Position numbers and translations under genes: made by a program
The notes under the pieces: model-generated
Databases searched by the model: none
What the model was told of the DNA's origin: nothing
What the model saw: only the letters and a program-made list of their open reading frames with translations
From: Natrinema sp. SYSU A 869
Lineage (GTDB): Archaea > Halobacteriota > Halobacteria > Halobacteriales > Natrialbaceae
Direction: 5' to 3'
Length of the DNA: 64,000 nt
NCBI RefSeq assembly: GCF_019879105.1
Contig: NZ_CP082249.1
Location: 2,852,001-2,916,000 of the forward strand
Part shown: piece after piece, positions 1-64,000 of the stretch
How the letters are laid out: each line of letters opens with the position of its first letter
Position numbering within the stretch: position 1 is the first letter of the stretch

Positions 1-495
1 GAGGACGGCGAACAGGAGCAGGATCAGCCGCAGGTTCGGATCCGACGTCTCGAGGAGTACCGTGACGGGGGCGATCGCACCCAGACAGAATATCGCGATC
101 GCCGCGAGATATTTTGCGAGGCGGGCGACGGCCGTCACGGCGCTGATCTCGAGATCATTGTGTTCGCGGGCGTAGGGAAAGACGCCGAGGTACGTGACGA
201 GGACGGTGACGATCGTGCCAGCTGCCGTCGGCACCCAGGCGAGCGGCGCGGCGAGTCCGCCGGACAGCGCCGGATGAACGGACGAGAGCGCCGTCTCAGT
301 GCCGGCGACCAGCCCGGAGAACACGAGGGTGAGGAAGGTAGCGAGCCCCACGACGGCGAGGAGCCGGTGCGTCCCGCGCGACTGCCGGTCGTCCTCGCCG
401 TCGCCTCGGCGTCGAACCGCGTACCGTCCGTACAGCCGGCCTGTGGCGTAACCGACAACGAGCAGTCCAAACCAGCGGGCGAGTACCGAAATCAT
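1..495 (-). CDS. Multi-pass membrane protein, N-terminal part (cut by window edge)
   Basis: The reading frame starts at the ATG at 495 and stays open for 165 codons to the left edge, so the C-terminal part lies outside the window. The visible part is hydrophobic, with about four membrane segments (near residues 3-20, 44-64, 84-106 and 126-145) and a basic, Arg-rich cytoplasmic stretch after the first one. A TATA-like element about 26 bases upstream of the ATG fits a leaderless start. No catalytic motif is visible in this part. The layout recalls the membrane half of haloarchaeal M48-type peptidases, but that is a guess that the missing HEXXH region would have to confirm. Confidence 0.6.
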   Translation of the reverse strand, partial: MISVLARWFGLLVVGYATGRLYGRYAVRRRGDGEDDRQSRGTHRLLAVVGLATFLTLVFSGLVAGTETALSSVHPALSGGLAAPLAWVPTAAGTIVTVLVTYLGVFPYAREHNDLEISAVTAVARLAKYLAAIAIFCLGAIAPVTVLLETSDPNLRLILLLFAVL

Positions 496-513
496 GTCTT
501 CTGGTTCTAGTTG

Positions 514-531
514 GAAAGTATACTATATGGC
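514..531 (-). promoter_or_regulatory. TATA-type promoter for the left-edge membrane protein
   Basis: On the minus strand an A/T-only core reading ATAGTATA lies about 26 bases upstream of the ATG at 495, the normal spacing for leaderless haloarchaeal transcripts. Confidence 0.45.
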
Positions 532-669
532 GTCTTCGACGTGATGGATCGTGTCGGACATCGGGAGAGCGGGTTCCGAGTCGATCGACTCTCGAACGGC
601 TGGTGATTCCGGGCCGATCGGCGAGGCAACGAGGAAAGGCACATGTCCCAGGGGTGAGTCAGGTCAGGT

Positions 670-1731
670 ATGTTCGAGAAGTCGACGTGGATCCGACTCC
701 CGCGAAACGTCGTCGTCGGCCACGACGTTCGTAGCGAGGTCGTCGACGTAGTCGACGATCTCCACTTACAGGGACGGCCGCTGTTCGTCACGAGTCCGAC
801 GCCCCGTGAGGTCGCCGCGAACCCAATCGCGGCCGACTTCGAGGCCGCTGGGATCGACCCCGCGATCGTCACGATCGAAAAAGCGACCTTCGATGCCGTC
901 GAACGGGTGATCGAGGTCGCCGAGGCCGAGGAGGTCTCCTATCTCGTCGGGATCGGCGGTGGGAAGGCCATCGACATCGCGAAACTGGCCAGTCACCACC
1001 TCGATATGGGCTTTCTCTCCGTCCCGACCGCAGCGAGCCACGACGGGATCGTCAGCAATCGCGGCTCCGTCCCGGACGGCGATTCCCGCCACAGCGTCGC
1101 CGCCGAACCGCCGCTGGCGGTCGTCGCCGACACCGGCATCCTCGCCGACGCGCCGTGGGAACTGACGACCGCCGGCTGCGCCGACATCATCTCCAACTAC
1201 ACCGCGGTGATGGACTGGCGGCTCGCTAACCGGCTCAAGGACGTCGAGTACTCCGAGTACGCCGCCGCGCTCTCGGAGATGACCGCCGAGATCCTCGTGG
1301 ACAACGCCGACCTCATCCGGCCGGGCCTCGAGGAGTCGGCCTGGGTCGTCACCAAGGCGCTCATGTCCTCCGGTGTCGCGATGAGCATCGCCGGCTCCTC
1401 GCGGCCAGCCAGCGGGGCCGAACACCTCTTCTCGCATCAGCTCGATCGATTGGCCCCCGAGGCAGCCCTCCACGGCCACCAGGTCGGCGTCGGCTCGATC
1501 ATGACCGCTTACCTCCACCAGGGAGAAGACGGTATCTGGCGCGACATTCGCGACGCGCTCTCGAGCATCGACGCGCCGACGACTGCCGCGGAACTGGGAA
1601 TCGACGACGAGACCGTCATCGAGTCGCTGACTACCTGCCACGAGATCCGCGATCGCTACACGATTCTGGGCAACGGGATGAACGAGCGAGCCGCTCGAGA
1701 CGTGGCAACGAAAACGGGCGTCATCGACTGA
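670..1731 (+). CDS. egsA: sn-glycerol-1-phosphate dehydrogenase
   Basis: This enzyme reduces dihydroxyacetone phosphate to sn-glycerol-1-phosphate with NAD(P)H, the step that sets the stereochemistry of archaeal membrane lipids; it is cytosolic. The 353-residue protein has the usual family length. It carries the dinucleotide motif GIGGGKAID near residue 94, the family signature PTAASHDGIVS near residue 116, and candidate zinc ligands in that Asp and in the His residues of the later GAEHLFSH and LHGH segments. It sits alone, divergent from the left-edge membrane gene and convergent with the ABC transporter pair. Family assignment is firm; cofactor preference cannot be read here. Confidence 0.95.
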   Translation: MFEKSTWIRLPRNVVVGHDVRSEVVDVVDDLHLQGRPLFVTSPTPREVAANPIAADFEAAGIDPAIVTIEKATFDAVERVIEVAEAEEVSYLVGIGGGKAIDIAKLASHHLDMGFLSVPTAASHDGIVSNRGSVPDGDSRHSVAAEPPLAVVADTGILADAPWELTTAGCADIISNYTAVMDWRLANRLKDVEYSEYAAALSEMTAEILVDNADLIRPGLEESAWVVTKALMSSGVAMSIAGSSRPASGAEHLFSHQLDRLAPEAALHGHQVGVGSIMTAYLHQGEDGIWRDIRDALSSIDAPTTAAELGIDDETVIESLTTCHEIRDRYTILGNGMNERAARDVATKTGVID

Positions 1732-1761
1732 GACGATCACTGAGTCGAGCGGCAATCAATC

Positions 1762-2577
1762 TTACCCCAGATCGGCGCGCTCGAACCGCCAGATTCCCAG
1801 TGCGATCGGCACCACGAGCCAGGCGATCATGATGGCGACCATAATTTCGGACTGGAGATACCACGGGAAGCCGTTGGGAACAGTCTGATTCGGGAATACG
1901 AGCGTTGTTGAGCGGAGGTACGCCGCCGTCGGACTGATCAGCGACTGGACGAACATGATCTGATTGCCAGCGATATCGAGTCCCATGAGGTCGTTGAACA
2001 CGTACTCGATGGCGAGGCGGAGTGGTCCGAAGAGGTTCAACACGTTCGTGACGAAGAAGAAGCCGATCGCGCCACCCATCGCACGCGATCGAGACGATGT
2101 CGCCGCGGAGATGCCGATCGCGACTGCGACGTAGGTGAGCGCGTAGAGTACCGTCAGTGCTGCGGCCCTGACGAAGAGTTCGGCCTCGATCGAGGGGTAC
2201 CACGCCAGCGCGAGACCGGCGCTCAGCAGGAATGCGGCGAGGATCGACGCGGTGACGATCACCGTCCGCGTGAGGAACTTGCCGAGAACAACGTCTCGAC
2301 GGCTGTTCGGGATCGAGAGTAGATACTTGATCCCGCCGGACTCGCGTTCGCCCGCGATCGCGAGGTACGCCGCGACGAGGGCGATCAGCGGAATGAACAT
2401 CGCGCCGATACCGGTCAGCCCGTTCAAGGCGTTTTGCACGTTCGGTTCCGAAACGTTGGTCTGCCCGAAGTACAGGAACAACGCCATGATGACGGCATAG
2501 AACCCGCCGACGAACCAGATCACTTTGGATCGGCGGACGTCAAGGAAGTCCTTCTTCGCGACATCTAACGTACTCAT
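1762..2577 (-). CDS. ABC transporter permease (ABC-2 type)
   Basis: A 271-residue integral membrane protein with about six hydrophobic segments. A hydrophilic start (MSTLDVAKKDFLDVRRSK) is followed by the first membrane helix. This is the layout of ABC-2 type exporter permeases of the NosY/GldF kind, in which the extracytoplasmic loop after helix 1 is long. Its ATG overlaps the stop of the upstream ATPase by four bases, so the two are translated as a pair. The substrate cannot be inferred from sequence. Confidence 0.85.
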   Translation of the reverse strand: MSTLDVAKKDFLDVRRSKVIWFVGGFYAVIMALFLYFGQTNVSEPNVQNALNGLTGIGAMFIPLIALVAAYLAIAGERESGGIKYLLSIPNSRRDVVLGKFLTRTVIVTASILAAFLLSAGLALAWYPSIEAELFVRAAALTVLYALTYVAVAIGISAATSSRSRAMGGAIGFFFVTNVLNLFGPLRLAIEYVFNDLMGLDIAGNQIMFVQSLISPTAAYLRSTTLVFPNQTVPNGFPWYLQSEIMVAIMIAWLVVPIALGIWRFERADLG

Positions 2578-3515
2578 GCCGGTACCTCCGGGGCCTGCGC
2601 CTCCTCGTCCGCCCGCTCGCTGTTCGTGTACGTGTTGAATAGCTGCTCGAGGGAGACGTCTTCGGAGATAATGTCACGAACGGCCGTCACGTCGGCGATG
2701 TGTCGGACGACGTCGACCTTAACCGATGAATCGGCACAGGTCGCCGTGATCGTCGTGCCGTCGATGCTGACCGAGCGCACACCCGCGAGCTGGCCCAATT
2801 CGAGGTGCTCGGGGACGGTTTCGACCTCGAGCGTGATGGGCGCGCCGAGGTCGAGTTCGCCCTGCAGTTCGTCGGGCGTCCCGGTCGCGGCCAGGTGACC
2901 CTCGTTCATGATGCCGATGCGGTCACAGACCGCTTCGACCTCGCCGAGGATGTGACTCGAGAAGAAGACGGAGGTACCGCGATCCGCCTCGTCGGCGATG
3001 ATCTCGCGCATCTCCTGCATCCCTGTCGGATCCAGTCCCGAGGAGGGCTCGTCGAGAATCAGGAGGTCGGGATCGCCGACCAGCGCCATCCCGAAGCCGA
3101 GTCGCTGGGCCATCCCCTTCGAGTAGCCACCGGCGGGGCGGTCGCCGTCGCCGGCGAGGCCGACCCGTTCGAGGACTGCGTCGGGGTCGTCGTCGGTACC
3201 TTTCGTGTCGATGACCCACTGGAGGTGTTCGCGCGCGGTGAGTCGATCGTAGACGCTCGCGCCCTCCGGGAGGACGCCGATCCGTTCACGGATCGCTCCG
3301 GTTTCGTGTTGGGCGTCATAGCCTAACACCGTCGCGGACCCGTCGGAGGGGCGGACGAAGTCCAACAGCAAGTTGATTGTGGTCGACTTACCGGCACCGT
3401 TAGGCCCCAGAAAGCCGAATATCTCTCCTTCTTCGATGACCAGATCGAGGTCGTCGACGGCGAGGACCGAGTCGCCGTACCGCTTGGTGAGCGAGGACGT
3501 TTCAATGGCGACCAT
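2574..3515 (-). CDS. ABC transporter ATP-binding protein
   Basis: The nucleotide-binding subunit that powers the permease encoded immediately downstream. The 313-residue protein has the Walker A motif GPNGAGKS near residue 38, the Q-loop, the signature GYSKGMAQR near residue 129, Walker B LLILDEPSSGLDP near residue 150, and a switch His in SSHILGEVE. A C-terminal extension of about 90 residues after the ABC fold is common in this exporter class. It is the first gene of a two-gene operon with a four-base overlap. The drug, peptide or sodium specificity of the pair is unknown. Confidence 0.9.
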   Translation of the reverse strand: MVAIETSSLTKRYGDSVLAVDDLDLVIEEGEIFGFLGPNGAGKSTTINLLLDFVRPSDGSATVLGYDAQHETGAIRERIGVLPEGASVYDRLTAREHLQWVIDTKGTDDDPDAVLERVGLAGDGDRPAGGYSKGMAQRLGFGMALVGDPDLLILDEPSSGLDPTGMQEMREIIADEADRGTSVFFSSHILGEVEAVCDRIGIMNEGHLAATGTPDELQGELDLGAPITLEVETVPEHLELGQLAGVRSVSIDGTTITATCADSSVKVDVVRHIADVTAVRDIISEDVSLEQLFNTYTNSERADEEAQAPEVPA

Positions 3516-3535
3516 GACGGATGTTCCGTCGCCCC

Positions 3536-3562
3536 ATCATGTATACTTTTTGTAGTTAACGG
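3536..3562 (-). promoter_or_regulatory. AT-rich promoter region of the ABC transporter operon
   Basis: On the minus strand the run TACAAAAAGTATAC lies roughly 25-45 bases before the ATG at 3515. It is the only AT-rich stretch nearby and could serve as the TATA element. Confidence 0.4.
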
Positions 3563-3592
3563 CGCGTATCGATCTGGTGGGGAGGAGATGGT

Positions 3593-5440
3593 TCAGACGT
3601 GTTCGTCCAGGAAATCTGCGATTTCGGCATAGGCCTCGATGCGGTTCTCGAGTTTCGAGAAGCCGTGGCCCTCGTCTTCGAAGATGAGTTTTCGGACCGG
3701 GACGCCTTGTTCGGCCGCCTGCTCGGCGATCTGTTTGGCCTCACCGACCGGGACACGGGGGTCGTTCTCCCCGTGAAGGACGAACAGTGGAGCCTCGATC
3801 TGCTCGACGTTGTTGATCGGTGAAATTTCCGCGAGGAACTCGCGATCCTCGGCGAGCGAGCCGTACTCGGCTTCTCGGAGTTCGCGCCGCCAATCACCCG
3901 TATTCTCGAGGAACGTGACGAAGTTGGCGATGCCGACGACGTCGACCCCTGCGGCCCAGAGGTCGGGGTACTCGGTCAGTGCGGCCAACACCATGAAGCC
4001 GCCGTAGGAGCCGCCCTTGGCGGTGATTCGGTCGGGGTCGATCGCGGGGTGGTCCTGGAGCCACTCGACACACGCTTTGATGTCGGCGACGGAGTCCATT
4101 CGATTCTCGACATCGTCGAGGCTGGCGTACTCCGACCCGTAGCCCGACGACCCCCTGACGTTCGGCTCGAAGTATGCGTAGCCCCGGTCGAGGAAGTACT
4201 GCTTGACGCTCGAGAACGAGGGCCGGCGCTGACCCTCGGGACCGCCGTGAATGTCGACGATGACGGGGACGTCATCGCCCTCAGCGGCGTCGGTTCCGTT
4301 GCCCGCCTCGTATGTATCGGGAAGGGTGAGGAAACCCGGAATCTCGAGTCCATCGAAGCTCTCGATGGCGACGAGATCTGAGTCGTCGAACGACTCGTGA
4401 GGGATGCCGGCGGTCGGCGCGCTGGTCCATTGCTCGGCCGCGCCGGTCTCGAGGTCGACCACGAAGACGTTCGTGTTGACCGTGTCCCCGGCTGTCGACA
4501 GGGCGAACTGCTCCGCGTCGGGATCAAAGCTGACGCCGCCGGAGATTCCGCCCGGAAGGTCGGGTTCGGGGAATGTTTCGAAGGCAGTCGGCTTGTCGGC
4601 GTTGAACTCCCCGACAGTCAGATCGGTGTAGCCCTCGACGTTTCGAGAGCAGACGAATCGGCCCGTCTCGTCGTCGAGCGCGATGCCGTCGACGTTCCAT
4701 CCATCTCCGTCGATGACCGTCTCGAGGTCGCTGCTCTCGAGGTCGAGATACGCCAGATAGAGGGTGTCTGCCTTGCCCTCGTCGGTCACGAGATAGATAC
4801 CCTCCCCGTCAGGAGCCCAGCTTGCACTCTGGTAGCGGACGTCGCCCTCGTGGGGCGTGAGGTGCTCGAGTTCGCGCTCGTCGCTTTCGAGGTCGAGGAC
4901 GTACAGGTCCTGATCGAAATTGGAGTAGGCCTGCGAGACCAGCAGTCGGGAGTCGTCGGGACTCCAGCCGGACAACGAGAGCCAGCCGTCGCCCTCGTAG
5001 ACGAGTTGCGCCGCATCGCCAGTCTCGTCGCGACCTTGCACGTAGACGTCGAAAACGGACTCATCGCGACGGTTCGACGTGAAGGCGAATCGCTCACCGT
5101 CGTGGCTCCAGCCGCCCCAGCGGTGTTTGGCGTCCGGCATCGCGGTGAGGTTCTCGATCTGGCCCGTCTCGGCGTCGAGCCGGAATAGCTGGGCGCGCTC
5201 GTTACCGCCCTCGTCCATCCCGAAGATCAGCTCCGGTCGCTCGGGCGACCACGAGGCGAAGGTCACCCGCTCGTCGTAGAAGGTCCGCTGCTCGGGCCAC
5301 CCGTGGGGTTCCTCGAGGGTCCAGATCTGTGGCGTGCCGGTCGTGTCCATCAAGAAGGAGAGCCGTTCGCCGTCGGGACCGAACGAGGCACCGTAGGCGC
5401 TACGGATATTGAGGTAGCGCTCGATGTCGTAGCTGCTCAT
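3593..5440 (-). CDS. S9 family (prolyl oligopeptidase-type) serine peptidase
   Basis: A 615-residue cytosolic peptidase or acylaminoacyl peptidase of the alpha/beta-hydrolase S9 family. The N-terminal two thirds form a WD40/TolB-like beta-propeller with repeated S-PDG/W-SPD blades. The C-terminal catalytic domain carries the nucleophile motif GGSYGGFM, the acid in HGENDPRVP and the His in DEGHGFSK. I start it at the internal ATG giving MSSYDIERYLNIRS, because the 34 codons before it are low-complexity and unlike the family. It ends 77 bases before the start of the ABC operon on the same strand. No signal peptide is seen. Confidence 0.92.
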   Translation of the reverse strand: MSSYDIERYLNIRSAYGASFGPDGERLSFLMDTTGTPQIWTLEEPHGWPEQRTFYDERVTFASWSPERPELIFGMDEGGNERAQLFRLDAETGQIENLTAMPDAKHRWGGWSHDGERFAFTSNRRDESVFDVYVQGRDETGDAAQLVYEGDGWLSLSGWSPDDSRLLVSQAYSNFDQDLYVLDLESDERELEHLTPHEGDVRYQSASWAPDGEGIYLVTDEGKADTLYLAYLDLESSDLETVIDGDGWNVDGIALDDETGRFVCSRNVEGYTDLTVGEFNADKPTAFETFPEPDLPGGISGGVSFDPDAEQFALSTAGDTVNTNVFVVDLETGAAEQWTSAPTAGIPHESFDDSDLVAIESFDGLEIPGFLTLPDTYEAGNGTDAAEGDDVPVIVDIHGGPEGQRRPSFSSVKQYFLDRGYAYFEPNVRGSSGYGSEYASLDDVENRMDSVADIKACVEWLQDHPAIDPDRITAKGGSYGGFMVLAALTEYPDLWAAGVDVVGIANFVTFLENTGDWRRELREAEYGSLAEDREFLAEISPINNVEQIEAPLFVLHGENDPRVPVGEAKQIAEQAAEQGVPVRKLIFEDEGHGFSKLENRIEAYAEIADFLDEHV

Positions 5441-5639
5441 GTCAGAGCCGTACGGACTCGAGGGGGTAGTCGTTTCGGTCGGGGAGACGGAGTCGCGAGT
5501 GGCCGAGTATGGACCAGTTATCCCCCAGATGGCGATAGTCACGTGACTCGATCGATCCGGGAGTGATCCCCGGCGTCGCGTCGGGACGGTCCGGGATTGC
5601 TGTGCTTAACAAAGCCCTCAAGCGTGGCGAAGACGCTCG

Positions 5640-6284
5640 ATGGCAGGAGAGACGCACGCGTCGTCGGTCGGGACCGTCCTCATAACGACCGTGATTATCC
5701 TCGCGGCGTTTGGGCTGACCGTCGCGGCCGTCGGTCCGGAACTGTTCGTCGCCGAGTCGGCCGACGAGCCCGCGGCCGACGACGAAACGGAGCCCCTGGG
5801 GACACAGGATGGCGACGATGCCGCGACAACTGGAGGCTCCGAGAACGAGAGCGATAACAGCGACGAGGGGACCGATCTCGAGGCCGATGAGTCCGACACT
5901 GATTCGATCGGGAGCGGCGGAACCGAGAGCCGTGAGAACGTGACCGTCGGCGCTACCGAAACCGAGGGAACTGAGAGCGACGGCAGCAACGAAACCGACG
6001 GCGGAAACGGGACTGACGCGGGCGCAATCGGGGGCGAGGAGTCCGGGGACGGCGAACTCGAGGACGGAAACGCCACTGATGGGGATGCTGGCGACGCGGA
6101 TAGCGAGACCGATGCGGACGAACGTGGAGGCGATAGTGACCGGGGAAGTAGCGATGACGAGGACAGGAGCGATGACGATGCTGGCGACGAGAGCGAATCC
6201 GATACCGAAGGCGATGAGACGGACGACGAGAGCGCGGACGAAGACGACGAGGACGATACCGACGGCGGCTTCTTCTCAGGGTGA
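5640..6284 (+). CDS. Membrane-anchored, extremely acidic low-complexity protein
   Basis: A 214-residue protein with one N-terminal hydrophobic segment (about residues 12-33) and then about 180 residues composed almost entirely of Asp, Glu, Gly, Ser, Thr and Asn, ending in GGFFSG. The hydrophobic start could be a signal anchor, leaving the acidic tail outside the cell. There is no recognisable fold. A CTTAAC element about 35 bases upstream could be the TATA box. It is probably a real gene because the start and one hydrophobic segment are well placed, but low-complexity frames in GC-rich DNA can be misleading. Confidence 0.6.
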   Translation: MAGETHASSVGTVLITTVIILAAFGLTVAAVGPELFVAESADEPAADDETEPLGTQDGDDAATTGGSENESDNSDEGTDLEADESDTDSIGSGGTESRENVTVGATETEGTESDGSNETDGGNGTDAGAIGGEESGDGELEDGNATDGDAGDADSETDADERGGDSDRGSSDDEDRSDDDAGDESESDTEGDETDDESADEDDEDDTDGGFFSG

Positions 6285-6380
6285 CTCGTTCGGCCACGAT
6301 TTCGTCCCGGCGACGAAAGGGGAGTGATCGACCGACGAATCGGTGACTGTCGAGCCGCATTCATTGGAAACAGGGTGGAT

Positions 6381-6388
6381 TTTTATCC
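6381..6388 (+). promoter_or_regulatory. TATA box of the glycosyltransferase gene
   Basis: TTTTATCC about 27 bases before the ATG at 6412, which fits a leaderless transcript and supports the internal ATG over an upstream one at 6343. Confidence 0.5.
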
Positions 6389-6411
6389 TTTCGCTGGCAT
6401 GCTGTGAGCAG

Positions 6412-7473
6412 ATGCGAATCGCGTTCGTCTCGTTCGAAACGGTTCACCACCGCGATACTGAGACGAACCAGCGGTTTCGGACCGTCTGTGACTTCCTCAC
6501 GGAGCGCGGGCACGACGTTCACTGGTACTGTGCCGGGTTCTGGGTCGGTGAAGAGTCCACGTTCGAGCACGAGGACGTTACATACCATGCGGTCGCGACC
6601 GGGACGGAAGCTCGAACCTCGTTTCTCCTGCGATTGCCGTTCGTCCTCGCAGCTGCGAGCCCGGACGTGATTCACGTCGGCGCACAGCCACCGAGTCAGG
6701 TCATCGCGGCCAAGTGGGGTGCGACGATGGCGCGTGTGCCGCTCGTCCTCGAGTGGTACGGCGACGGCGGCATCGACGACACGCGGTGGACGCGGTTCGC
6801 GACGGGCCGCCCGGACCGGATCATCACGCCGTCGGAACTCGTTGGGACGTGGGTCCGGGAACTCGGGGCCGACGGCGACATCGTCGAGACGATCACGAAC
6901 CCGGTCGACTGCGACCGGATCCGGAGCGTCGAGCCAGATGAGGACGTCGACGTGATCTACGCCCGACGACTCGACAAGGGTGCCAACCTCGAGAGCCTGT
7001 TGCTGGGACTGGCCGAACTCCGCGACCGCGATTGGCGGGCGACGGTCGTCGGCGACGGGCCCGAACGGGACGCCTACGAGGGGCTCGCGAGCGACCTCCG
7101 GATCGAAGATCGGGTGACCTTCGTCGGCGACCTCGACCTCGAGGAGCGGATCGCGGCCTACCGCGGGGCTCACGTCTTCGCACAGACGGCGGACCACTGC
7201 GTCTTCCCCACGGAGATGCTGTGGGCGCTGGCCGCGGGCTGTGTCGGCATCGTGGAGTACCACGCGAACTCGAGCGCCCACGAACTCGTCGAAGGGTGGG
7301 ACCGGGGGTTCCGAACGACCAGCGAGGACGAACTCGCGGCGGCCATCCTCGACGCGGGCGACCTCGAGCACCGCACGTACGACGAGGCCTTCGCCGACTA
7401 CGACCGGTCGGCAGTGGCCGACCGCTATCTCGAGCAGTACCGAACGCTCCGGGACGAGTACGGCATGCTGTAG
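6412..7473 (+). CDS. Glycosyltransferase family 4 (GT-B fold)
   Basis: A 353-residue putative glycosyltransferase that probably moves a sugar from a nucleotide donor to a surface glycan or lipid carrier. The start MRIAFVSFETV is a typical GT-B N-terminal strand. The C-terminal donor domain has the pattern of a strand reading VIYARRLDKGANLESLLLGL, the TVVGDGPERD strand, and the helix with FPTEMLWALAAGCVGIVEY, where GT4 enzymes normally place the Glu that contacts the donor sugar. The start is chosen from the TATA position. It stands alone with no surrounding glycan cluster, so the acceptor cannot be guessed. Confidence 0.85.
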   Translation: MRIAFVSFETVHHRDTETNQRFRTVCDFLTERGHDVHWYCAGFWVGEESTFEHEDVTYHAVATGTEARTSFLLRLPFVLAAASPDVIHVGAQPPSQVIAAKWGATMARVPLVLEWYGDGGIDDTRWTRFATGRPDRIITPSELVGTWVRELGADGDIVETITNPVDCDRIRSVEPDEDVDVIYARRLDKGANLESLLLGLAELRDRDWRATVVGDGPERDAYEGLASDLRIEDRVTFVGDLDLEERIAAYRGAHVFAQTADHCVFPTEMLWALAAGCVGIVEYHANSSAHELVEGWDRGFRTTSEDELAAAILDAGDLEHRTYDEAFADYDRSAVADRYLEQYRTLRDEYGML

Positions 7474-7522
7474 GCAGTCGTCAGTGTGGTCGATCCCGTT
7501 CGGGATGATCCGCCATCGATCG

Positions 7523-7536
7523 GAGATACCTATATG
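7523..7536 (+). promoter_or_regulatory. TATA element of the HIT gene
   Basis: The sequence ATACCTATATG ends about 25 bases before the ATG at 7560, consistent with a leaderless transcript. Confidence 0.45.
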
Positions 7537-7559
7537 TTGGTTCGTGAGAACGTTCGGAT

Positions 7560-7970
7560 ATGAACGACGATTGTGAGTTCTGCCGGATCGTCGCCGATGA
7601 GCGAGCGGCACACGTCCTCTACGAGAACGATCGAACGGTAGCGTTTCTCGACGAGAACCCGGCTGTGACGGGGCACAGCCTCGTGATTCCGCGGGCTCAC
7701 GAGGATGACGTCCTGACAATCGACGAATCGACCTCGACGGCCGTCTTCGAGACGGTCCGCACCGTTTCGAGCGCGCTGGAGGGGGCACTCGATCCCAGCG
7801 GGTTCAGTGTCTTTCACACCACCGGGCCGCTGGTCGGGACCGTCGACCACGCCCACGTCCACCTCGTGCCTCGCTTTGCGGACGACGACGTGACGCTGTC
7901 GTTGCCGCGGGACCGACTCGAGGCCGACGAGGCGACACGACTGCAGAATCGCGTTCGAGCGCACCTATGA
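7560..7970 (+). CDS. HIT family nucleotide hydrolase
   Basis: A small cytosolic hydrolase or transferase acting on nucleoside phosphates (Hint/AppA-hydrolase type). The 136-residue protein begins with CEFC, contains the substrate-fold segment FLDENPAVTGHSLVIPRAH and the histidine triad HAHVHLVPR near residues 98-106. Length and motif order match the prokaryotic Hint-like branch. It is monocistronic, and convergent with trpB. The natural substrate is unknown. Confidence 0.92.
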   Translation: MNDDCEFCRIVADERAAHVLYENDRTVAFLDENPAVTGHSLVIPRAHEDDVLTIDESTSTAVFETVRTVSSALEGALDPSGFSVFHTTGPLVGTVDHAHVHLVPRFADDDVTLSLPRDRLEADEATRLQNRVRAHL

Positions 7971-8024
7971 CGAAGCAGTCAGGGCGAACGTCGAGTTGAC
8001 GTTCAGCCCGTCGGTGATCGCTGC

Positions 8025-9197
8025 TTAGAGATCAAACTTCGCGGCCGCCGTCTCCATGTCCTTGTCGCCGCGCCCCGAGAGGTTCACGAGAATCGTGTCG
8101 TGCTCGCCGGCTTCCGCGAGTTCGATCGCGCGAGCAATTCCGTGGCTAGACTCGAGTGCGGGGATGATCCCCTCGGTTTCGCTCAGTTCCCTGAAGGCCG
8201 CGAGCGCTTCGTCGTCCGTGACGCCCGTGTATTCACAGCGACCGACGGCCCGGAACATGGCGTGTTCGGGGCCGACGCCGGGATAATCCAATCCCGCCGA
8301 AACGGAGTGGACATCGACGTCGTCGTCGATGACGCGCGTCTTCATGCCATGAATGACGTCGTCCTGTCCCTTCGCGAGCGGGGCCGCGTGCCTGCTCGAG
8401 TCCGATCCTTCGCCGCCGCCCTCGGCACCATAGAAGTCGACGGGGTCGTCGCGGAACGCGTGGAAGAGGCCGATCGCGTTCGATCCGCCGCCGACGCAGG
8501 CAACTGCCGCGTCGGGAAGACCGCCGGTCCGCTCCTGAATCTGTTCGCGAGCCTCTCGACCGATGACGCTCTGGAAGTCCCGAACCATCCGCGGGAACGG
8601 GTCGGGGCCGACAACGCTCCCCACCAGGTAGTGGGTGTCCTCGACGTTCTCCGCAAAGTCCTCAAGGGCCGCGTCGACGGCGTCAGCAAGCCCCTCGTCA
8701 CCGCGGGTGACTTCGTTGACCTCCGCACCCATCAGGCGCATCCGGAAGACGTTCATCTCCTGGCGCTTGATGTCCTTTTTCCCCATGTAGATCTCCGTCT
8801 CGAGGCCGAGTAGAGCTCCGACCATCGCGGTCGCGGTACCGTGCTGACCGGCACCAGTCTCGGCGATCAGCCGGTCGCGACCGGCCTGCTTCGCGAGCAG
8901 GGCCTGTCCGAGACAGTTGTTGATCTTGTGGGCCCCACCGTGGAGCAGGTCTTCCCGCTTGAGGTAGATGTTGGCCCCGTAGCGCTCGCTCAGGTTGCGC
9001 GCGTAGTACAGCGGCGTCGGTCGACCGGCGAACTCCTCGAGCAGGTCCCGCAACTCGGACTGGAACTCCTCGGTGTTCGCGATGTCGTCGTAGGCCGTCG
9101 CGAGTTGCTCGAGCGGCTCTCGAAGCGGTTCCGGCACGTGTCGCCCCCCGTATCCCTCGAAGGCTCCGTTTTCCATGCTGATGGATTTCGCGCTCAT
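8025..9197 (-). CDS. trpB: Tryptophan synthase beta subunit
   Basis: This PLP enzyme condenses indole with serine to make tryptophan. The 390-residue protein has the Schiff-base lysine motif GGAHKINNC, the ammonia/indole-tunnel segment ETGAGQHGTATA and the phosphate-binding loop GGGSNAIG. This is the TrpB1 family, not the TrpB2 paralogue, judging by length and motifs. I start at the ATG at 9197 (MSAKSISMENG); a second ATG follows at 9176, and the upstream 38 codons lack family features. There is no trpA or trpC next to it, so it must pair with an alpha subunit encoded elsewhere or be an extra copy. Confidence 0.93.
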   Translation of the reverse strand: MSAKSISMENGAFEGYGGRHVPEPLREPLEQLATAYDDIANTEEFQSELRDLLEEFAGRPTPLYYARNLSERYGANIYLKREDLLHGGAHKINNCLGQALLAKQAGRDRLIAETGAGQHGTATAMVGALLGLETEIYMGKKDIKRQEMNVFRMRLMGAEVNEVTRGDEGLADAVDAALEDFAENVEDTHYLVGSVVGPDPFPRMVRDFQSVIGREAREQIQERTGGLPDAAVACVGGGSNAIGLFHAFRDDPVDFYGAEGGGEGSDSSRHAAPLAKGQDDVIHGMKTRVIDDDVDVHSVSAGLDYPGVGPEHAMFRAVGRCEYTGVTDDEALAAFRELSETEGIIPALESSHGIARAIELAEAGEHDTILVNLSGRGDKDMETAAAKFDL

Positions 9198-9348
9198 CAA
9201 CAAGTATGTTCCGCGGCAACGCCCGGTCTCCGCGGCCGGCGGTGGAAATATCACTGCGACTGTCGACAGGCCCGCACTTCTACCGGCCGGTCTCACTCGA
9301 TTCGACGGCACATCGTCGGTGGGACACAGTCGGATTCGGGGCCGGCCG

Positions 9349-10332
9349 TCAGAACAACACCAGCAGCGCCGTCAGCGAGAGCGCACTACTGGCGAGCAGC
9401 GCCAACAGAACGACGAGAGCGGGCAGCAGTCCGGTTGCTCTGAGGTTACCGAGTCGGATTTCGGTCCCGAGGCCGACGAACGCGAGCGCGAACAGCCAGT
9501 CGTAGGCGTGCTCGATCGACGCCTGCTGTGCCGCGGAGAAGAGGCCGGCACTCGCGATGAGGGCGACTGCGAAGAATCCGAGAACAAACGTCGGAAACTC
9601 GTCCCAGAGCGTCCGAAGGGACGGGCGACTGCCGCCCCCGGATCGACTGTAGTACCCTGCGTACGCGAGCACGACGACGCCGATCAGCGCGTTTCTCGAG
9701 AGCTTCGTCATCGTCGCCCACTGTCCGGCTACTTCGGAGTGAGTGAAGCCGACCGCGACGACGGGCCCCGTCGAGAACATGCTGACACCGGCCCAGATCC
9801 CGAAGACCGTCCCAGACAGGTCCAGCAGATCGCCGACGATCGGGTAGAGGACGATCGTGATCGCATCGAACAGCAGGACCGTCGCCGCCGCGTAGGCGAT
9901 CTGGTCCTCGCGCGCGCTGATGGCACCGGCGACCGCGACGACCGCGGAGACGCCGCAGATGCTGGCACCGGCCGCGAGCAGCGAGCCGAGTTGCTCGGTC
10001 AATCCGAAGACGTTTCGCGCGAGCAGTTCGACGAAGAGGAGCGAGAGCGCGGCAGCGACGACCACGAGGAGGAAGACTGGCCCGCCGACCGCGAGGACGG
10101 TGTCGACAGATATCGACGCGCCCATGAGGACGATCCCAGCGCCCAGCCACAGGGTATGCGTCGCGAGACCGGGCTCGAGGCGTTCCGGAACGCCGACGGC
10201 GTTCGTCGCGACGAACCCAAGTGCAATGGCGAGCAGCAGCCGGTTGAATCCGAGCGGCTGTGCTAGCGTCCGCGCCAGCAACGCACCGAGACAGAGGGCG
10301 ACGAACCCCGGCAGGAGACGACGAACGACCAT
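9349..10332 (-). CDS. YeiH/UPF0324 family membrane transporter
   Basis: A 327-residue polytopic membrane protein with about ten hydrophobic segments, including the family-like stretch SLLAAGASICGVSAVVAVAGAI, which matches the conserved GxxxCGxSAV signature of the YeiH (putative sulfate exporter) family. Start taken at MVVRRLLPGF, just before the first helix. A short reading frame ends four bases upstream of this ATG. Some relatives are annotated as sulfate exporters, but that function rests on few cases and is not shown by the sequence here. Confidence 0.85.
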   Translation of the reverse strand: MVVRRLLPGFVALCLGALLARTLAQPLGFNRLLLAIALGFVATNAVGVPERLEPGLATHTLWLGAGIVLMGASISVDTVLAVGGPVFLLVVVAAALSLLFVELLARNVFGLTEQLGSLLAAGASICGVSAVVAVAGAISAREDQIAYAAATVLLFDAITIVLYPIVGDLLDLSGTVFGIWAGVSMFSTGPVVAVGFTHSEVAGQWATMTKLSRNALIGVVVLAYAGYYSRSGGGSRPSLRTLWDEFPTFVLGFFAVALIASAGLFSAAQQASIEHAYDWLFALAFVGLGTEIRLGNLRATGLLPALVVLLALLASSALSLTALLVLF

Positions 10333-10336
10333 CTCG

Positions 10337-10474
10337 TCACCGGGGTGCCTGCGGTTCAAGTGCGGCGACCAGTGCGACGATCGCTGCCCCGACGACGGTC
10401 TTCCAGTCACGTTCCAGCGCCGACCAGCGGGCCGTCCCGGTGTCGACGTTCGACCGCCATCCATCGATCGCCAT
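10337..10474 (-). CDS. Possible 45-residue small protein upstream of the YeiH-type gene
   Basis: An ATG-initiated frame at 10474 encodes MAIDGWRSNVDTG..., with one short hydrophobic segment (about residues 28-38), and stops four bases before the YeiH-type ATG. The position suggests a translationally linked leader or small partner protein. There is no family match I can name. The frame could be accidental, because long spurious frames are common at this GC content. Confidence 0.3.
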   Translation of the reverse strand: MAIDGWRSNVDTGTARWSALERDWKTVVGAAIVALVAALEPQAPR

Positions 10475-10736
10475 GTGTCCGGTCTCCCGACGCCGCCACA
10501 GTTAACAGTTGTCGATCGGTGATTCGGGCACATGTTTCCGACCCAGACGGCAGAGTCGTCAGCGAGAGAGCTTAGTTCGAGGTTCCCTTCTGGAGACGCT
10601 CGAGCAGCCCACATACCGTCGTTTGTTTGGTAATGTGGCAACTTTATCGACTACTCGCGGCGAATCGGACGACCAGTTGCAGCCGACGGGATATTCAGGG
10701 AGCCTTCACTTCCGTCTTCGACGATTCCAACCGATC
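10475..10736. other. Intergenic region with no recognised gene
   Basis: Together with the possible small protein this makes up the 404 bases between the YeiH-type gene and the next plus-strand gene. I see a TTTATC element near 10653 on the plus strand but no RNA gene, repeat or convincing coding frame. Confidence 0.4.
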
Positions 10737-11045
10737 ATGGCCGGCGACGACCACCACGAGCCCGACGAACACTTAAAGCGAGTCCGCGAGCGCCTCCAGC
10801 AGGCGACCGACGGCGCGGACCGGACGGTCAAATCGCAACTGAACTCGATCACCGCGGGAGTGTTCGAAGAGCAGGAGGGACACCTGACCCAGACCGAACC
10901 CGGGCCGAAGGCCGACCGGATAGCCGAGGTCGCCGAGAAACTCGAGGGGCTCGCGGACGAGGTATCGGGCGAGACGGCCGAACACATCCTCGCCGCTCGT
11001 ACCCACTGTCTCGAGTACCTCGAGGAAAGTAGCAGCGCCGAATAG
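10737..11045 (+). CDS. Small helical hypothetical protein
   Basis: A 102-residue soluble protein, acidic and almost wholly helical by composition. It opens MAGDDHHEPDEHLKRVRE and has two amphipathic stretches (about residues 12-45 and 60-97) that could form a helical hairpin. It resembles the small conserved haloarchaeal proteins of unknown function, but I cannot assign a family. Start taken at the ATG after a stretch lacking protein-like composition. It is convergent with nuoCD, 15 bases from that gene's stop. Confidence 0.65.
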   Translation: MAGDDHHEPDEHLKRVRERLQQATDGADRTVKSQLNSITAGVFEEQEGHLTQTEPGPKADRIAEVAEKLEGLADEVSGETAEHILAARTHCLEYLEESSSAE

Positions 11046-11060
11046 GTCGACTATCTCCGT

Positions 11061-12746
11061 TCAGCGGTCGACGCTCCCGAGCACGATGTCGAGACTGCCA
11101 AGCGACGCGATCAGGTCCGCGACGTACTCGCCCTCGGACATCTCCGGCAGCGCGGAGAGGTTGTGGAAACACGGGCTGCGGATCTTGAATCGGGCTGGCG
11201 AGTTCGAACCGTCCGCGCGGATGTAGATTCCGAGTTCGCCCTTCGCGCTCTCGACGGCGCGGTAGGTTTCGGTCCCCGCGTCCGGCTTGAGCGTCCGCGG
11301 GACGTTGCTCTGGACGGTTCGCTCGTCTTCGGGCCAGTCCTCGAGCAAGTCGAGACACTGCTCGATGATCTTCGCGGACTCCTCGACCTCACGGAGGCGG
11401 ACGAGCACGCGTGCGTGATTGTCGCAACTGTCCTCGGTGACAACGTCCCACTCGAGGTTGTCGTAGTAGCCGTAGGGGTCGTCCCGCCGGAGGTCGTAGT
11501 CGATGCCGGAGGCGCGGGCGACAGGGCCGGTACAGCCGTAGTCCTTGGCGACTTCGGGCTCGAGAACGCCGGTGTCGATCGTTCGAACCTGGAAGATTTC
11601 GTTACCGGTCAGCAGGTCGTGATACTCGTCGACCTTGGCGGGGAGCTCGTCGAGGAAGTCCCGGCACTTCTCGATGAACTCCGTGCGAGGTTCGGGCAGA
11701 TCCCAGCAGACGCCGCCGAGCCGGAAGTAGTAGAACATCATCCGCTGGCCCGTGAGGTCCTCCAAGATGTCCTGGACGACCTCGCGGTCGCGCATGCCGT
11801 ACTGGAAGATAGCCGTGAAGTCGCCGTAGACGTCTAAGGCGAACGTCGAGACCGCGAGGAAGTGGCCGAGCATCCGGCCGAACTCGGTCGACATCGTCCG
11901 CAGGATCTGGGCGTACTCGGGGACCTCGATGTCGGCGATATCCTCAATCACGCGGGCGACCGCCCACTCGTTGGGGAGGTTCGCCGTGTAGTCCCAGCGA
12001 TTCGAATACGGGATGATCTGGTGGCGGTAGGTGCCGTTCTGGCACATCTGCTCCTCGCAGCGGTGCAAGTAGCCGATGTCGGGTTCGACGTCCACGACCG
12101 ACTCGCCGTCGAGCACCGTCTCGAGGTGGAGGACGCCGTGGGTCGCCGGGTGGTGTGGCCCGATATTGAGCATCATCGTGTCCGACTCGGTGACGCGGTG
12201 GTCCGCCGCAAGCGGGTTCGCGTGTTCGGTGTAGCTGATGACCTGCGGTTTGTCCTGATCGTAGTCGAGTGCGAGCGGGTGTCCCTGCCACGACTCGGGG
12301 AGGAGAATTCGCGTGAGGTGGGGATGATCCGCGTACTCGATCCCGACGAGATCGAAGGCCTCCCGCTCGTGCCAGTCGGCCGTCCGGAAGACGGGTTCGG
12401 CAGACTCACAGACGGGTGCCCCCGTCGGCAGTGGGACGATCAGCGTCACCTCATGGGTCCGCCGATCGTACTTCGTCATGTGGATGATCGACTCGTAGCG
12501 GTCCTCGTACTGCTGGGGGGTGATACACGAGAGGTGGTCGAACCCTGCCTCATCACGCAGTAGGCGAACCACCGCCTGCACGTCGTCCGGCCGGATCACG
12601 AAGGCGGGCGCGTTCTTGTGGTCGTCCCGACCGATCGCGTACTCTGAGAGCAGGGTCTCAAGTGCGGCCTCGTCGACGCCCTCCTTGCGCTGGTGGTCGT
12701 ACTCCGGGTCGATGCGCTCGCGCTCGGGCTCCGATGTCTCACTCAT
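11061..12746 (-). CDS. nuoCD: NADH-quinone oxidoreductase-type subunit, fused NuoC-NuoD
   Basis: The 561-residue protein joins a NuoC (30 kDa) domain (residues 1-165, including the WHEREAFDLVGI signature) to a NuoD (49 kDa) domain (from about residue 190). The NuoD part contains IGPHHPATHGVLH, GYLHRCEEQM, and the ending DIVLGSVDR. In complex I these subunits lie in the peripheral arm at the quinone site. Haloarchaea normally encode such a fusion inside a nuoA-N cluster. Here no other nuo gene is adjacent, and the neighbours are an unrelated small protein and a PAP2 phosphatase. It may therefore be a second copy serving another complex. Confidence 0.92.
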   Translation of the reverse strand: MSETSEPERERIDPEYDHQRKEGVDEAALETLLSEYAIGRDDHKNAPAFVIRPDDVQAVVRLLRDEAGFDHLSCITPQQYEDRYESIIHMTKYDRRTHEVTLIVPLPTGAPVCESAEPVFRTADWHEREAFDLVGIEYADHPHLTRILLPESWQGHPLALDYDQDKPQVISYTEHANPLAADHRVTESDTMMLNIGPHHPATHGVLHLETVLDGESVVDVEPDIGYLHRCEEQMCQNGTYRHQIIPYSNRWDYTANLPNEWAVARVIEDIADIEVPEYAQILRTMSTEFGRMLGHFLAVSTFALDVYGDFTAIFQYGMRDREVVQDILEDLTGQRMMFYYFRLGGVCWDLPEPRTEFIEKCRDFLDELPAKVDEYHDLLTGNEIFQVRTIDTGVLEPEVAKDYGCTGPVARASGIDYDLRRDDPYGYYDNLEWDVVTEDSCDNHARVLVRLREVEESAKIIEQCLDLLEDWPEDERTVQSNVPRTLKPDAGTETYRAVESAKGELGIYIRADGSNSPARFKIRSPCFHNLSALPEMSEGEYVADLIASLGSLDIVLGSVDR

Positions 12747-12913
12747 TTGGGTCCCCTCGCACGCCGACCGATGGCGCGTCTCGATAGCCTACAGGTGACG
12801 CGAAAATGAGGGTTTTCCCGCGTTCGCGTGACTCTCCGCGGAGAGTGAACAATATCGATCGGGAGCCGCATCCGGGGTCGGCCTCAGAGCCGGCCGTCCG
12901 GCCGAGCGGAATC

Positions 12914-12923
12914 GCTTATATGG
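12914..12923 (+). promoter_or_regulatory. TATA box of the PAP2 gene
   Basis: GCTTATATGG is centred about 27 bases before the ATG at 12945. That spacing makes the ATG the leaderless start and places the GTG at 12939 at or upstream of the transcript start. Confidence 0.55.
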
Positions 12924-12944
12924 ATCGTCGCACGTAGCGTGAGT

Positions 12945-13853
12945 ATGTCTCGAGGGATCGGCTGGTTCGACACGTTCCGCGAGGTCGCCCCCGAGTGGAT
13001 CGTCGTCGTGCTCGGACTGGTAACTCAACTCGGCGACGTATGGTTTCTCGGAGCACTCGTCGGGACGCTCTACTGGCTGGAGACCGACAACCGGGAGCAG
13101 ATCGCCGCCGTCTTCGGGCTGTTACTGGCCGGCCTCTCGCTCATCACGGCGCTGAAACATGTCTTCGCGCTGCCGCGGCCGGAACGCGTGCTCGTGGAGG
13201 CTGGGGTGCTCCCGAAGGCGGTCCACCCGCTGTACGAGGCCACTGCGACGGCGACCGGCTACGGGTTTCCGAGCGGTCACGCCCTGCTGACGACGATCGT
13301 CTACCTGAGCCTGGCCGAGTACGGCTCCGTCAGCACGCGCCGGCGTCGATATCTCGGAGCCGCCGGGATGGTGACAGCCGTCTGTTTCTCTCGGGTCGGT
13401 CTCGGCGTGCACTACCTCGTCGATGTCGTCGTCGGCGTCGGCGTCGGACTGGTCTTTCTCCTCCTCACATGGGGGCTCCTGAATCGGTATCCCTCCCGTC
13501 GGGGCACGCTCGGATTCGGACTGGCCGTCGCCCTCGCGGCCGTCGCGCTCGTGACGAGTGCCGTCGACTCCGACGCCGTCCTCCTGTTCGGCGCGTCGAT
13601 TGGCGGGTTCGCCGGCTGGCAGTTCGTCGCCCTCGCTCAAGGGCTGGACGAGGGACACGGCCCGATTCGAACGAGTCGCGCGCTCACCGCGAGAGCCGTC
13701 GCCGTCGCAACCGGGATCGCGTCGCTCGTCGCCCTTTCGGGCTACTACTGGCCCGTCTTGTTGCTTGCCGGAAGCGGCGTCCTCGGGTTCGTCGTCGCCG
13801 CGTTCGTCACTGTCCCCGTGTTCTATCACTCCGAGCGCGGGAGCGGTATCTGA
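12945..13853 (+). CDS. PAP2 family membrane phosphatase
   Basis: A 302-residue integral membrane phosphatase of the PAP2 superfamily, likely acting on a lipid phosphate or polyprenyl diphosphate at the outer face of the membrane. The three catalytic motifs are present in order: KHVFALPRP near residue 68, the PSGH of YGFPSGHA near residue 106, and SRVGLGVHYLVD near residue 147. About eight hydrophobic segments follow the usual pattern, with an extended C-terminal half of four helices. The start is taken from the TATA spacing. Confidence 0.9.
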   Translation: MSRGIGWFDTFREVAPEWIVVVLGLVTQLGDVWFLGALVGTLYWLETDNREQIAAVFGLLLAGLSLITALKHVFALPRPERVLVEAGVLPKAVHPLYEATATATGYGFPSGHALLTTIVYLSLAEYGSVSTRRRRYLGAAGMVTAVCFSRVGLGVHYLVDVVVGVGVGLVFLLLTWGLLNRYPSRRGTLGFGLAVALAAVALVTSAVDSDAVLLFGASIGGFAGWQFVALAQGLDEGHGPIRTSRALTARAVAVATGIASLVALSGYYWPVLLLAGSGVLGFVVAAFVTVPVFYHSERGSGI

Positions 13854-13966
13854 GCGAGCGTGGCCGCTCGTCGCCGTTCCGAGTCATCGCCGACTCGAGG
13901 GGTATCACTCGAGAGTGGGCCGGGGAGCCGCGCTGGAAAGACGGTCGCGGCAACGGAAGGGGGCCT

Positions 13967-14761
13967 TCACTGATCGTTCGCCGCCGAATCGTCGTCCTCC
14001 GGGGCGTCTTCCTCGTCCGCCTCCGATTCGGACTCGTCCTCGTCCGACGGCTCGACCTTCATCTCGGAGGCGTCCTCCGCGGGGCCCGCCTCGGGTTCCG
14101 TGTCCGCGGTCTGGGTCGGCTGGGCCTGTGTCGGGTCCGGCCCCGTGGCCTCGCCGGTCTCGTCGGCCATCGCCGAGTCGGAGACGTCGACCGCCACGTC
14201 GTCGGTGTCAGTCTCGCGCCGGGGGTCCGCTTCTTCGTCTCCGAGATCCGGTCTAGACTGGGATTCGTCGCCGTCCGGCTCGTCAGTGAACTCGATCTGC
14301 GAGCCAGACGCATCTACGTCGTCGATTCCCCGTTCATCCGAGATCTCACCGTCGGAGCCGATCTCGGATTCCCGGCCGGAATCGACGCGCGTGGCGGCGG
14401 CGCTGGCCTGATCGGACGTGTCCTTCCTCTCGGTGCCATCCTCGACCTCCGGGACGCCGTTCTCCGTCCCGGACTCGCCGTTCGAGCGCCGCTTGTGGAG
14501 CCCGAACCCGACCAGCCCGCTGCCGGCGATGCCGAGCGGAATCGCCTGCGGCCGGTCCGCGGCCATCGAGCGGATCGCGGCCGCGAGCAAGAGTCCGCCG
14601 CCGATCAGCGGTAGCATCCCGCTCGCGGTCGCATCGGACACTGCCGACGCAAGTCGGCCGGCCGGTGCATCTAGCTCCTCGAGATCCTCGATCTCCTCGA
14701 GGTTGGTGAAGTCGTCCATCGAGACATCCGTCGTCGCATCGTCATCATGGTGTGCAGTCAT
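13967..14761 (-). CDS. Acidic protein with two central membrane segments
   Basis: A 264-residue protein. Residues 1-45 are acidic, two short hydrophobic segments follow (about 48-64 and 71-87, ending with the basic stop-transfer HKRRS), and the remaining 170 residues are an unbroken Asp/Glu/Ser/Thr-rich tail. No enzyme motif is visible. I start at MTAHHDDDATTD because the 27 codons upstream read as a basic, non-haloarchaeal-like sequence. It is likely a conserved haloarchaeal membrane protein of unknown function. The tail could shield or bind cations, but this is only inference. Confidence 0.65.
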   Translation of the reverse strand: MTAHHDDDATTDVSMDDFTNLEEIEDLEELDAPAGRLASAVSDATASGMLPLIGGGLLLAAAIRSMAADRPQAIPLGIAGSGLVGFGLHKRRSNGESGTENGVPEVEDGTERKDTSDQASAAATRVDSGRESEIGSDGEISDERGIDDVDASGSQIEFTDEPDGDESQSRPDLGDEEADPRRETDTDDVAVDVSDSAMADETGEATGPDPTQAQPTQTADTEPEAGPAEDASEMKVEPSDEDESESEADEEDAPEDDDSAANDQ

Positions 14762-15063
14762 CGGAAGGCCTCCGAGCAACGGTGCTAGTGGCCGTCTGCC
14801 GACGGCCGATCTGGGCCGTTCTCGCGTCACCTGTCGGGCCACCAGCGTCCGCTCGTGGACCGTACGTGGTCCGGTCGGATGAAAGTGAGACTGGCAGATG
14901 AATACCCGACTCCATCGGTGTCAGGCTGCTGTGGCTCCCGGATCGATATCGGATATTGCCGTACTCGGGCGTATCCGACCGGAAATCAGCCGGTAGCCGA
15001 TATTGTAGCCCTGCATACTCCGGGCGGACGACCTTCCCTGCTTACCGTGGAAGTAGCGTATCC
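14762..15063. other. Divergent intergenic region between the acidic membrane protein and the sulfatase-fold gene
   Basis: It must hold promoters for both divergent genes. GGATATTGCC and GATATTGTAG near 14951 and 14999 are weak AT-rich candidates. No RNA gene or repeat was recognised. Confidence 0.35.
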
Positions 15064-16653
15064 ATGTCGGACTCGAACGGACGTGACGACGAGTCACATT
15101 GTGCTGTGCGGAATGTCGTTTTCATAGTTCTCGATACGGCGCGGGCGAAAAGCGTCGGGATGCAGTCGTTTCCGGCCGATCGAAACGCACCAACGGCCGA
15201 TCCCATCGGAATCCAATCGGCTCCGGGGGATCGACCAGGCTCGAGCGGTGATTCCGTTGGCGCACGCCCGACACCGACGCTGACGCGCCTCGCCGAAGAG
15301 GGGACCGCTTTCGAGAACGCGTTCGCGACCGCGCCCTGGACGCTCCCCTCTCACGCGTCGTTTTTCACCGGGACCTATCCCTCTGAACACGGCACGCACG
15401 GCGGTCATACCTATCTCGACGACGATCTGCGAACCATGCCCGAGGCCTTCGCCGACGCAGGATTCGAGACGATCGGCGTCTCGAACAACACCTGGATCAC
15501 CGAGGAGTTCGGGTTCGACCGCGGCTTCGAGGACCTCCGCAAGGGCTGGCAGTACATCCAGTCCGACGCCGACATGGGCGCGGTTGTCCGCGGCGAGGAT
15601 CTCCGGGAGAAACTCGGCGCGACCCGGGACCGAATCCTTGACGGGAACCCGTTCGTCAACGCCGCCAACATCCTCTACAGCGAACTGCTACAGCCGGCCG
15701 GCGACGACGGCTCCGACCGGTCGACGGACTGGATCGCCGACTGGCTCGCGGACCGGGACGACGACCGGCCCTTTTTCCTGTTCTGTAACTTCATCGAACC
15801 CCACGTCCAGTACGATCCGCCCGCGGAGTACGCCGAACGATTCCTCCCCGAGGGGGCCAGTTACGAAGAGGCGACCGCGATCAGGCAGGATCCTCGCGCC
15901 TACGACTGTAACGACTACGACATCTCCGATCACGAGTTCGCCCTGCTCCGGGGGCTCTATCGGGCCGAACTCGCCTACGTCGACCACCAGGTCGGCAAGC
16001 TCCGAACCGCCCTCGAGGACGCAGGCGAGTGGGAAGACACCCTGTTTGTCGTTTGTGGCGACCACGGCGAGCACATCGGCGAACACGGCTTCTTCGGGCA
16101 CCAGTACAACCTCTACGACACGCTGCTCAACGTCCCGCTGGTCTGTCACGGCGGCTCCTTCACTGGCGGCGGGCGACGCCACGACCTTGTGCAACTCCTC
16201 GATATCCCCGCCACGCTGCTCGAGACGGCCGGAATCGACGATCCCGAGCTACGTGAGCAGTGGTCGAGCAGATCACTTCACCCCGAGTCGGATGCCCAAG
16301 ACCGCGATGCCGTCTTCGCCGAGTACGTCGCCCCCCAGCCCTCGATCGAGCGCCTCGAGACTAGGTTCGGCGAGATTCCGGATCGTGTTCGGGAGTTCGA
16401 TCGCCGGCTGCGGGCAGTCCGTACAACCGAGTACAAGTACGTCCGCGGCGACGACGGCTTCGAGCGGCTCCACCGCGTCCGAACCGATCCGCTCGAGCAC
16501 ACCGATATCAGTGACGAGAAGCCCGAGCGGGTCCGGGCGTTACGACGGCGACTCGAGGAGCGCTTCGAACCGTTCACCGAGGCGAGCGCGTCGGGCGAAG
16601 TCGAGATGCGCGACGGGACGAAAGAGCGATTGGCGGATCTCGGCTACCTCTGA
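15064..16653 (+). CDS. Sulfatase/alkaline-phosphatase-superfamily hydrolase
   Basis: A 529-residue metal-dependent hydrolase of the alkaline phosphatase fold. The first metal Asp is in VVFIVLDTAR near residue 25. The nucleophile region reads APWTLPSHASFFTG, the C-terminal metal site is CGDHGEHIGEHG, and a later His is in GHQYNLYD. The nucleophile position of true sulfatases is a Cys or Ser matured to formylglycine; here it appears to be Thr (T-L-P-S-H), as in phosphoglycerol-transferase-like or phosphodiesterase members, so sulfate ester cleavage should not be assumed. No signal peptide is seen. Start chosen at MSDSNGRDDE. Confidence 0.85.
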   Translation: MSDSNGRDDESHCAVRNVVFIVLDTARAKSVGMQSFPADRNAPTADPIGIQSAPGDRPGSSGDSVGARPTPTLTRLAEEGTAFENAFATAPWTLPSHASFFTGTYPSEHGTHGGHTYLDDDLRTMPEAFADAGFETIGVSNNTWITEEFGFDRGFEDLRKGWQYIQSDADMGAVVRGEDLREKLGATRDRILDGNPFVNAANILYSELLQPAGDDGSDRSTDWIADWLADRDDDRPFFLFCNFIEPHVQYDPPAEYAERFLPEGASYEEATAIRQDPRAYDCNDYDISDHEFALLRGLYRAELAYVDHQVGKLRTALEDAGEWEDTLFVVCGDHGEHIGEHGFFGHQYNLYDTLLNVPLVCHGGSFTGGGRRHDLVQLLDIPATLLETAGIDDPELREQWSSRSLHPESDAQDRDAVFAEYVAPQPSIERLETRFGEIPDRVREFDRRLRAVRTTEYKYVRGDDGFERLHRVRTDPLEHTDISDEKPERVRALRRRLEERFEPFTEASASGEVEMRDGTKERLADLGYL

Positions 16654-16722
16654 GACGGTCCCGAGAGTGCGGCGGAGGCCCCAGCACAGTCGCCGGCGGT
16701 GATCGCGTTGATCAGAGTCCCG

Positions 16723-17460
16723 CTACCATTCGGACGTACTGACTGTCTCCCGCTCACCGGCGAGTTGTCGATACGCACCGACGAGAACGGCGGCGCCGAA
16801 TAGGGTGAAAACGCCGGACGTGATCGCGGTCACCAGATTGCCGACGATGGGAGCCACGCCGACGACAGTGAATACGAGACTAACCAGACCGCTGCCGACG
16901 CCGATAACGGCCCCGAGAATGAAGAGGCGAATTCGATTCTCAGACGTGAGTTCCCAACTTCGCTCGAGTGACTCGATGACGCCGGCGTCCTCGATGACGA
17001 CGGCGATGGGGGCGAACACGAGGCAGACTGCGAGGAAGATTCCGGGGAAGAGGAGGAAGACAGACCCGATCAGCACCGCGAAGAAGGTGATGACAGTGAC
17101 GACGACCAGCACGCCGGCGGTTCGGACGAGTCGGCGGGTATGGTCGGCCGTCGGAACGTCGTTGATATCCGAATACAGCGCCCGTATCGTCACGACGCCG
17201 AGCACGCTACCGACGAGCATGAGAAGGGCGGTCAGTCCGCCACCGATGGAGATCGGAAGATCGACGGCGAGAGGATAGGTCTGTGAGAACTCCTCGTCGG
17301 GGAACAATTCAGTGAACAGACCCGAGAAGAACGATTGGACGCTTACCTGCGTCACGAGTTGGAACAGGACGTATACGGCGAGGAGAATCGCTCCGCCGCG
17401 TGTCGTGATTCGATCGAACCCGTAACTGAGTGCTCGCTCGATGCTAAGTTTATAACTCAT
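16723..17460 (-). CDS. Polytopic membrane protein (DUF7847-like)
   Basis: A 245-residue protein with about six membrane segments. An amphipathic start (MSYKLSIERALSYGFDRI) precedes the first helix. A conserved-looking cytoplasmic turn, VIEDAGVIESLERSWELT, sits between helices four and five and resembles the loop of the glycerophosphodiester phosphodiesterase membrane domain family. Many haloarchaeal genomes encode such proteins and their function is unknown. The gene is preceded by a strikingly AT-rich promoter region. Confidence 0.75.
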   Translation of the reverse strand: MSYKLSIERALSYGFDRITTRGGAILLAVYVLFQLVTQVSVQSFFSGLFTELFPDEEFSQTYPLAVDLPISIGGGLTALLMLVGSVLGVVTIRALYSDINDVPTADHTRRLVRTAGVLVVVTVITFFAVLIGSVFLLFPGIFLAVCLVFAPIAVVIEDAGVIESLERSWELTSENRIRLFILGAVIGVGSGLVSLVFTVVGVAPIVGNLVTAITSGVFTLFGAAVLVGAYRQLAGERETVSTSEW

Positions 17461-17626
17461 AGCTGTTAATTTCTATCGGTTATGTATACCACCATTGATT
17501 TAATACATGAAATTTGAAATCGGTGTCGGACTGTCGGACGAATCTGTCGATCGGTCTCGGCAGCTTCCGGTAGCGCGGTAGTCAGTTCGGTCTGTCTCGT
17601 CATCTCAGACCTGCAGATATCCATTG
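17461..17626. other. AT-rich divergent promoter region
   Basis: Bases 17461-17520 are much richer in A and T than the surroundings (TTAATTTC, TATGTATACC, GATTTAATACATG) and supply TATA elements for the minus-strand membrane protein. The rest up to the hairpin at 17627 has no gene. Confidence 0.5.
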
Positions 17627-17654
17627 ACCTCCTCCCGCGCCTAAAGACGGAGGT
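17627..17654. repeat. Hairpin resembling a degraded IS200/IS605-type element end
   Basis: A stem ACCTCC/GGAGGT encloses TCCCGCGCCTAAAGAC. The string CCTCCTCCCGCGCCTAAAG is similar to the terminal hairpins I associate with haloarchaeal IS200/IS605 and TnpB-only elements. No transposase or tnpB frame is present, so at most a remnant remains. The following bases to 17763 hold no gene I can support. Confidence 0.25.
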
Positions 17655-17763
17655 ATGCGCTATCGCTCTGTATCAACCGTTGTTCGAGAGACGATGTGCA
17701 GGCATATCAAGCGTCCAACTGTCCACCCCGGGAGGCTTCTGTCCGTCGTCGGAACGTCGTCGC

Positions 17764-18057
17764 ATGTCCGCCACTCCGTCGTCCGACGCGGCGTCGTTTC
17801 CCTTTCCGACGCAGTTTGTCTACGAGGGACCGCTCAACCGGTTTCGGGCCGCTGTCGACATCGCTCCTACGGGTATCGATGATGTGACGGTTGAAGCCGG
17901 CCCGCGTCACCTTCGAGTCATCGTCGATCTGGGTGACCACGTCGCCGAACGAGCCGTTCGGCCGCTTCCAGACGACCTCGTCTTCGGTGACGATCACGAG
18001 GCCGTCTATAACAACGGCGTCCTCACCGTCTCGCTGAGTACCCGCTCACGAGAGTGA
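17764..18057 (+). CDS. Small Hsp20/alpha-crystallin-like protein
   Basis: A 97-residue cytosolic protein shorter than typical small heat-shock proteins. The C-terminal part shows an alpha-crystallin-like strand pattern ending in YNNGVLTVSLST, close to the family signature (N-G-V-L-x-V-x-L) that closes the alpha-crystallin domain. The N-terminal arm is short. It could act as a chaperone or be a member of the related CS-like fold. Start chosen at MSATPSSDAAS, since the upstream frame overlaps a non-coding hairpin. Confidence 0.65.
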   Translation: MSATPSSDAASFPFPTQFVYEGPLNRFRAAVDIAPTGIDDVTVEAGPRHLRVIVDLGDHVAERAVRPLPDDLVFGDDHEAVYNNGVLTVSLSTRSRE

Positions 18058-18203
18058 TAACGCCGCCTCGCCAGCCCCGGCAGCCGGAGTAATCGAACGC
18101 CGACCGCCGGCGTGTACCCGGCCGGAGCGACCCACGGAACGGTGTCACCGGTATTCGCTTGCTCCACGTTGATTCCCGACGGCATCGAATCACGGGTACA
18201 GCG

Positions 18204-18869
18204 ATGAGTAACGATTACTATACGAAGGACGACTTCGCGGGCGACCTCGAGATCGACGACTCTCGCTTCGATCAGGATCCGGACGAGGAAACGATCGACG
18301 AAGCCGTCTCGAACATCGAAGAACGGAATATCGAGGTCCACGTCGTCGACGACGGTGAGGCCGCACGCGAGTATCTCCGTGATCAGATTCCCGACGGAGC
18401 CGAAGTGATGGACGGTCACTCGACGACGCTCGAGGAGATCGGCTTCACCGACGACCTCGAGGCAGCGGACGGGTTCGACTACCTCGGCAACCGGATCGGG
18501 GAGATCGACGACGACGAGGAGCGGTTCCGGGCGCGACGCGAGGCGGTTACCGCCGACGTCTTCGTCGACAGCGTCAACGCGATCGCCGAGAGTGGCGAGT
18601 TGCTCGGGGCCAACGCGCTCGGCAACGCCGTCGGCGCATGGGCATTCGGTGCAGAGTCGCTCGTACTGGTTGGCAGCACGAACAAGATCGTCGGCAACTG
18701 GTCGAGCGCCGTCGAGCGGATCCGTGAGTATGCCTACCCGCTCGAGGACGCCCGCGCCGAAGAGGCGTACGGGCAGGGAAGCGTCGTCGGCAAGCTCGTC
18801 TCCCTCGAGCACGAACGGGTCGACGACCGCACCCAACTCGTGTTGATCGACGAGCGACACGGGTTCTAA
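18204..18869 (+). CDS. LUD domain protein (lactate utilisation LutC-like)
   Basis: A 221-residue protein of the LUD (DUF162) family, relatives of which assist iron-sulfur lactate dehydrogenase complexes. The signature region reads EVMDGHSTTLEEIG, followed by a helical stretch and the core strand SGELLGANALGNAVGAWAFG; the C-terminal part contains VLVGSTNKIVGN. There are no Cys clusters, so it does not bind an Fe-S centre itself. No lutA or lutB partner is adjacent, so its role here is unclear. Confidence 0.85.
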   Translation: MSNDYYTKDDFAGDLEIDDSRFDQDPDEETIDEAVSNIEERNIEVHVVDDGEAAREYLRDQIPDGAEVMDGHSTTLEEIGFTDDLEAADGFDYLGNRIGEIDDDEERFRARREAVTADVFVDSVNAIAESGELLGANALGNAVGAWAFGAESLVLVGSTNKIVGNWSSAVERIREYAYPLEDARAEEAYGQGSVVGKLVSLEHERVDDRTQLVLIDERHGF

Positions 18870-18977
18870 GGGACGCACAGAGCGCAGTATCGGTCATCGC
18901 ACATCGTCGCCAGCGTGCCTGCAGCACGTTTTTGCTGACCACGCCGATAGGTGAACGCGAGCCGCGGGAATTGACCA

Positions 18978-20333
18978 ATGGCCACCCCCGACGCACGCTC
19001 CGGTAACGGATTCGTCTCGTTCTTTCGCAGCTATACGAAGACGTGGATTCACGCGGTCGCAACGGCCGGCCTGACGGCGTTCGGGACGCTGACGATCTTC
19101 CACCGCGGGTTCATCGTCCTCGCGCTCGCCTCCTACGTCGTGCCGCCGCTCGTGCTGTATTTCCGCGGGGGAGCAGGAGACCAGTCCGATCAGACGGCCG
19201 CTGTCGACCGCGAGGCGGACGATCCAGCAGACGACCGAGAGACGAAATCGGAAGCGGCGACGACCACATCGCTCGAGCACGCCGACAGTGGAGCCGATTC
19301 CGAGACCAAGAGGACACCGGACAGCGGTGATGCTGCAGTGTACAGTGAGGACCACGACGTCGAACCCGGCGGCAACGACGCGATCGGGGCCGATCGAGCG
19401 GTCGAACGCGGTCGGGAGAGCGACGCCGACCGCGCGCTCGACTGGCGGCTCGTCGATGTCCCCACCGACGCGACACTCCGAGATGTCTGCGTGACCGCAG
19501 CCGGCGCGGTCTACGCAGTCGGCGAGAACGGACTGGTTCTCACCGGAGCGGCCGCCGACGGTGCCGGAACCGACGCGTGGTCGATCGCCCTCGAAGACGG
19601 GCCGGCCGCCGAGGGAGACGAACTCACTGGCGTCGACGCGACCGACGGCGGCGACGCGATCTGGGTCGCGGGCGATAGTGGTTCGGTGGGACGACTCGAG
19701 GCCGAGACGGGGCTCCACACGGATTACACGGCCCCTGCGGATATCACTGACAACTGGATGGGGGTCGCCGTCGGCGGTGAGAGTGGTGACGAGACGGTCC
19801 TCTTGATCAACGGCTCCGGGGCCGTTCTCCGCGGCCGCTATCGCGACGGCGCAATCTCGTGGGACGGACCAATCAAACCCGGTAGCGGCTCGAGTCTAAG
19901 CGCGATCGCGCTCGCGGAGCCGTCGGTCGGCTACTGCTGTGATACGAACGACAGCGTCTTCGAGACGACCGACGGCGGGGAATCGTTCGATCGTGTCGGC
20001 CTCGAGGGAGCCGGCGGTACACTCGAGAACCTCGCGACGCTGGGACAGGGCGACTGCCTGGTGAGCGCGGACGACGGCATCGTCCACCGCTACGGCGGCT
20101 CGACGTGGACACCGGAGCGGGTCGGCGACGAGGCGGTCTGTGGGATCACCCGTCGCGAGGGCGAGACGATCGCCTGCGACGCGGACGGCGTGATCTACGA
20201 GCGAACGCTCGCGGCTGACTGGGAACAGGTCGACACGCAGGCACCGGAATCGCTCATCGCCGTTTCGATGGATATCGACGGAGAGCGAGTGGTTGCGGTC
20301 GGCGAGGACGGGACCGTCGTCGAACGACGCTGA
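18978..20333 (+). CDS. Membrane-anchored beta-propeller protein (Ycf48/BNR-like repeats)
   Basis: A 451-residue protein with two hydrophobic segments near residues 28-60, an acidic linker (about residues 63-155), and a C-terminal region of recurring blades such as VTAAGAVYAVGENGLVLTG, WVAGDSGSVGRLE, CDTNDSVFETTDGGESFDRVG and AVGEDGTVVERR. This repeat pattern is that of Ycf48-like or BNR-repeat propellers, which usually act as binding or assembly platforms. The short hairpin GTGACG/CGTCAC at about 20340-20357 after the stop may be a terminator. The binding partner is unknown. Confidence 0.75.
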   Translation: MATPDARSGNGFVSFFRSYTKTWIHAVATAGLTAFGTLTIFHRGFIVLALASYVVPPLVLYFRGGAGDQSDQTAAVDREADDPADDRETKSEAATTTSLEHADSGADSETKRTPDSGDAAVYSEDHDVEPGGNDAIGADRAVERGRESDADRALDWRLVDVPTDATLRDVCVTAAGAVYAVGENGLVLTGAAADGAGTDAWSIALEDGPAAEGDELTGVDATDGGDAIWVAGDSGSVGRLEAETGLHTDYTAPADITDNWMGVAVGGESGDETVLLINGSGAVLRGRYRDGAISWDGPIKPGSGSSLSAIALAEPSVGYCCDTNDSVFETTDGGESFDRVGLEGAGGTLENLATLGQGDCLVSADDGIVHRYGGSTWTPERVGDEAVCGITRREGETIACDADGVIYERTLAADWEQVDTQAPESLIAVSMDIDGERVVAVGEDGTVVERR

Positions 20334-20611
20334 GAGGGTGGTGACGGTATGTCGTCACTGTACCTAGATCTCGAGTCTCGAGCAGGTCCGGAACATCGAT
20401 CGCGTCGATGATCCTCGAGACCGTGGTCTTGGAGTCAGTACGCCTGATCCAGCCAGCGGACAGTCGGTGACACGGACTACTTCGCGGACCTATCGGATCG
20501 GCGTATTCAAGGCCAATCGCCTTTCCGTTCCGGGGCGGATATCCATCCGTCACGACCGCACAGCGGGGCATCTCACGTTTACCCCGCAGACGGGCGTGAA
20601 CGACCTCGATC

Positions 20612-21742
20612 ATGAGTACACCAACACGAACGGCGACGCGATACTCCGTCCGCGCGTTCGAGCCCGACGATCGAGAGGCGTTCCTGTCGCTGTACGAAAC
20701 GGTGTTCGGCCACGACAGAAGCCCGGCGTGGTTCCGCTGGAAGTTCCGCGAGAATCCGTTTGTCGACCACATCCCGATCCTCGTGGCGACGGCCGACGGC
20801 GACCCCGTCGGCTTCCGGTCGTTTTTTGCCCAGCAGATGCGAATCGGCGAGACTGTCCGAACCGCGTTTCAGCCCTGCGATACGATGGTCCATCGGGACC
20901 ACCGCGAGCGAGGACTCTTCAACCGGATGAACGAACGCGCCGTCGAGCGCTACACCGACGGCGCACCGTCGTTTTTCTTCAACTTCCCGAACGAGAACTC
21001 GAAGCCCGGCAATCTCGCACACGGCTGGCGCGAGGTCGGGACGGTACCAGCCTATTACCGGCCCCAGAACCCCGTCACCGCGCTCGAGGACCGAGGCGAT
21101 AGTAAGTCGATGGCTGGCACCGGCGACCGGCGGGCGAGCGATGGCGGTCCGACCGCCGCAGTCGCGAACACGCTCGAGGACGCCATCGCGACCTCACAGC
21201 GGGCCGGTGACAGACTGTTCGTCGATTCGGACTCGGATCTCGAGCTCGAGCGCTACGAAACGCCGCCGGCGGACACGCTCGAAGCGGTCTACCAGCGGTC
21301 GATTCCCGCTGCGATTCACACCGACCGGAGCGCGGCGTTCTACCGCTGGCGGTTCGACAATCCCATCCACACGTATCGGGCCTCCGTCGCCCGACGGGAC
21401 GGCGACCCGGTCGCCGCGCTCGTCGTCTCGAACGTTGGCGATCACGCGCGGATCGTCGACGCGCTCCCGCGGGCGATTGACGCGGAATCGGCGGCGCTCG
21501 AGCGCCTGCTCGCGACGGCCCTCGAGGCGTCCGCGGACCGAAGCTACGTCGAGGCGTTCGGGGAGACGGTGCCGTCACCGTTGCGGTTCCGGTTCTATCC
21601 GGACACGCGGCTGCCGCTGTCGGCGCTGATTCGACCAACGTCCCGAACCCTCCTCGCTCGCGATCTCGAGGACGGACTCGCACTCGAGTCGAGTTCGATC
21701 GACTCCTGGACGTTCTCGCGACTCGATCTAGACACGACATGA
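20612..21742 (+). CDS. GNAT family N-acetyltransferase
   Basis: A 376-residue protein with an N-terminal GNAT-type acetyl-CoA binding domain. The recognisable elements are the strand-helix start YSVRAFEPDDREAFLSLYETVFG, an ILVATADGDPVGF strand, and a motif A-like segment MVHRDHRERGLFNRMNERAVE. The C-terminal half (about residues 200-376) repeats an FYRWRFDNP segment that mirrors FRWKFRENP near residue 44, suggesting a duplicated or two-domain arrangement. Proteins of this form are frequent in haloarchaea and have no proven substrate. Confidence 0.8.
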   Translation: MSTPTRTATRYSVRAFEPDDREAFLSLYETVFGHDRSPAWFRWKFRENPFVDHIPILVATADGDPVGFRSFFAQQMRIGETVRTAFQPCDTMVHRDHRERGLFNRMNERAVERYTDGAPSFFFNFPNENSKPGNLAHGWREVGTVPAYYRPQNPVTALEDRGDSKSMAGTGDRRASDGGPTAAVANTLEDAIATSQRAGDRLFVDSDSDLELERYETPPADTLEAVYQRSIPAAIHTDRSAAFYRWRFDNPIHTYRASVARRDGDPVAALVVSNVGDHARIVDALPRAIDAESAALERLLATALEASADRSYVEAFGETVPSPLRFRFYPDTRLPLSALIRPTSRTLLARDLEDGLALESSSIDSWTFSRLDLDTT

Positions 21743-21809
21743 CGCTGTCGGACGATGCGAATCGCCGGCAGCGCGGACGGCTCGGCGAGCGGTGCGATCG
21801 GTCACTGTT

Positions 21810-24395
21810 ATGGCCGTCGAACCCACAGCTACCACTGTGAGCGATCGACGCGCGGAGGGCGATCGGGACGGCCGCTGTCGGCTGTGCGGGACGCTGCTCC
21901 CGGAGCCCGACGGCGAGTCGCCGTCGGACGAGTTCTGTTCGACCGGCTGTCGAGACGTCGCAGCCGAGTTCGGGACAAACGACGGTGTGACGAGCGACGA
22001 CAGCGACGGCTCCGCCGAGGATAGCGACCCCCCCTTACGGTCCGTTGACCGGCCGGCTGATCCGCGACCGACCGCGACCGCAGACGACGAACGACCGGAC
22101 GGGACCGTCCGCACGTTCTTCCGGGTCGACGGCATGCACTCCGCGACCTGCGAGGCCTTCCTCGAGGCCGTCGCCGAGGGCCGCGACGGCGTGGACGACG
22201 CTGAGGCGAGTTACGTCACGGAGACGATCCGGGTCGATCACGATCCCGATCGAATCTCGACCGACGCGCTCGAGAACGCGCTGAGTACGCTCGGCTACAC
22301 GGCCTATCTCCGGGACGACGCGACCGCTGACGACGAGACGGGCGGAACCCAGCGCTCGCGCGAGATGTCCGGACTCCGAAAGCGCCGGTCGGACGATATG
22401 CTCGAGATGCGATACGTCGTCGGCGTCGTCTTCGGTTCGTTCCTCCTGTTGCCGTTCGTGGCCGTCCTCTACCCGATGTTTCTGACCTCGTTTACCGACT
22501 GGGGCGCGATCGAGCACTTCGAGGGCGCCTTTACCGGCTTCAGCGGGCCGCTGTATCTGCCCCTGTTTCTCATTCTGACGGGCGCGATCATCTACCTGAC
22601 CGGCGGTCCGCTCTTGCGGGGCGCGTACGTCAGCCTGAAACTCCGGCGGCCCACGACAGACCTGCTTGCAGTCTTCACAATACTCAGCGCGTACGTCTTC
22701 AGCATCCTCGTCTCCGGGCTCGGGCGCAACGATCTCTACTTCGATCTGACGATCGTCGTGGCCTCGGTCGTGATGGGCGCGACCTACTACGAGGCGACGG
22801 TCAAGCGCCGCGCGACGGACCGACTGACCGACCTCACCGTCTCGCAGGTCGACACCGCCCGGCTCTACGCCGGAGACGGCTCGACGACGGAACTCCCCGT
22901 TGCCGACCTCGAGTCGGGCGACCGCGTGCTCGTCCGGGAGGGCGAGCGCATCCCCGTGGACGGGACGCTGTCCGAGGGCGAGTGTACTGTCGACGAAGCC
23001 GTCGTGACGGGGGAGTCGCTCCCGGTCACGAAAGCGGCGGGAGACGACGTGGTCGGCGGCTCGGTCGTCACCACTGACGCGGCGGTGGTCGACGTCGGCG
23101 AGCGGACGACCAGCAGCATCGAGCGGCTCACGCGGGTCGTCTGGAACGTCCAGAGCGCTGACCACGGCGTCACGCGGCGAGCCGACGAGTTCGCCGCGAC
23201 CCTCGTCCCGATCGTCCTCGCCGCCGCAGTCGTCGTCGGCGTGGGTTCCCTCCTCGCCGGCGCGAGCGGGCTGACCGCCTCGCTGGCCGCCCTCATGACG
23301 CTCATGGTCGCCAGCCCGTGGGCGCTCGGCTTCGCGACGCCGTACTCCGTCGCCGCGAGCCTTCAGGAAGCCCTCGAGCGCGGCATCGTGGTCTTCGATG
23401 AGACGGTCTTCGAACGCCTCCGCGCGGTCGACGTCGTCGTCTTCGACAAGACCGGCACACTCACGACCGGCGAAATGACCGTCCGCGAGGCCGACGCCCC
23501 CGACGACCTGCTCGCGGCCGCCGCCGCCCTCGAGCAGCGAGCGGCCCACCCGGCAGCGGCAGCGATCGCCGACGCGTTCGGGAGCAATGGAGGCGCGTTC
23601 GAAGATGACGACGGGACGGCTCGCGCTGACGGCGGCTCGACCGCATCCGGCGAACTGACCGTCCGGGAGTTCCACACCCATGCGACCGGCGTCGAGGGAA
23701 CCGTGGACGACCGGACGGTACTGGTCGGCCACCCCGACCTCTTCCGGGATCGGGGGTGGACGCTCGAGTCCGACCTCGAGGCACGGATCGATCACGCACG
23801 AGAGGCCGGTCGGCTCCCGATCGTCGTCGGCCGAGATGGGACCGCCGAAGGGGTCGTGATCGTCGGCGATGAGCCCCGCGAGGCGTGGGACGAGACGATC
23901 GCGGCCCTGGACGAGGACGGGGTCGACGTCGTGGTCCTGACCGGCGACGACGGGACGGCGGCCGATGTCTTCGATCGCCATCCGGGCGTTGACCACGTCT
24001 TCGCCGGCGTCTCGCCGGACGGAAAGACGGCGACGGTCGAGCGGATGAAGACCGACGACCGCGTGGCGATGGTCGGCGACGGGACGAACGACGCGCCCGC
24101 GCTCGCCGCGGCCGATCTGGGAATCTCGCTGGGTAGCGGGACGGCGCTCGCCGCCGACGCGGCCGACGTCGCGATCGTCGACGACGATCTCGCCGCGGTC
24201 GAACGGGCGTTCGCCCTGTCGAGGGCTGCACGCAGTCGAATACGGCAGAATCTCGGACTCGCGTTCGTCTACAACGCGATCGCCATCCCCGCTGCCGTGC
24301 TCGGTATCGTGAACCCGCTGGTGACGACCGTCGCCGTCGTAGCGGGGACCCTCCTCATCGTCGGGAACGCTGAGCGATCGCTCGTCGCGGAGTGA
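21810..24395 (+). CDS. Heavy-metal P1B-type ATPase, FixI/CcoI-like, with an SPW transmembrane motif
   Basis: An 861-residue membrane pump. Residues 23-47 carry a Cys cluster (C23, C26, C43, C47) like the N-terminal domain of FixI/CcoI ATPases. Next comes an HMA-like domain (about 99-170) whose metal loop reads GMHSATC, so it keeps only one Cys. The actuator TGES is at 400-403, the phosphorylation motif DKTGTLT at 546-552 and the hinge VGDGTNDAP near 751. The intramembrane motif, normally CPC, reads SPW at 502-504, removing both Cys. Transport of copper therefore cannot be assumed. The ATG at 21810 is preferred to a GTG at 21792. Confidence 0.88.
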   Translation: MAVEPTATTVSDRRAEGDRDGRCRLCGTLLPEPDGESPSDEFCSTGCRDVAAEFGTNDGVTSDDSDGSAEDSDPPLRSVDRPADPRPTATADDERPDGTVRTFFRVDGMHSATCEAFLEAVAEGRDGVDDAEASYVTETIRVDHDPDRISTDALENALSTLGYTAYLRDDATADDETGGTQRSREMSGLRKRRSDDMLEMRYVVGVVFGSFLLLPFVAVLYPMFLTSFTDWGAIEHFEGAFTGFSGPLYLPLFLILTGAIIYLTGGPLLRGAYVSLKLRRPTTDLLAVFTILSAYVFSILVSGLGRNDLYFDLTIVVASVVMGATYYEATVKRRATDRLTDLTVSQVDTARLYAGDGSTTELPVADLESGDRVLVREGERIPVDGTLSEGECTVDEAVVTGESLPVTKAAGDDVVGGSVVTTDAAVVDVGERTTSSIERLTRVVWNVQSADHGVTRRADEFAATLVPIVLAAAVVVGVGSLLAGASGLTASLAALMTLMVASPWALGFATPYSVAASLQEALERGIVVFDETVFERLRAVDVVVFDKTGTLTTGEMTVREADAPDDLLAAAAALEQRAAHPAAAAIADAFGSNGGAFEDDDGTARADGGSTASGELTVREFHTHATGVEGTVDDRTVLVGHPDLFRDRGWTLESDLEARIDHAREAGRLPIVVGRDGTAEGVVIVGDEPREAWDETIAALDEDGVDVVVLTGDDGTAADVFDRHPGVDHVFAGVSPDGKTATVERMKTDDRVAMVGDGTNDAPALAAADLGISLGSGTALAADAADVAIVDDDLAAVERAFALSRAARSRIRQNLGLAFVYNAIAIPAAVLGIVNPLVTTVAVVAGTLLIVGNAERSLVAE

Positions 24396-24419
24396 TCGGC
24401 AAATCGCGTCCGCACTCTC

Positions 24420-24935
24420 TCATCCGTCCTCGAGCGCGCCCCAGGAAACGGTCCGACCGATCTCGATTGAAACGATCAGGCGCTCGTCGAGGTCGTGGTT
24501 CGTGTACTGTTCGTACTTTGACTCCAGTGCGCTCACGGCGTCGGTGTGAATCGATGCGTCGGGCTCGAGGATCCGTGCCCGTCCGCGGACCTGAACCCAC
24601 GCGAGACGCGACCAGTCCTCGCGGTAGCGGTCGACGAGCAGCGTCACCCGCGGGTTCGCCCGAATATTCCGCACGCGCTGGAGGTCAGCGGTCGATTTCG
24701 GCTTTTCGTCGATCGCCGAGACGAGTCTGATCCCGTCGCTTTCGTCGTCGGGACCGCCGCTTTGGACTTCGGTCGCATCGACGGCGTCGTCCGTCGACTC
24801 CGGCCGCTCCGACTGATCCACGGGCTCGAGCAGCGCGAAACAGATCGGTACCGCGTGAGGTCGTCCCTCGGTGTCGACTGTCGCTAACGCGGCGACACGG
24901 GCTCGCTCGAGGAAGGCACGCTCGGCGGGCGTCAT
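24420..24935 (-). CDS. Pyridoxamine-5'-phosphate-oxidase-like F420/flavin protein (TIGR03668 type)
   Basis: A 171-residue split-barrel flavoprotein or F420-binding protein. The start MTPAERAFLERARVAALATVD and PHAVPICFALL are the first barrel strands. KPKSTADLQRVRNIRANPRVTLLVDRY and the WVQVRGRARIL strand match the TIGR03668 PPOX-class pattern. An acidic insert of about 30 residues between the first strands (residues 40-70) is typical of haloarchaeal variants. It is divergent from the MFS transporter, with only three bases between the annotated starts, so the promoters must overlap one of the genes. Confidence 0.85.
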   Translation of the reverse strand: MTPAERAFLERARVAALATVDTEGRPHAVPICFALLEPVDQSERPESTDDAVDATEVQSGGPDDESDGIRLVSAIDEKPKSTADLQRVRNIRANPRVTLLVDRYREDWSRLAWVQVRGRARILEPDASIHTDAVSALESKYEQYTNHDLDERLIVSIEIGRTVSWGALEDG

Positions 24936-24938
24936 GGG

Positions 24939-26288
24939 GTGACAGACGCTGCGCGGACGGAAAGTGGTGAGGCCGGGGGCGACGCCGGCTCCGAGGAGTC
25001 GTCCCGCTACAGCAAACTACTCGGGCCGGCGTCACCCATTCACGGGCAGATGAGTGATCGGATGCGTCGCCGTCGCGCGTACGCTGCCGTCGTTGCCGGG
25101 ACGCTGGGCTACACCTGCTTGATGTTCATCTGGTTCTCGCTGCCCGCGTATCTCTCGACGATCATCGACGAACTCGGGCTCTCGGGCACCCAGGCCGGCG
25201 TGGTCGCGGGGGCGGTCCCGTTGACCTACATCCCGATCGCACTGTTCACTGGGATGGTCGTCGATCGCGTCGGTCCAGGACGGAGCCTCGCGGCCGGCGT
25301 GTTGATCTACGGCGTCGCTCAGGTCGCTCGCAGCTTCGCGGCCGGCTTTCCCTCCTTGCTCGCGGCGACGCTGTTGATCGGCGTCGGCGCGACGGCGATC
25401 ACGTTTGGGCTTCCCAAACTCGTCTCGGTGTTGTTCCCGCCCGACGAGACCGGCTTTCCGTCCTCTATCTACCTCGTCGGGGCGTCGGCGGGGACGGCGA
25501 GCGCCTTTGCCGTCGGTCGGCCAGTTCTGGGCCCACTGCTCGGCGGCTGGCGCGCCCTGTTCTTCTGGAGCGGCGTCGTCGCGATCGCGTATGGCCTGTG
25601 CTGGTTCGTCGTCGCCCGCCGATTGGGGATCGACGCCCGCAATCGCGCGGCCAACGGCGCGAACGCGGCGGACTCGTCGCTCTCGCTCGCGGCTATTCGA
25701 CGCGATCTCACCCTCGTCCTTACCCACCGCGAGCTGCAGCTCGTGGTCGTCGTCGGGACGATGTATCTGCTAATCGCCCACGGCATGCAGGGGTGGCTCC
25801 CGACGCTGCTCGAGTCCCGGGGCTACTCGCCGGACCGGGCCGGACGGACGACGAGCCTGCTCGTCGCGGCCAATGTCGTCGGCGTGTTGACGGTCCCCGC
25901 AGTCGCCGATCGGCTGGGGGTTCGGCGCACCGCCCTGATGGTCTGTGGGCTCGTAGCGGGACTCGGCATCACCGGCGTCCTCTCGAGCGGGCTCGGTCTC
26001 TTGCTGCTCGGGAGCGTCGTCGTCACCGGGTTCGGGTTCGGCGGGCTCTCGCCGCTCATCCGGGCAATTCCGCCGGAACTCGAGGGGATCGGCGCGCGGT
26101 TGACTGGCACCGCGGTCGGGTTCATCTTCGCCGTCGGCGAGATTGGAGGATTCCTCGGCCCGGTGCTGATCGGGACGCTCTACGATCTCACCGGCTCGTA
26201 CGTGCCAGGTCTGGGACTCCTCGCCTCGGCGGGCCTCGTCATCGCGGTCGCCGGCGGCGTGTTGCGATATCGGTACGGCGACTCCTGA
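24939..26288 (+). CDS. Major facilitator superfamily transporter
   Basis: A 449-residue, twelve-helix transporter. After the first helices comes FTGMVVDRVGPGRSLAAG, the loop 2-3 signature with D and R; the second half repeats VPAVADRLGVRRTALM. A hydrophilic loop near residues 220-250 separates the two six-helix bundles. The start given is a GTG at 24939 because the codons after it look coding. The ATG at 25050 (MSDRMRRRRAY), directly before helix 1, is a good alternative and would leave room for a promoter. Substrate is unknown. Confidence 0.85.
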   Translation: MTDAARTESGEAGGDAGSEESSRYSKLLGPASPIHGQMSDRMRRRRAYAAVVAGTLGYTCLMFIWFSLPAYLSTIIDELGLSGTQAGVVAGAVPLTYIPIALFTGMVVDRVGPGRSLAAGVLIYGVAQVARSFAAGFPSLLAATLLIGVGATAITFGLPKLVSVLFPPDETGFPSSIYLVGASAGTASAFAVGRPVLGPLLGGWRALFFWSGVVAIAYGLCWFVVARRLGIDARNRAANGANAADSSLSLAAIRRDLTLVLTHRELQLVVVVGTMYLLIAHGMQGWLPTLLESRGYSPDRAGRTTSLLVAANVVGVLTVPAVADRLGVRRTALMVCGLVAGLGITGVLSSGLGLLLLGSVVVTGFGFGGLSPLIRAIPPELEGIGARLTGTAVGFIFAVGEIGGFLGPVLIGTLYDLTGSYVPGLGLLASAGLVIAVAGGVLRYRYGDS

Positions 26289-26378
26289 TGAGGGTGGCGA
26301 ACGGAGTAGCGGCGCTCGAGCGGATGTGCATCCCTGCACGCGTCAGTTCTTTGCCCGTTCGCGGAGTTACGGTCGGAC

Positions 26379-27839
26379 ATGTGGCAGGGGGAGGGCTACT
26401 GGCTCGTCCGCGTCGTCTTCCAGCGGGGGCTCGCACTGTTGTACTTGCTCGCCTTTCTCGTCGCGGCCACCCAGTTCCGGCCGCTGGCCGGCGAAGACGG
26501 GTTGTTGCCCCTCGAGTGGTACGTCGAGGGGGTCTCGTTCCGTGATCGGCCGAGCCTCTTCTATTTCGTCCCGACGGATCGGGCGATCGGGGTCGCGGCC
26601 TGGAGCGGCGTCGTGCTGTCGGGGCTGGCGCTGATCGGGGTGCCGTACTGGCTGCCAGCGGGAGCTGCGACGCCCGTTTCGATGGTTCTGTGGGCAATGC
26701 TGTGGGCGCTGTACCTCTCCTTCGTGAACGCCGGGCAGACGTTCTACGGCTACGGCTGGGAGTCGATGCTCTGTGAGACCGGGTTCCTCGCGATCTTTCT
26801 CGGGGCTGGGTCGGTCGCACCGCCGTTCGTGGTCATCTTACTCCTCCAGTGGGTGCTCTTTCGCAACATGTTCGGTGCCGGGCTGATCAAGCTCCGCGGC
26901 GACGACTGCTGGCGCGATCTGACCTGCATGGACTACCACTACGAGACCCAACCGATCCCGAACCCCGTAAGCTGGTTCGCCCATCATCTGCCGGCTCGGT
27001 TTCATCGCGTCGAGACCTTCGGGAATCACGTCGTCGAGTTGCTGGTGCCCTTTTGCTACTTCGCGCCCCAGCCGCTGTCGGCGCTGGCAGGTGTCGCGAC
27101 GATCGGCTTTCAGGGCTGGCTGCTGGTCACCGGGAACTTCGCCTGGCTGAACGCGATCACGATCGTACTCGCGATTCCGACGTTCAGCGACGGGACGCTG
27201 GCGGCCGTACTCCCGATTTCCGCGCCCACCACCGCGCCGACGCCGCTGTACCTCGGGGTCCTGGTGGTCCTTCTGGCCGTGCTCGTCATCGTTCTGAGCG
27301 TCCAGCCGGTGCGAAACATGCTCTCTGAACGACAGCTCATGAATACGTCGTTCGATCCGCTCAATCTGGTCAACACCTACGGCGCGTTCGGGTCGATAAC
27401 GCGGGATCGGTACGAGGTCGTCATCGAGGGGACGACCGACGAGGAGATTTCGGGGACGACCGAGTGGCAGCCGTACCGATTCAAGGGGAAGCCGACGGAC
27501 CTCGAGCGGCGGCCGCCACAAGTCGCGCCCTACCACCTCCGGCTCGACTGGCAGCTATGGTTCGCCGCGATGTCGCCCAGCCCACGCCGGAGCCCGTGGT
27601 TCCTCCGGTTCCTGGCGAAGCTCCTCGAGGCCGACGACGAGACGCTCGCCTTGCTCGCCGACGACCCGTTCGACGGCGAGCCGCCGTCACGCGTCCGCGC
27701 AATTCGGTACCGCTATCGGTACACGACGCCGGAGGAGCGAGCCGAGAGCGGCCGCTGGTGGGCTCGCGAGCGCGTTGGGACGTACGTGAAGCCGGTCTCG
27801 CTCGAGGAGTTGCAGGTCCGCCAGCCGCGATTTCGGTGA
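26379..27839 (+). CDS. Lipase maturation factor family membrane protein
   Basis: A 486-residue protein with about eight membrane helices. It matches the LMF1/LMF2 family: the opening W..R..FQRGLALLYLLAF, the conserved core LLQWVLFRNMFGAGLIKLRGDDCWRDLTCMDYHYETQPIPNP, and the soluble C-terminal domain with PYRFKGKP and PPQVAPYHLRLDWQLWFAA. In animals LMF1 helps lipases fold in the ER; the archaeal role is unknown. The convergent neighbour is a DCC thioredoxin-like protein, a pairing that suggests a shared envelope function. Confidence 0.9.
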   Translation: MWQGEGYWLVRVVFQRGLALLYLLAFLVAATQFRPLAGEDGLLPLEWYVEGVSFRDRPSLFYFVPTDRAIGVAAWSGVVLSGLALIGVPYWLPAGAATPVSMVLWAMLWALYLSFVNAGQTFYGYGWESMLCETGFLAIFLGAGSVAPPFVVILLLQWVLFRNMFGAGLIKLRGDDCWRDLTCMDYHYETQPIPNPVSWFAHHLPARFHRVETFGNHVVELLVPFCYFAPQPLSALAGVATIGFQGWLLVTGNFAWLNAITIVLAIPTFSDGTLAAVLPISAPTTAPTPLYLGVLVVLLAVLVIVLSVQPVRNMLSERQLMNTSFDPLNLVNTYGAFGSITRDRYEVVIEGTTDEEISGTTEWQPYRFKGKPTDLERRPPQVAPYHLRLDWQLWFAAMSPSPRRSPWFLRFLAKLLEADDETLALLADDPFDGEPPSRVRAIRYRYRYTTPEERAESGRWWARERVGTYVKPVSLEELQVRQPRFR

Positions 27840-27882
27840 TCAGTTCCGGTCGGTGGCGATGTTCGTGAGGTCGTTGGTTCGG

Positions 27883-28269
27883 TCACCCGTCGTCGGATTT
27901 CTGGCGTGCCGGCGGCGTCTTCGAGAGATACGTCCCCCAGCGATCGCGGTTGTCGGCGACCCACCGATAGGAGCGCTCGCGGAACCGCTCGTAGTCCTCG
28001 AATTGGCGGAGGAACTCGACCGCCTCCCCTGCCGGCTTGGCGATGTCCGTGCGGACGAACGCCTCCTCGATCGAGGCCCCACAGGAGTAGACACCGTCGT
28101 CGGTCACCAGATGCGAGCAGTCCTCGTACTCCTCGGGGAGTCGCTCGAGCATGTCGTCGGTGAGGTCGCTGAAGCCGACGATGCGGAGGTCCGTCCGCTC
28201 GTCGAAGTACTCTGCCCACCACGTACAGAAGCCGCAGTCGTCGTCGTAGACAAGTATCGCGTCGGTCAT
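27883..28269 (-). CDS. DCC family thiol-disulfide protein
   Basis: A 128-residue thioredoxin-fold protein of the DCC family, named for the motif seen here as DDDCGFC (residues 9-15). The CxxC pair could carry out thiol-disulfide exchange. SHLVTDDGVYSCGASIEEAF is the second conserved block. The start is the ATG at 28269 immediately before the first strand (MTDAILVYDDD). It converges with the lipase maturation factor gene with 43 bases between stops. DCC domains are also found fused to LMF-like or HTTM proteins in other organisms, which supports a functional link. Confidence 0.88.
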   Translation of the reverse strand: MTDAILVYDDDCGFCTWWAEYFDERTDLRIVGFSDLTDDMLERLPEEYEDCSHLVTDDGVYSCGASIEEAFVRTDIAKPAGEAVEFLRQFEDYERFRERSYRWVADNRDRWGTYLSKTPPARQKSDDG

Positions 28270-28376
28270 ATCTAGGCGAACGGGCTCGAGATACAAACGC
28301 TTGGCTCGAGGCGCTGGGGGCAGTTGACTTCCCTCGAGTGGCGGAATACTTTGGTCAGGGCGGCGAAGCGATTCCT

Positions 28377-28571
28377 ATGGAGCGGTTCGTGCAACTGATC
28401 GTTGCCGGCGGCATCGTCCTCGTCGCCGCTTGCTGGCTCGTCGCGTTCGTCGAGTACGGATCAGCGCCGTGGGTCGGAGGAATCGTTCTCGCCCTGCTCG
28501 GGGCGGGAGCCGTCGTCGCCGGCATTACGAACGAACTCGAGTCGGGCGCGTTCACTGTCGGCGAAGATTGA
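28377..28571 (+). CDS. Small two-helix membrane protein
   Basis: A 64-residue protein with two hydrophobic segments (about residues 4-24 and 30-50) and an acidic tail. The ATG at 28377 gives MERFVQLIVAGG. A GTG 39 bases upstream would add a hydrophilic extension of little merit. No function can be assigned. Confidence 0.6.
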   Translation: MERFVQLIVAGGIVLVAACWLVAFVEYGSAPWVGGIVLALLGAGAVVAGITNELESGAFTVGED

Positions 28572-28628
28572 TTCGGTTCGGCGACCTGTCGCCAGAACAT
28601 TATTGAGACCAGTGGCTAATGCTGAGCC

Positions 28629-29879
28629 ATGAGTAGCGCGGCCCGGACGCTTTCGGAACCGCAGGTGCTGGCCCACACGAAGCGGCGACTCTTTCCCGCG
28701 GATGACGAGTCGACCGCGTACGCGGTGGCCGATACCCAGTTCTCGATGGAGGAGTGGCTCCCCGGCCAGCCCGTCGACGCGGCCGTTCGTGACTGTTTAG
28801 CACCGTTCAACCACGTCCAGATCGGCGGCGGGTACCCCGACCTCGTCGGGGTCCGCACCCTCGAGTCCGACCTCCTCGCCGTCGAGCGCCTCGGGGACGA
28901 GCCGCCGTTGATCGCCATCGAGGCGAAGGGAGAGACCAGCGGCGGTGTCGATACCCAACGCGGGATCCTCCAAGCCTACGATCGGCTCCACGAGGTGAAC
29001 GCGGCCTATCTCGCCGCGCCGGTGGCCGCAATCTCCGAGACCGACCGGACGCTCGCGCGGGAGCTGAACGTCGGCGTACTCGGTGTGGATTCCGCGGGGA
29101 GCGTGGACCCGCTCGAGGTGCCTCGCGTCGTCGGCAATCGGACGACGACCGAGGCAACGGCGCTCCGGTTTCAGGCCAGTGCACAGGGGGTCGCGGACGC
29201 GTCGTTCGGTCTGAACCATCCCAAGAACTACCTCGGCTATCCGCTGGCACACTACGCAGCCGGCGACACCGAGGCGCTGCTGTCGGAGTATAAGGTGGTG
29301 AGCGCCGTCGATAGCGCTCGACAAGGTGCTGAATTCCTGGGATTGATCGACGACGGCGTCGGTGTCGAGGGTGTTGACCTGACCTCGCTCGGCGAGGAAG
29401 TCGTCCGGTTTGCAACGGCGCGCTACGGGACCGTCGAGGCAGCTCTCGAGGAATTCGAGAACTGGTACCGGTCGGTGAAACGATTCGTTGATCTCGCGCC
29501 GGCATGGGGGCAATTAGCTCGACGCGTGCTGTTCGACTACGAGGCGACCGAGTTGCTCGTCCGCGAACTCCAGTGCATGTACGAGGACGGGATCGCGGAG
29601 CCGTCGCTCGTGGACGTTGTGGTGTACCTGCACGAGTTGCATCCGTCGTTCACCGTCGAGTTGTTCGTTCGGGGGACCGATGGCGTCCGGAGTCGTGTAC
29701 TTACCACGGACGGTGAGCTTCGGCCTTCGACGCTCGAGGACGGCTCCGTCTATCATTCGCCGACAGTATTCCAGCTGAAGGCGATGCTGTACCACACCGG
29801 GATTCTTACTGAACGTGGCGCGGAGCCGAGTCGGCTCGAGCCCCTCGAGGACGTCTGGGCGCTTCGAGAGCCGGTCTGA
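28629..29879 (+). CDS. PD-(D/E)XK nuclease-like protein of unknown function
   Basis: A 416-residue protein. Residues 60-125 show the restriction-endonuclease-like core: GGGYPDLVGV (Asp71), a strand reading PLIAIEAKGE (Glu98-x-Lys100), and Gln110 in the following helix, the pattern of PD-(D/E)XK enzymes. Residues 125-200 look like the rest of an alpha/beta core. The C-terminal 200 residues are mostly helical with a possible winged-helix part near 320-400. I know of no named family. It is the first of a run of nuclease, regulator and replication genes, which fits a role in defence or DNA processing, but no activity is proven. Confidence 0.75.
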   Translation: MSSAARTLSEPQVLAHTKRRLFPADDESTAYAVADTQFSMEEWLPGQPVDAAVRDCLAPFNHVQIGGGYPDLVGVRTLESDLLAVERLGDEPPLIAIEAKGETSGGVDTQRGILQAYDRLHEVNAAYLAAPVAAISETDRTLARELNVGVLGVDSAGSVDPLEVPRVVGNRTTTEATALRFQASAQGVADASFGLNHPKNYLGYPLAHYAAGDTEALLSEYKVVSAVDSARQGAEFLGLIDDGVGVEGVDLTSLGEEVVRFATARYGTVEAALEEFENWYRSVKRFVDLAPAWGQLARRVLFDYEATELLVRELQCMYEDGIAEPSLVDVVVYLHELHPSFTVELFVRGTDGVRSRVLTTDGELRPSTLEDGSVYHSPTVFQLKAMLYHTGILTERGAEPSRLEPLEDVWALREPV

Positions 29880-30003
29880 TTCACCTCGATCTCTGCCAGC
29901 GCTGACGATTTCCCTTCAGTCCCATCTGATAGTAGGGGGATGGCAAATCAGCGACCGTGTTCCGAGTGTGACTGCGACCAAACGAAAAAGACCGGAGTGT
30001 TCG

Positions 30004-30291
30004 TTACTCGCCGTCCGCTTCGAGTTCGCCCGCATCGAGTTCGCCCTCGAGATACTCGACTCCTGACTCGGTAATCTTGTAGTAGCCGCGTTCGACGCGA
30101 TGGACTACTCCGTAGTCGACGAGCACGGAGAGCCGCCGATTGATATGTACTCGAGTGGTTTCGATATTCTTCCCGACAACGGCAGGCGAGAGGATGAGAT
30201 TCGACGTGTAGAGCACTTCGAGGATGCGCTCGTCGGACGGCAATTGCATCCAGTCACCGGGTTTCCGCCTCGGTTCTGTGTTTTGAAGCAA
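30004..30291 (-). CDS. PhiH1-repressor-like winged-helix DNA-binding protein
   Basis: A 95-residue winged-helix protein of the type named after the halovirus PhiH1 repressor. After KPGDWMQLPSDERILEVL, the recognition helix region is VVGKNIETTRVHINRRLSVLVDYG and the wing VHRVERGYYKITESG; the tail is acidic. The TTG at 30291 is given as start because I recall the KPGDWM block being conserved in relatives. An ATG at 30249 lies inside it. The upstream DNA is AT-rich (30292-30345) with several TATA candidates. It may regulate itself or the neighbouring HNH gene. Confidence 0.8.
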   Translation of the reverse strand: MLQNTEPRRKPGDWMQLPSDERILEVLYTSNLILSPAVVGKNIETTRVHINRRLSVLVDYGVVHRVERGYYKITESGVEYLEGELDAGELEADGE

Positions 30292-30345
30292 ACTTTTACT
30301 ACCTCTTAATACGGAAATTACCTTCGGTTAATACTTAACTCCTCT
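30292..30345 (-). promoter_or_regulatory. AT-rich promoter region of the winged-helix gene
   Basis: The minus strand reads TATTAACC and CGTATTAAGAGG within 50 bases of the TTG start. Two TATA candidates are possible, and which is used would decide between the TTG and ATG starts. Confidence 0.4.
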
Positions 30346-30433
30346 GAATCGGCTTCCCACCGAGAGATGCGGGCCCTATCACGGTGCTTCGGTCGAAATT
30401 ACCGGCCTCGAGTCGTCTGCGAGTGACGACCGA

Positions 30434-31876
30434 TTACGGCGATTCGAACCCGTTCCGTTCCCGATGCGCGGCGAGAAACGTCGCATGTGGTCGGCGATCC
30501 TCGTCTTCTGGCAGTGTGAGCGGTTCGTTCTCGAGGGCCGCGAACTCCTCGTAGCCCTCGAGGTCGGGCCGGTCGGCGATCAGAATCCGATAGTCGTCGG
30601 ACACCGCGAGCCAGCCGGTGTCGAACGCCCAGTGATGAAGCCGACAGAGGGCGAGGCCGTTTCGAACGTTGTCGCGGCCGTTTTCCCGCTTTGGGTAGAT
30701 GTGGGCCGCCTCGATGTCAATCGTGCCGTCCGGCGATTCGCGCGAATTCCCACAGATCGCACACCGGCCGTCGTAGGCGGATGCGACTTCCTTCGGGAAC
30801 GCGCTCGAGCGAACCCGTCGCTGGACCTCGGTGAACTCCTCCGCATCGTCGGTAAGGGCCGGTTCATCGTCCTCGTCGTCCGCGACCACCTCAGACACCG
30901 ACGCCGAGAGCGCCTCGAACTCGGCCGGCTCGATCTCGAGGCGGTCCATCGTGAACTGATAGACCATCCGCCCGTCCCGCGAGACGTACTCGGCGTCGAC
31001 GATGTCGACCAGCCCTTCATACCGAAGTTCGTCGCTGTCCGCCGGCTGATAGAAGAAGTACACCGGGGCAGTCGATCGGTCGGCCTGCTCGAGGAGCGCA
31101 CCGTTGGCACCGGTCAACTGCTGGTCGCCCTTTTCGGGGACCCCCTCCCCGATGTAAGTAAAGCGATCACCGTCGATTTCGTCGCCGTAGGGGCCGCCCT
31201 CGCGAGCCTTCACGATGATGTACGCCAGCTCCCCATCGTCGTCCGTTCGCGGACTGATGCCCTTGATATACGAGCCAAAATTGGTGTCAAACGCGTCCTC
31301 GAGGTCGATCTGGGCGTAGAACTCGTCCTGCTCGAGGGTTGGAGAGTCTGACGACCGTCGCTGTGCCAAGTCCCGGCCGCTGTCCGTCAACGAATTCACG
31401 CCGTCGGATCGCTTGACGTAGCCGAGACTCTGTAGCCAGCCCCTGTGTTGGGCGGGTCCGGACGCGTCGTTCCAGTCGAACTCGGGATGATCGGCTCCGA
31501 TCGCATCGCCCAGTTCAGCGTCCGTCTTCGGTCCATCGAGCAGCGCCTCGAGTGTCGTCTCAAAGCCACGAACGGTACTCGAGAGCAGTTCGTAGAGTAC
31601 TGCCGGATCCGTCTCTGAGAGCCACGCCATCCCCTGCTGGGTGAGTCGAACGCGATCCGGATCGAGCTCGAGCAGGCCGATTGACTCGAGAAAGGCGAGC
31701 CGATTGCGAATGCCGTCGTCGCTCGTCGCTCGCGTGTTTGATTTGACCCACTCGAAAACCGCCGCTTCGGTCGGATTTTCGGTGAGAACGTACGTGCAGA
31801 GTTGCTCGAGGACGTTCGTGTAGTTCCCCGCACCGCCGAAAAACCGAACCGCGATATTGCGTTTGTCCCCTCCCAT
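30434..31876 (-). CDS. Winged-helix / SRA-like / HNH endonuclease
   Basis: A 480-residue protein built of several parts. Two winged-helix units occupy residues 1-85 and 95-170. Residues 200-315 form an SRA/YDG-like domain (GSYIKGISP, YIGEGVPEKGDQQLTGANGALLE, APVYFFY), the fold that flips and reads modified cytosines. The HNH nuclease (residues 370-420) has Cys372 and Cys375, the core EAAHIYPKRENG, Asn406, then Cys411 with His414/His415, forming the zinc-bound betabetaalpha-Me motif. The combination is that of modification-dependent (type IV-like) restriction enzymes. There is no methyltransferase beside it, consistent with that reading. Confidence 0.85.
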   Translation of the reverse strand: MGGDKRNIAVRFFGGAGNYTNVLEQLCTYVLTENPTEAAVFEWVKSNTRATSDDGIRNRLAFLESIGLLELDPDRVRLTQQGMAWLSETDPAVLYELLSSTVRGFETTLEALLDGPKTDAELGDAIGADHPEFDWNDASGPAQHRGWLQSLGYVKRSDGVNSLTDSGRDLAQRRSSDSPTLEQDEFYAQIDLEDAFDTNFGSYIKGISPRTDDDGELAYIIVKAREGGPYGDEIDGDRFTYIGEGVPEKGDQQLTGANGALLEQADRSTAPVYFFYQPADSDELRYEGLVDIVDAEYVSRDGRMVYQFTMDRLEIEPAEFEALSASVSEVVADDEDDEPALTDDAEEFTEVQRRVRSSAFPKEVASAYDGRCAICGNSRESPDGTIDIEAAHIYPKRENGRDNVRNGLALCRLHHWAFDTGWLAVSDDYRILIADRPDLEGYEEFAALENEPLTLPEDEDRRPHATFLAAHRERNGFESP

Positions 31877-32003
31877 CGATGATAGTCGCTATTGTTGACG
31901 TTGTGCGGACGCAGGTATAAACGAGTGGCAGAAGCACGGCTGGCTCGAGATCACACAATCTTTCACCCAAATCTTCACTTCGTTCGCGGTTGGAGTGTCA
32001 TTC

Positions 32004-32369
32004 ATGTCCGACACAGCGCTCGCCGATCAGGAGTGTGAGGCCTGTACGAGCGAGGACAAACCGCTCGAGCCGGATGAGTACGCCGACTACCGCGAGGAGA
32101 TTCGCGACGACGTGTGGACGGTCGTCGACGACCACCATCTCGAGGGCACCTACACGTTCGCGGACTTCCGTGACGCCCTCGAGTTCACGTACGAGGTAGG
32201 CGAGTTAGCGGAGAAAGAGTGGCACCATCCGGATATCCAGCTTGAGTGGGGCGAGGTAACGATCGAAATGTGGACGCACAAGATCGATGGCCTCCACAAG
32301 GCCGATTTCGTGATGGCTGCCCGGATGGACCGCATCTACGACGACTACGAGCCGGACGAGGACACGTAG
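32004..32369 (+). CDS. 4a-hydroxytetrahydrobiopterin dehydratase (pterin-4a-carbinolamine dehydratase)
   Basis: A 121-residue cytosolic enzyme that dehydrates the 4a-carbinolamine formed during pterin-dependent hydroxylation. The pattern [42 protein letters not shown] contains the family's active-site signature E-x-x-x-H-H-P-x-(x)9-V-x-(x)3-T-H. The C-terminal part, [17 protein letters not shown], is also typical. The N-terminal 30 residues are an acidic extension with Cys14 and Cys17. The start is the ATG at 32004. No phenylalanine hydroxylase lies nearby. A role unrelated to the adjacent nuclease and replication genes is likely. Confidence 0.85.
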
Positions 32370-32445
32370 CGCCGACGGCGCGGCATTTGTCCGCTCCAAG
32401 GCAATCGGAGTCGGTGCGGTCTTTTCAACGGCGGTTCGACCGCTG

Positions 32446-32467
32446 ACACACCACTGCTTCAAGTGAA
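32446..32467 (+). repeat. Origin-recognition-box-like repeat, copy 1
   Basis: Reads ACACACCACTGCTTCAAGTGAA, forward orientation of the shared box ACACCACCGTTTCAAGTGAA. Other copies lie at 32583, 32662, 32747, 32796, 34170 and 34415. Confidence 0.7.
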
Positions 32468-32582
32468 CCGGAACGGGGACGAATCGGGACGGAGACACGG
32501 GAATGACTCGGGACGGAGACACACACAGTTGCATCTGTACAGGGGGTTCCGTCGGATGATTCGCTCGAGACCGTGACCCAGA

Positions 32583-32602
32583 GACACCACCACTACATGT
32601 GA
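32583..32602 (+). repeat. Origin-recognition-box-like repeat, copy 2
   Basis: Reads ACACCACCACTACATGTGAA, forward orientation, with the conserved ACACCACC and GTGAA ends. Confidence 0.7.
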
Positions 32603-32661
32603 ACAGGCGAGATTATCCTAGTCTAATAGCCCGATTGCGAGAGTACGGGCGGCTACCCGAG

Positions 32662-32681
32662 ACACCACCGCTTCGCGTGAA
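32662..32681 (+). repeat. Origin-recognition-box-like repeat, copy 3
   Basis: Reads ACACCACCGCTTCGCGTGAA, forward orientation. Confidence 0.7.
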
Positions 32682-32744
32682 ATTAGTCGCTAGCTGCGAG
32701 ATGAGGATCGATGGGAGCCATCCATCTGGAAATGTGACGCCATG

Positions 32745-32766
32745 ACACACCACCGATACAAGTGAA
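32745..32766 (+). repeat. Origin-recognition-box-like repeat, copy 4
   Basis: Core ACACCACCGATACAAGTGAA with an extra AC in front, forward orientation. Confidence 0.7.
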
Positions 32767-32795
32767 ACGGAAATCCGGCGTCGTGTCGCTCGAGA

Positions 32796-32815
32796 TTTAC
32801 TTGCAACGGTGGTGT
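32796..32815 (-). repeat. Origin-recognition-box-like repeat, copy 5 (inverted)
   Basis: The plus strand reads TTTACTTGCAACGGTGGTGT, the reverse complement of the box, and faces copy 4 across 29 bases. It lies 63 bases from the stop of orc1/cdc6. Confidence 0.7.
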
Positions 32816-32878
32816 GGTGCGGACGGAGACCATGCCAGTGCTGTCGGTCTTCCGAGCCAACGCTGCTGACAGACGGTC

Positions 32879-34105
32879 TTAGACGACGCTGTTCATTCGA
32901 GCGATGTCGCGAATCGTTTCGATCTCCTCGTCGAGGTAGAGCACGTCGGCCATCGCATCGACGGCGCTCGAGAAGGGAACGTCGAGTTCGTAGCTGTAGT
33001 AGTTCCCACGAGAGCCGCTTCGGTTTTCCTTCGCCGAAAGGATGCCGAGCATCCGCAGATCGGAGAGGTGATTGTGGACCGATCGCTGAGCCAGCGAGTC
33101 GGTTCCCGAGGACTCACAGAGCGCTTCGTATTCCTGATACAGCTCCCGCGTTCGGCAGGGTGTCGACTCCTTGGCGGCTTTCGAGACGACCGCCAGCAAC
33201 GCGAGCCGACCGTGCGTAGTCAGTTCTCGCATCCCCTCTTCGACTCGCTCCTGCTCGAGTTTCGACCGTGCCTGTTCGACGTGGCTTTCCCGAATCGCGT
33301 CGTCGTCGTTGTTCTCCGCCACTTCGCCGGCCAACCGGAGGAGATCCAGTGCTTGCCGGGCGCTCCCGCTGTCGCGCGCGGCCAGTGCTGCACAGAGGTT
33401 CAGGACGCCGCTGTCGCAGCCGCCCTCGGTGATCGCGACCTCGGCTCGAGACTCGAGGATGTTGGTCAGTTCGGACGCCTCGTAGGGGGGAAACTGCAGT
33501 TCGCGTTCGCAGAGCGTGTCCTGGACGCGGGGATCGAGCTGTTCGCGGAACTTGAAGTCGTTGCTGATGCCGATGAGGCCGACCTTCGTCGCCTCGAGAT
33601 AGCCGTTCGAGCGGGCGCGGGGCAGTTCGTACAGCAACTCGTCGCGGTCGCCGATGGAATCGATTTCGTCGAGAACGATGACGACTGTGCCGTCCAGCGC
33701 CTCGAGTTCGCTGTAGAGCTTCTTGAAGACGGTCTGTTGGGGGTAGCCGGTCGTGCTGATCTCAGCGCCCGCGGGACGGAGCGTATTGACGAGTTCGACC
33801 GCAACCTGATATGACGAGTTGAGCGTCTTACAGTTGACCCCCAGTACCGAGAGGTCGATATCGTCGTACTCGGTGGCGTCTTCCTGCAGGACGTCGAGGA
33901 GATAGTCGGTGACGGCGGTCTTGCCGACGCCCGTGTTGCCGTAGAGAAAGATGTTGTTCGGCTCCCAGCCGTCGATGATCGGCTGGAGCGCGTCCATGTA
34001 CGCCTCGATCTCTTCGTCCCGCTCTTCGATCTGTTCGGGCTGATACGACTCCCCCAGTGCGTCCTTGTTGTGGAAGATGTTCTGCTTCCGCTCGAACCGA
34101 GGCAT
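32879..34105 (-). CDS. Orc1/Cdc6 family replication initiator
   Basis: An AAA+ origin-binding and helicase-loading protein of 408 residues. Walker A GNTGVGKT is at residues 56-63 and Walker B IVLDEID at 143-149. The sensor 1 region is GLIGISND and the sensor 2 helix lies in SGSARQALDLLRLAGEVAE. A C-terminal winged helix (about 300-408) contains SVHNHLSDLRMLGIL and the wing GSRGNYYSYEL. A TATA element (TTTAAA, 34130-34135) is centred 27 bases upstream of the ATG at 34105. This rules out the TTG at 34123 and mildly disfavours the ATG at 34111. Box repeats lie on both sides of the gene, so it probably binds its own locus. Confidence 0.93.
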   Translation of the reverse strand: MPRFERKQNIFHNKDALGESYQPEQIEERDEEIEAYMDALQPIIDGWEPNNIFLYGNTGVGKTAVTDYLLDVLQEDATEYDDIDLSVLGVNCKTLNSSYQVAVELVNTLRPAGAEISTTGYPQQTVFKKLYSELEALDGTVVIVLDEIDSIGDRDELLYELPRARSNGYLEATKVGLIGISNDFKFREQLDPRVQDTLCERELQFPPYEASELTNILESRAEVAITEGGCDSGVLNLCAALAARDSGSARQALDLLRLAGEVAENNDDDAIRESHVEQARSKLEQERVEEGMRELTTHGRLALLAVVSKAAKESTPCRTRELYQEYEALCESSGTDSLAQRSVHNHLSDLRMLGILSAKENRSGSRGNYYSYELDVPFSSAVDAMADVLYLDEEIETIRDIARMNSVV

Positions 34106-34127
34106 GTCCATATCAAGCGACAAGCGG

Positions 34128-34138
34128 TATTTAAAACC
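34128..34138 (-). promoter_or_regulatory. TATA box of orc1/cdc6
   Basis: The minus strand reads GGTTTTAAATACC, centred near 34132. It places the transcript start near the ATG at 34105, giving a leaderless message. Confidence 0.55.
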
Positions 34139-34167
34139 ACTTTTTCATCTGATGCAAGTGAACCCAC

Positions 34168-34189
34168 ACACACCACTGTTTCATGTGAA
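34168..34189 (+). repeat. Origin-recognition-box-like repeat, copy 6
   Basis: Reads ACACACCACTGTTTCATGTGAA, forward orientation, just upstream of the orc1/cdc6 promoter. A half box GATGCAAGTGAA precedes it at 34151. Confidence 0.7.
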
Positions 34190-34414
34190 GGCTAGTCTAG
34201 TAGGGGACCGAAAGAGAACAGTCCACGATTTCATCTAAAGCGGTGACACGTTTTGCACAGATTCGAGGACGACTCGAGGATACGTTTCGTGACGACGCAA
34301 GGACGACTCTAGTAGTTTTAGCTCAATAGAATTTCAGCTCGATAGGGTGGCCCCAAGTCGCGACGGCACGGGTCCTTGAGGCGGGCCACTCAGCCCAACC
34401 CTGCGTGACGGCGC
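34190..34414. other. Candidate replication-origin core (possible duplex-unwinding region)
   Basis: The segment between the inverted boxes at 34168 and 34415 holds no gene. Bases 34310-34348 (including TAGTTTTAGCTCAATAGAAT) are about 64 percent A+T in a GC-rich chromosome, and a degenerate inverted box is at 34230-34249. Inverted boxes around an AT-rich patch next to an orc gene is the usual layout of archaeal origins. Confidence 0.55.
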
Positions 34415-34436
34415 TTCACTTGCAACGGTGGTGTGT
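34415..34436 (-). repeat. Origin-recognition-box-like repeat, copy 7 (inverted)
   Basis: The plus strand reads TTCACTTGCAACGGTGGTGTGT. Its reverse complement differs from the shared box by one base. It faces copy 6 across about 225 bases. Confidence 0.7.
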
Positions 34437-34591
34437 GTCTGTCAAATGAGGCTGTCGCTGGCATGGTCAGGCCGTGATAGCGTGGTCCAGACGAGACCAC
34501 TGACTGATCCACCCTCGAGAAACCGAAGCGCCCTCGACGACGGATCGATTTCCCGTCCCCCGCTATATACTAGACCGGGTCCCGAAACACC

Positions 34592-34897
34592 TTACAGCGA
34601 CGAATCGATGAGTCCGTTCGTCGATCCGTCGGCTGAACGTCCCGTTTCTTCGAGCGTGACCTCAATGCCTTCGCTCGCGTCCGCGACTGTTACGGTATAG
34701 CCCTGATAGGAAAACTCGAGACCGGTAAAGCCGGTCTCGCCCGGAAGCGAGTCGAGAAGGTCGGGATCAATCACGTCGTACAACGGCTGTAACTCGACCG
34801 GATCGGTATCGGAGGTCTGAGCGACGAGATCGATGATGGCCATGCTGAGCTGGTCGTCGGCCGCGACGGACACTGATATCGACTCAAGCGAATTCAT
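34592..34897 (-). CDS. HalOD1 output-domain protein
   Basis: A 101-residue stand-alone HalOD1 domain, a haloarchaeal output module often attached to response regulators but frequently found alone. The features seen are SVSVAADDQLSMAIIDLVA, DPVELQPLYDVIDPDLLDSL and the closing strands FSYQGYTVTVADASEGIEVTLEE. The ATG at 34897 (MNSLESIS) is preferred over upstream codons. Its function is unknown. Confidence 0.8.
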   Translation of the reverse strand: MNSLESISVSVAADDQLSMAIIDLVAQTSDTDPVELQPLYDVIDPDLLDSLPGETGFTGLEFSYQGYTVTVADASEGIEVTLEETGRSADGSTNGLIDSSL

Positions 34898-35084
34898 ACT
34901 CCTGCTGCGGGACCAAGAGTAAAGAACATGTCCCAATATTTCATCCAGCCGTTCTCGGAGAAAAGAACGATTTAGTACGCCGAACTAGTCGGTCGAGTGG
35001 AAGCGACTGCCAGCGAGTATTCCGAAGTCAGATATACGTGTTACGGTATCGTTCGCGATCGGACGACCGCTCGTGATCGAACGA

Positions 35085-35984
35085 CTACTCGCGGCGTGGG
35101 ACCTCGTGACGCCCGAAGCCGTACCGGAGCCGGTTCGCGAGTCGCCGCGAGAACCGGCCGTCGTCGGCCCGTGATCCGAACCGCTCGGAGAGCGCCGTGT
35201 AGATCAGCGGCAGCGGGACCTCCTGCTCGAGGGCTTCCTGAACGGTCCAAGTCCCCGTCGAACCGCCTTCAATGCGATCCGCGACGTCGCCCAGATCGTT
35301 CCCCTCCTCGCGGAAGGCCTCTTCGCACAACTCAAGCAGCCACGAGCGGATCACCGCGCCGTTGTTCCAGACGGAGGCCACGTTCTCGAGGTCGAGGTCG
35401 TACCGGCCCTCGTGGAGCAACTCGAAGCCCTCGCCGTAGGTCTGCATCAGGGCGTACTCGACACCGTTGTGGATCATCTTGACGTAGTGTCCCGAGCCGG
35501 CGGGTCCCATCCGCTCATGGCCGTCGGGGCCGGTCGCGACAGCGTCGAAGACCGGTTCGAGTTCGTCGTAGGCCCACTGGGGGCCGCCGACCATCAGCGA
35601 GAAGCCCAACTCGGCACCGGCGGGGCCGCCGGACGTGCCGCAGTCGAGATAGGCCGCGGGACAGGACTCGGCGCGGCGGACGGAATCCTCGAAGGCGGAG
35701 TTACCGCCGTCGACGACGATATCGTCATCATCGAGGTGGCTCTCGAGTTCCTCGAGGGTGACGTCGACCGCTTCGCCGGCAGGGACCATCAGCCAGATGC
35801 GCTTGTCCGCTCCCAGTCGGTCGACGAGATCGTCGATCGACGCAGCGGGCTCGGCACCGGCGTCGGCTGCCGTCGCGACGGCTTCCTCGTCCAGGTCAAA
35901 GGCGACCACGTCGTGGCCGGCTGCGAGCGTGCGATCGACGACGATCTGTCCCATCCGTCCGAGTCCGATCAGGCCCAGTTGCAT
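35085..35984 (-). CDS. gnd: 6-phosphogluconate dehydrogenase, decarboxylating (short type)
   Basis: Oxidises 6-phosphogluconate to ribulose 5-phosphate and CO2, feeding pentose synthesis. The 299-residue protein is the short GndA/YqeC form. The N-terminal NAD(P) motif is GLIGLGRMG (residues 4-12); next come the substrate-binding DGGNSAFEDSVRR, the family signature LDCGTSGGPAGAELGFSLMVGG, and the catalytic KMIHNGVEYALMQTYGEGFELL. The start is the ATG at 35984, directly before the dinucleotide fold. It is monocistronic. Confidence 0.93.
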   Translation of the reverse strand: MQLGLIGLGRMGQIVVDRTLAAGHDVVAFDLDEEAVATAADAGAEPAASIDDLVDRLGADKRIWLMVPAGEAVDVTLEELESHLDDDDIVVDGGNSAFEDSVRRAESCPAAYLDCGTSGGPAGAELGFSLMVGGPQWAYDELEPVFDAVATGPDGHERMGPAGSGHYVKMIHNGVEYALMQTYGEGFELLHEGRYDLDLENVASVWNNGAVIRSWLLELCEEAFREEGNDLGDVADRIEGGSTGTWTVQEALEQEVPLPLIYTALSERFGSRADDGRFSRRLANRLRYGFGRHEVPRRE

Positions 35985-36062
35985 GACTAGGGGTCGGCCG
36001 GCCGGTGTGGTAGTGATTGCGGTTCCACGGCGGCCGCGATCGTCGCCACCGACCACGAATTT

Positions 36063-36112
36063 GACAGAAGAAGTCGGGAACGCGGGTTCGACAGAAGAAG
36101 TCAGGAATGCGG
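36063..36112. repeat. Two-copy imperfect tandem repeat
   Basis: GACAGAAGAAGTCGGGAACGCGG at 36063-36085 recurs at 36090-36112 with two changes, a period of 27 bases. It lies between gnd and the histidine kinase gene. Confidence 0.5.
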
Positions 36113-36172
36113 ATCCGACTGGGGTAGTCGACAGGGAGCGCGTCCGTCGACGAGCGCTCGAGCGGAACCGCG

Positions 36173-39100
36173 TTACTCCGCATCGGTCGACGGCGACGGC
36201 GCGGCCTCGAGGCCGATCTCGATCCGGCTCCCGCCGAGGGCCGACGTCGCGAACGAGATGGAGCCGCCGTAGCTGTCGACCATCCAGCGGACCAGCCAGA
36301 GTCCGAGGCCGCTGCTGTGAGTGAGCTGTGTGATGTCGGTCTCGCCGGTGACGACGGCGGTTTCCGCTGGCGGGATGCCAGGGCCGTCATCGGCGACAGC
36401 GAGTTCGACTCGCTCGCCGTCACGCGAGACCGACACGTCGACGATCGGTGTCGATCCCCCGTATTGAATCGCGTTCTCGAGGAGGTTCTCGATGACGAGC
36501 CGTAGTCCGGAGTCGGCCCAGGCCCAACAGTCGCCGTCCGTTGAGACGGAAACGGTCGCGTCCTCGGTCTCTGTCTCGGTGACGGCCTCCTCGGCGGTCG
36601 CAGCGACGTCGACAGGCTGGAGGTCGCTGTCTCGGTCGAGCGCGTGCTGGATGGCGCGGGTCTTCTCACTGGTGCCTGCGAGATCGGTCGCGGTCTCTCG
36701 AAGCGTGTCCGCGGCGGCCGCAAGCTCCGGATCGTCGAGCCGTTCGCGGAGGAGTTCGGCGTAGCCGATAACGACAGTGAGATCGTTCCGCAGGTTGTGC
36801 CGGAGGACGCGGTTGAGAACCTGCAAGTACTGTTCGCGCTCCTTGCGCTGGGTGATATCCCTGACGACGCTGACGGTCCCCTGGAACGTCTCGGACGCGA
36901 TGTCGTCCTCGCTGCGGGGTAACAGCGAATACTCGATCTCGACCGGGAACTGCTCGCCGTCGGCGGTGGTGTAGGTGGCCTCGAAGGCATCGCTGTCGCG
37001 CTGGGGATCCGCGAGGAGATTCTCGACGTGTTCGACTGCGCGATCGTACGATTCGTCGGTGAAGATGCGCGAGACGGGCTCGCCGATGAGCGCCTCGCGG
37101 TCGTATCCCAGCCGCTCGGCCAGCGGGTCGGTCACCAGTGTCAGGCGAGCGTCGTCGTCGACCGCGTACACCATCCCCTCGACGGTCTCGAGGACCTGTT
37201 CGTGGCGCAACAGCTCTTCGCCGCGGTCGGCCCGCTCGAGTGCGGCGGCCGCGCTGGCGGTCAGTAGCTGTGCGAGTTGGATGTGATGGTCATCGAAGGC
37301 ACCGCTGACCGGCGAGCCAACGTTGAGGAGGCCGTGGTCGCCGATCGGAATACACATCGCACCGTGAATCAGCTCGTACTCGAACAGTGAGCTGCGCTGT
37401 ACGTCCTCGAAGATGATCGGGTCGGCGGTGCGGAACGCTTCGCCCATCTCGCTCTCGTGGATCCCGACCCGCTTTCGCTCGTCGAACAGTTCGCCGACGG
37501 CGTCGGAGGCGGCCGTCAAGACAAGATCCTCCGTCTCCGGATCGTAGAGCCGGACGGTACCGATTTCGAAGCCGAGGACGCGCTCGGCGGCATCGACAAC
37601 GATCTCGGCGACATCCGCCTGTGTTTCACAGGAAAACAGGGCTCGCGTCGTCTCGAGTAATTCGGTGACGACGTCCGCCCGACGTTGCTGGTCGGTGACG
37701 TCGCGAACGACAGACACGAACGCGATGTCGTCCGGATCGGTCGACTCCAACGGCGTCACGTTCGCCTCGATCGGGACGGTCCCGCCATCGACTCGCTGGA
37801 GGTCGGCTTCGAACGTCTCACGGCTCGAACCGTCCGTCGCCAGGGACATGGCGGTGCTGATCCAATCGCCGCGGCCCGCTTCGGCGACGAGGCTCGACAG
37901 GTGCATGCCGACGAGTCGCTCTCGGTCGGCACCGACGAGGTCGGCGAAGGCATCGTTGACGTGGACGAATCGCCGGTCGGAATCGATCACGAGGACGCCA
38001 TCGTCGATCGTCTCGACGATTGTCTCATAGCGTTGCAGTTCGATCTCTCGCTCGTGGCGGTCGGTCACGTCGGTGACGGACACCGAAAGCTCGGTCTCGG
38101 AGGGAGAGAGCTGGAGTTGCAGCCATCGCTCTATCGAGGGGACGTATTCCTCGAGGGTGGCCGGCGTCTCCTCGGCCATCGCACATCGATACTCCGTCTC
38201 GAGCGCCGAGCCGATCGCGTCGGGGAGTGCCGTCCAGAGCGAGGTTCCCACGGCCCCGTCGTCGCCGAGCAGTTCCTCGGCCCAGCCGTGTACCGATGTC
38301 AGCCGCCAGTCCTCGTCGACGGTGAGGACGGCGTCGTCGAGTCGCTCGAGGGTCCGCTCGCGAGCGGTCCGCACGCGCTCGAGTTCGCGTTGTCGCGACT
38401 GATCCTCGAGTTCGTGGCCGATCCAGTTCGCCAGCAGTTCGACGATCGTCCGTTCCCACTCGGAGAACGACACGGAGCGATCCGAGCGGGCGAAAAAGCA
38501 AAGCGTCCCCCACAGGTCGCCGTCGACGGTGACCGGGACGCCCAGAAAACAGGTGATGCCGTACTCTCGAAAGGCACCGCGGTCGGTCAATTCCGGGCGC
38601 TGGTCCGTGACGGCGGTAAATCCGAGCGACTCACCGGAGTCGACGATTCGCTGGCAGTAGGCCTCCGACAGGGGGAACGTCTCCCCGCTCGTGATGTGGT
38701 CGTCGACGCCCGAGACGTATTTGAAGGTATAACGGTTGCCGTCGATCCGCGAGAGCGTTCCGTACTCGACGCCGAGCGCGGTGCGACCGATCGACAGGAG
38801 CGCCTCGAGGCGCGCATCGAACGGACCGTCGTCGGAAACGATCGCGTGGATCCGGTCGAGGATCGCATCGCGCTCGGTTCGGCTCACCCGACCGTTCGGC
38901 CCGTCTCCGCTTGGGTCAATCCCGATCGGGGACTCACGGTCGGGGTCGAGTCCGTCGCGCCTCTCCCCGACGTTCCGTTCGGTCCGAGTACCCGCTTCGA
39001 TCGTCTCCCTGTCGGGTCGATTGGCGGACGCCGTGCTCTCCGTCGTCTCTGCGCTCGCGGAGTTGGAAGTAGTCGAGACGGCCGCGACGCGCTCGACGAG

Positions 39101-39412
39101 CGTCTCCTCAGTCGTTCGGATGACGTACTCCGTTGCCCCCGCACGCGTCGCCGCGGCCGCGGCGGCACCGTCGGGCGTCGCCGTCGTGTACACGACCGGC
39201 ACCGATGGGGCAGCGTCAGCCGCCACAGCGACGGTCGCGACGCGATCGGTGCCGGTCCCGTCGACGACGATGCAGCCGATAGCGGTCGATTCGAGGCAGT
39301 CGATGACCGCTGCTCGCTCCTCCGGAACGACCACGTCGAACGCGGCCTCAAGGGCGTCGAGCGGTGTCGAGTCGTCCCCGACGAAGACGACGCGCTGCCC
39401 GGCTCGGGTCAC
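36173..39412 (-). CDS. Multi-domain soluble sensor histidine kinase
   Basis: A 1079-residue signalling kinase. The order is an N-terminal receiver-like domain (1-115), a GAF domain (about 185-345), two PAS domains (about 350-460 and 465-590), a second GAF (about 595-755), a third PAS (about 760-860), a HisKA box with the phosphorylated His872 in RVLRHNLRNDL, and a HATPase domain with N-box ENLLENAIQYGG and G-box DDGPGIPP. There are no membrane segments, so it senses cytosolic signals. The start is a GTG at 39412. No response regulator is adjacent, as is common in haloarchaea. The ligands are unknown. Confidence 0.9.
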   Translation of the reverse strand: MTRAGQRVVFVGDDSTPLDALEAAFDVVVPEERAAVIDCLESTAIGCIVVDGTGTDRVATVAVAADAAPSVPVVYTTATPDGAAAAAATRAGATEYVIRTTEETLVERVAAVSTTSNSASAETTESTASANRPDRETIEAGTRTERNVGERRDGLDPDRESPIGIDPSGDGPNGRVSRTERDAILDRIHAIVSDDGPFDARLEALLSIGRTALGVEYGTLSRIDGNRYTFKYVSGVDDHITSGETFPLSEAYCQRIVDSGESLGFTAVTDQRPELTDRGAFREYGITCFLGVPVTVDGDLWGTLCFFARSDRSVSFSEWERTIVELLANWIGHELEDQSRQRELERVRTARERTLERLDDAVLTVDEDWRLTSVHGWAEELLGDDGAVGTSLWTALPDAIGSALETEYRCAMAEETPATLEEYVPSIERWLQLQLSPSETELSVSVTDVTDRHEREIELQRYETIVETIDDGVLVIDSDRRFVHVNDAFADLVGADRERLVGMHLSSLVAEAGRGDWISTAMSLATDGSSRETFEADLQRVDGGTVPIEANVTPLESTDPDDIAFVSVVRDVTDQQRRADVVTELLETTRALFSCETQADVAEIVVDAAERVLGFEIGTVRLYDPETEDLVLTAASDAVGELFDERKRVGIHESEMGEAFRTADPIIFEDVQRSSLFEYELIHGAMCIPIGDHGLLNVGSPVSGAFDDHHIQLAQLLTASAAAALERADRGEELLRHEQVLETVEGMVYAVDDDARLTLVTDPLAERLGYDREALIGEPVSRIFTDESYDRAVEHVENLLADPQRDSDAFEATYTTADGEQFPVEIEYSLLPRSEDDIASETFQGTVSVVRDITQRKEREQYLQVLNRVLRHNLRNDLTVVIGYAELLRERLDDPELAAAADTLRETATDLAGTSEKTRAIQHALDRDSDLQPVDVAATAEEAVTETETEDATVSVSTDGDCWAWADSGLRLVIENLLENAIQYGGSTPIVDVSVSRDGERVELAVADDGPGIPPAETAVVTGETDITQLTHSSGLGLWLVRWMVDSYGGSISFATSALGGSRIEIGLEAAPSPSTDAE

Positions 39413-39492
39413 AGTGGGGCCAACGGAGGTAGCCGATGGTGATTAATGTTATGGCGTGAGAGAATGGAGCAGACAGCCATCGGGAGGGACAC

Positions 39493-39927
39493 CTACGCGA
39501 TCGGTTCCTCGAGGCGAGCCCAGCCGATTGCATCGAGTACGACGATTCGATCGTTGTACTGGACGTAGACGCCGTTGTACTCGCTGTCGTCGGCATCGTA
39601 ATAGGGCAGCGTTTGCCGGATCCGGTCGACGACGGACCAGGCGCCGTCGCGCTCGAGAGTAATGTGTTCCCATTCCTCTCGCGCACCGTTACGGATTGCC
39701 CTGTCGAGTGCCCGTCGTGCACCGGGAATCTCGCCGAGTCGTTGCGCGGACGCGTCGACGACGGTCGCATCGTCCGGGATGTCTTCGGGACCGACGACCC
39801 GTGCGCCGAGGTCTGCCTTCGATCGTGACGTGCGGGTCGCTGACCGCTCTGAACGCAGGACGTAGCCAGCCACAGCAGCCGTCCCCACCGCGAGGAGCGA
39901 CAGGGCCATGTCTTTCCCCCTGATCAT
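39493..39927 (-). CDS. Hypothetical protein with one membrane segment
   Basis: A 144-residue protein with an N-terminal hydrophobic segment (about residues 7-24) and then a soluble region of mixed alpha/beta pattern. The soluble region contains RALDRAIRNGAREEWEHITLERDGAWSVVDRIRQTLPYYD and the strand VYVQYNDRIVVLDAIGW. It could be anchored with the soluble part outside. The ATG at 39927 or the one at 39909 may be used. I recognise no family. Confidence 0.65.
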   Translation of the reverse strand: MIRGKDMALSLLAVGTAAVAGYVLRSERSATRTSRSKADLGARVVGPEDIPDDATVVDASAQRLGEIPGARRALDRAIRNGAREEWEHITLERDGAWSVVDRIRQTLPYYDADDSEYNGVYVQYNDRIVVLDAIGWARLEEPIA

Positions 39928-40052
39928 TAGCGAGTACGTTACAGTAACTGACTAAGTATCTTTCGCAAGAATCTCCGTTTTCGCGGTGTCGGGGCAAAAA
40001 CGAGGGGCGGATACCGCCGTCCGATATCGCCGTCGTTGGTGACTACTGTCCA

Positions 40053-40517
40053 CTAAAGCAAGCGAGCGACGTTGGCCGAGAGCAGACCTGCGACCACCAG
40101 TAAGGCGATCGCGGCGATGGCCGCCGCCCGGAATACTGGCAGTGCATTGCGGGCCGGTTCGCGGATCTTCTTTCCGGTGAGTCCGGCCTCAAGTCGCTTC
40201 GCACCGATTTCGACGAGTGCGGTCAGGACCAGCCATAGCGCGACCATCAAGAGCACCAGCCGGCCGTCGGTCGATCCGAAGAGCGTCTTGGTCGTGTAAA
40301 CGGTCCCCGCCAGATGGCTCCCCGAGAGAAAGAGAACGAGCGAACTCACCCGCGAGACTGTCGTCAGTTTTCCCGAAATGACCTCGAGCGGGTGGGTCGT
40401 GTTGAACGCGCCATCGCGTGCGAGCGGGACGATGACAGCGGCGACGAAACAGACACTGCCAGCCCAGAGAGCAGCAAAGAGCAGGTGCGCCGTTCTGGCG
40501 GCGAGCACGTCGACCAT
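40053..40517 (-). CDS. CopD-like four-helix membrane protein
   Basis: A 154-residue integral membrane protein with four hydrophobic segments. The first, VLAARTAHLLFAALWAGSVCFVAAVIVP, has the H-x(7-8)-W-x-G pattern of the CopD/YuiD-like copper-resistance domain. A helix with SRVSSLVLFLSGSHLAG follows, and the last helix ends NVARLL. The ATG at 40517 is taken because the upstream 24 codons are basic and proline-rich. A role in copper or haem handling is only suggested by the fold. Confidence 0.7.
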   Translation of the reverse strand: MVDVLAARTAHLLFAALWAGSVCFVAAVIVPLARDGAFNTTHPLEVISGKLTTVSRVSSLVLFLSGSHLAGTVYTTKTLFGSTDGRLVLLMVALWLVLTALVEIGAKRLEAGLTGKKIREPARNALPVFRAAAIAAIALLVVAGLLSANVARLL

Positions 40518-40678
40518 ACGGGGTCGCTCGGTCAGGGGGCGTATCAGCGTTCCGACTTTCGGCCACGGGACAGTCCGTATTGCTGTCACGTGCGATACGC
40601 TGCCATAGCCGATACGCTATCACGCGCGATATCGGGATCGCGTCCGCCGGTCACTCGAGCGCGCCCTGCTCGTCCTCG

Positions 40679-41233
40679 TCACTCGAGCCAGTCGGGCGTC
40701 CACGCGACCAGCCGACGCCGGTAGAGCGTATAGACTAGCGAGACGGCGACCCCGCCGACAATCACGACGGTGAGCCAGCCGTCGAAGACGAGTAGTGCCG
40801 AACTCGCGAACGCGATTCCGAGGACGGCGTCCTCGGGAGCGCCATCGTAGCGGATCCACCGTCGGGGACGAATCCACCGCCCGCGAACGTGATCGTAGAC
40901 CGCACGCTCGGTGCGTTCGTTCCACGGGTCCATCTCGGGGCCGCCGCCGATCGCATCGCTCGCGGCGTGGAGCCAGGCCGTGACGGCGAACGCGGCCACC
41001 GCAAGCGTGAGTGCCGAGGGGGCGACGGCCGCGGCGACGATTGCGGGGACGGCGACTGCGAGCCCCGCGACGGGAAAGTGAAGGGTCTGCCGGTGTGCGA
41101 GAACGAGGTCGAAATCGGGAACGAGCCCGCCGAGAATCGCACCCATCGCGAGTGCGGTCGCGAACTCGGGACGGACGTATACGATCGGTGCGACGACCGC
41201 CAGCCCGGTGAACACGTGGGTGGTTGCCATCAT
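40679..41233 (-). CDS. YdjM-type membrane-bound metal-dependent hydrolase
   Basis: A 184-residue protein with about four membrane segments, of the LexA-regulated YdjM family. Conserved points are the early His in MATTHVFTGL, the block LGGLVPDFDLVLAHRQTLHFPVAG with several Asp and His that probably bind metal, and WLHAASDAIGGG. It starts at one of two consecutive ATG codons (41233 or 41230). The substrate is not known. Confidence 0.85.
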   Translation of the reverse strand: MMATTHVFTGLAVVAPIVYVRPEFATALAMGAILGGLVPDFDLVLAHRQTLHFPVAGLAVAVPAIVAAAVAPSALTLAVAAFAVTAWLHAASDAIGGGPEMDPWNERTERAVYDHVRGRWIRPRRWIRYDGAPEDAVLGIAFASSALLVFDGWLTVVIVGGVAVSLVYTLYRRRLVAWTPDWLE

Positions 41234-41320
41234 CGGTGTCTCACTCGAGGGGAGACGAGCGAACGGCAAAACGGTATGCGAACCGGTACTCGGTCCCGGC
41301 GTGACGAACGCAGCGGGCTC

Positions 41321-41803
41321 TCACTCGAGGTTTTCGCTCTGGTAGCTCCCGTCGTAGACGTCCTCGTGGTTGGCTTCAGCGAAGACCAACTGGGCGATTC
41401 GGGCCCCGCGCTCGAGTTCGATATCATGGTGGACCTGCAACAGTCCCTCGCCCCGTCCCTCATAGCCCGCGTCCCACACTGCCGTATTGAGCATACAGGA
41501 GTTGCGCATGAGCGACGAACGCGGATAAACGAAGCCAATGTGGCCCTCCGGGATCTCGATCTGTTCGCCATAGCGGACGACGTAGGCACCCTCCGGTAGA
41601 TAGTAGGTATCGGGTTCTTTCTGCTCGAGTTCCTCAAGCGGACGGGCGACTCGGTCGCCGATCTGTTTGCTGTCCCGGCCGATGCGGCCCGGTTCCAGCT
41701 GCTCGAAGACGATGTCGGCGGTGAGGTCCACCCCATTAGGCTGGATCTGCGTATCGGTCGTCGGCGAGACGTGGTCGGCGACGAAGGCACCGGAACGGAA
41801 CAT
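41321..41803 (-). CDS. dcd: dCTP deaminase / dUTPase family enzyme
   Basis: A 160-residue trimeric-fold enzyme of nucleotide metabolism. It carries QPNGVDLTAD, the active-site strand GFVYPRSSLMRNSCML and the closing GEGLLQVHHDIELERGARIAQLVFAEA. These features fit dCTP deaminase or its bifunctional dUTP-forming relatives, which supply dUMP for thymidylate synthesis. It is somewhat shorter than Escherichia coli Dcd (about 193 residues). The ATG at 41803 is used, since the upstream codons are basic. Confidence 0.8.
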   Translation of the reverse strand: MFRSGAFVADHVSPTTDTQIQPNGVDLTADIVFEQLEPGRIGRDSKQIGDRVARPLEELEQKEPDTYYLPEGAYVVRYGEQIEIPEGHIGFVYPRSSLMRNSCMLNTAVWDAGYEGRGEGLLQVHHDIELERGARIAQLVFAEANHEDVYDGSYQSENLE

Positions 41804-42027
41804 GTCTGTTCCCGCAACGCCGCGGCGACGACAAAAGCGTATCCGTTCGCGACGGCCCGTTGATTCGGTATCGTCTGGTACGCTACGATACAGCACTACA
41901 CACGGTCACGGGACACACGCGGTGGGAGTGGCCTCACCCTCAAACGAACGGTCACCTGAACGGCAATACTTACTCGAACCCGACCCGTTTTGCAGGGATT
42001 GTAGCGGTCGTCCCTGACAGAAACACG

Positions 42028-42040
42028 CTGGATTTATCAG
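42028..42040 (+). promoter_or_regulatory. TATA element of the aconitase gene
   Basis: The sequence GGATTTATCAG is centred about 32 bases before the ATG at 42066 and is the only AT-rich candidate nearby. Confidence 0.45.
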
Positions 42041-42065
42041 GACGGAAAGCCGAGTTCGAGGTGCT

Positions 42066-44039
42066 ATGGGACAGACTCTCACCGAAAAGATTCTCGACGA
42101 TCACCTCGTCGAGGGCGAACTCGAGACCGGCGAGGAGATCGGGATCGAGATCGATCAGGTGCTTACTCAGGACACGACCGGGACCATGGTTTGGCTCCAG
42201 TTCGAAGCGATGGGGCTGGACGAGGTTCAGACCGAAATCGCCGCGCAGTACTGCGACCACCAGACATATCAGTTCGACTTTAAGAATACTGACGATCACC
42301 GCTTCCTGCGTTCTGCAGCCGGTACCTACGGCGCTCATTTCTCTCGCCCCGGTAACGGCATCTGCCACAACGTCCACCGCGAGAACTTCGCGGCCCCCGG
42401 CAAGACACTGCTAGGTTCGGACAGCCACACGCCCACGCCCGGCGGCCTCGGTGAACTCGCCATCGGCGCCGGCGGAATCGACGTCACCGTCGCTATGGGC
42501 GGCGCACCCTACTACATCGAGATGCCCGAAGTCGTCAACGTCCGCCTCGAGGGCGAGCTCCCCGAGTGGGCCACTGCGAAAGACGTCATCTTGGAGATGC
42601 TCCGCCGACTGAGCGTCAAAGGCGGCGTCGGCAAGATCCTCGAGTACACCGGTCCGGGCGTCGAGACCCTGACCGCACCCGAGCGGATGACCATCACCAA
42701 CATGGGCACCGAGCTCGGCGCGACCACGTCGATCTTCCCGACCGACGAGCAGACCGAGGACTACCTCCAGCGCGTCGGCCGCGGCGACGAGTACGTCGAG
42801 ATCCAGCCCGACGACGACGCCGACTACGACGACGAGATCGTCGTCGACCTCTCCGATCTCGAGCCGCTGATCGCACAGCCCTCGATGCCGGACAAGGTCG
42901 TGCCTGTCAGCGAGGCCGCTGGCGAGGACGTCGAGCAGGTCATCGTCGGCTCCTGTACGAACGGTGGCTACGAGGACATCCTCCCCGTCGCCAAGATGCT
43001 CGAGGGTCGCGAGACCTCGATGGAGACCGACACGATCGTCGCGCCCGGCTCCAAGCAGGCCTCTGAGATGCTCGCCCGTGAGGGCTGGGTCTCGGAAATG
43101 ATGGCCGCCGGCGTCAACTTCTCCGAGGCGACGTGTGGTGCCTGTATCGGCATCGGCCACGTCCCCTCCTCGGACTCCGTCTCGCTGCGGACGTTCAACC
43201 GCAACTTCGAGGGCCGCTCCGGTATCGAAGACGACAACGTCTACCTCTGTTCGCCGGAGGTCGCGGCCGCCGCCGCGATCAAGGGCGAAATCGTCGACCC
43301 CCGAGACCTCGCCGACGAACTCGGCGACCTCGAGGCTCCCGGCGTCGAGCTCCCCGACGAGTACGACGGCTCCAAGACGGACCTCATCGCCCCCGACGAG
43401 GCTGTCGACGACGAGCTCATCAAGGGCCCGAACATCGGCGACGTCCCGCTGAAGGACCAGCTCGACACCGACATTCAGGGTGAAGCACTCCTGAAGATGG
43501 AAGACAACATCACGACCGACCACATCATCCCTGCGACGCAGGACATCCTGATGTACCGGTCGAACGTCCCCAAGCTCTCCGAGTTCACCCTCTCGCGCGT
43601 CGACGAAACCTTCGCCGACCGCGCGCTCGAGGCCGACGGCGGCTTCCTCGTCGCCGGCGAGAACTACGGGCAGGGTTCCTCGCGAGAGCACGCGGCTCTC
43701 TGTCCGATGTACCTCGGTATCGAGGGCGTCCTCGCACAGAGCTTCGCACGCATCCACCGTGCGAACCTCTTCAACTTCGGGATCGTCCCGCTGACGATCG
43801 ACGAGGACACCTACGACAACATCGATCAGGGCGACGACGTCGAGATCGTCGACAACGTCTACGACGCCGTCACTAGCGGACAGGAGGAGTTCACCGTCCG
43901 CATCAACGGCGAGGACGAGTACACGGCAACGCTTGACGCCTCCGAGCGCGAACGCGCAATCCTCGCGGCCGGTGGCAAGCTGTCCTGGACGAAAGAGCAG
44001 GCCGAAGGCGGCAGCGGCGCGACGCCCGCCGACGACTGA
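42066..44039 (+). CDS. acnA: Aconitate hydratase
   Basis: Interconverts citrate and isocitrate in the TCA cycle using a [4Fe-4S] cluster. The 657-residue protein has SDSHTPTPGGLGELAIGAGG, the cluster Cys residues in VGSCTNGGYEDI and EATCGACIGIGH, and the C-terminal swivel-domain motif AGENYGQGSSREHAALCP with the catalytic Ser. The length fits the shorter archaeal/homoaconitase-like aconitases. The gene is monocistronic and followed by a T-rich run. A role in the main TCA cycle is likely. Confidence 0.94.
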   Translation: MGQTLTEKILDDHLVEGELETGEEIGIEIDQVLTQDTTGTMVWLQFEAMGLDEVQTEIAAQYCDHQTYQFDFKNTDDHRFLRSAAGTYGAHFSRPGNGICHNVHRENFAAPGKTLLGSDSHTPTPGGLGELAIGAGGIDVTVAMGGAPYYIEMPEVVNVRLEGELPEWATAKDVILEMLRRLSVKGGVGKILEYTGPGVETLTAPERMTITNMGTELGATTSIFPTDEQTEDYLQRVGRGDEYVEIQPDDDADYDDEIVVDLSDLEPLIAQPSMPDKVVPVSEAAGEDVEQVIVGSCTNGGYEDILPVAKMLEGRETSMETDTIVAPGSKQASEMLAREGWVSEMMAAGVNFSEATCGACIGIGHVPSSDSVSLRTFNRNFEGRSGIEDDNVYLCSPEVAAAAAIKGEIVDPRDLADELGDLEAPGVELPDEYDGSKTDLIAPDEAVDDELIKGPNIGDVPLKDQLDTDIQGEALLKMEDNITTDHIIPATQDILMYRSNVPKLSEFTLSRVDETFADRALEADGGFLVAGENYGQGSSREHAALCPMYLGIEGVLAQSFARIHRANLFNFGIVPLTIDEDTYDNIDQGDDVEIVDNVYDAVTSGQEEFTVRINGEDEYTATLDASERERAILAAGGKLSWTKEQAEGGSGATPADD

Positions 44040-44080
44040 TCGGATCACTCGGCGATTCAACTGCTGATCTGCAATTCGAA

Positions 44081-44095
44081 TTTTCTATTTTTGTC
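44081..44095 (+). terminator. T-rich transcription terminator after aconitase
   Basis: TTTTCTATTTTTGTC lies 42 bases after the aconitase stop. Archaeal terminators are T-rich tracts without an obligatory hairpin. Confidence 0.5.
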
Positions 44096-44163
44096 TCGCC
44101 GGCAAGCGACGACGCTCACTCGAGACGCCATCGTCATACGGCTCCGTCCGATAGCACAGTCGA

Positions 44164-45087
44164 ATGCCTGCCGGTGGACACGAGAACGCTGGTTACCGAC
44201 GCCTGTTCAAGAGCGACGGCTTGACCTTCGGTGCCGGCTTTCCGCTCACGGGAGCGAATCGCTCGACGCCGATCGTCGCTGATGAACTGCACCTCGCGAA
44301 ACACGCCGAATCGGTCGGGTTCGACGGGCTCTGGGCCCGCGACGTCCCGACCTACTGGCCGAAGTTCGGCGATTCGGGCCAGACGTTCGACACCTGGCCG
44401 TGGCTCTCACACGTCGCGGCTCACACCGACGACATCGCCCTCGGCACCTCGAGCGTCGTCCTCACGCTGCGCCACCCGCTCCACGTCGCGAAATCCGCGG
44501 CGACGGTCGACCGACTCTCCGACGGCCGGCTTGTCCTCGGCGTTGCCTCCGGCGATCGCGACCCAGAGTACCCCGCCTTCGACGTCGACCGCGAGGAGCG
44601 CGGTCGCCTGTTCCGCGAGTCCCTCGAGGCGCTTCGGACCGTCTGGCGCGAGGACTTCCCGGAACTCGAGGGAGAGTGGGGACGGCTCGAGGGCGACCTC
44701 GACGTGGTCCCGAAGCCGACCACGGAGACGCTGCCGCTGTTGCCGACCGGCCACGCCCGCCAGTCCCGCGAGTGGATCGCCGAGCACGGCGACGGCTGGC
44801 TGTTCTATCACCTCCCGGAGCGCACGCTCGAGGACTATCTTGCGGACTGGCGCGAGGCTGCAGGCGAGAAGCCGTTCACCATCGCTGTCCGCGTCGAGTT
44901 GGCCGACGACCCGACGGCCGAGCCGGAGCTGCTCCACCTCGGATTCCACGCCGGCGTCGAGTGGTTCCGGGAGTACTTTGCCCGACTCGAGGCGATGGGG
45001 CTCGATCACGCGATTATCGGTATGCAAAACGACGACCGGGAGGCGGCGCTGGAGACGTTCGCCAACGAGATTATCGACGAACTGTAG
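44164..45087 (+). CDS. LLM class (luciferase-like) F420 or flavin-dependent oxidoreductase
   Basis: A 307-residue TIM-barrel oxidoreductase of the luciferase-like monooxygenase class. The strand pattern is typical: FGAGFPLTGANRS, AKHAESVGFDGLWARDVP, DDIALGTSSVVLTLRHPLHVAKSAATVDRLSDGRLVLGVASGDRDPEY, and LEAMGLDHAIIG near the end. The bulge after GTSSVVLTLRHP is where F420 or FMN sits in this superfamily. Cofactor and substrate cannot be determined from sequence. A cytosolic location is expected. Confidence 0.85.
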   Translation: MPAGGHENAGYRRLFKSDGLTFGAGFPLTGANRSTPIVADELHLAKHAESVGFDGLWARDVPTYWPKFGDSGQTFDTWPWLSHVAAHTDDIALGTSSVVLTLRHPLHVAKSAATVDRLSDGRLVLGVASGDRDPEYPAFDVDREERGRLFRESLEALRTVWREDFPELEGEWGRLEGDLDVVPKPTTETLPLLPTGHARQSREWIAEHGDGWLFYHLPERTLEDYLADWREAAGEKPFTIAVRVELADDPTAEPELLHLGFHAGVEWFREYFARLEAMGLDHAIIGMQNDDREAALETFANEIIDEL

Positions 45088-45185
45088 CCACTCGTTTCGC
45101 GACCCTATATCACTTCGATACTGCTCTATCCGCTACCGAGCGCGAGCAATGTACTGCTCGGAGATCCATCCCCACCGGAACTCGC

Positions 45186-45620
45186 CTACTCCTCTCGCTG
45201 GGCGCGGTCCCGTAACTGCTGTTTCTGGCGGCGCTCGGTCACGTGATCGACGCCGTCCGCTAGTTCATCCCTGACGACGTCTTCGAACGTATCGACTTCC
45301 TTGAGGAACTCCCCCGAGAACTCCTCGACGAGTTCGAACGTCCACTGATCGCTGATCGCACCCGCGGGGAGATGCTCGTCTCTGAGTTCGTTAGCCCACT
45401 CCTCGTGGCCGGCCTCGCGAAGCTTGTTTTCGGCGTCGCCCATCCGGTCCATCGCGTGGCCGAGTTCGTGGTGAAACTCGAGTAAGGTGCCGTAGGCCCG
45501 GTGGACGTGCTCGATGCTTAACTGGAGTTCGTGGAGCGCGGCCTGTTCGGCGTCGCTCAACGCGAGTTCGTCCGGTTCGGTCTCCGTATCGGGGCTGGCG
45601 TTCGAATCGGTGTCGGTCAC
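45186..45620 (-). CDS. Conserved haloarchaeal helical protein
   Basis: A 144-residue soluble protein, highly acidic at the N terminus, then mostly helical. His residues recur in LSIEHVHRAYGTLLEFHHELGHAMDRMGDAENKLREAGH. It has no signal or membrane segment. The regular spacing of His and acidic residues recalls metal-binding helices, but nothing shows a bound metal. The function is unknown. Confidence 0.65.
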   Translation of the reverse strand: MTDTDSNASPDTETEPDELALSDAEQAALHELQLSIEHVHRAYGTLLEFHHELGHAMDRMGDAENKLREAGHEEWANELRDEHLPAGAISDQWTFELVEEFSGEFLKEVDTFEDVVRDELADGVDHVTERRQKQQLRDRAQREE

Positions 45621-45722
45621 GCCCGTGACGACGCCGACTCGAGGGAAAACCGTACGCGTTGAACGTGCAGGACCGGGATCGATGCTCGATCGGCTGCGTC
45701 ACCGTCTCCGGCGCGTAACGGG

Positions 45723-47006
45723 TCAGCAGTCGACACTGGCACCCAGTTCGGGTGCGGTCGCGTTGTAGCCCTCATCGCGCAGTTCGTCAGCGAATGCCTC
45801 ACAGCGGTCGCCGTGGTTGACGAGCACCCGCGCGTCCCCGCAGGACTCGAGGAACGCGAGCAGCCCGTCTCGGTCCGCGTGCGCGGAGAAATCGTACTGT
45901 TCGACCTGGGCACTGACCGGCATCATGCGACCGTCGATCTCGGCGCTACCGGTCTCGAGCAGGTCCCGTCCGGGTGTCCCCTCGACCTGATAGCCGGTCA
46001 TGGCGATTTTGTTGGTTGGGTGAGCACGGATCGCGGGGATGTAGGTCATCGCGGGGCCGCCGTGGAGCATCCCGCTCGTGGTGACGATGACAGTATTTTG
46101 CTCCGCGATGCGTTTGCGCTGGCCGTCGCGGCCGTTAACGAATCGGGCGTTCCCCTTCGCTCGGCGCAGCAGGTCCGGATCGCGGAGGAACTCCCTGTTT
46201 TGGTCGCGCAAGAAGAGTTCGGTGACGCGTTTTCCCATGCCGTCGACGTAGCACTCGAGGTCGTGTTCCGCACAGATGCAGAGCACCTCCTGCGTGCGGC
46301 CGATGCCGAAGGCGGGGACGACGACGGTACCCCCCTCCCAGATCGTGGTTCGGAGACTCTCGACGAACTCGTCGACGATCTCCTCGCGCGGGGGTCGGGT
46401 CACGTCCGAATAGGTGCTCTCACAGAGGACCACATCGGCGTCGGGCCGGGCGGTGCTGCCGTCGAGCAGCCGTTGCTCCTCGGTGTGGAAGTCGCCGGTG
46501 TAGAGCAATCTGGTCTCTCCGTCATCATCGGACGCAGTCCGATTGTTCGCGGGGCTCCGTCCCGCGCTGTCGACGAGGACGTGGGCGCTGCCCGGGACGT
46601 GGCCGGCGTCGAAAAAGGTGATCTCGTAGCCCGCAACTTCGAAGGTCTCCTCATAGCCGTGAGTCTCGGAGACTTCCGCGACGCGAGCCAGTTCCGCCTC
46701 GGTGAACGGGCAGTCGTAGCTGCCGCCGTGGAGCTTTAGCGTGTCACGTGCCAACACCATGGTGAGGTCGTACGTCGGCGGGGTCCAGTGGATCGACGGT
46801 CGTGCGTCGCCCGACAACAGAGTAGGGACCGAGCCGACGTGATCAAGGTGACCGTGGCTGACGACGACGGCCTCGGGATCGATATTGCCGATCGGAAACG
46901 CTGGCGGATTCCCCGAGTCCATCCCGAAATCGAGCAAGAGCGTCTCGTCGATATAGATCGCGCTCCGACCGATCTCGCCGGCACCGCCGAGAAACCGAAC
47001 GTCCAT
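45723..47006 (-). CDS. Beta-CASP family metallo-beta-lactamase ribonuclease-like protein
   Basis: A 427-residue nuclease of the beta-CASP family (aCPSF/RNase J relatives), probably acting on RNA. The motifs are SHGHLDHVG, the metal site GHVPGSAH, the Asp in LLYTGDFH, and DFSAHADRDGLLAFLES near the C terminus. No KH domains precede the nuclease, so it corresponds to the shorter archaeal aCPSF2-like group rather than aCPSF1. The ATG at 47006 (MDVRFLGGAGEIG) starts the first strand. Start and family are clear; the RNA target is unknown. Confidence 0.9.
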   Translation of the reverse strand: MDVRFLGGAGEIGRSAIYIDETLLLDFGMDSGNPPAFPIGNIDPEAVVVSHGHLDHVGSVPTLLSGDARPSIHWTPPTYDLTMVLARDTLKLHGGSYDCPFTEAELARVAEVSETHGYEETFEVAGYEITFFDAGHVPGSAHVLVDSAGRSPANNRTASDDDGETRLLYTGDFHTEEQRLLDGSTARPDADVVLCESTYSDVTRPPREEIVDEFVESLRTTIWEGGTVVVPAFGIGRTQEVLCICAEHDLECYVDGMGKRVTELFLRDQNREFLRDPDLLRRAKGNARFVNGRDGQRKRIAEQNTVIVTTSGMLHGGPAMTYIPAIRAHPTNKIAMTGYQVEGTPGRDLLETGSAEIDGRMMPVSAQVEQYDFSAHADRDGLLAFLESCGDARVLVNHGDRCEAFADELRDEGYNATAPELGASVDC

Positions 47007-47149
47007 TATCGAACGGTAGTGGCCCGGGCCGTTTGATGCCATCGGTTACGAACTGGGACATGGTTCCTGTCGGCGACCGCGTTCCGAGGCTCGTCGATCG
47101 ACGAGGGCGATATGTTCAGTATCGGTCGCGATGGACTACCTAGACACAA

Positions 47150-47602
47150 ATGACAGCCTATCGCTTCCGCGTCACGTTCGATCCGGACCCGACCTCGCTG
47201 TGGCGGGATGTCGTTATCGGCGAGGATCGATCCGTCGACGAGTTTCAGACGACGATCAACGACGCCGTCGGACTCGATCAGGGACACCTCTGGTTCGTCG
47301 GTACTGACGAGAACTACTGGGACAGCGACGTGAAACTACAGTGCCCACAGGAGTTCGACGACTCGTCGGGTCCGATGGGGTTCGGAGAAGAAACATACGA
47401 CGCTGCTGCGACGACGGTCGGTGACATGATTGTCAAGTTGGACCTCAAGGAACGGGACCGGATCTGTTACCTGTACGACTACGGCGACGAGTGGCGCTTC
47501 TACGGGATTCTCAAATCAGTCGATGGCGACGAGCCAAGCGACAGGCAGCCAACGGTCGTCGACGAGGCGGGTGACACCGTGGAGCAGTATGAAAAGCGGT
47601 GA
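47150..47602 (+). CDS. PRiA4b ORF-3-like protein
   Basis: A 150-residue protein of the plasmid pRiA4b ORF-3 family (PF07929). The signature pieces are YRFRVTFDPDP-SLWRDVVI, LDQGHLWFV, VGDMIVKLDLKERDRICYLYDYGDEWRFYGIL and the acidic tail. Members occur on plasmids and as passenger genes near insertion sequences, but also stand alone in chromosomes. The biochemical role is unknown. No mobile element is seen next to it. Confidence 0.85.
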   Translation: MTAYRFRVTFDPDPTSLWRDVVIGEDRSVDEFQTTINDAVGLDQGHLWFVGTDENYWDSDVKLQCPQEFDDSSGPMGFGEETYDAAATTVGDMIVKLDLKERDRICYLYDYGDEWRFYGILKSVDGDEPSDRQPTVVDEAGDTVEQYEKR

Positions 47603-47678
47603 CCTCGAGTTCGGTCACGAGCGTACGTGACGGTGTCGTGGTGGCCGGCTGGCCAGATCGAACGGTCGCATTCCGACG

Positions 47679-48092
47679 CTACCGATCCCGGAGCCGATGC
47701 CGATCGCTCGCCGAACCGTGGGTCCGCGAGCCGTCGTCCCTCGTTCGGTCGTCCGGGTCAAGCACCCGATCGAGTTCGCGTTCGAACTCCTCGTCGTCGA
47801 GTTCGCCGGCGACGTACTGCGATCGAAGGCGGTCCTCGCGGTCGGGTCCGTCGTCGGATCGCCGTGGCGCGTGTGCTTGTGTCTCGGTTTCCGAATCGTC
47901 GCTGAGGATCGAAATCAGTCCGACGACAGCCAGAACGAACGCGCCCAGGACAGCGATCGAGACGAGCATCGAAACGACGGCCGCGACGACCGAGAGGGCG
48001 ATACCGACGACCGTCGCGATGACGCTCAGGACGATGAGCGCAAGCACGAGCACGCCGACTCCCTTCAGCAGGGCGGAACTGAGTCGTCCCAT
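47679..48092 (-). CDS. Membrane protein with a SHOCT-like C-terminal motif
   Basis: A 137-residue protein with two adjacent hydrophobic segments (about residues 10-58), followed by a charged linker and a short C-terminal motif LRSQYVAGELDDEEFERELDRVLD. That motif fits the SHOCT domain (a short helical unit beginning L-x-x-x-Y-x-x-G-x-I/L-x-x-x-E-F/Y). SHOCT domains are common at the ends of small prokaryotic membrane proteins and their role is unknown. The ATG at 48092 (MGRLSSALL) is used; one at 48101 is possible. Confidence 0.7.
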   Translation of the reverse strand: MGRLSSALLKGVGVLVLALIVLSVIATVVGIALSVVAAVVSMLVSIAVLGAFVLAVVGLISILSDDSETETQAHAPRRSDDGPDREDRLRSQYVAGELDDEEFERELDRVLDPDDRTRDDGSRTHGSASDRHRLRDR

Positions 48093-48188
48093 ACTCGTCA
48101 TTCGATAGACACGCACAAAAACAACGCGCCGATGGTACGGTCCCATCGCGACCCGGAGTCGCGCTCTCGAGTCGCCGGCTCGGTGCCG

Positions 48189-48533
48189 TCAGGAACTGTT
48201 CGAGCGTCGATCGTCTGGCCCCGCCGTCGGGGCGGCGGTCCGTTCGGTCAGTCCAATGAGATACACGTCGAGCAAACAGATCAGCAGGATCGCGAGCGGG
48301 ACGGCCACGTCGGTGTAGCTCACCGCGTCAAACTGCAGGGCCGTCACGACGAAGGGATCGCCCGGGTCAAGGGCTCCCGACAGCGACCGCGCGCTCAGGA
48401 ACGCGAGCGCGAGGCCATAGCAGACGAACCAGATGCCGCCGCGTTTCCACTGCCCGAGGTAACAGTGGCCGAGGCCGGCAACGAGCGCCGACAGCGGATA
48501 CGCCGGCCAGACCGGTCGCGACAGGTCACTCAT
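48189..48533 (-). CDS. Small TM2-like membrane protein
   Basis: A 114-residue integral membrane protein with about three hydrophobic segments. The block [34 protein letters not shown] has the pattern of TM2-like domains (a glycine-rich turn between two helices with a Y-x-G). The C-terminal end is hydrophilic. Its function is unknown. The ATG at 48533 starts [14 protein letters not shown]. Confidence 0.65.
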
Positions 48534-48584
48534 TACCCTCCCTATGTCGCGGAAGACAATCGGTGTTACCATTTTCCCGATCGG

Positions 48585-48863
48585 CTACTTCCGATACTGT
48601 TGGATCCCGAACCGCCCATATCCGCCGTATGCGATCTCGAGCGATCCGATCCACCAGTTCCACCGCTCTGGCGGGGCTCCATCGGGGGCGTCCGATAGCT
48701 CCGCGATGACGAGATCGTTCGTCAGCGTCACTCCCGCGTCCTCCTCATACCGGCCCGAGTCCGCAAGATCGACGGCTTGCCGAACGACGACGCGCGACTG
48801 GCCGGTCGTCCCGCCGAACTCCTCGCGCAGGCGATCCTCGAGTCGCTCAGGATCGATGAACAC
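48585..48863 (-). CDS. Conserved hypothetical haloarchaeal protein
   Basis: A 92-residue soluble protein with an acidic helical N terminus and a C-terminal strand-rich part, [29 protein letters not shown], unusually rich in Trp and Tyr. I recognise no domain. It lies upstream of the TM2-like gene on the same strand, with 51 bases between, and may be co-transcribed with it. Confidence 0.6.
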
Positions 48864-49128
48864 GGGTACTCGTAGGGGTCCGACGTACTTGACTGTTCGA
48901 GCGGAACGGCTGTGGACCCGAAACGATTCTGGCTCTACTGGCCGGGAGGACGGCTCTCGCGTTGCTCGAGCCGTCCGATTTTACGAAAAAGCAAGCTCTT
49001 CCGAGCGGCGGGACCGCTGGTCCCTCGAGCAGTCGGAGCTTAGCGCCGACGACCGCGAAGGAAGTGAACAGGAACGTCTTCCGTTGCTTTTCATCGAAGT
49101 GAAGCGGGATCGAAGAGCCCGCGAGGTT

Positions 49129-49151
49129 GTCGGGCGGCGCTGCCGCCCGAC
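49129..49151. repeat. Perfect hairpin, 10-bp stem
   Basis: Arms GTCGGGCGGC and GCCGCCCGAC around the loop GCT. Confidence 0.7.
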
Positions 49152-49156
49152 TGCAA

Positions 49157-49175
49157 GCGATTCCGGAGGAATCGC
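49157..49175. repeat. Perfect hairpin, 8-bp stem
   Basis: Arms GCGATTCC and GGAATCGC around the loop GGA, six bases after the previous hairpin. Confidence 0.7.
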
Positions 49176-49180
49176 CCAGT

Positions 49181-49213
49181 TCAAAAGAGCGCTCTATAGG
49201 AGCGTTCTTTTGA
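49181..49213. repeat. Hairpin with a 14-bp stem
   Basis: Arms TCAAAAGAGCGCTC and GAGCGTTCTTTTGA around TATAG; every position pairs if one G-U pair is allowed. This is the strongest structure of the cluster and could be a terminator or part of a structured RNA. Confidence 0.7.
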
Positions 49214-49225
49214 GGATTTTGCCGA

Positions 49226-49246
49226 GGGCGCGGCATAGCCACGCCC
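49226..49246. repeat. Hairpin, 9-bp stem with one mismatch
   Basis: Arms GGGCGCGGC and GCCACGCCC around ATA. Confidence 0.6.
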
Positions 49247-49308
49247 GCAGAGCAAAAAGTTCGGGACCGATCGATGATCTTTTGAGCGACGGCCGTCTTC
49301 CGTCGGGC

Positions 49309-49707
49309 ATGGCAAGTTTCACTGTCGTTGTCGGCGACCCGGAATCCGGGTTAGCCTACCAGCTTGAGGCGGAAGAACAGGACGCGAACCGCTTTATCGG
49401 CAAGTCCATCGGCGAGGAGGTCGACGGCGGCGCAGTCGGACTCGACGGCTACACGCTCGAGATCACCGGTGGCTCCGACGAGTCCGGCCGCCCGCTCACC
49501 GACGAGGTCGCGGGGCCGAACCTGAAGGAAGTCCTGATGAACGAAGAACAAACGGGCTACAAGCCATCCCGTGACGGCGAGCGCCGCCGAATCACTGTTC
49601 GCGGCCGTGAAGTGTCCGACGCTGTCGCACAGATCAACGCCTCGATCGTCGACCACGGCAGCACCGATGTCGACGAACTGCTCGGCGACGACGGCGACGA
49701 CGAGTAA
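49309..49707 (+). CDS. rps6e: Ribosomal protein S6e
   Basis: A 132-residue small-subunit ribosomal protein found in archaea and eukaryotes. The start [22 protein letters not shown] and the core [29 protein letters not shown] are characteristic, and the C terminus is short and acidic as in haloarchaea. The ATG at 49309 is confirmed by the family start, even though the frame is open far upstream. It is followed after 26 bases by a hypothetical gene that may share the transcript. Confidence 0.95.
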
Positions 49708-49733
49708 ATCGCCGCCCCTTTCATTCGTTTTCA

Positions 49734-50171
49734 ATGACAGACAGAGTTGCGAGCGACCATCCCTCGGTACAGACGGTTCGGTCGACGTGTACGGAGACAG
49801 CGACGGGCGTCAAACTCGAGGTGCCAGCGGACGACCGCGAGGCGTTCCCAACCGACGAGGTCATCCGGGTCGTCCTCGACGGTGAGGAACGGTTTGCCCG
49901 AGTCGAACGGGCGTTGACCGGCGACGACCTGTCGATTCCGGGCGTCTACGACACGCCGGATCTGGCTCAAGACCCCAGCGGCGGGACCGATCGGCTCACC
50001 GAGTGGACTACAGACCACGACATTCCGACGGGCGGCTCAGTACTGATTGACGTCATCGAATCCGAGTTCCTCTATGGCCTTCGCGCGCCCGGCGAGACGG
50101 CCTACTACGACGCCCGCGAACCGCCAAACGAGAGTTTGAGCGAGATCGCGGAGAACCTCGAGGACGAGTAA
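49734..50171 (+). CDS. Conserved haloarchaeal protein (DUF7112-like)
   Basis: A 145-residue soluble acidic protein. The N-terminal part looks like a small beta barrel (KLEVPADDREAFPTDEVIRVVLDGEERFARVERAL), and the C-terminal part ends RAPGETAYYDAREPPNESLSEIAENLEDE. It directly follows rps6e on the same strand. I associate it with a haloarchaea-only family but cannot give a function. Confidence 0.65.
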   Translation: MTDRVASDHPSVQTVRSTCTETATGVKLEVPADDREAFPTDEVIRVVLDGEERFARVERALTGDDLSIPGVYDTPDLAQDPSGGTDRLTEWTTDHDIPTGGSVLIDVIESEFLYGLRAPGETAYYDAREPPNESLSEIAENLEDE

Positions 50172-50270
50172 CCCGTCCGGGACCGCAGGCGGCGCTTCGG
50201 AGGCGACCGTCTGCTTCGGGGGAGTGAATTTCCCACCTCTCGAGTAAGTCACAGAATTATCGCAATCGGT

Positions 50271-50771
50271 TCAGAGACGTGGGAGAGCGGCGTACAGCAA
50301 GAGCCCGAAGGCGAGGTGTTGGACCATCGCTTGCTCGACGGTTGCATGCACGTACTCCTCGTCGGCGATCGAGTACTCCTTGGTTCGCACCTTGGCGTGC
50401 ATCGAGAGCACGTCGTCCTCCTCTAAGTCGTGGAGGCTCGGGTAGACAGTCCCTGGGCTGAGCTGTGCGTCAAAGAGATGGGTGAGGTCCGAGATGAGTT
50501 CCTTGCCGTGGGTTTCTTCATGAAGCGTGATGAGCACCAGGAGGACCTCCTCTAAGTTCTCCCTGACCATGGCCTCGTCAAACTGGACGTCGTCGGCCGG
50601 GAACGCCCCGTTTACCTGCTCCATGAGGTCGGCGAGTGTGCGTTCGATATCTCTCGTTGCATCCTCGGTCGACCCGAGGGAGCGGTCGGACGATTTCGGC
50701 TGGCTGTCGGCAGTTACCGCCCTCGAGAGCTCGTCGAGCACGGATTCGGCGCCGGGGGTTTCTTCATACAT
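50271..50771 (-). CDS. PadR-like transcriptional regulator
   Basis: A 166-residue regulator. After an acidic N-terminal region of about 75 residues comes the winged-helix domain: LEEVLLVLITLHEETHGKELISDL, the recognition helix in LSPGTVYPSLHDLEEDDVLSM, and the wing VRTKEYSIADEEYVHATVEQA. This matches PadR-type regulators. The long acidic extension is unusual for PadR but common in haloarchaeal versions. The target is unknown; the palindrome upstream at 50910 may be its operator. Confidence 0.8.
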   Translation of the reverse strand: MYEETPGAESVLDELSRAVTADSQPKSSDRSLGSTEDATRDIERTLADLMEQVNGAFPADDVQFDEAMVRENLEEVLLVLITLHEETHGKELISDLTHLFDAQLSPGTVYPSLHDLEEDDVLSMHAKVRTKEYSIADEEYVHATVEQAMVQHLAFGLLLYAALPRL

Positions 50772-51072
50772 TGACGATCACCAAATGGGGTTCGCGAGAT
50801 GGCTTATCTTCGGCCGTCGGCTGTGATCCGCCGACGGACGAGCGAACGCGGGGCGTCGGTACGACTACTGAATTCCTGACGCTGAGACGTATTAAGAGAC
50901 AGGGAAACGAACAGTCACTGTTTCACATAAATTAATAACTCGACACCAATACGCCAAACTTCAATCGAATACCCACCCGTAACCGAGAGAATTACGGCAG
51001 GCCGCTGGCCGGCGCTCGAGGGGAGCGACGCGAATACCGCCCTTTTTCCACCTCGAGCGCGAATCCGACGCC
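50772..51072. other. Intergenic region with a possible operator
   Basis: It separates the PadR-like gene from a divergent small gene. The palindrome AACAGT-C-ACTGTT is at 50910-50922, next to an AT-rich stretch (50926-50940, ATAAATTAATAACT). No gene is seen. Confidence 0.4.
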
Positions 51073-51513
51073 ATGAGTAACCCACGCGAGGAGTTTTTGG
51101 CGGGCGAGCGCCTCGAGGATGTCGCGCTGTTTCTGGCTGATTCCTACGTTTCAGACGACCGACTCGAGCAGTTCGGTGATCGCGTCGACGACGGCATCCT
51201 GATCGTGGTCGACGGCGAGCGCGGTCGGAGCGCCTTTCAGGCGGCAACGGGTACCGGTGCGATGGAGTTCGCCAAGTCCGCGATGAGCAACGAAGGGGAG
51301 ATCGAGGACGACCTGACCGGCGGTCACTGCCCGGACGCAGCCGGTGACGAGGGGGACCACGCCGTCCAGTTCGTCTTCGCGTTCGCCGAAGCGCAAAACG
51401 AGGAGGTCGGCGGCATCTACGCCGACGGTGCTGTCGTCCACGCTTACGCCCAGTGTACGTGTGGAACGGCGTTCTCGGATCGGTGGAATGTGACCGACGA
51501 GGTCGACCAGTAA
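51073..51513 (+). CDS. Conserved haloarchaeal protein (DUF5807-like)
   Basis: A 146-residue soluble acidic protein opening MSNPREEFLAGERLEDVALFLAD. A middle strand reads DGILIVVDGERGRSAFQAATG and the C-terminal part contains VHAYAQCTCGTAFSDRW, a CxC pair that might bind a metal. I believe it belongs to the haloarchaeal DUF5807 family, whose function is not known. Confidence 0.65.
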   Translation: MSNPREEFLAGERLEDVALFLADSYVSDDRLEQFGDRVDDGILIVVDGERGRSAFQAATGTGAMEFAKSAMSNEGEIEDDLTGGHCPDAAGDEGDHAVQFVFAFAEAQNEEVGGIYADGAVVHAYAQCTCGTAFSDRWNVTDEVDQ

Positions 51514-51619
51514 CCGGTCGATCAAACGCCGACGATCCGTGACTGGTGACTGTCCCGTCGCCCGATACCGTCACGTGTCGGCCGTCCGCTTTTGCTCGCG
51601 ACCGGCGTAACAACACGGA

Positions 51620-52315
51620 ATGAGTTCGACCGAAACCCCGTATGAGACCGGCCGCGGGTTCGGTCTCTCGAGTCGCGAAGCGCGCGTAATTGGTGGCGCG
51701 AGCACCCTGATGGCCATCAACGTATTGTTGATGTACGTCCTCGTGGTGACGCCGCTCGCGACCGTCAACGACTACCTGTTTTCGTTCCCGATCGTCGGCG
51801 CGATCGCTTACGGTGCGGCGATCATGGGCGGACAGCTAGTCGCCGAGCGAGGCGTTGAGGGCGGCGACATGGGCATCGCGTTCGTCGGGATGGTCATCTT
51901 GCAACTTGCCTTCGGGATCTTCGGGGCCGGCGTGCTTCGGTTCGCACCTCGAGAGTCACAGTTGACGATCCTCGCCGTGACAGCGGTCGTCGTCGCCGTG
52001 CTGACTGCCGTCATTTCGGCGTACGTCTACGCGAGATCAAAGACGTTCGAACACTGGGGTTCCTATGCCAACTACGCGTTCATCGGCGGTATCGTCGCTA
52101 TTCTGATCGGGACCTTTGTCGCACCGGTGTTGCTCCTCGGGTTCGTCCTCATCTTCCTCGGATTCCTGCTTCGGCTGGGTTGGGAGATCTGGAAGGTGCG
52201 CGACCAGCGTAGCGAGTCAGTCGCGCTCCAGACCATCGGCGTCTACATCGCCGTCGCCGGCGTCTTCGTCCACGTCCTGCAGCTGGTGATGCGGTACTTC
52301 GCATCGCGACAGTGA
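51620..52315 (+). CDS. Polytopic membrane protein of unknown function
   Basis: A 231-residue protein with about six or seven hydrophobic helices and short loops. The start MSSTETPYETGRGFGLSSREARVIGG is a hydrophilic N terminus, and the C terminus (YFASRQ) is short. The regular helix-loop spacing recalls Bax-inhibitor-like or other small multi-helix proteins, but nothing decisive is visible. Confidence 0.65.
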   Translation: MSSTETPYETGRGFGLSSREARVIGGASTLMAINVLLMYVLVVTPLATVNDYLFSFPIVGAIAYGAAIMGGQLVAERGVEGGDMGIAFVGMVILQLAFGIFGAGVLRFAPRESQLTILAVTAVVVAVLTAVISAYVYARSKTFEHWGSYANYAFIGGIVAILIGTFVAPVLLLGFVLIFLGFLLRLGWEIWKVRDQRSESVALQTIGVYIAVAGVFVHVLQLVMRYFASRQ

Positions 52316-52686
52316 GCGATCGGTTTGCTCGAGCGTTCCTATCGGTTTGCTCGAGCCTTGACCGTTTTAGAAGGACGATCTCGAGAAACAGAGGGTAACT
52401 GACGCTCACAATCCCCTGTGAATGGAGCAGTGGGTTCTGAGAGGTGTGAGTGAGACAAAGTGTCCTGCTCGCGTGGCAACAGGGAATCGCCACGCCCTCC
52501 CCAGCCGATTCGTTCGCGCAGCTTCGGGCCGCGGCTCACCAATCGGTTCGCCGCGACACAGCGCGCGCCACCGCCCGCTGGTTGGCCGGCCCGGAGTGAT
52601 ATGCAACACCCCTCTACTGACCGTTTACTGACAGTCGAGGATTCAGTGACAGAGGCAAAAACGAGTCAGGCGGATCCTCGAGCCGA
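52316..52686. other. Intergenic region with a short direct repeat
   Basis: ATCGGTTTGCTCGAGC occurs at 52319-52334 and again at 52341-52356. The remaining bases up to the DHH phosphoesterase stop hold no recognised gene or RNA. Confidence 0.45.
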
Positions 52687-53976
52687 TCAGTCGTCGTCTG
52701 CGTCCACGTCGTTCTCGGCGTCCTCGGCGTCCTCGTTCGCTTCGTCGACGACATCCCGAAATGCATCGAGAATGACGCGTTTCGTCACGGCACCGCGCGT
52801 TGTCCAGTGGTTCGCGTAGTCGAGCATATCGTCGTAGATGTCGGGTTTGCAGCCCGCGGCCTTGGGGTGGCCACCGCCGTTGACCTTCCCCGCGACCTTG
52901 TGGCACAGCTCGAACTCGTCGGTACCCCGAATGGAGGCCGAGCCGGCGGGTTTGACGATTACCGAGGCGTTGGCACCCTGCTCGCGCATTGCTTCGGCAA
53001 CTTCGTTTTGCGAACAGCGGCCGTAGGTAATCCCGACCGTGTAGCCGCCGATCTCGCGAAGCTCCGCCCGCCCGACCGCCTGATCGATGAGCGCCTCCTT
53101 CTCGACGCGGCGCTCGGCGATGTAGTCCGTGACCCACTCGGGCAGGTCGACGCCGTACTCGCGGACGACTTCGACGTACTCCGCGGGATCGGTCCAGTAG
53201 GCGTAGTCTGCGAGGTCGTCGCTGCGCGGGTCCTCGCGCAGCCAGAGGTCGTGATCCCGGGTAACGGCTGCCAGTTCCTCGTACATCGGCCCGAATTCGT
53301 ACTCGAGCGAGCGATAAACCACGTCGGCGCTGCACTCCTCGTCGGAGTCGCCGATTACGAGATCAGCGCCGGCGTCGCGGACTGACTGTGCGACATCGTC
53401 GCCCCACTGGTGGTGGTCGTACCACGCAACGCGGTTGGCGGTCTCGAGTGCGGCCGCGAGTTCGTCCTCGACATACTTGTACCGGTCCGGCGCGAGGTCG
53501 CAGACGAAGATATCGATCCCCTCGTCGCCGTGCTCGGCGACGCGAGCTAACGCGTCTTCGACGTCGTGGGGACTTGCGGGGATGAGCGCGACGTTGTGGG
53601 GCGTCGGTTCGGGTTCCTCGAGGGGTTCGTCGGTCTCGCCGGCCGCAACGACGGTGTTCTGCTCGTCGGCGTCGTCCGTCGCGTCAGCGACCGGTTCCGG
53701 CTGATCCGTATCGTCGCCATCTTCGGCCTCATCTTCCTCGTCGGGTTCCGGGATGTTCTGTACGTCGTCGTAGGCCTCTCGAATGAGTGCGACGCAGGCC
53801 AGCCCATCGGCGTCCGGGTCCGCGATGACCGCGACCTCGGCACCCTCGAGTGCGGCCTCGGTCTGTTGCTCCTCGAGGTCGTCCTCGAGCGTATCTGGCA
53901 GGAAAAAGCCAGTTCCCGGCAGGACGGACTTCCGCGAGAGCGACAGATCGCCGCTCTGAATGAGTTCGTCGTACAT
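52687..53976 (-). CDS. DHH/DHHA1 family phosphoesterase (RecJ-like)
   Basis: A 429-residue nuclease or phosphodiesterase of the archaeal RecJ-like group. The metal-binding motifs are VIADPDADG, CDLAP and WYDHHQWG in the DHH domain. The DHHA1 signature is KVNGGGHPKAAGC near the C terminus, and a long acidic loop (about residues 75-125) is inserted. Archaeal members can act on single-stranded DNA or RNA and join replication complexes. Here there is no neighbour that clarifies the role. Confidence 0.88.
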   Translation of the reverse strand: MYDELIQSGDLSLSRKSVLPGTGFFLPDTLEDDLEEQQTEAALEGAEVAVIADPDADGLACVALIREAYDDVQNIPEPDEEDEAEDGDDTDQPEPVADATDDADEQNTVVAAGETDEPLEEPEPTPHNVALIPASPHDVEDALARVAEHGDEGIDIFVCDLAPDRYKYVEDELAAALETANRVAWYDHHQWGDDVAQSVRDAGADLVIGDSDEECSADVVYRSLEYEFGPMYEELAAVTRDHDLWLREDPRSDDLADYAYWTDPAEYVEVVREYGVDLPEWVTDYIAERRVEKEALIDQAVGRAELREIGGYTVGITYGRCSQNEVAEAMREQGANASVIVKPAGSASIRGTDEFELCHKVAGKVNGGGHPKAAGCKPDIYDDMLDYANHWTTRGAVTKRVILDAFRDVVDEANEDAEDAENDVDADDD

Positions 53977-54151
53977 AGTACGTGCTGCGTGACCGGCCGG
54001 GAAGTAATCGCCGGTCTCGAGACTCGTCGATTCGGACGCTGCCGAGATCCGTCAGTGGGACGCTGTCGGCCGAGTACCGGAACACGTCCTGGCCACGTGT
54101 CCGTCGATCGCTATTGGCCGGTGAACGTGGCCGTTTCGATGCGACCGATCG

Positions 54152-54613
54152 TCAGACGGCAGTGGTGTCTCCGTCGTCGTCTTCGCCCGCGGGCGCGAGT
54201 TGTCGCACCGTCAGCACGGGGACGGGCGAGGTGCGGACGATCCGCTCGGCGACGCTGCCCAGCAAGAGGCGGTTCTCGCCGTGGCGACCGCGGGTGCCGG
54301 TCGCGACCACGTTGGCGTCGACCTCGCGGGCGTATTCGCAAATCTCGGCGGCGGGCCGACCCTCGCGGAGTGCGGTCGTTACGTCCCCGTCCGCCCGCTC
54401 CTCGACGGTAGTAAGCGCGGCGCCGGCGGCCGTCTCGAGAGCGGTGCGGAGTTCATCCCGGAGCTGCTGAGGTGAGGCGTCGACCTCGCTGGCGTCGATA
54501 ACCGAGAGCGCGTGGACCTCGGCGTCGAACCGCTCGGCGAGATCGAGCGCGATGTCGACGGCTCGTTTCACGCTATTGGAGCCGTCAGTAGCGACCACGA
54601 CCGTATCGAACAT
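54152..54613 (-). CDS. Universal stress protein (UspA family)
   Basis: A 153-residue cytosolic protein of the USP fold. The start TVVVATDGSNSVKRAVDIAL and the ATP-binding motif GTRGRHGENRLLLGSVAERIV (G-x2-G-x9-G-S type) are both present, so it probably binds ATP. The acidic tail EDDDGDTT is a haloarchaeal addition. It is divergent from another USP gene at 54729, forming a small stress-protein cluster. Confidence 0.9.
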   Translation of the reverse strand: MFDTVVVATDGSNSVKRAVDIALDLAERFDAEVHALSVIDASEVDASPQQLRDELRTALETAAGAALTTVEERADGDVTTALREGRPAAEICEYAREVDANVVATGTRGRHGENRLLLGSVAERIVRTSPVPVLTVRQLAPAGEDDDGDTTAV

Positions 54614-54728
54614 GGCTGGAGATTACGTTCGGGGTTGCTTAAACATCCCCGTTCGGTGGGGCCGCGGCAGTCGGATCGCCCCGAATCGGTGGGATGGCTT
54701 TTTTGTGACGGGGCACCCACTGCCGCGT

Positions 54729-55187
54729 ATGGACGCCAGCGAGCCGTTTACCGTCGACACCGTTCTCGCACCGGTCGACGGAAGCGACGAGTCAGCTACC
54801 GCTGTCGAGTACGCCGTCGCTGTCGCCGACCGTTACAATGCCTCCGTGCACGCGCTGTTCGTCCTCGGACGCGGCGTCGTTCGGGGGTTAGACGCCGGCA
54901 CGGTCGACGAAACCGCCGTCGCGGAGAACACGCAGGGATTTTTCAACGACGTCGGCGATATAGCCGCCGACGCCGACGTGCCGCTCGTTACCTCCGTCGA
55001 TGACGGCTTCTCACAGACACGGAAGACACGCCACCCGGGCAACGTCGTCCTTGACACCGCCGACGACGTCGACGCCGACTTCATCGTGCTCCCTCGGGAG
55101 CCCGTCACCGAAACCAAAGCGGAGGTCCTCGAGAAAGCCGCCGAGTACGTCCTCTCCTACGCGAGCCAGCCCGTTCTCTCGGTCTAA
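54729..55187 (+). CDS. Universal stress protein, non-canonical ATP loop
   Basis: A 152-residue USP-fold protein. The strand VDTVLAPVDGSDESATAVEYAVAVAD is typical, but the usual ATP loop (G-x2-G) is replaced by IVLPREPVTETKAEVLEKAAEYVLS, a form seen in many haloarchaeal USPs and likely unable to bind ATP in the standard way. It starts at the ATG at 54729. Confidence 0.85.
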   Translation: MDASEPFTVDTVLAPVDGSDESATAVEYAVAVADRYNASVHALFVLGRGVVRGLDAGTVDETAVAENTQGFFNDVGDIAADADVPLVTSVDDGFSQTRKTRHPGNVVLDTADDVDADFIVLPREPVTETKAEVLEKAAEYVLSYASQPVLSV

Positions 55188-55221
55188 TCGGGATGTGGGG
55201 AATCCGATGTCCGATGCGCAA

Positions 55222-55845
55222 TCAGCCATCGCCATCGGCCGCGCCGCTCTCGGTGCCCTCGGCCGCGCCACTTCCGTCGCCCTCGAGTCGAATCGCCATC
55301 TCCTGTTCGAAGCTCTCGGTGCCGGTCGACTCGAACCCGACCCGTTCGTAGAGGGCGATCGCTGGGTTGTTCCAGCGTTCGACGGTCAACCACACCCGCT
55401 CGATGCCGACCTCGATCGCATGGCCCAGGAGGTTCTTCAGCAGAATCGTCCCGATACCAGCCCGCTGGTACGCCTGGAGGACGAAGATCGCCAGCTCCCA
55501 CTCGATATCGGACTTGTGCTCGATCGCGGACGGATCGTCAGTGTCGGGAACGAGCATCGCGTGTGCGATCACGTCCCCGTCGTGGCGAGCGACGACGTTG
55601 ACGCTGTCCTCCCCGATCGTCTCGAGCCAGTTTCGGATGCGTTCTGCGCCGGTCGGCGGGATCCCCTGTGCGCGGTCGGTCGGGTCGAACTCGGTGTACA
55701 TCTCGACGACGTCGTCGAGCGCGTCGCCGGTGAACGTCTCGGGTGCCCTGATCTCGATCGTCCGGTCCTCTCGGTCCTCGGCCGTTGTCGGCGGCGAGGG
55801 GAAGGAACCGGACAGTTCGTCGGGATATTGACGCGTGCCGACCAT
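55222..55845 (-). CDS. GNAT family acetyltransferase
   Basis: A 207-residue acetyltransferase. The acetyl-CoA motif A reads IFVLQAYQRAGIGTILLKNLL, preceded by WELA and followed by VWLTVERWNNPAIALYERVGFE, which is motif B. The N-terminal extension, YTEFDPTDRAQGIPP, is the form seen in protein-acetyltransferase-like (Pat) enzymes. Its ATG follows the stop of the frameshifted USP gene by two bases, so the two probably form an operon. Confidence 0.88.
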   Translation of the reverse strand: MVGTRQYPDELSGSFPSPPTTAEDREDRTIEIRAPETFTGDALDDVVEMYTEFDPTDRAQGIPPTGAERIRNWLETIGEDSVNVVARHDGDVIAHAMLVPDTDDPSAIEHKSDIEWELAIFVLQAYQRAGIGTILLKNLLGHAIEVGIERVWLTVERWNNPAIALYERVGFESTGTESFEQEMAIRLEGDGSGAAEGTESGAADGDG

Positions 55846-55847
55846 TG

Positions 55848-56218
55848 TTATCGCACCAGTTTGACCGTCGTCGGTGCGTTCAACAGGACGAACTCGGTGA
55901 TCGGGCCGAGCTGAATCTTCCCCATCGGACTTAAGGTCCCGCCGCCGATGACCAGCTGATCGTACTCCCCTGCTCGGCGTAGTTGACGAGGGCGCTTCCA
56001 GGGTCCCCCTCTAGTTTCTCGATCTCGATGTCGGTGATGCCGGCCTCCTCGAGTTGGTCGAGTGCCTGCTGGTACATCTCGTCCTGTGACCGTTTCGACT
56101 CGGGTTTGTCGACGATGACGACAGTGAGGTCGTCACCGACCTCGCGCGTCCGCTCAATGGTCTGCCGGAGCGTCTTCACCGACTCGTCGCTGCCGCCGAG
56201 ACCCAGCAACACGTTCAT
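55848..56218 (-). pseudogene. Universal stress protein broken by a one-base frameshift
   Basis: From the ATG at 56218 the protein reads MNVLLGLGGSDESVKTLRQ... as a normal USP up to LVNYAEQG. There the frame ends early, at a stop near 55931. If one G is restored in the G run (plus-strand CCCC at 55967-55970), it continues as EYDQLVIGGGTLSPMGKIQLGPITEFVLLNAP to a TAA at 55848, a complete USP C terminus with the ATP-loop-like GGGTLSPMGK. The gene is therefore either a recent pseudogene or a sequence error. Confidence 0.85.
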
Positions 56219-56364
56219 ACAGGTGACTGTGAGCCGATACACGAAAACGGTTGTGCCGATTTCCGGGATCGAACCGCGGCCGTGGTCCGTCTGCGGGTGA
56301 AATGCAGTCACATACGTTGCGCGGGACGACGCTGTTAAGAACGTGTAGTGAGTACGTTCACCGA

Positions 56365-57774
56365 ATGAGTGATGCGGCGCTCGATGTCGTGGCGTTTCTG
56401 CTCACGACGAGCGTGTATTCGGACGACCGGACGCTAGACGAGAACGATCTCCCGCCGTCGTTCCGCCAGGTCTACTGGACTGGCGGCGTCGACGACGAGG
56501 ACGGGAGCGGCGACGAGGAGAGCAATGGGAGCGCCCGAAAACCCGCCGGAATCAATCGCCCGCTGTCGGTCACAACCACTACTGCGCGTGAGGCGACCGG
56601 CGTCAACCGCCCGTGGGAGGCGGTCTCTGACCTGATGTTCACCGAGCGCGACGAGTTCTCCGGCACGATCACCCTCGCCCAGCAGGGGATGGCTGAGGAG
56701 TGGTTCGTCGAGCGTGCCGATGAGGACCGACTGCTCGAGAACCCGACACTGGCGAAACACTTCGCGAACCACGACGACTACAAGTTCGATGTAACTCACG
56801 AGGAGGCCCGCGAACAGAACCGGCCGATTCAGGCCGATCGGGTCTGGATCGACGGCCTCCTCAACGAGTACTTCGACGAGGAGGACGACGAGGAGATGCT
56901 CGACCTCGTGGAGGTTCGCGCCCCCGAGGAGGTCGACATTACGCTCGACGATCTCGTCCTCACTGGAAGTCAGGAGGCCGAGATCGACAAGATCGCGAAG
57001 GCGATCGAACACCGCGACTATCTCGCGGATATCGGTCTGCGCGAGATCGGCAAGCTACTGTTCGTCGGGCCGCCGGGGACCGGCAAGACCTCGACCGCAC
57101 AGGCGCTGGCCCGTGACATGGACCTCCCCTTCGTCGAGGTCAAACTCTCGATGATCACGAGCCAGTATCTCGGTGAGACGGCGAAAAACGTCGACAAAAC
57201 CTTCGAGGTCGCCAAACGGCTCTCGCCGTGTATCCTCTTTATCGACGAGTTCGACTTCGTCGCCAAGACCCGCCGCAGCGACGAACACGCCGCGCTCAAG
57301 CGGGCGGTCAACACCCTGCTGAAGAGCATCGACAACGTCTCGCTCATCGAGGACGATGTCTTGCTCATCGGCGCGACCAATCACCCCGATCAACTCGACG
57401 ACGCCGCGTGGCGGCGCTTCGACGAGATCATCAACTTCCCCAAGCCCGACTCCGGCATGCGGGCCGACATCCTCGACGTCATCACTCGGACCATGGACAT
57501 CGAGGAGTTCGATCCCCACCTCATCGCCGAGGTCACCCAGGGACTGACCGGTAGTGACCTCCGGATGGTGCTCCGGGAAGCCGTCCTCGAGGCGCTGACC
57601 GAGGATCGGACGACCTTGACCCAGGAAGACCTCCTCAACGCCGTCGAGGAGTTCGAGGAGCGCGACACGCTCAAAAACATGGACATGATGGAGGGCGATC
57701 ACGACGCACTCGTCGCCGGTGGAGACCTCGGCAAGGCCAGCGACGGGGGCCACGACCACGATCACGACCACTGA
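56365..57774 (+). CDS. AAA+ family ATPase
   Basis: A 469-residue AAA protein. An acidic N-terminal region (1-190) is followed by the AAA core: Walker A GPPGTGKT (235-242), Walker B LFIDEFDF (291-298), sensor 1 in LLIGATNHPD, and the arginine-finger region AAWRRFDEIINF. The C-terminal tail ends HDHDHDH, a likely metal-binding run. It resembles proteasome-activating or Cdc48-like single-domain ATPases in motif order, but lacks the PAN coiled coil. Partner and substrate are unknown. Confidence 0.88.
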   Translation: MSDAALDVVAFLLTTSVYSDDRTLDENDLPPSFRQVYWTGGVDDEDGSGDEESNGSARKPAGINRPLSVTTTTAREATGVNRPWEAVSDLMFTERDEFSGTITLAQQGMAEEWFVERADEDRLLENPTLAKHFANHDDYKFDVTHEEAREQNRPIQADRVWIDGLLNEYFDEEDDEEMLDLVEVRAPEEVDITLDDLVLTGSQEAEIDKIAKAIEHRDYLADIGLREIGKLLFVGPPGTGKTSTAQALARDMDLPFVEVKLSMITSQYLGETAKNVDKTFEVAKRLSPCILFIDEFDFVAKTRRSDEHAALKRAVNTLLKSIDNVSLIEDDVLLIGATNHPDQLDDAAWRRFDEIINFPKPDSGMRADILDVITRTMDIEEFDPHLIAEVTQGLTGSDLRMVLREAVLEALTEDRTTLTQEDLLNAVEEFEERDTLKNMDMMEGDHDALVAGGDLGKASDGGHDHDHDH

Positions 57775-57979
57775 CGGTCGATTCGAAACCGGTCTCGGTA
57801 TGCCTCTGTTGGATTTTGGAGGAAATAGGGCCTCGAGTGGCTGTTTTAGTGGATTAGTTGTATGTCGTCTCTTGAGAGTGTGAAGTACAGAGGACCCACA
57901 TATCATTCAGTGCGATGAGCTGACCAATACTTGTCAGGAACGGAGTGGGAGATACAGAGGATGTGTCTTTCAGGAGTAC
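57775..57979. other. Intergenic region between convergent genes
   Basis: The sequence is lower in GC than its surroundings, with runs such as GTTTTAGTGGATTAGTTGTATG. No gene, repeat or RNA is seen. Confidence 0.35.
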
Positions 57980-58309
57980 TCAGAACGATTCGTCCGATTC
58001 CTCGCTTTGCTCACCGAGCGCTGGCGGCGTGCGATCACTGTAGCCTTTTCGTCCGATGGCGCCTTCAGGGACGTTGCTAAAGATGGCTGCACGGGCTTCC
58101 GTAGCCGAATTGAACTGCTCTTCAGGCACCGGACTCAGCACCTCCGCAAGCGTCTGTTCGCCGTTTTGGAACCCGAGGACCGCACTCCCGTATGCCTCGA
58201 CCAGTTCTTCGCACGTCGTCGGATACTCGTGCTGATCGAGCTGGTGGGCGAGGGGGCCGAATTCGACCCCGAGTTCTCTGACGCGTTCGCGATCGGTTGG
58301 GTCGGACAT
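57980..58309 (-). CDS. DUF5789-like small protein
   Basis: A 109-residue soluble acidic protein. The core, EFGPLAHQLDQHEYPTTCEELVEAYG followed by LGFQNGEQTLAEVLSPVPEEQFNSATEARAAIFSNVPEGAIGRKGYSDR, matches the haloarchaeal DUF5789/DUF2795-like pattern of about 70 residues. The ATG at 58309 (MSDPTDRERV) is preferred over an upstream ATG at 58336. Its function is unknown. Confidence 0.75.
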   Translation of the reverse strand: MSDPTDRERVRELGVEFGPLAHQLDQHEYPTTCEELVEAYGSAVLGFQNGEQTLAEVLSPVPEEQFNSATEARAAIFSNVPEGAIGRKGYSDRTPPALGEQSEESDESF

Positions 58310-58575
58310 TACGAAGCATTCTTCATTATCGATCATAATAACACCGCAGGTGATTTCTCGACCTGTTTAGTTCGTCGTAGATGATGATTACGCACTCTGT
58401 ATCTTGCACGAGATTACGGACAGTATCCGTATCTGGTAGTATTTCCGGCGGTCAGTTCGCACGCCAAACTGAACAGCCAATTCAGCGCTACCGCAGTCGA
58501 ACGCGAGAGTAGCGCGATTCCGACCGCTGGCGAACTGACGCCACGCTTTTCCACCCGCCCGCCGTTGCGAGGCAC

Positions 58576-58971
58576 ATGCCTGATGATCGGAACGTGTACG
58601 GCACTGAACTCGAGCCCTGCTGCACCGACCCGATGACGGGCTTTCTTCGGGATGGGTGCTGCCGCCGGGTCGAGTCGGACCGGGGCCGACACGAACTCTG
58701 TGCCGTGATGACCGAGGAATTCTTGCGCTTCAGCCGAGCGCAGGGCAACGACCTTACCACACCAAAGCCGGAGTTCGAGTTTCCGGGGCTCGAGCCCGGC
58801 GACCGGTGGTGTCTCTGTCTCGCGCGCTGGGTCGAGGCGGTGGAGGCCGGTTGCGCACCACCAGTCGTACTCGAGGCGACCCACGAGGCGGTCCTGCGCG
58901 ACGTCGACCCTGACCTGCTTCGCGAACACGAGTACGACGCCAGCGATGTGGGCGACCCCGGGACGGTGTAG
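58576..58971 (+). CDS. DUF2237 family protein
   Basis: A 131-residue protein. The N-terminal block NVYGTELEPCCTDPMTGFLRDGCC and the segment HELCAVMTEEFLRFSRAQGNDLTTPKPEFEFPGLEPGDRWCLCLARWVEA are the DUF2237 signature, with conserved Cys and Trp. The family is widespread in bacteria and archaea and has no proven function. It is followed on the same strand by the nucleotidyltransferase-like and MBL genes. Confidence 0.85.
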   Translation: MPDDRNVYGTELEPCCTDPMTGFLRDGCCRRVESDRGRHELCAVMTEEFLRFSRAQGNDLTTPKPEFEFPGLEPGDRWCLCLARWVEAVEAGCAPPVVLEATHEAVLRDVDPDLLREHEYDASDVGDPGTV

Positions 58972-59023
58972 GGTCGTCCCGTCGCGGGGAATACCCTTTA
59001 TGCGACGGCTGTCAATCACCCCT

Positions 59024-59353
59024 ATGAGCGATGACGCGCCACAGGGGGACGCCGCGGACGCGTTCGCAGCCCGGGCACAGACCGACCACGGCGAGTCAAT
59101 CCGCGAACTCGTCGTCTTCGGCGATGCCGTCCGGGGCGACGACCGCGGCGTGCACACGTCCGTGGAGGTACTGCTTGTCCTCGCGGAGACGGACGAGGAG
59201 ATCGAGCGACAACTCGACGTCCTCGCCGAGACCATCGGGCTCGAGCACGGCGTCGTCTTCTCAGTCCACGTCTTGCCTGCCGAGCGGTTCGAAGCGCAAT
59301 CGGATCATCCGTTCATCCGAACGGCGCTCGAAGAAGGGCACTCGTATGTGTAG
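59024..59353 (+). CDS. Nucleotidyltransferase-like protein with degenerate active site
   Basis: A 109-residue protein with the layout of small MNT-type nucleotidyltransferases. The segment IRELVVFGDAVRGDDRGVHTSVEVLLVLAE corresponds to the family's G-S-x(8-10)-D-x-D strand. The GS is replaced by GD and the catalytic Asp pair by Ser/Glu, so it is probably inactive as an enzyme. The start is the ATG at 59024. Confidence 0.65.
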   Translation: MSDDAPQGDAADAFAARAQTDHGESIRELVVFGDAVRGDDRGVHTSVEVLLVLAETDEEIERQLDVLAETIGLEHGVVFSVHVLPAERFEAQSDHPFIRTALEEGHSYV

Positions 59354-59428
59354 GCGGCAGCGACTCGAGCGGCCTCGGCGCTCGCTCGCTCTCCGCGCCG
59401 TGACCACTCTTGGAGGGGCGGTGTAACG

Positions 59429-60252
59429 ATGCGGGTGACCCTGCTCGGAACCGGCGACACGACGGGGACGCCGACCGTTGGCTGCGACTGCGATACCTGT
59501 ACCGCCGCACGCGAGCGCGGCGTCGAGCGCACGCGGTTCTCGGTCCACATCGAGAACGAGCGGACCGACGAGTCGCTGTTGATCGACTTCAGCCCCGACT
59601 TCCGCTATCAGTTCCTCCGCGATGAGGTCCCGCTACCCGACGCCGCCGTCATCACTCACATCCACTTCGACCACCTCGACGGGCTGGGCAACGTCTTCCG
59701 CGTGCTGGACGACCTCGAAGTCTACGCGGCCGACGAGACCGACACCGAGACGGGCAAGAGCGTCGCCGAGACGGTCCGGGACGATTACCACTACCTCGAT
59801 CCCGTCACCGTCGTCCCAACGACGCCGCTCGAGACGGTCCGGATCTGTGGGCTCGACGTGACACTGATCCCGGTCGAGCACCCGCCGCTGGTCTGTTACG
59901 GACTCGCCGTCGAGGATCCCGAGACAGGCGCGAAGCTGTCGATCACGGGTGATACAAGCTACGACATTCCCGAGGAGTCCCGCGCAGTGTTGGCCGACGC
60001 GGATCTCCTGCTGGCCGACGCGATCGTCCCAGCAAGTCTCTGCGAGTACCACCCCTTGGCGGCCGCCACGAGGAGCCCGACGGCGTCCCGTGGACCTTCG
60101 GGACGAAGCACATGACTCGAGAGGGGGCGCTCACGCTGGCCAAAGAACTCGATGCCACGCAGACGCGGTTGGTTCATCTGGCCCACTTCTACCCCGCCGA
60201 CGAGGCGTTCGAGGAGCCGCTGGCGATCGACGGCGAAGAGTACGTACTGTAA
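59429..60252 (+). pseudogene. PhnP-like MBL-fold hydrolase broken by a one-base frameshift
   Basis: The start MRVTLLGTGDTTGTPTVGCDCDTC is typical of PhnP-like cyclic phosphodiesterases. The metal site THIHFDHLDGLG and GDTSYD are intact. After CEYHP the frame reads ATRSPTASRG and stops near 60115. Restoring one C in the CCCC run at 60052-60055 gives LGGRHEEPDGVPWTFGTKHMTREGALTL, then HLAHFYPADEAFEEPLAIDGEEYVL to the TAA at 60252, the expected family C terminus. It is either a recent inactivation or a sequence error. Confidence 0.85.
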
Positions 60253-60288
60253 GCGGCGGACTCACGCCGCCGAGTCCGGACGCGATCG

Positions 60289-61287
60289 TCAACCGAACCA
60301 ATCAAGCCCTGACTGCTGTCGTCGCTTTCCGCTCGGATCGGCCTCCCACGACGTCCGACGATTGCGTTCGGCCTCGAGATCAACGGCAGTCGCTGACGCG
60401 TCCTCGTAGCCCGGACATGCTGTCCCACACTCCGAACCGGCGTCGACCGCGCGGCCCTTCCACTCACAGTAAGGAAGCGTCGCGCCGCTCGCATCGTCCG
60501 GGCGGCAGGCCGTACAATCAGGAAACTCGTACGTTCGCCAGCCCTTGCCGTAGGCCCGTTCGGCGATCCGCCGGCGGGCTCGCGCCTTCGCATCGGGCGA
60601 CACGGTATCGATCTCGGTCCGACCGGGATGGGACTCGAGGGGCTCGATCCCGGGTTCGTCGACGGGTAGCGGCGTCGGCTCGCGGATGATCTCGATCTCG
60701 AGCGAGCAGCCCGCGTCCGACCCGTCTCGATGAACCCGCCAGACGCCGACTTCCTCGGGGATTCGGTTCAGGTGTGCACGGGTGACGTAACTCTCGGTCG
60801 CGAGAATGGCCTCGTCGACCAGCGCGAGGCTCGCGTCCGTTCGCAGTTGTGCCTCGAGATCACCCGGCTGGCCGAGGTCGGGCTTGTTCTCGATCCCGAC
60901 GATGCGGTCGTACCAGTCAGGATAGCGGGCGACCTGCCGGACGTACTCGCGGCTTGCGGTCGCGCTGGCGCTGTGATCGCGTTCGAAGAAGCCGATCTCG
61001 AGGGCTCGATCGACGGCGCTGCGAGCGCGCTCGGGATGACAGTCGACAGCGTCCTTCCAGTAGCGGGCCTGCCCGGTCCCGATGGCCGACTCGATGGCGG
61101 CGTCCGGAATCGACTCGCTCGTGATCGCAGCGCGATCCGCGAATTCGGGGCCGGGTTCGATGCAAAGTACATCGAGGATCCGCCCGCCGGGTTCGGCGAC
61201 ACCGCCGCCGAGCTGGCGCGCGACGATTCCGTCGCATCGCTCTTCGAGACGGGCGCATAGCTCGAGTTCGAACGCGAACTCCGACAC
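60289..61287 (-). CDS. DUF5787-like conserved haloarchaeal protein
   Basis: A 332-residue soluble protein. The N-terminal region SEFAFELELCARLEERCDGIVARQLGGGV has the start I associate with DUF5787. The C-terminal half contains a Cys-rich segment, FPDCTACRPDDASGATLPYCEWKGRAVDAGSECGTACPGYED, with six Cys in a pattern that could hold a metal or Fe-S cluster. The start is a GTG at 61287, because an upstream ATG adds a basic stretch. The mixed alpha/beta middle (IVGIENKPDLGQPGDLEAQL) contains an E-x-K and could be a PD-(D/E)XK-like core; this is only a suggestion. Confidence 0.7.
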   Translation of the reverse strand: MSEFAFELELCARLEERCDGIVARQLGGGVAEPGGRILDVLCIEPGPEFADRAAITSESIPDAAIESAIGTGQARYWKDAVDCHPERARSAVDRALEIGFFERDHSASATASREYVRQVARYPDWYDRIVGIENKPDLGQPGDLEAQLRTDASLALVDEAILATESYVTRAHLNRIPEEVGVWRVHRDGSDAGCSLEIEIIREPTPLPVDEPGIEPLESHPGRTEIDTVSPDAKARARRRIAERAYGKGWRTYEFPDCTACRPDDASGATLPYCEWKGRAVDAGSECGTACPGYEDASATAVDLEAERNRRTSWEADPSGKRRQQSGLDWFG

Positions 61288-61403
61288 GGTACTGGTGAGG
61301 GTGGGAGGCGAAATAAGTCGTCGGGTTCGGCGGTCTGGAGACGTTCCATTCGTGTGCCGGACCCGCATATCGACGTCGCCCGAGACAAGGGATAGCTCGC
61401 AAC

Positions 61404-61411
61404 CTTTATCA
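61404..61411 (+). promoter_or_regulatory. TATA element of the eif2g operon
   Basis: CTTTATCA lies about 45 bases before the eif2g ATG, placing the transcript start near 61433 and giving a short leader of about 20 bases. Confidence 0.45.
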
Positions 61412-61452
61412 AGCGCACAGCGGAATCACTACCCAAGATTACTCATCGTCTT

Positions 61453-62685
61453 ATGGTAGGAAATCGACAACCGGAGGTGAACATCGGGCTCGTCGGTCAC
61501 GTCGACCACGGCAAGACGACGCTGGTGCAAGCTCTCAGCGGCTCGTGGACGGATCAACACAGCGAGGAGATGAAACGCGGGATTTCGATCAGGCTCGGCT
61601 ATGCCGACGCGACCTTCCGCTACTGCGACGGGCTCGACGAACCCGAATGCTACACCGTCGAGGAGGAGTGTGCGGACGGCTCGCCGAGTGAGCCGCTCCG
61701 GACCGTTTCGTTCGTCGACGCCCCGGGTCACGAGACCCTGATGGCAACGATGCTCTCCGGCGCGTCGCTGATGGATGGTGCCGTGTTGGTGGTCAGCGCC
61801 AACGAGCCCGTCCCACAGCCCCAGACCGAAGAGCACCTGATGGCGCTCGATATCATCGGCATCGACAACATCGTCATCGCACAGAACAAGGTGGACCTCG
61901 TCGACGCCGAGACCGCCCGAAACAACTACGACCAGATCAAGGAGTTCGTCGAGGGAACGGTCGCGGAAGACGCCCCGATCGTCCCCGTCTCCGCAGGCCA
62001 GGAGGTCAACCTCGACCTGCTCATTCAGGCAATCGAGGAGGAGATCCCCACCCCCGATCGGGACCCCGACGACGATCCCCGAATGCATGTCGCCCGCAGT
62101 TTCGACATCAACAAGCCAGGCACGACCGCGAAAGACCTCGCCGGCGGCGTTCTCGGTGGCAGTCTCGTTCAGGGCGAACTCGAGGTCGGCGACGACCTCG
62201 AGATCCGGCCCGGCCGTGAAGTCGAGGAAGGCGGGAAGACCGAGTACGTCCCGATTGAGACGTCCATTCGCTCGCTCCAAGCCGGCGGCGAGGCCGCCGA
62301 AACCGTCACACCGGGCGGCCTGCTCGGCGTCGGGACCGGACTTGACCCCTCGCTCACCAAGGGCGACGCACTGGCCGGCCGGATGGCCGGTCCGCCGGGC
62401 TCGCTCCCGCCGACGTGGAACGAGTTCACCATGGATGTCGACCTGCTCGAGCGGGTTGTCGGTGCGGAGAGCGGCGAGACGGTCGACGAAATCAGCACGG
62501 GCGAACCGCTGATGATGACCGTCGGCACAGCGACGACCGTCGGCTCGGTCACCAGCGCCCGCGAGGGCGAGTGTGAGGTCAAACTCAAGCGACCCGTCGC
62601 CGCCGATCCAGGGACGAAAATCGCGATCAACCGCCGCATCGGCGCGCGCTGGCGGCTGATCGGTCTGGGAACGCTCACGGACTGA
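61453..62685 (+). CDS. eif2g: Translation initiation factor aIF2 subunit gamma
   Basis: The GTPase subunit that delivers initiator tRNA to the ribosome. The 410-residue protein has GHVDHGKTT (G1), an atypical switch 1 with GISIRLGY, a Cys-rich zinc knuckle ([16 protein letters not shown]), DAPGHE (G3) and NKVD (G4). The C-terminal barrels match the family. It opens the operon eif2g-PIN-rpo7-spt4-DUF359, the arrangement typical of archaea. Its ATG is followed directly by the GTPase domain. Confidence 0.95.
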
Positions 62686-62689
62686 GGCA

Positions 62690-63082
62690 ATGAGCACGCG
62701 GACGCGGGTCGCCCTCGATACGAGCGCGCTCATGATGCCGGTCGAACTCGACGTACGGCTGTTCGAGGAACTCGAGCGGCTCTTGGACTCGTTCGAACCG
62801 ACGATTCCACAGGCCGTCCTCGAGGAACTCCGGCGACTCTCGGAGAAGGGCGGCCAGGAGGGAATGGCCGCGACCGTCGGCCACGACCTGGCGACCGAAC
62901 GCTGTCTCGTCGTCGACACGGAGGCATCGTACGCTGACGACGCTTTGGTCGAACTCGCCCGTGAGGGTGCAGTCGACTACGTCGTCACGAACGACCGCCC
63001 GCTACGCGACCGGGTGCTCGAGGCGAGCAGACCGGTAATTGCATTACGCGGGAGAAACAAGTTAGCGATCACTCAACCATAG
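62690..63082 (+). CDS. PIN-domain nuclease (FCF1/VapC-like)
   Basis: A 130-residue PIN-domain protein. The acidic metal site is assembled from Asp10 in VALDTSALM, Glu60 near VLEELRRLSEKG, Asp in VDTEASYADDALVELA, and Asp in YVVTNDRPLRDRVLE. It begins four bases after the eif2g stop, so it is translated in the same operon. In archaea this PIN protein is a constant neighbour of aIF2-gamma, which suggests a role in rRNA processing or quality control rather than a toxin; no antitoxin partner is present. Confidence 0.9.
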   Translation: MSTRTRVALDTSALMMPVELDVRLFEELERLLDSFEPTIPQAVLEELRRLSEKGGQEGMAATVGHDLATERCLVVDTEASYADDALVELAREGAVDYVVTNDRPLRDRVLEASRPVIALRGRNKLAITQP

Positions 63083-63652
63083 ATGTACAAACGGGTTAGA
63101 CTGAAGGACACAGTAGAAGTACCGCCGGAAGAGCTCGGCGACGTTTCGCCGGACCGAGTCAAGCGACTGCTCCAGGACAAACTCGAGGGGCGGATGGACG
63201 AAGAGGTCGGGAGCGTCGTCTCCGTCACCAATGTCCACGATATCGGCGAAGGAACGGTGTTGCCAAACCGGCCGGGCGTCTACTACGAGGCCGAGTTCGA
63301 CGCCGTCACCTTCGATCCGGAGATGCAGGAGGTCGTCGACGGCACCGTCGTCGAAGTCGTCGAATTCGGTGCCTTCGTCGGGATCGGCCCCGTCGACGGA
63401 TTGCTGCACGTCTCGCAGATCAGCGACGAATATCTCGCCTTCGATGGCGAGAACCAGCGGCTGGCCTCGAACGAGTCCGCGCGCTCGCTCGGTGTCGAAG
63501 ACGCCGTCCGGGCCCGAATCGTCACCAAGAGCATCGACGAACGCAACCCTCGCGACTCGAAGATCGGGCTCACCGCGAAACAGCCCGGGCTCGGCAAACA
63601 CGGCTGGCTCGAAGAAGAACGCGAAAAGCGCGAAGCGACCGCAGGTGAATAA
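63083..63652 (+). CDS. rpo7: RNA polymerase subunit Rpo7 (RpoE')
   Basis: A 189-residue subunit of the stalk of archaeal RNA polymerase. The N-terminal RNP-like part opens MYKRVRLKDTVEVPPEELG, and the C-terminal S1 domain contains VDGTVVEVVEFGAFVGIGPVDGLLHVSQIS. It starts immediately after the PIN stop and is followed by spt4, the second member of the rpoE pair. It binds Rpo4 and contacts nascent RNA. Confidence 0.95.
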   Translation: MYKRVRLKDTVEVPPEELGDVSPDRVKRLLQDKLEGRMDEEVGSVVSVTNVHDIGEGTVLPNRPGVYYEAEFDAVTFDPEMQEVVDGTVVEVVEFGAFVGIGPVDGLLHVSQISDEYLAFDGENQRLASNESARSLGVEDAVRARIVTKSIDERNPRDSKIGLTAKQPGLGKHGWLEEEREKREATAGE

Positions 63653-63654
63653 CC

Positions 63655-63852
63655 ATGGCATCCGACCGCCTCGTCTGTCGCGAGTGTCACCGGGTCAACG
63701 AACCGGACAACGAGACCTGTGACGCCTGTAACTCCTCGTCGCTGACCGAGGACTGGGCGGGCTACGTCATCATCGCCCACCCCGAAGAGAGTCAGATCGC
63801 AACGGAGATGCAGATCACCGAACCGGGCGCGTACGCCCTGAAGGTTCGCTGA
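63655..63852 (+). CDS. spt4: Transcription elongation factor Spt4 (RpoE'')
   Basis: A 65-residue zinc-ribbon protein that pairs with Spt5. The two CxxC pairs are CRECHRVNEPDNETCDAC, typical of Spt4/RpoE''. The C terminus EMQITEPGAYALKVR also fits. It starts three bases after the rpo7 stop. Confidence 0.95.
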   Translation: MASDRLVCRECHRVNEPDNETCDACNSSSLTEDWAGYVIIAHPEESQIATEMQITEPGAYALKVR

Positions 63853-63857
63853 CTCGC

Positions 63858-64000
63858 GTGACCCGCGACGACAACGAAGAGCCGACGCTCGCCGACGACG
63901 ACCAGCTACTGGTTTTGCCGGACGACCTCCGCCACGAGCTCAAGGAGCCGATGGGCCCGATCGAAACCGACGCAGAACGGCTCCTCGAGACCGTCGACGG
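63858..64000 (+). CDS. GTP-dependent dephospho-CoA kinase (DUF359 family), N-terminal part
   Basis: A GTG start six bases after the spt4 stop opens a frame to the right edge, 47 codons visible (VTRDDNEEPTLADDDQLLVLPDDLRHELKEPMGPIETDA). The gene next to spt4 in archaea is normally the DUF359 dephospho-CoA kinase, which makes coenzyme A, and LLVLPDDLRHELKEPMGPI resembles that family's start. The catalytic part lies outside the window. Confidence 0.75.
   Translation, partial: MTRDDNEEPTLADDDQLLVLPDDLRHELKEPMGPIETDAERLLETVD

Follow-up and report, generated by a model that had tools for sequence, protein, structure and literature searches.

The 64,000-nucleotide stretch of Natrinema sp. SYSU A 869 DNA analysed here (the window) carries on its forward strand, at positions 21810 to 24395, a gene encoding an 861-residue protein; an alternative in-frame GTG start lies at 21792. 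The gene was assigned to the P1B-type ATPases from its ORF and translation, from Pfam and NCBIfam searches and from an AlphaFold model. Pfam matches to the E1-E2_ATPase, HAD hydrolase and HMA families were found. The heavy-metal ATPase model TIGR01525 of NCBIfam accepted the protein (416 bits, cut-off 346), and its score against the copper model TIGR01511 fell below the cut-off (361 bits, cut-off 397). The structure predicted by AlphaFold2 from 48 sequences has a pLDDT of 82, and its best whole-chain matches are the copper ATPases HMA4, CopA and ATP7B (Z 22-25). The predicted model confirms the P1B fold; the fold does not indicate the substrate. As the initial annotation held, the ATPase motifs are intact: the TGES dephosphorylation motif (23007-23018), the DKTGT phosphorylation motif (23445-23459), the HP locus and the GDGTND hinge motif (24075-24092), all on the forward strand like every feature of the gene given below, are present, together with TGD and the MA and MB helices of P1B ATPases in general.

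The P1B metal-binding motif is altered. Transmembrane helix M4 (23268-23378; modelled as helices 487-500 and 503-523) contains at its kink S502-P503-W504 in place of Cys-Pro-Cys, encoded by AGC CCG TGG at 23313-23321. The ORF translation thus bears out the SPW first noted at these residues, and the M4 xPx motif lacks the metal-ligand Cys or His expected of a P1B ATPase. The HMA-like domain (residues 100-168, 22107-22313) has the loop GMHSATC at residues 108-114, with a single Cys, as previously described, and Ser 111 in place of the first Cys of CxxC. At the N-terminus (21876-21950), in the region corresponding to the FixI/CcoI-like family PF12156, C23, C26, C43 and C47 remain. The claim that this cluster is intact was wrong by one residue, as C44 is lost and the FCCxGC of FixI/CcoI reads FCSTGC. 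PF12156 itself was weakly detected in one sister CPC protein and one CPW relative.

The E1-E2 ATPase family is matched six times in the host genome (5.67 Mb, three contigs). On contig C1 this genome encodes a CPC paralogue (L004) with FCCxGC, GMHCATC and the Met-Ser-Ser of TM8. Contig C3 encodes another P1B ATPase of unusual type (L003, 3208898-3209470), whose M4 motif is YPC and whose HMA loop is GMSCSFC; together with a second YPC protein, L051:12914-14524, it forms a long branch of its own in the tree. A close ortholog of the window ATPase was found in Natrinema gari as a 90% identical fragment (L104), and CRISPR-based genome editing has been published for N. gari strain J7-2 (PMC10433800).

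The initial annotation proposed that conservation of SPW be checked in haloarchaeal orthologues. A search of 391 Halobacteria genomes with the window protein, with loci chosen on overall similarity to a lower limit of about 50% identity, returned two sets: 71 proteins with an xPW motif (58 SPW, 8 CPW, 3 TPW, 1 APW and 1 NPW) and 18 with CPC. Pro and Trp are kept in 71/71 clade members picked irrespective of motif, which for the Trp far exceeds chance, whereas the first residue varies among S, C, T, A and N, so that conservation of SPW holds for its last two residues. With 20 held-out loci picked by the PW pattern alone, the full xPW set comprises 91 members, ten of them CPW. In the tree the xPW proteins form one clade (SH-aLRT 100) nested within the haloarchaeal CPC clade, a result that did not change when marker columns were masked and bacterial FixI/CcoI and CopA served as outgroups. 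Because all xPW proteins form one clade inside the CPC set, the sequences indicate that Trp at position 504 arose once; no sampled member has reverted, and the first motif residue drifts. CPC orthologues, which had been expected to speak against a subgroup, were not what was found: the orthologues are xPW proteins, and the CPC proteins are the ancestral paralogue group.

The distribution of the clade was determined with a DNA pattern (PW, 40 codons, FDKTG) that replaced an overly permissive first motif pattern; few xPW genes were recovered by a scan of genome contigs, in which generic P-type patterns (VFDKTGTL) diluted the signal. Of the 391 Halobacteria genomes, 135 have the stricter pattern, and they represent 36 of 86 genera. 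In the family to which the window belongs, 89 of 101 genomes have it by our count. Among 393 genomes from across the phylum no signature was found outside Halobacteria, all 29 matching genomes belonging to that class. The reading of an ordinary CPC pump in which SPW is a local mutation or a sequencing error is refuted by the Trp in every one of the 71 clade members and by this distribution; nothing was found in its favour, and its probability is negligible.

Several CPW-type genes (in G024, G067, G088, G154, G221, G270, G297, G315 and G369) have identical displayed stretches in genomes of different families, which suggests recent transfer of this form across families, probably by plasmid. A divergent xPW member (L177, G218:C10) from family f11, whose genomes are small, reads SPWGMGLVAP, lacks C114 and has C392; it may be of use for dating the clade.

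The altered M4 motif is accompanied by the loss of other copper ligands. By alignment, position 283 corresponds to M158 of AfCopA and positions 502 and 504 to C380 and C382; by helix position, 843, 846 and 847 correspond to M711, S714 and S715. These AfCopA residues form the copper entry and high-affinity sites, and copper binding is impaired by mutations in CPC, YN or MxxSS, whereas M158A left the stoichiometry unchanged (PMC9433437). The window protein has Thr at the entry position (T283, 22656-22658), where Met is found in 0/91 xPW proteins, which have Thr or Ala, and in 18/18 of the CPC sister group. The Met residues at 210 and 213 of the CPC set are likewise replaced in most xPW members. 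The MxxSS positions of M6 (24336-24350) read V843, G846 and T847. Across the xPW set Met 843 is absent from all 91 members and Ser occupies both 846 and 847 in three, against Met, Ser and Ser in all 18 CPC proteins. The sole canonical copper-site motif retained is Y821-N822 of M5 (24270-24275; Tyr in 87/91, Asn in 90/91). In the HMA loop C114 is kept in 86 members, five lacking it, and Cys 111 in eight, most of the others having Ser there; the four N-terminal cysteines are each kept in 89 or 90 of the 91 relatives, position 44 being Ser in 85.

One cysteine has been gained. C392 (22983-22985), in the actuator (A) domain eight residues before TGES, is present in 91/91 xPW proteins (71/71 picked by similarity and 20/20 held out) and in 0/18 of the CPC sister group, and it played no part in the choice of clade members. 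Neither this gain nor the lost Met and Ser ligands figured in the initial annotation. The two proposed marks of the clade, Cys 392 and a Trp as third residue of the motif, occur together in all 91, the window ATPase included. The catalytic residues are retained: D546 of DKTGT and D757, N760 and D761 of the hinge motif in every member, and in TGES the Thr and Gly in every member and the Glu in 89, with Asp in the other two. In the 20 held-out loci the catalytic positions are intact, one having Asp for the Glu of TGE, and Met 283 and Met 843 are absent from all. Within the membrane P503, W504, D312, Y821 and N822 are fixed or nearly so, and the acidic positions D312 and E328, which align with E189 and E205 of AfCopA, are kept.

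A single clade in which one Trp and one newly gained Cys never vary, and from which copper ligands have been lost in a co-ordinated way, argues for an undescribed haloarchaeal P1B subgroup, xPW, as was among the initial suggestions; in sequence terms its single origin from a FixI/CcoI-like CPC copper exporter is well supported. Literature searches, from which the main P1B subgroup survey was absent, returned no paper on P-type ATPases with an SPW motif. The ligand losses also bear on the possibility that xPW proteins are residual Cu(I)/Ag(I) exporters using an alternative site, for example C502 of the CPW forms or a Cys at 846 or 847. The ten CPW members, the 16 of 91 with Cys 846 and the location of plasmid copies in copper islands would fit such a role. 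In the window protein, however, none of the canonical ligand positions in the membrane is occupied by Cys or Met, all 91 members lack Met at both the entry and the M6 position, and the CcoI C417A/C419A mutant moves no Cu(I) (PMC8475189), which makes a residual exporter improbable.

Selection on the gene was assessed against congeners. Omega is 0.17-0.27 for the xPW gene and 0.07-0.09 for the CPC paralogue, and the xPW gene is therefore under purifying selection. Regional constraint was compared by pairwise identity in 11 species carrying both paralogues (55 species pairs). Conservation is equal for the A, P and N domains of the cytoplasmic part (0.64 in xPW, 0.62 in CPC) and for the HMA domain (0.60 in both), whereas identity over M4-M6 is 0.49 in xPW against 0.77 in CPC and is lower in xPW in 55 of 55 species pairs; as the pairs from 11 species are non-independent, the contrast is strong but does not amount to a formal test. 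Differences in M4-M6 divided by those in the cytoplasmic domains give a ratio of 1.40 in xPW, 0.59 in CPC and 0.77 across a mixed set of other P1B pumps, and wherever a divergence bin contains both groups the gap in M4-M6 conservation is present. Of the xPW helices M6 is one of the most weakly conserved (0.43-0.46, against 0.83-0.87 in the CPC sister), with 0.43 against 0.83 in the 11 species. M1 and M3 are relaxed too; MA, MB and M2 are much less so.

Relaxed constraint in M3-M6 and an omega above that of the CPC paralogue are also what a copper pump decaying into a pseudogene might display, and a single in-frame stop occurs in a few relatives. These xPW homologues (G166:C46, G198:C3, G227:C11 and G302:C28) each have one such stop, which may reflect decay or sequencing error. 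Decay is nevertheless largely refuted by invariance and has very little probability left: the core catalytic residues are present in all 91 members, W504 and C392 do not vary, the signature extends over 36 genera, conservation of the cytoplasmic domains matches that in the CPC paralogue, and omega is well below 1.

In the window the ATPase gene is flanked by a GNAT acetyltransferase gene on one side and by a PPOX protein and MFS transporter pair on the other, and no copper genes are among its near neighbours; this setting offers no clue to function. At 26379-28296 the window also contains a pairing that is unexpected for an archaeon, a homologue of lipase maturation factor (LMF1) next to the gene for a DCC1-like thiol-disulfide oxidoreductase. 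When flanking ORFs from 58 loci were clustered, no partner was shared throughout the xPW clade, whereas the CPC sister gene adjoins a DsbD_2 protein gene in 10 of 17 loci. The commonest xPW flanking gene, found at 8 of 42 loci, encodes an unannotated membrane protein of about 400 residues with the Cys motif GTCTCGCCGP and no clear Pfam family (L061:8812-10044, reverse strand; L047, L051, L053-L055, L062 and L063). Plasmid-borne xPW members lie near cuproprotein genes, which include a cbb3-type oxidase, and near other metal ATPases. The island on pSTJ003 of Halobacterium hubeiense has a copper ATPase, an HMA protein, a plastocyanin-type protein, a multicopper oxidase and a CDF protein, and that of Halorubrum sp. 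CBA1229 has cytochrome oxidase I and II, COX15/CtaA, DsbB, a plastocyanin-type protein and a multicopper oxidase. These plasmid copper and redox islands loosely tie the clade to cuproprotein homeostasis.

P-type ATPases are taken as ion or lipid pumps with the substrate set by the M4 motif. For the xPW proteins, the explanation we tentatively prefer, at close to even confidence, is a catalytically competent subgroup that would no longer use the canonical site to pump Cu(I) and would act as an uncoupled or regulatory switch in copper and cuproprotein homeostasis. On the sequence evidence the membrane pathway for Cu(I), built on sulphur ligands, has been dismantled and M4 is fixed with a Trp at a ligand position; ATP hydrolysis and cycling would be retained. 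In Rhodobacter capsulatus CcoI, the C417A/C419A substitutions abolish Cu(I) transport and lower ATPase activity by only about 30% (PMC8475189), and with this precedent an xPW protein could still be expected to hydrolyse ATP. The cycle would then probably serve as an uncoupled or regulatory activity in copper or thiol homeostasis, in place of export. The six conserved cysteines (four N-terminal, one in the HMA-like domain and one in the A domain) would respond to metal or thiol state, a sensing role that we infer from their conservation alone. The specific form in which ion transport is absent and the E1/E2 cycle of a live P-type ATPase is a metal- or thiol-sensing switch, with the Trp as a plug and the A-domain and N-terminal cysteines as sensors, is conceivable, though we hold it with clearly less confidence.

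The principal competitor is an active pump for another substrate that needs no sulphur ligands, either a cation that is harder or bulkier or a molecule that is hydrophobic or carries no charge; W504 would be a gate or a cation-pi contact in a path lined by Y821, N822, D312 and E328. It is kept alive by the fixed W504, D312, Y821 and N822, and the retained catalytic motifs, the acidic entry and exit positions and the fixed P503 are in keeping with it; P1B M4 variants with altered specificity, namely SPC, APC, CPH and TPC, are known (PMC9045314, PMC3922081). M6 speaks against it. In other P1B groups this helix carries a conserved motif that tracks specificity (MxxSS, D or HEGxT; PMC3922081), whereas that of xPW is poorly conserved and has no polar ligand fixed at 843, 846 or 847. 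Since a conserved M6 motif would be expected for a new specific ion, the non-pumping reading is favoured, and a pump for another substrate seems less likely. The concentration of relaxed constraint in the transport helices likewise favours a non-pumping or regulatory role over a new specific ion; a regulatory role and a different ion were the other two initial suggestions. Loss of transport constraint is on its own insufficient to establish a regulatory role, and some form of transport path may survive, because W504, P503, D312, Y821 and N822 are fixed and E328 and D312 are kept.

A widespread, constrained clade that has an intact catalytic engine but has lost the ligands, with an invariant Trp in place of them, provides a natural setting in which to test whether an ATPase cycle can be retained for a purpose other than pumping. 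The automated label of cation-translocating or heavy-metal ATPase may mislead for the xPW gene in about one third of haloarchaeal genomes, and such possible mislabelling would affect models of copper homeostasis in haloarchaea.

Among known systems the nearest are CcoI and FixI, the CopA2-type P1B-1 copper exporters. They share with the xPW proteins the N-terminal Cys motif, the HMA domain, the A, P and N domains, the MA, MB and M1-M6 helices and the YN of M5, and the tree places bacterial FixI/CcoI as sister to the haloarchaeal CcoI-like CPC clade that encloses xPW. The differences lie in CPC becoming xPW (S502 and W504 in the window protein), FCCxGC becoming FCSxGC, GMxCxxC becoming GMxSxxC, replacement of the NMD Met by Thr, loss of MxxSS and gain of the A-domain Cys. 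The haloarchaeal CPC paralogue (L004) is about 50% identical to xPW and stands in direct ancestry to it in the tree. CoaT-type P1B-4 proteins resemble the window ATPase in the Ser of their SPC; they are marked by the third-position Cys and by HEGxT in M6 (PMC8880997), both absent from the window ATPase, in which the motif is SPW and M6 reads PLVTTVAVVAGTLLIVGN. Membership of P1B-4 through the Ser was thus ruled out by the third residue, by M6 and by the tree, in which the protein falls in the CcoI-like group. CtpG (APC) and the CPH, TPC and CPS proteins are, like the SPW protein, otherwise standard P1B ATPases with a variant M4 motif. The M4 variants CPC, CPH, SPC, TPC, CPS and APC, however, each contain at least one Cys (PMC9045314, PMC3922081), whereas SPW has none and carries an aromatic residue where the key ligand would be. 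Absence of Cys from the M4 motif is shared with the R. capsulatus CcoI C417A/C419A mutant, in which the loss was engineered; in xPW it is natural, clade-wide and accompanied by other changes.

What the first reader, a model, noticed from the sequence alone, without database searches (positions are those of the whole stretch)
48990..49250. Run of consecutive strong hairpins before rps6e
Within about 250 bases there are six inverted repeats; the four best are 10, 8, 14 and 9 base pairs long with loops of 3-5 bases, placed nearly back to back. Chance is a poor explanation for such density. It could be a structured RNA, a leader that senses S6e or ribosome state, or a cluster of small palindromic repeats.
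Basis: seen in the sequence. Interest (0 to 1): 0.5.

Follow-up and report, generated by a model that had tools for sequence, protein, structure and literature searches.

The report
Haloarchaeal folded element at gene ends
The row of hairpins is a worn copy of a large, folded, non-coding DNA element that recurs throughout the genomes of many salt-loving archaea and normally sits, facing backwards, directly at the end of a gene; it matched no family in the RNA library searched and may act as a barrier or marker at gene ends.

Summary
The hairpins are real and beyond chance (fold z -5.95). They are probably not an S6e leader but one rearranged copy (about 48940-49263) of a dispersed, modular, non-coding element. 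A covariance model of its core finds about 21 places in this Natrinema-group genome, matches in 115 of 125 family genomes and 172 of 292 class genomes; in a phylum sample all 20 positive genomes of 196 lie in the window's order. Rfam gave no match at curated thresholds. Base pairs covary strongly (29 of 35 pairs with double changes in 80 copies; 22 of 35 in 44 orthologous copies at one gene), and mismatches suggest that one strand is the one that folds. [quoted passage not shown] one copy abuts a tRNA 3' end. The rps6e and rps8e copies lie just upstream of those genes. Best reading: a REP/BIME-like but larger, structure-selected element, perhaps stopping transcription that enters a gene from behind (inferred). 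Main rival: a selfish repeat with that insertion preference. Transcription is untested.

The parts
48940..48978 (+). 5' domain I of the element: GGCCGGGA start and a 9-bp hairpin (48948-48956 / 48968-48976). The 3' half of the domain (CCCGGGG...GGGCAGGC) is missing here.
   Evidence: Inverted repeat I9; complete domain I found by a sequence pattern in 94 copies, 79 non-redundant, and seen in rps6e relatives.
48987..49057 (+). Inserted hairpin module (GCAAGCTCTTCCGAGCGG..GGACC-loop-GGTCCC..CGCCGACGACC), also found inside domain I of other own-genome copies
   Evidence: Separate matches to query positions 3-78 (48982-49057); copies in L063, L064, L070, L079.
49058..49091 (+). Remnant of domain III (tandem-GA helix) ending in GCTTTT; its 5' half and domain II are lost here, probably by recombination at GCCGACGACC (inference)
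   Evidence: Comparison by eye with the complete domain III of relatives.
49095..49098 (+). 5' strand of the outer stem (CGAA), pairing with TTCG at 49260-49263
   Evidence: Position by homology to columns 67-70 with 142-145 of A1; not in the minimum-energy fold.
49104..49122 (+). Optional hairpin A (GCGGG..CCCGC)
   Evidence: sequence; same module in own copies L032-L035.
49129..49151 (+). Optional hairpin B, 10 bp, loop 3
   Evidence: I6; found with its loop inverted in other copies.
49157..49175 (+). Optional hairpin C, 8 bp, loop 3
   Evidence: I17; CCGGAGG here, CCTCCGG in other copies.
49181..49213 (+). Optional hairpin D, 14-nt arms (13 paired), loop 5
   Evidence: I3.
49217..49257 (+). 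Terminal hairpin TTTTGCCGAGGG..CCCGCAGAGCAAAA, with the 9-nt hairpin 49226-49246 inside
   Evidence: Covariance-model match 49169-49266, 41.6 bits, E 3.1e-8 for the window.
49260..49263 (+). 3' end of the element (TTCG). In most other copies a stop codon on the opposite strand follows within about 0-5 nt; here the rps6e upstream region follows.
   Evidence: for other copies; for this locus.
49264..49308 (+). Conserved rps6e upstream region (GATCGATGATCTTTTGAGC...), probably promoter; NOT part of the element
   Evidence: Kept in relatives without the element, e.g. L144, L172, L174, L183.
49309..49707 (+). rps6e gene, right-hand neighbour (not part of the element)
   Evidence: Pfam Ribosomal_S6e, E 1.3e-43.

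Best explanation
Shown: the region is a rearranged copy of a dispersed, modular, non-coding element with a covarying fold, found in Halobacteria and in no genome outside the window's order in the phylum sample. A complete copy has a 5' domain I (GGCCGGGA, hairpin, CCCGGGG), a domain II (CCGC-GA-GC-GA, hairpin, GA-GC-GA-GCGG), a domain III helix of alternating base pairs and tandem GA/GA mismatches followed directly by TTTT, optional hairpins, and a terminal hairpin TTTTGCC..GGCAAAA. One strand appears to carry the conserved fold, and that strand points into the 3' end of the gene it abuts. Inferred: it works at the RNA level as a one-way barrier. RNA polymerase arriving from behind a gene (read-through from a convergent neighbour, or stray divergent transcription) makes the folded strand, whose GC-rich helix followed by a U run halts it before it makes antisense RNA of the gene. 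At rps6e and rps8e the same one-way barrier would shield a promoter from upstream read-through. Inferred too: copies spread by an unknown route, and stems change by paired substitutions and hairpin inversion. I put the identity part at about 0.93 and the barrier function at about 0.35; the figure below is for the whole statement.
For: Dispersed family. Restriction to the window's order in the phylum sample. Covariation: and, at one orthologous locus, 85. Strand: as RNA the model strand folds better than its complement in 60 of 60 copies (mean -53.1 against -42.1 kcal/mol; 5 of the 60 are also in the model's training set); G-U cells outnumber A-C cells 68 to 23 and 55 to 19; purine-purine mismatches in stems (136) far outnumber pyrimidine-pyrimidine ones (22). 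The first T4 run follows a purine-rich strand like that of domain III in 58 of 60 copies by count and in the other two by eye. 3' end at a stop codon: 51 such stop codons in 76 copies, 54 of 76 copies. tRNA-Ala 3' end: L239. The association is with the right-hand gene, not the left one: right gene on the opposite strand in 66 of 77, against 157 of 355 gaps in the same loci (element gaps included), while left genes split 32 to 30. In the 150 rows listed, all 8 pairs of non-overlapping copies within 600 bp point outwards. Haloferax terminators use T stretches and in some cases hairpins (PMC7237163, passages).
Against: No transcript data. The U run is usually only four long, and the terminator scan (at least 5 T in 8) found none in a complete copy and, in the window region, only one on the other strand. 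A barrier would not need to lie within 5 nt of the stop codon, and 22 of 76 copies did not pass the stop-codon test. No conserved promoter precedes domain I, so the RNA would come only from read-through. In the window copy, which is rearranged, the complement folds almost as well (-159.2 against -162.3) and stands out more against its shuffles (z -7.05 against -5.08). The model was built on one strand, which favours G-U over A-C cells, and without one pair the counts fall to 31 and 22. With DNA parameters domain III of the two strands differs little. In the L10e set purine-purine and pyrimidine-pyrimidine mismatches are nearer equal (33 and 23). 120 of 292 class genomes gave no match.
Confidence: 0.45

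Rival explanations
1. A selfish or formerly mobile non-autonomous element (REP-, BOX- or PATE-like) with a preference for landing at gene 3' ends. The fold is needed for copying, and the host gains nothing.
For: Sharp 5' boundary with unrelated flanks and no promoter in 79 non-redundant copies; copies at unrelated genes; patchy presence at rps6e; module insertions inside copies; bacterial REPs also lie mainly downstream of coding regions (PMC3733652, passages).
Against: 45 of 70 L10e loci taken from one family carry it at the same place, with compensatory changes. No link to IS200-type transposases: 8 of 29 genus genomes have no match to the family yet average 22.9 copies, and 1 of the 30 transposase loci fetched has an element within its 1.5-kb flanks. 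No target duplication was established.
Confidence: 0.3
2. A DNA-level element at gene ends, for example a gyrase or nucleoid-protein site like bacterial BIMEs, using cruciform or single-stranded DNA.
For: Placement at gene ends and between convergent genes; hairpins found in both orientations; one copy between gyrB and gyrA. Gyrase binding by BIMEs is recalled.
Against: Strand asymmetry, and a large energy difference with RNA parameters but a small one with DNA parameters (domain III -17.6 against -11.1, and -6.5 against -5.9).
Confidence: 0.12
3. A 3'-UTR element of the abutting gene acting in the sense mRNA (termination, stability or translation).
For: It begins within about 0-5 nt of the stop codon and has a T run close behind the stop in most copies shown.
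Against: The sense strand is the less stable one in 60 of 60 copies, and the conserved GA/GA pairs become UC/UC in it. A tRNA 3' end and the upstream regions of rps6e and rps8e are also used.
Confidence: 0.08
4. An S6e-sensing leader or other rps6e-specific regulator.
For: It lies 45 nt upstream of the rps6e start codon; rps8e also has a copy upstream.
Against: It is probably outside the transcript, absent in many relatives, and found at many unrelated genes.
Confidence: 0.03

Closest known systems
Bacterial REP / BIME repeats
   Same: Many copies, extragenic, hairpin-forming, mainly downstream of coding regions, often close together in opposite orientation (PMC3733652, passages); BIMEs are composites of REPs (PMC2817692, start of abstract in the listing).
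   Different: Archaeal; about 110-500 nt rather than 20-40; conserved tandem-GA scaffold; 3' end at the stop codon in antisense orientation; no GTAG or CGTC consensus tag seen; no link to Y1 transposases found.
PATEs and SMRs of Haloquadratum (IS605-related or small mobile repeats)
   Same: Haloarchaeal, non-coding, multi-copy, no transposase of their own; PATEs have near-terminal palindromes (PMC3119063, passages).
   Different: PATEs resemble IS605 ends (not compared here) and SMRs have terminal inverted repeats (not seen here); the gene-end rule is not mentioned in the passages read.
Haloferax transcription terminators (T stretch, hairpins)
   Same: T runs, sometimes with a hairpin upstream, in intergenic DNA (PMC7237163, passages).
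   Different: This is a far larger, dispersed family; the T run is usually four; it points into the end of the neighbouring gene.
Halobacteria S15 ribosomal leader (Eckert and Weinberg)
   Same: Haloarchaeal structured RNA motif near a ribosomal protein gene (PMC7247131, passages).
   Different: That motif concerns S15; 'S6e' does not occur in the paper's main text, and the present element is probably not in a leader.
BOX elements of pneumococcus and double-hairpin elements of fungal mitochondria (recalled, not looked up)
   Same: Conserved ends with a variable number of hairpins (BOX); compensatory stem changes (double-hairpin elements).
   Different: Other organisms; no stop-codon rule recalled.

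Membership tests
REP/BIME | Multi-copy extragenic palindromes, mostly downstream of coding regions | tested here: met
REP/BIME | Unit of 20-40 bp with a GTAG or CGTC tag at one end | tested here: not met
   Core of 116 model positions; ends GGCCGGGA and TTCG. GTAG occurs at a few junctions only (by eye).
REP/BIME | Association with a RAYT / Y1 transposase | tested here: not met
   8 of 29 genus genomes lack a Y1 match yet average 22.9 copies; 1 of 30 fetched Y1 loci has an element
MITE / SMR | Terminal inverted repeats | tested here: not met
   By eye: whole-element ends GGCCGGGA and TTCG are not inverted repeats of each other
MITE / SMR | Target-site duplication (MITE only) | tested here: inconclusive
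   Element-free rps6e sites too divergent to read
PATE (IS605-derived) | Near-terminal palindromes related to IS605 ends | not tested
   No IS605 end sequences were compared; only proximity to Y1 genes
Structured RNA (covarying fold) | Compensatory base-pair changes beyond shuffled and slid controls | tested here: met
   (shuffles only in 85)
Structured RNA (covarying fold) | It is transcribed | not testable with these tools
   No RNA data available
Known Rfam family | Match to a covariance model at its curated threshold | tested here: not met
   (best: a microRNA model, 22.6 bits against a cut-off of 90)
Ribosomal protein leader (S6e) | Lies in the 5' UTR of the regulated mRNA | tested here: inconclusive
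   Sequence argument against it: the conserved upstream region survives without the element; start site not mapped
Intrinsic terminator | GC-rich hairpin followed directly by a T run | tested here: inconclusive
   T4 behind domain III in 58 of 60 by count and the other two by eye, but the scan requiring 5 T found none in L006

The most novel reading that the evidence does not exclude
A class-wide haloarchaeal RNA system that guards gene ends: folded, tandem-GA RNA elements installed backwards at the stop codons of housekeeping genes and at tRNA 3' ends to stop antisense transcription, spreading by a dedicated, possibly RNA-templated, mechanism that recognises the end of a gene.
Probability: 0.2. 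Interest if true: 0.9.

Novelty: new variant of a known kind. Interest (0 to 1): 0.72.

Why it matters
It exposes a large structured element family, without a match in Rfam 15 and present in 57 of 77 sampled genera of the class, with a strict positional rule (antisense, at the stop codon) that I know of for no other dispersed repeat. It would make three open points testable in genetically tractable haloarchaea: how dense archaeal genomes limit antisense transcription, whether folded RNA contributes to archaeal termination, and how a non-coding element can be placed at gene ends. It also gives a covariance model that can be used to annotate haloarchaeal genomes.

Tried and rejected
Rfam at gathering and lenient thresholds: nothing relevant. 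Phage records: no match. Plasmid records: 3 and 6 records, all haloarchaeal. S6e leader: not supported. Own promoter in front of domain I: no AT peak near -25 in 79 non-redundant copies. Kink-turn reading of the terminal hairpin: considered from the sequence and dropped, because one required position is A or C (38 and 30 of 80). IS200/RAYT mobilisation: not supported. Terminator of the left-hand gene: not supported, left orientation is neutral. Literature: ten searches listed no title or abstract that describes this element; most were poorly targeted and the library lacks most subscription papers, so this is weak evidence of novelty.

Rows dropped and biases. One search left out 10 of 86 loci (opposite-strand duplicates, and long forms in which the model end is not the element end); L220 was already out because it was too short. 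One search used 79 of the 80 model hits (one cut off by a contig end), of which 76 had enough right flank; its 22 misses are three rps6e copies, one rps8e copy, two with a gene end that one search does place there (L269, L295), eight in which the model end falls inside a long form (by eye), one 14 nt away (L290) and seven unexplained or further away. The sets overlap, since some named records are the same genomes as unnamed handles, and both contain some training copies. One search used 45 of 55 rows (44 distinct). The 80 loci were picked by a pattern that fixes part of domain III, so conservation there is partly by selection. One search's own test for TTTT was too loose (it could count the second T run); one search repeats it properly. 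Copies scored per genome are capped, and match lists are cut, so copy numbers are lower bounds.

Full report
What is there. The sequence and repeat search confirm the hairpins, and 48980-49260 folds far better than shuffled sequence (z -5.95, 0 of 200). The unit is longer than reported: it begins with a hairpin at 48940-48978 and ends near 49263. It lies between a short open frame on the minus strand (48585-48863, no Pfam match) and rps6e (49309-49707, Ribosomal_S6e).

It is a dispersed family. A DNA search of the genus found matches in 29 of 29 genomes (some of these matches are the rps6e flank itself). Further searches in the window's own genome showed copies at unrelated places. Many of those copies, and many of the copies at rps6e in relatives, are more complete. 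Their common scaffold is: domain I (GGCCGGGA, hairpin, CCCGGGG, then GGGCAGGC); domain II (CCGC GA GC GA, hairpin, GA GC GA GCGG); domain III (C-GA-C-GA-CC-GA-UGU-GGA, hairpin, GGA-ACG-GA-GG-GA-G-GA-G, then UGCUUUU); optional hairpins A to D; and a terminal hairpin (TTTTGCCGAGGG..CCCGCAGAGCAAAA) closed by an outer stem. Some copies have another 5' module or none of domain I. The window copy has half of domain I, an inserted module, only a remnant of domain III, then hairpins A-D and the terminal hairpin, so it is a rearranged copy.

Model and spread. From 13 copies (A1) I built a covariance model of domain III plus terminal hairpin (R1, 116 positions, 35 pairs). It finds 26 rows in the own genome at E up to 1, which I read as 21 places after removing four opposite-strand rows and joining two rows of one element. 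The window copy itself scores 41.6 bits (E 3.1e-8). In the family 115 of 125 genomes and 26 of 29 genera have a match; in the class 172 of 292 genomes and 57 of 77 genera. In a phylum sample 20 of 196 genomes match, all in the window's order. Matching contig lengths identify several genus members as Natrinema, so the window is from the Natrinema group (inference). Rfam has no match at its curated thresholds.

Selection on the fold. In A1, 93.3% of cells pair and 13 pairs show changes on both sides, against 6.9 in shuffles. In 80 copies, 92.8% pair, 29 of 35 pairs have double changes and 398 cells change on both sides against 113 in shuffles; slid controls give covariation scores of 0.025-0.058 against 0.353. 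Because paralogues could mislead, I examined one orthologous site. The gene for ribosomal protein L10e (Pfam Ribosomal_L16) has the element at its stop codon in 45 of the 70 loci that I took from 123 genomes with the gene. Among the 44 distinct sequences 94.2% of cells pair and 22 of 35 pairs have double changes, against 9.8 on average and 14 at most in 300 shuffles. These alignments were fitted to the model, so the counts lean towards it; the controls do not remove that fully.

Which strand. Conserved mismatches are GA/GA on the model strand. As RNA, the model strand is more stable than its complement in 60 of 60 model-found copies (mean -53.1 against -42.1 kcal/mol; 5 of the 60 are training copies), and in 79 of 80 pattern-picked ones; with DNA parameters domain III differs little (-6.5 against -5.9, better in 70 of 80). 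G-U cells outnumber A-C cells 68 to 23, but one pair supplies 37 of the G-U cells, and without it the counts are 31 and 22. At L10e the counts are 55 and 19. Against this, the window copy folds almost equally well on both strands, and purine and pyrimidine mismatches at L10e are closer (33 and 23).

Position rule. In gene sense the element follows the stop codon directly, for example TAACGAACTTTTGC. The model runs 4 nt beyond the outer stem. The end of a stop codon of an open frame of at least 100 codons on the opposite strand lies 0-6 nt inside the model end for 51 stop codons in 76 copies, and within -1 to +5 of it, that is about 0-5 nt from the outer stem, in 54 of 76; the same test on the sense strand shows at most 4 counts at any offset. 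Genes so marked include L10e, thermosome, a glutamine amidotransferase-phosphoribosyltransferase read as PurF, aIF1A, acyl-CoA dehydrogenase, a GTPase, an AAA ATPase of the proteasomal type, transcription factor S, a TbsP-like regulator and the DNA polymerase D large subunit. In other families of the order a copy abuts the 3' end of a tRNA-Ala gene (L239), and the flank of L238 reads like another tRNA end that the finder did not call. With my own simple gene calls the right-hand gene is on the opposite strand in 66 of 77 copies, against 157 of 355 gaps in the same loci, while the left-hand gene is + in 32 and - in 30. So the element belongs to the gene whose end it touches. Two copies sometimes lie back to back: among the 150 rows listed, all 8 non-overlapping pairs within 600 bp point outwards, none inwards or in tandem; searches list further outward pairs. 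Exceptions to the stop-codon rule are rps6e (this window) and rps8e, where the element precedes the gene on the same strand, and some unexplained copies (listed under tried and rejected).

History at rps6e. In 70 loci (own included) the element is present, degenerate or absent. The sequence next to rps6e (GATCGATG(A/T)TCTTTTGAGC... in the nearer relatives) is kept either way, which argues that the promoter is downstream of the element. In three relatives (L139, L148, L189) domain III is replaced by a stretch with T6 runs behind domain II.

Element or gene? In 79 non-redundant copies nothing upstream of GGCCGGGA is conserved apart from a T at -1 (53 of 79) and a weak C at -4 (40 of 79), and there is no AT-rich box. 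So it does not look like an RNA gene with its own standard promoter; it is a discrete unit with sharp ends. IS200-type transposases do not explain it.

Interpretation. The positional rule, the probable strand and the T run behind domain III fit a one-way transcription barrier that keeps antisense RNA out of genes, or read-through out of the rps6e and rps8e promoters. This is inference. It is weakened by the short T run, by the lack of transcript data and by the fact that a barrier need not touch the stop codon. The main rival is a selfish repeat with a gene-end landing rule. Bacterial REPs are the nearest known kind (PMC3733652, passages), but size, scaffold, end tags and transposase link differ. 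PATEs and SMRs (PMC3119063, passages) and Haloferax terminators (PMC7237163, passages) are nearer in host but not in form.

Noticed in passing
L139, L148, L189 (rps6e upstream regions of relatives): Domain III is replaced by a different module with T6 and A6 runs (CCTTTTTTGG..GGAAAAAAGG), while the 5' domains and the insertion site stay the same.
   Followed up: partly
window 49129-49175 and L032-L035: Hairpins B and C occur with their loops in either orientation in different copies, as if whole hairpins flip (cruciform resolution or template switching).
   Followed up: no
L170 (G005) and L198 (G069), rps6e upstream region: A short sequence (CTGATACGG..) lies inside or beside the element or site, looking like a haloarchaeal MITE.
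   Followed up: no
L210 (Natrinema thermotolerans CP031304.1, about 157470-157590): A copy sits between gyrB and gyrA, its match ending 2-3 nt from the gyrB stop codon.
   Followed up: partly
L276, DNA polymerase D large subunit gene: The protein carries an intein with a LAGLIDADG domain (Pfam).
   Followed up: no
window 299-407: Weak model match (13.7 bits, E 0.14) on the + strand; probably chance.
   Followed up: no
L290 (Halostagnicola sp. A56), about 7120-7136: The element end is followed by what looks like the end of a second, older copy before the stop codon, as if copies can nest at the same site.
   Followed up: no
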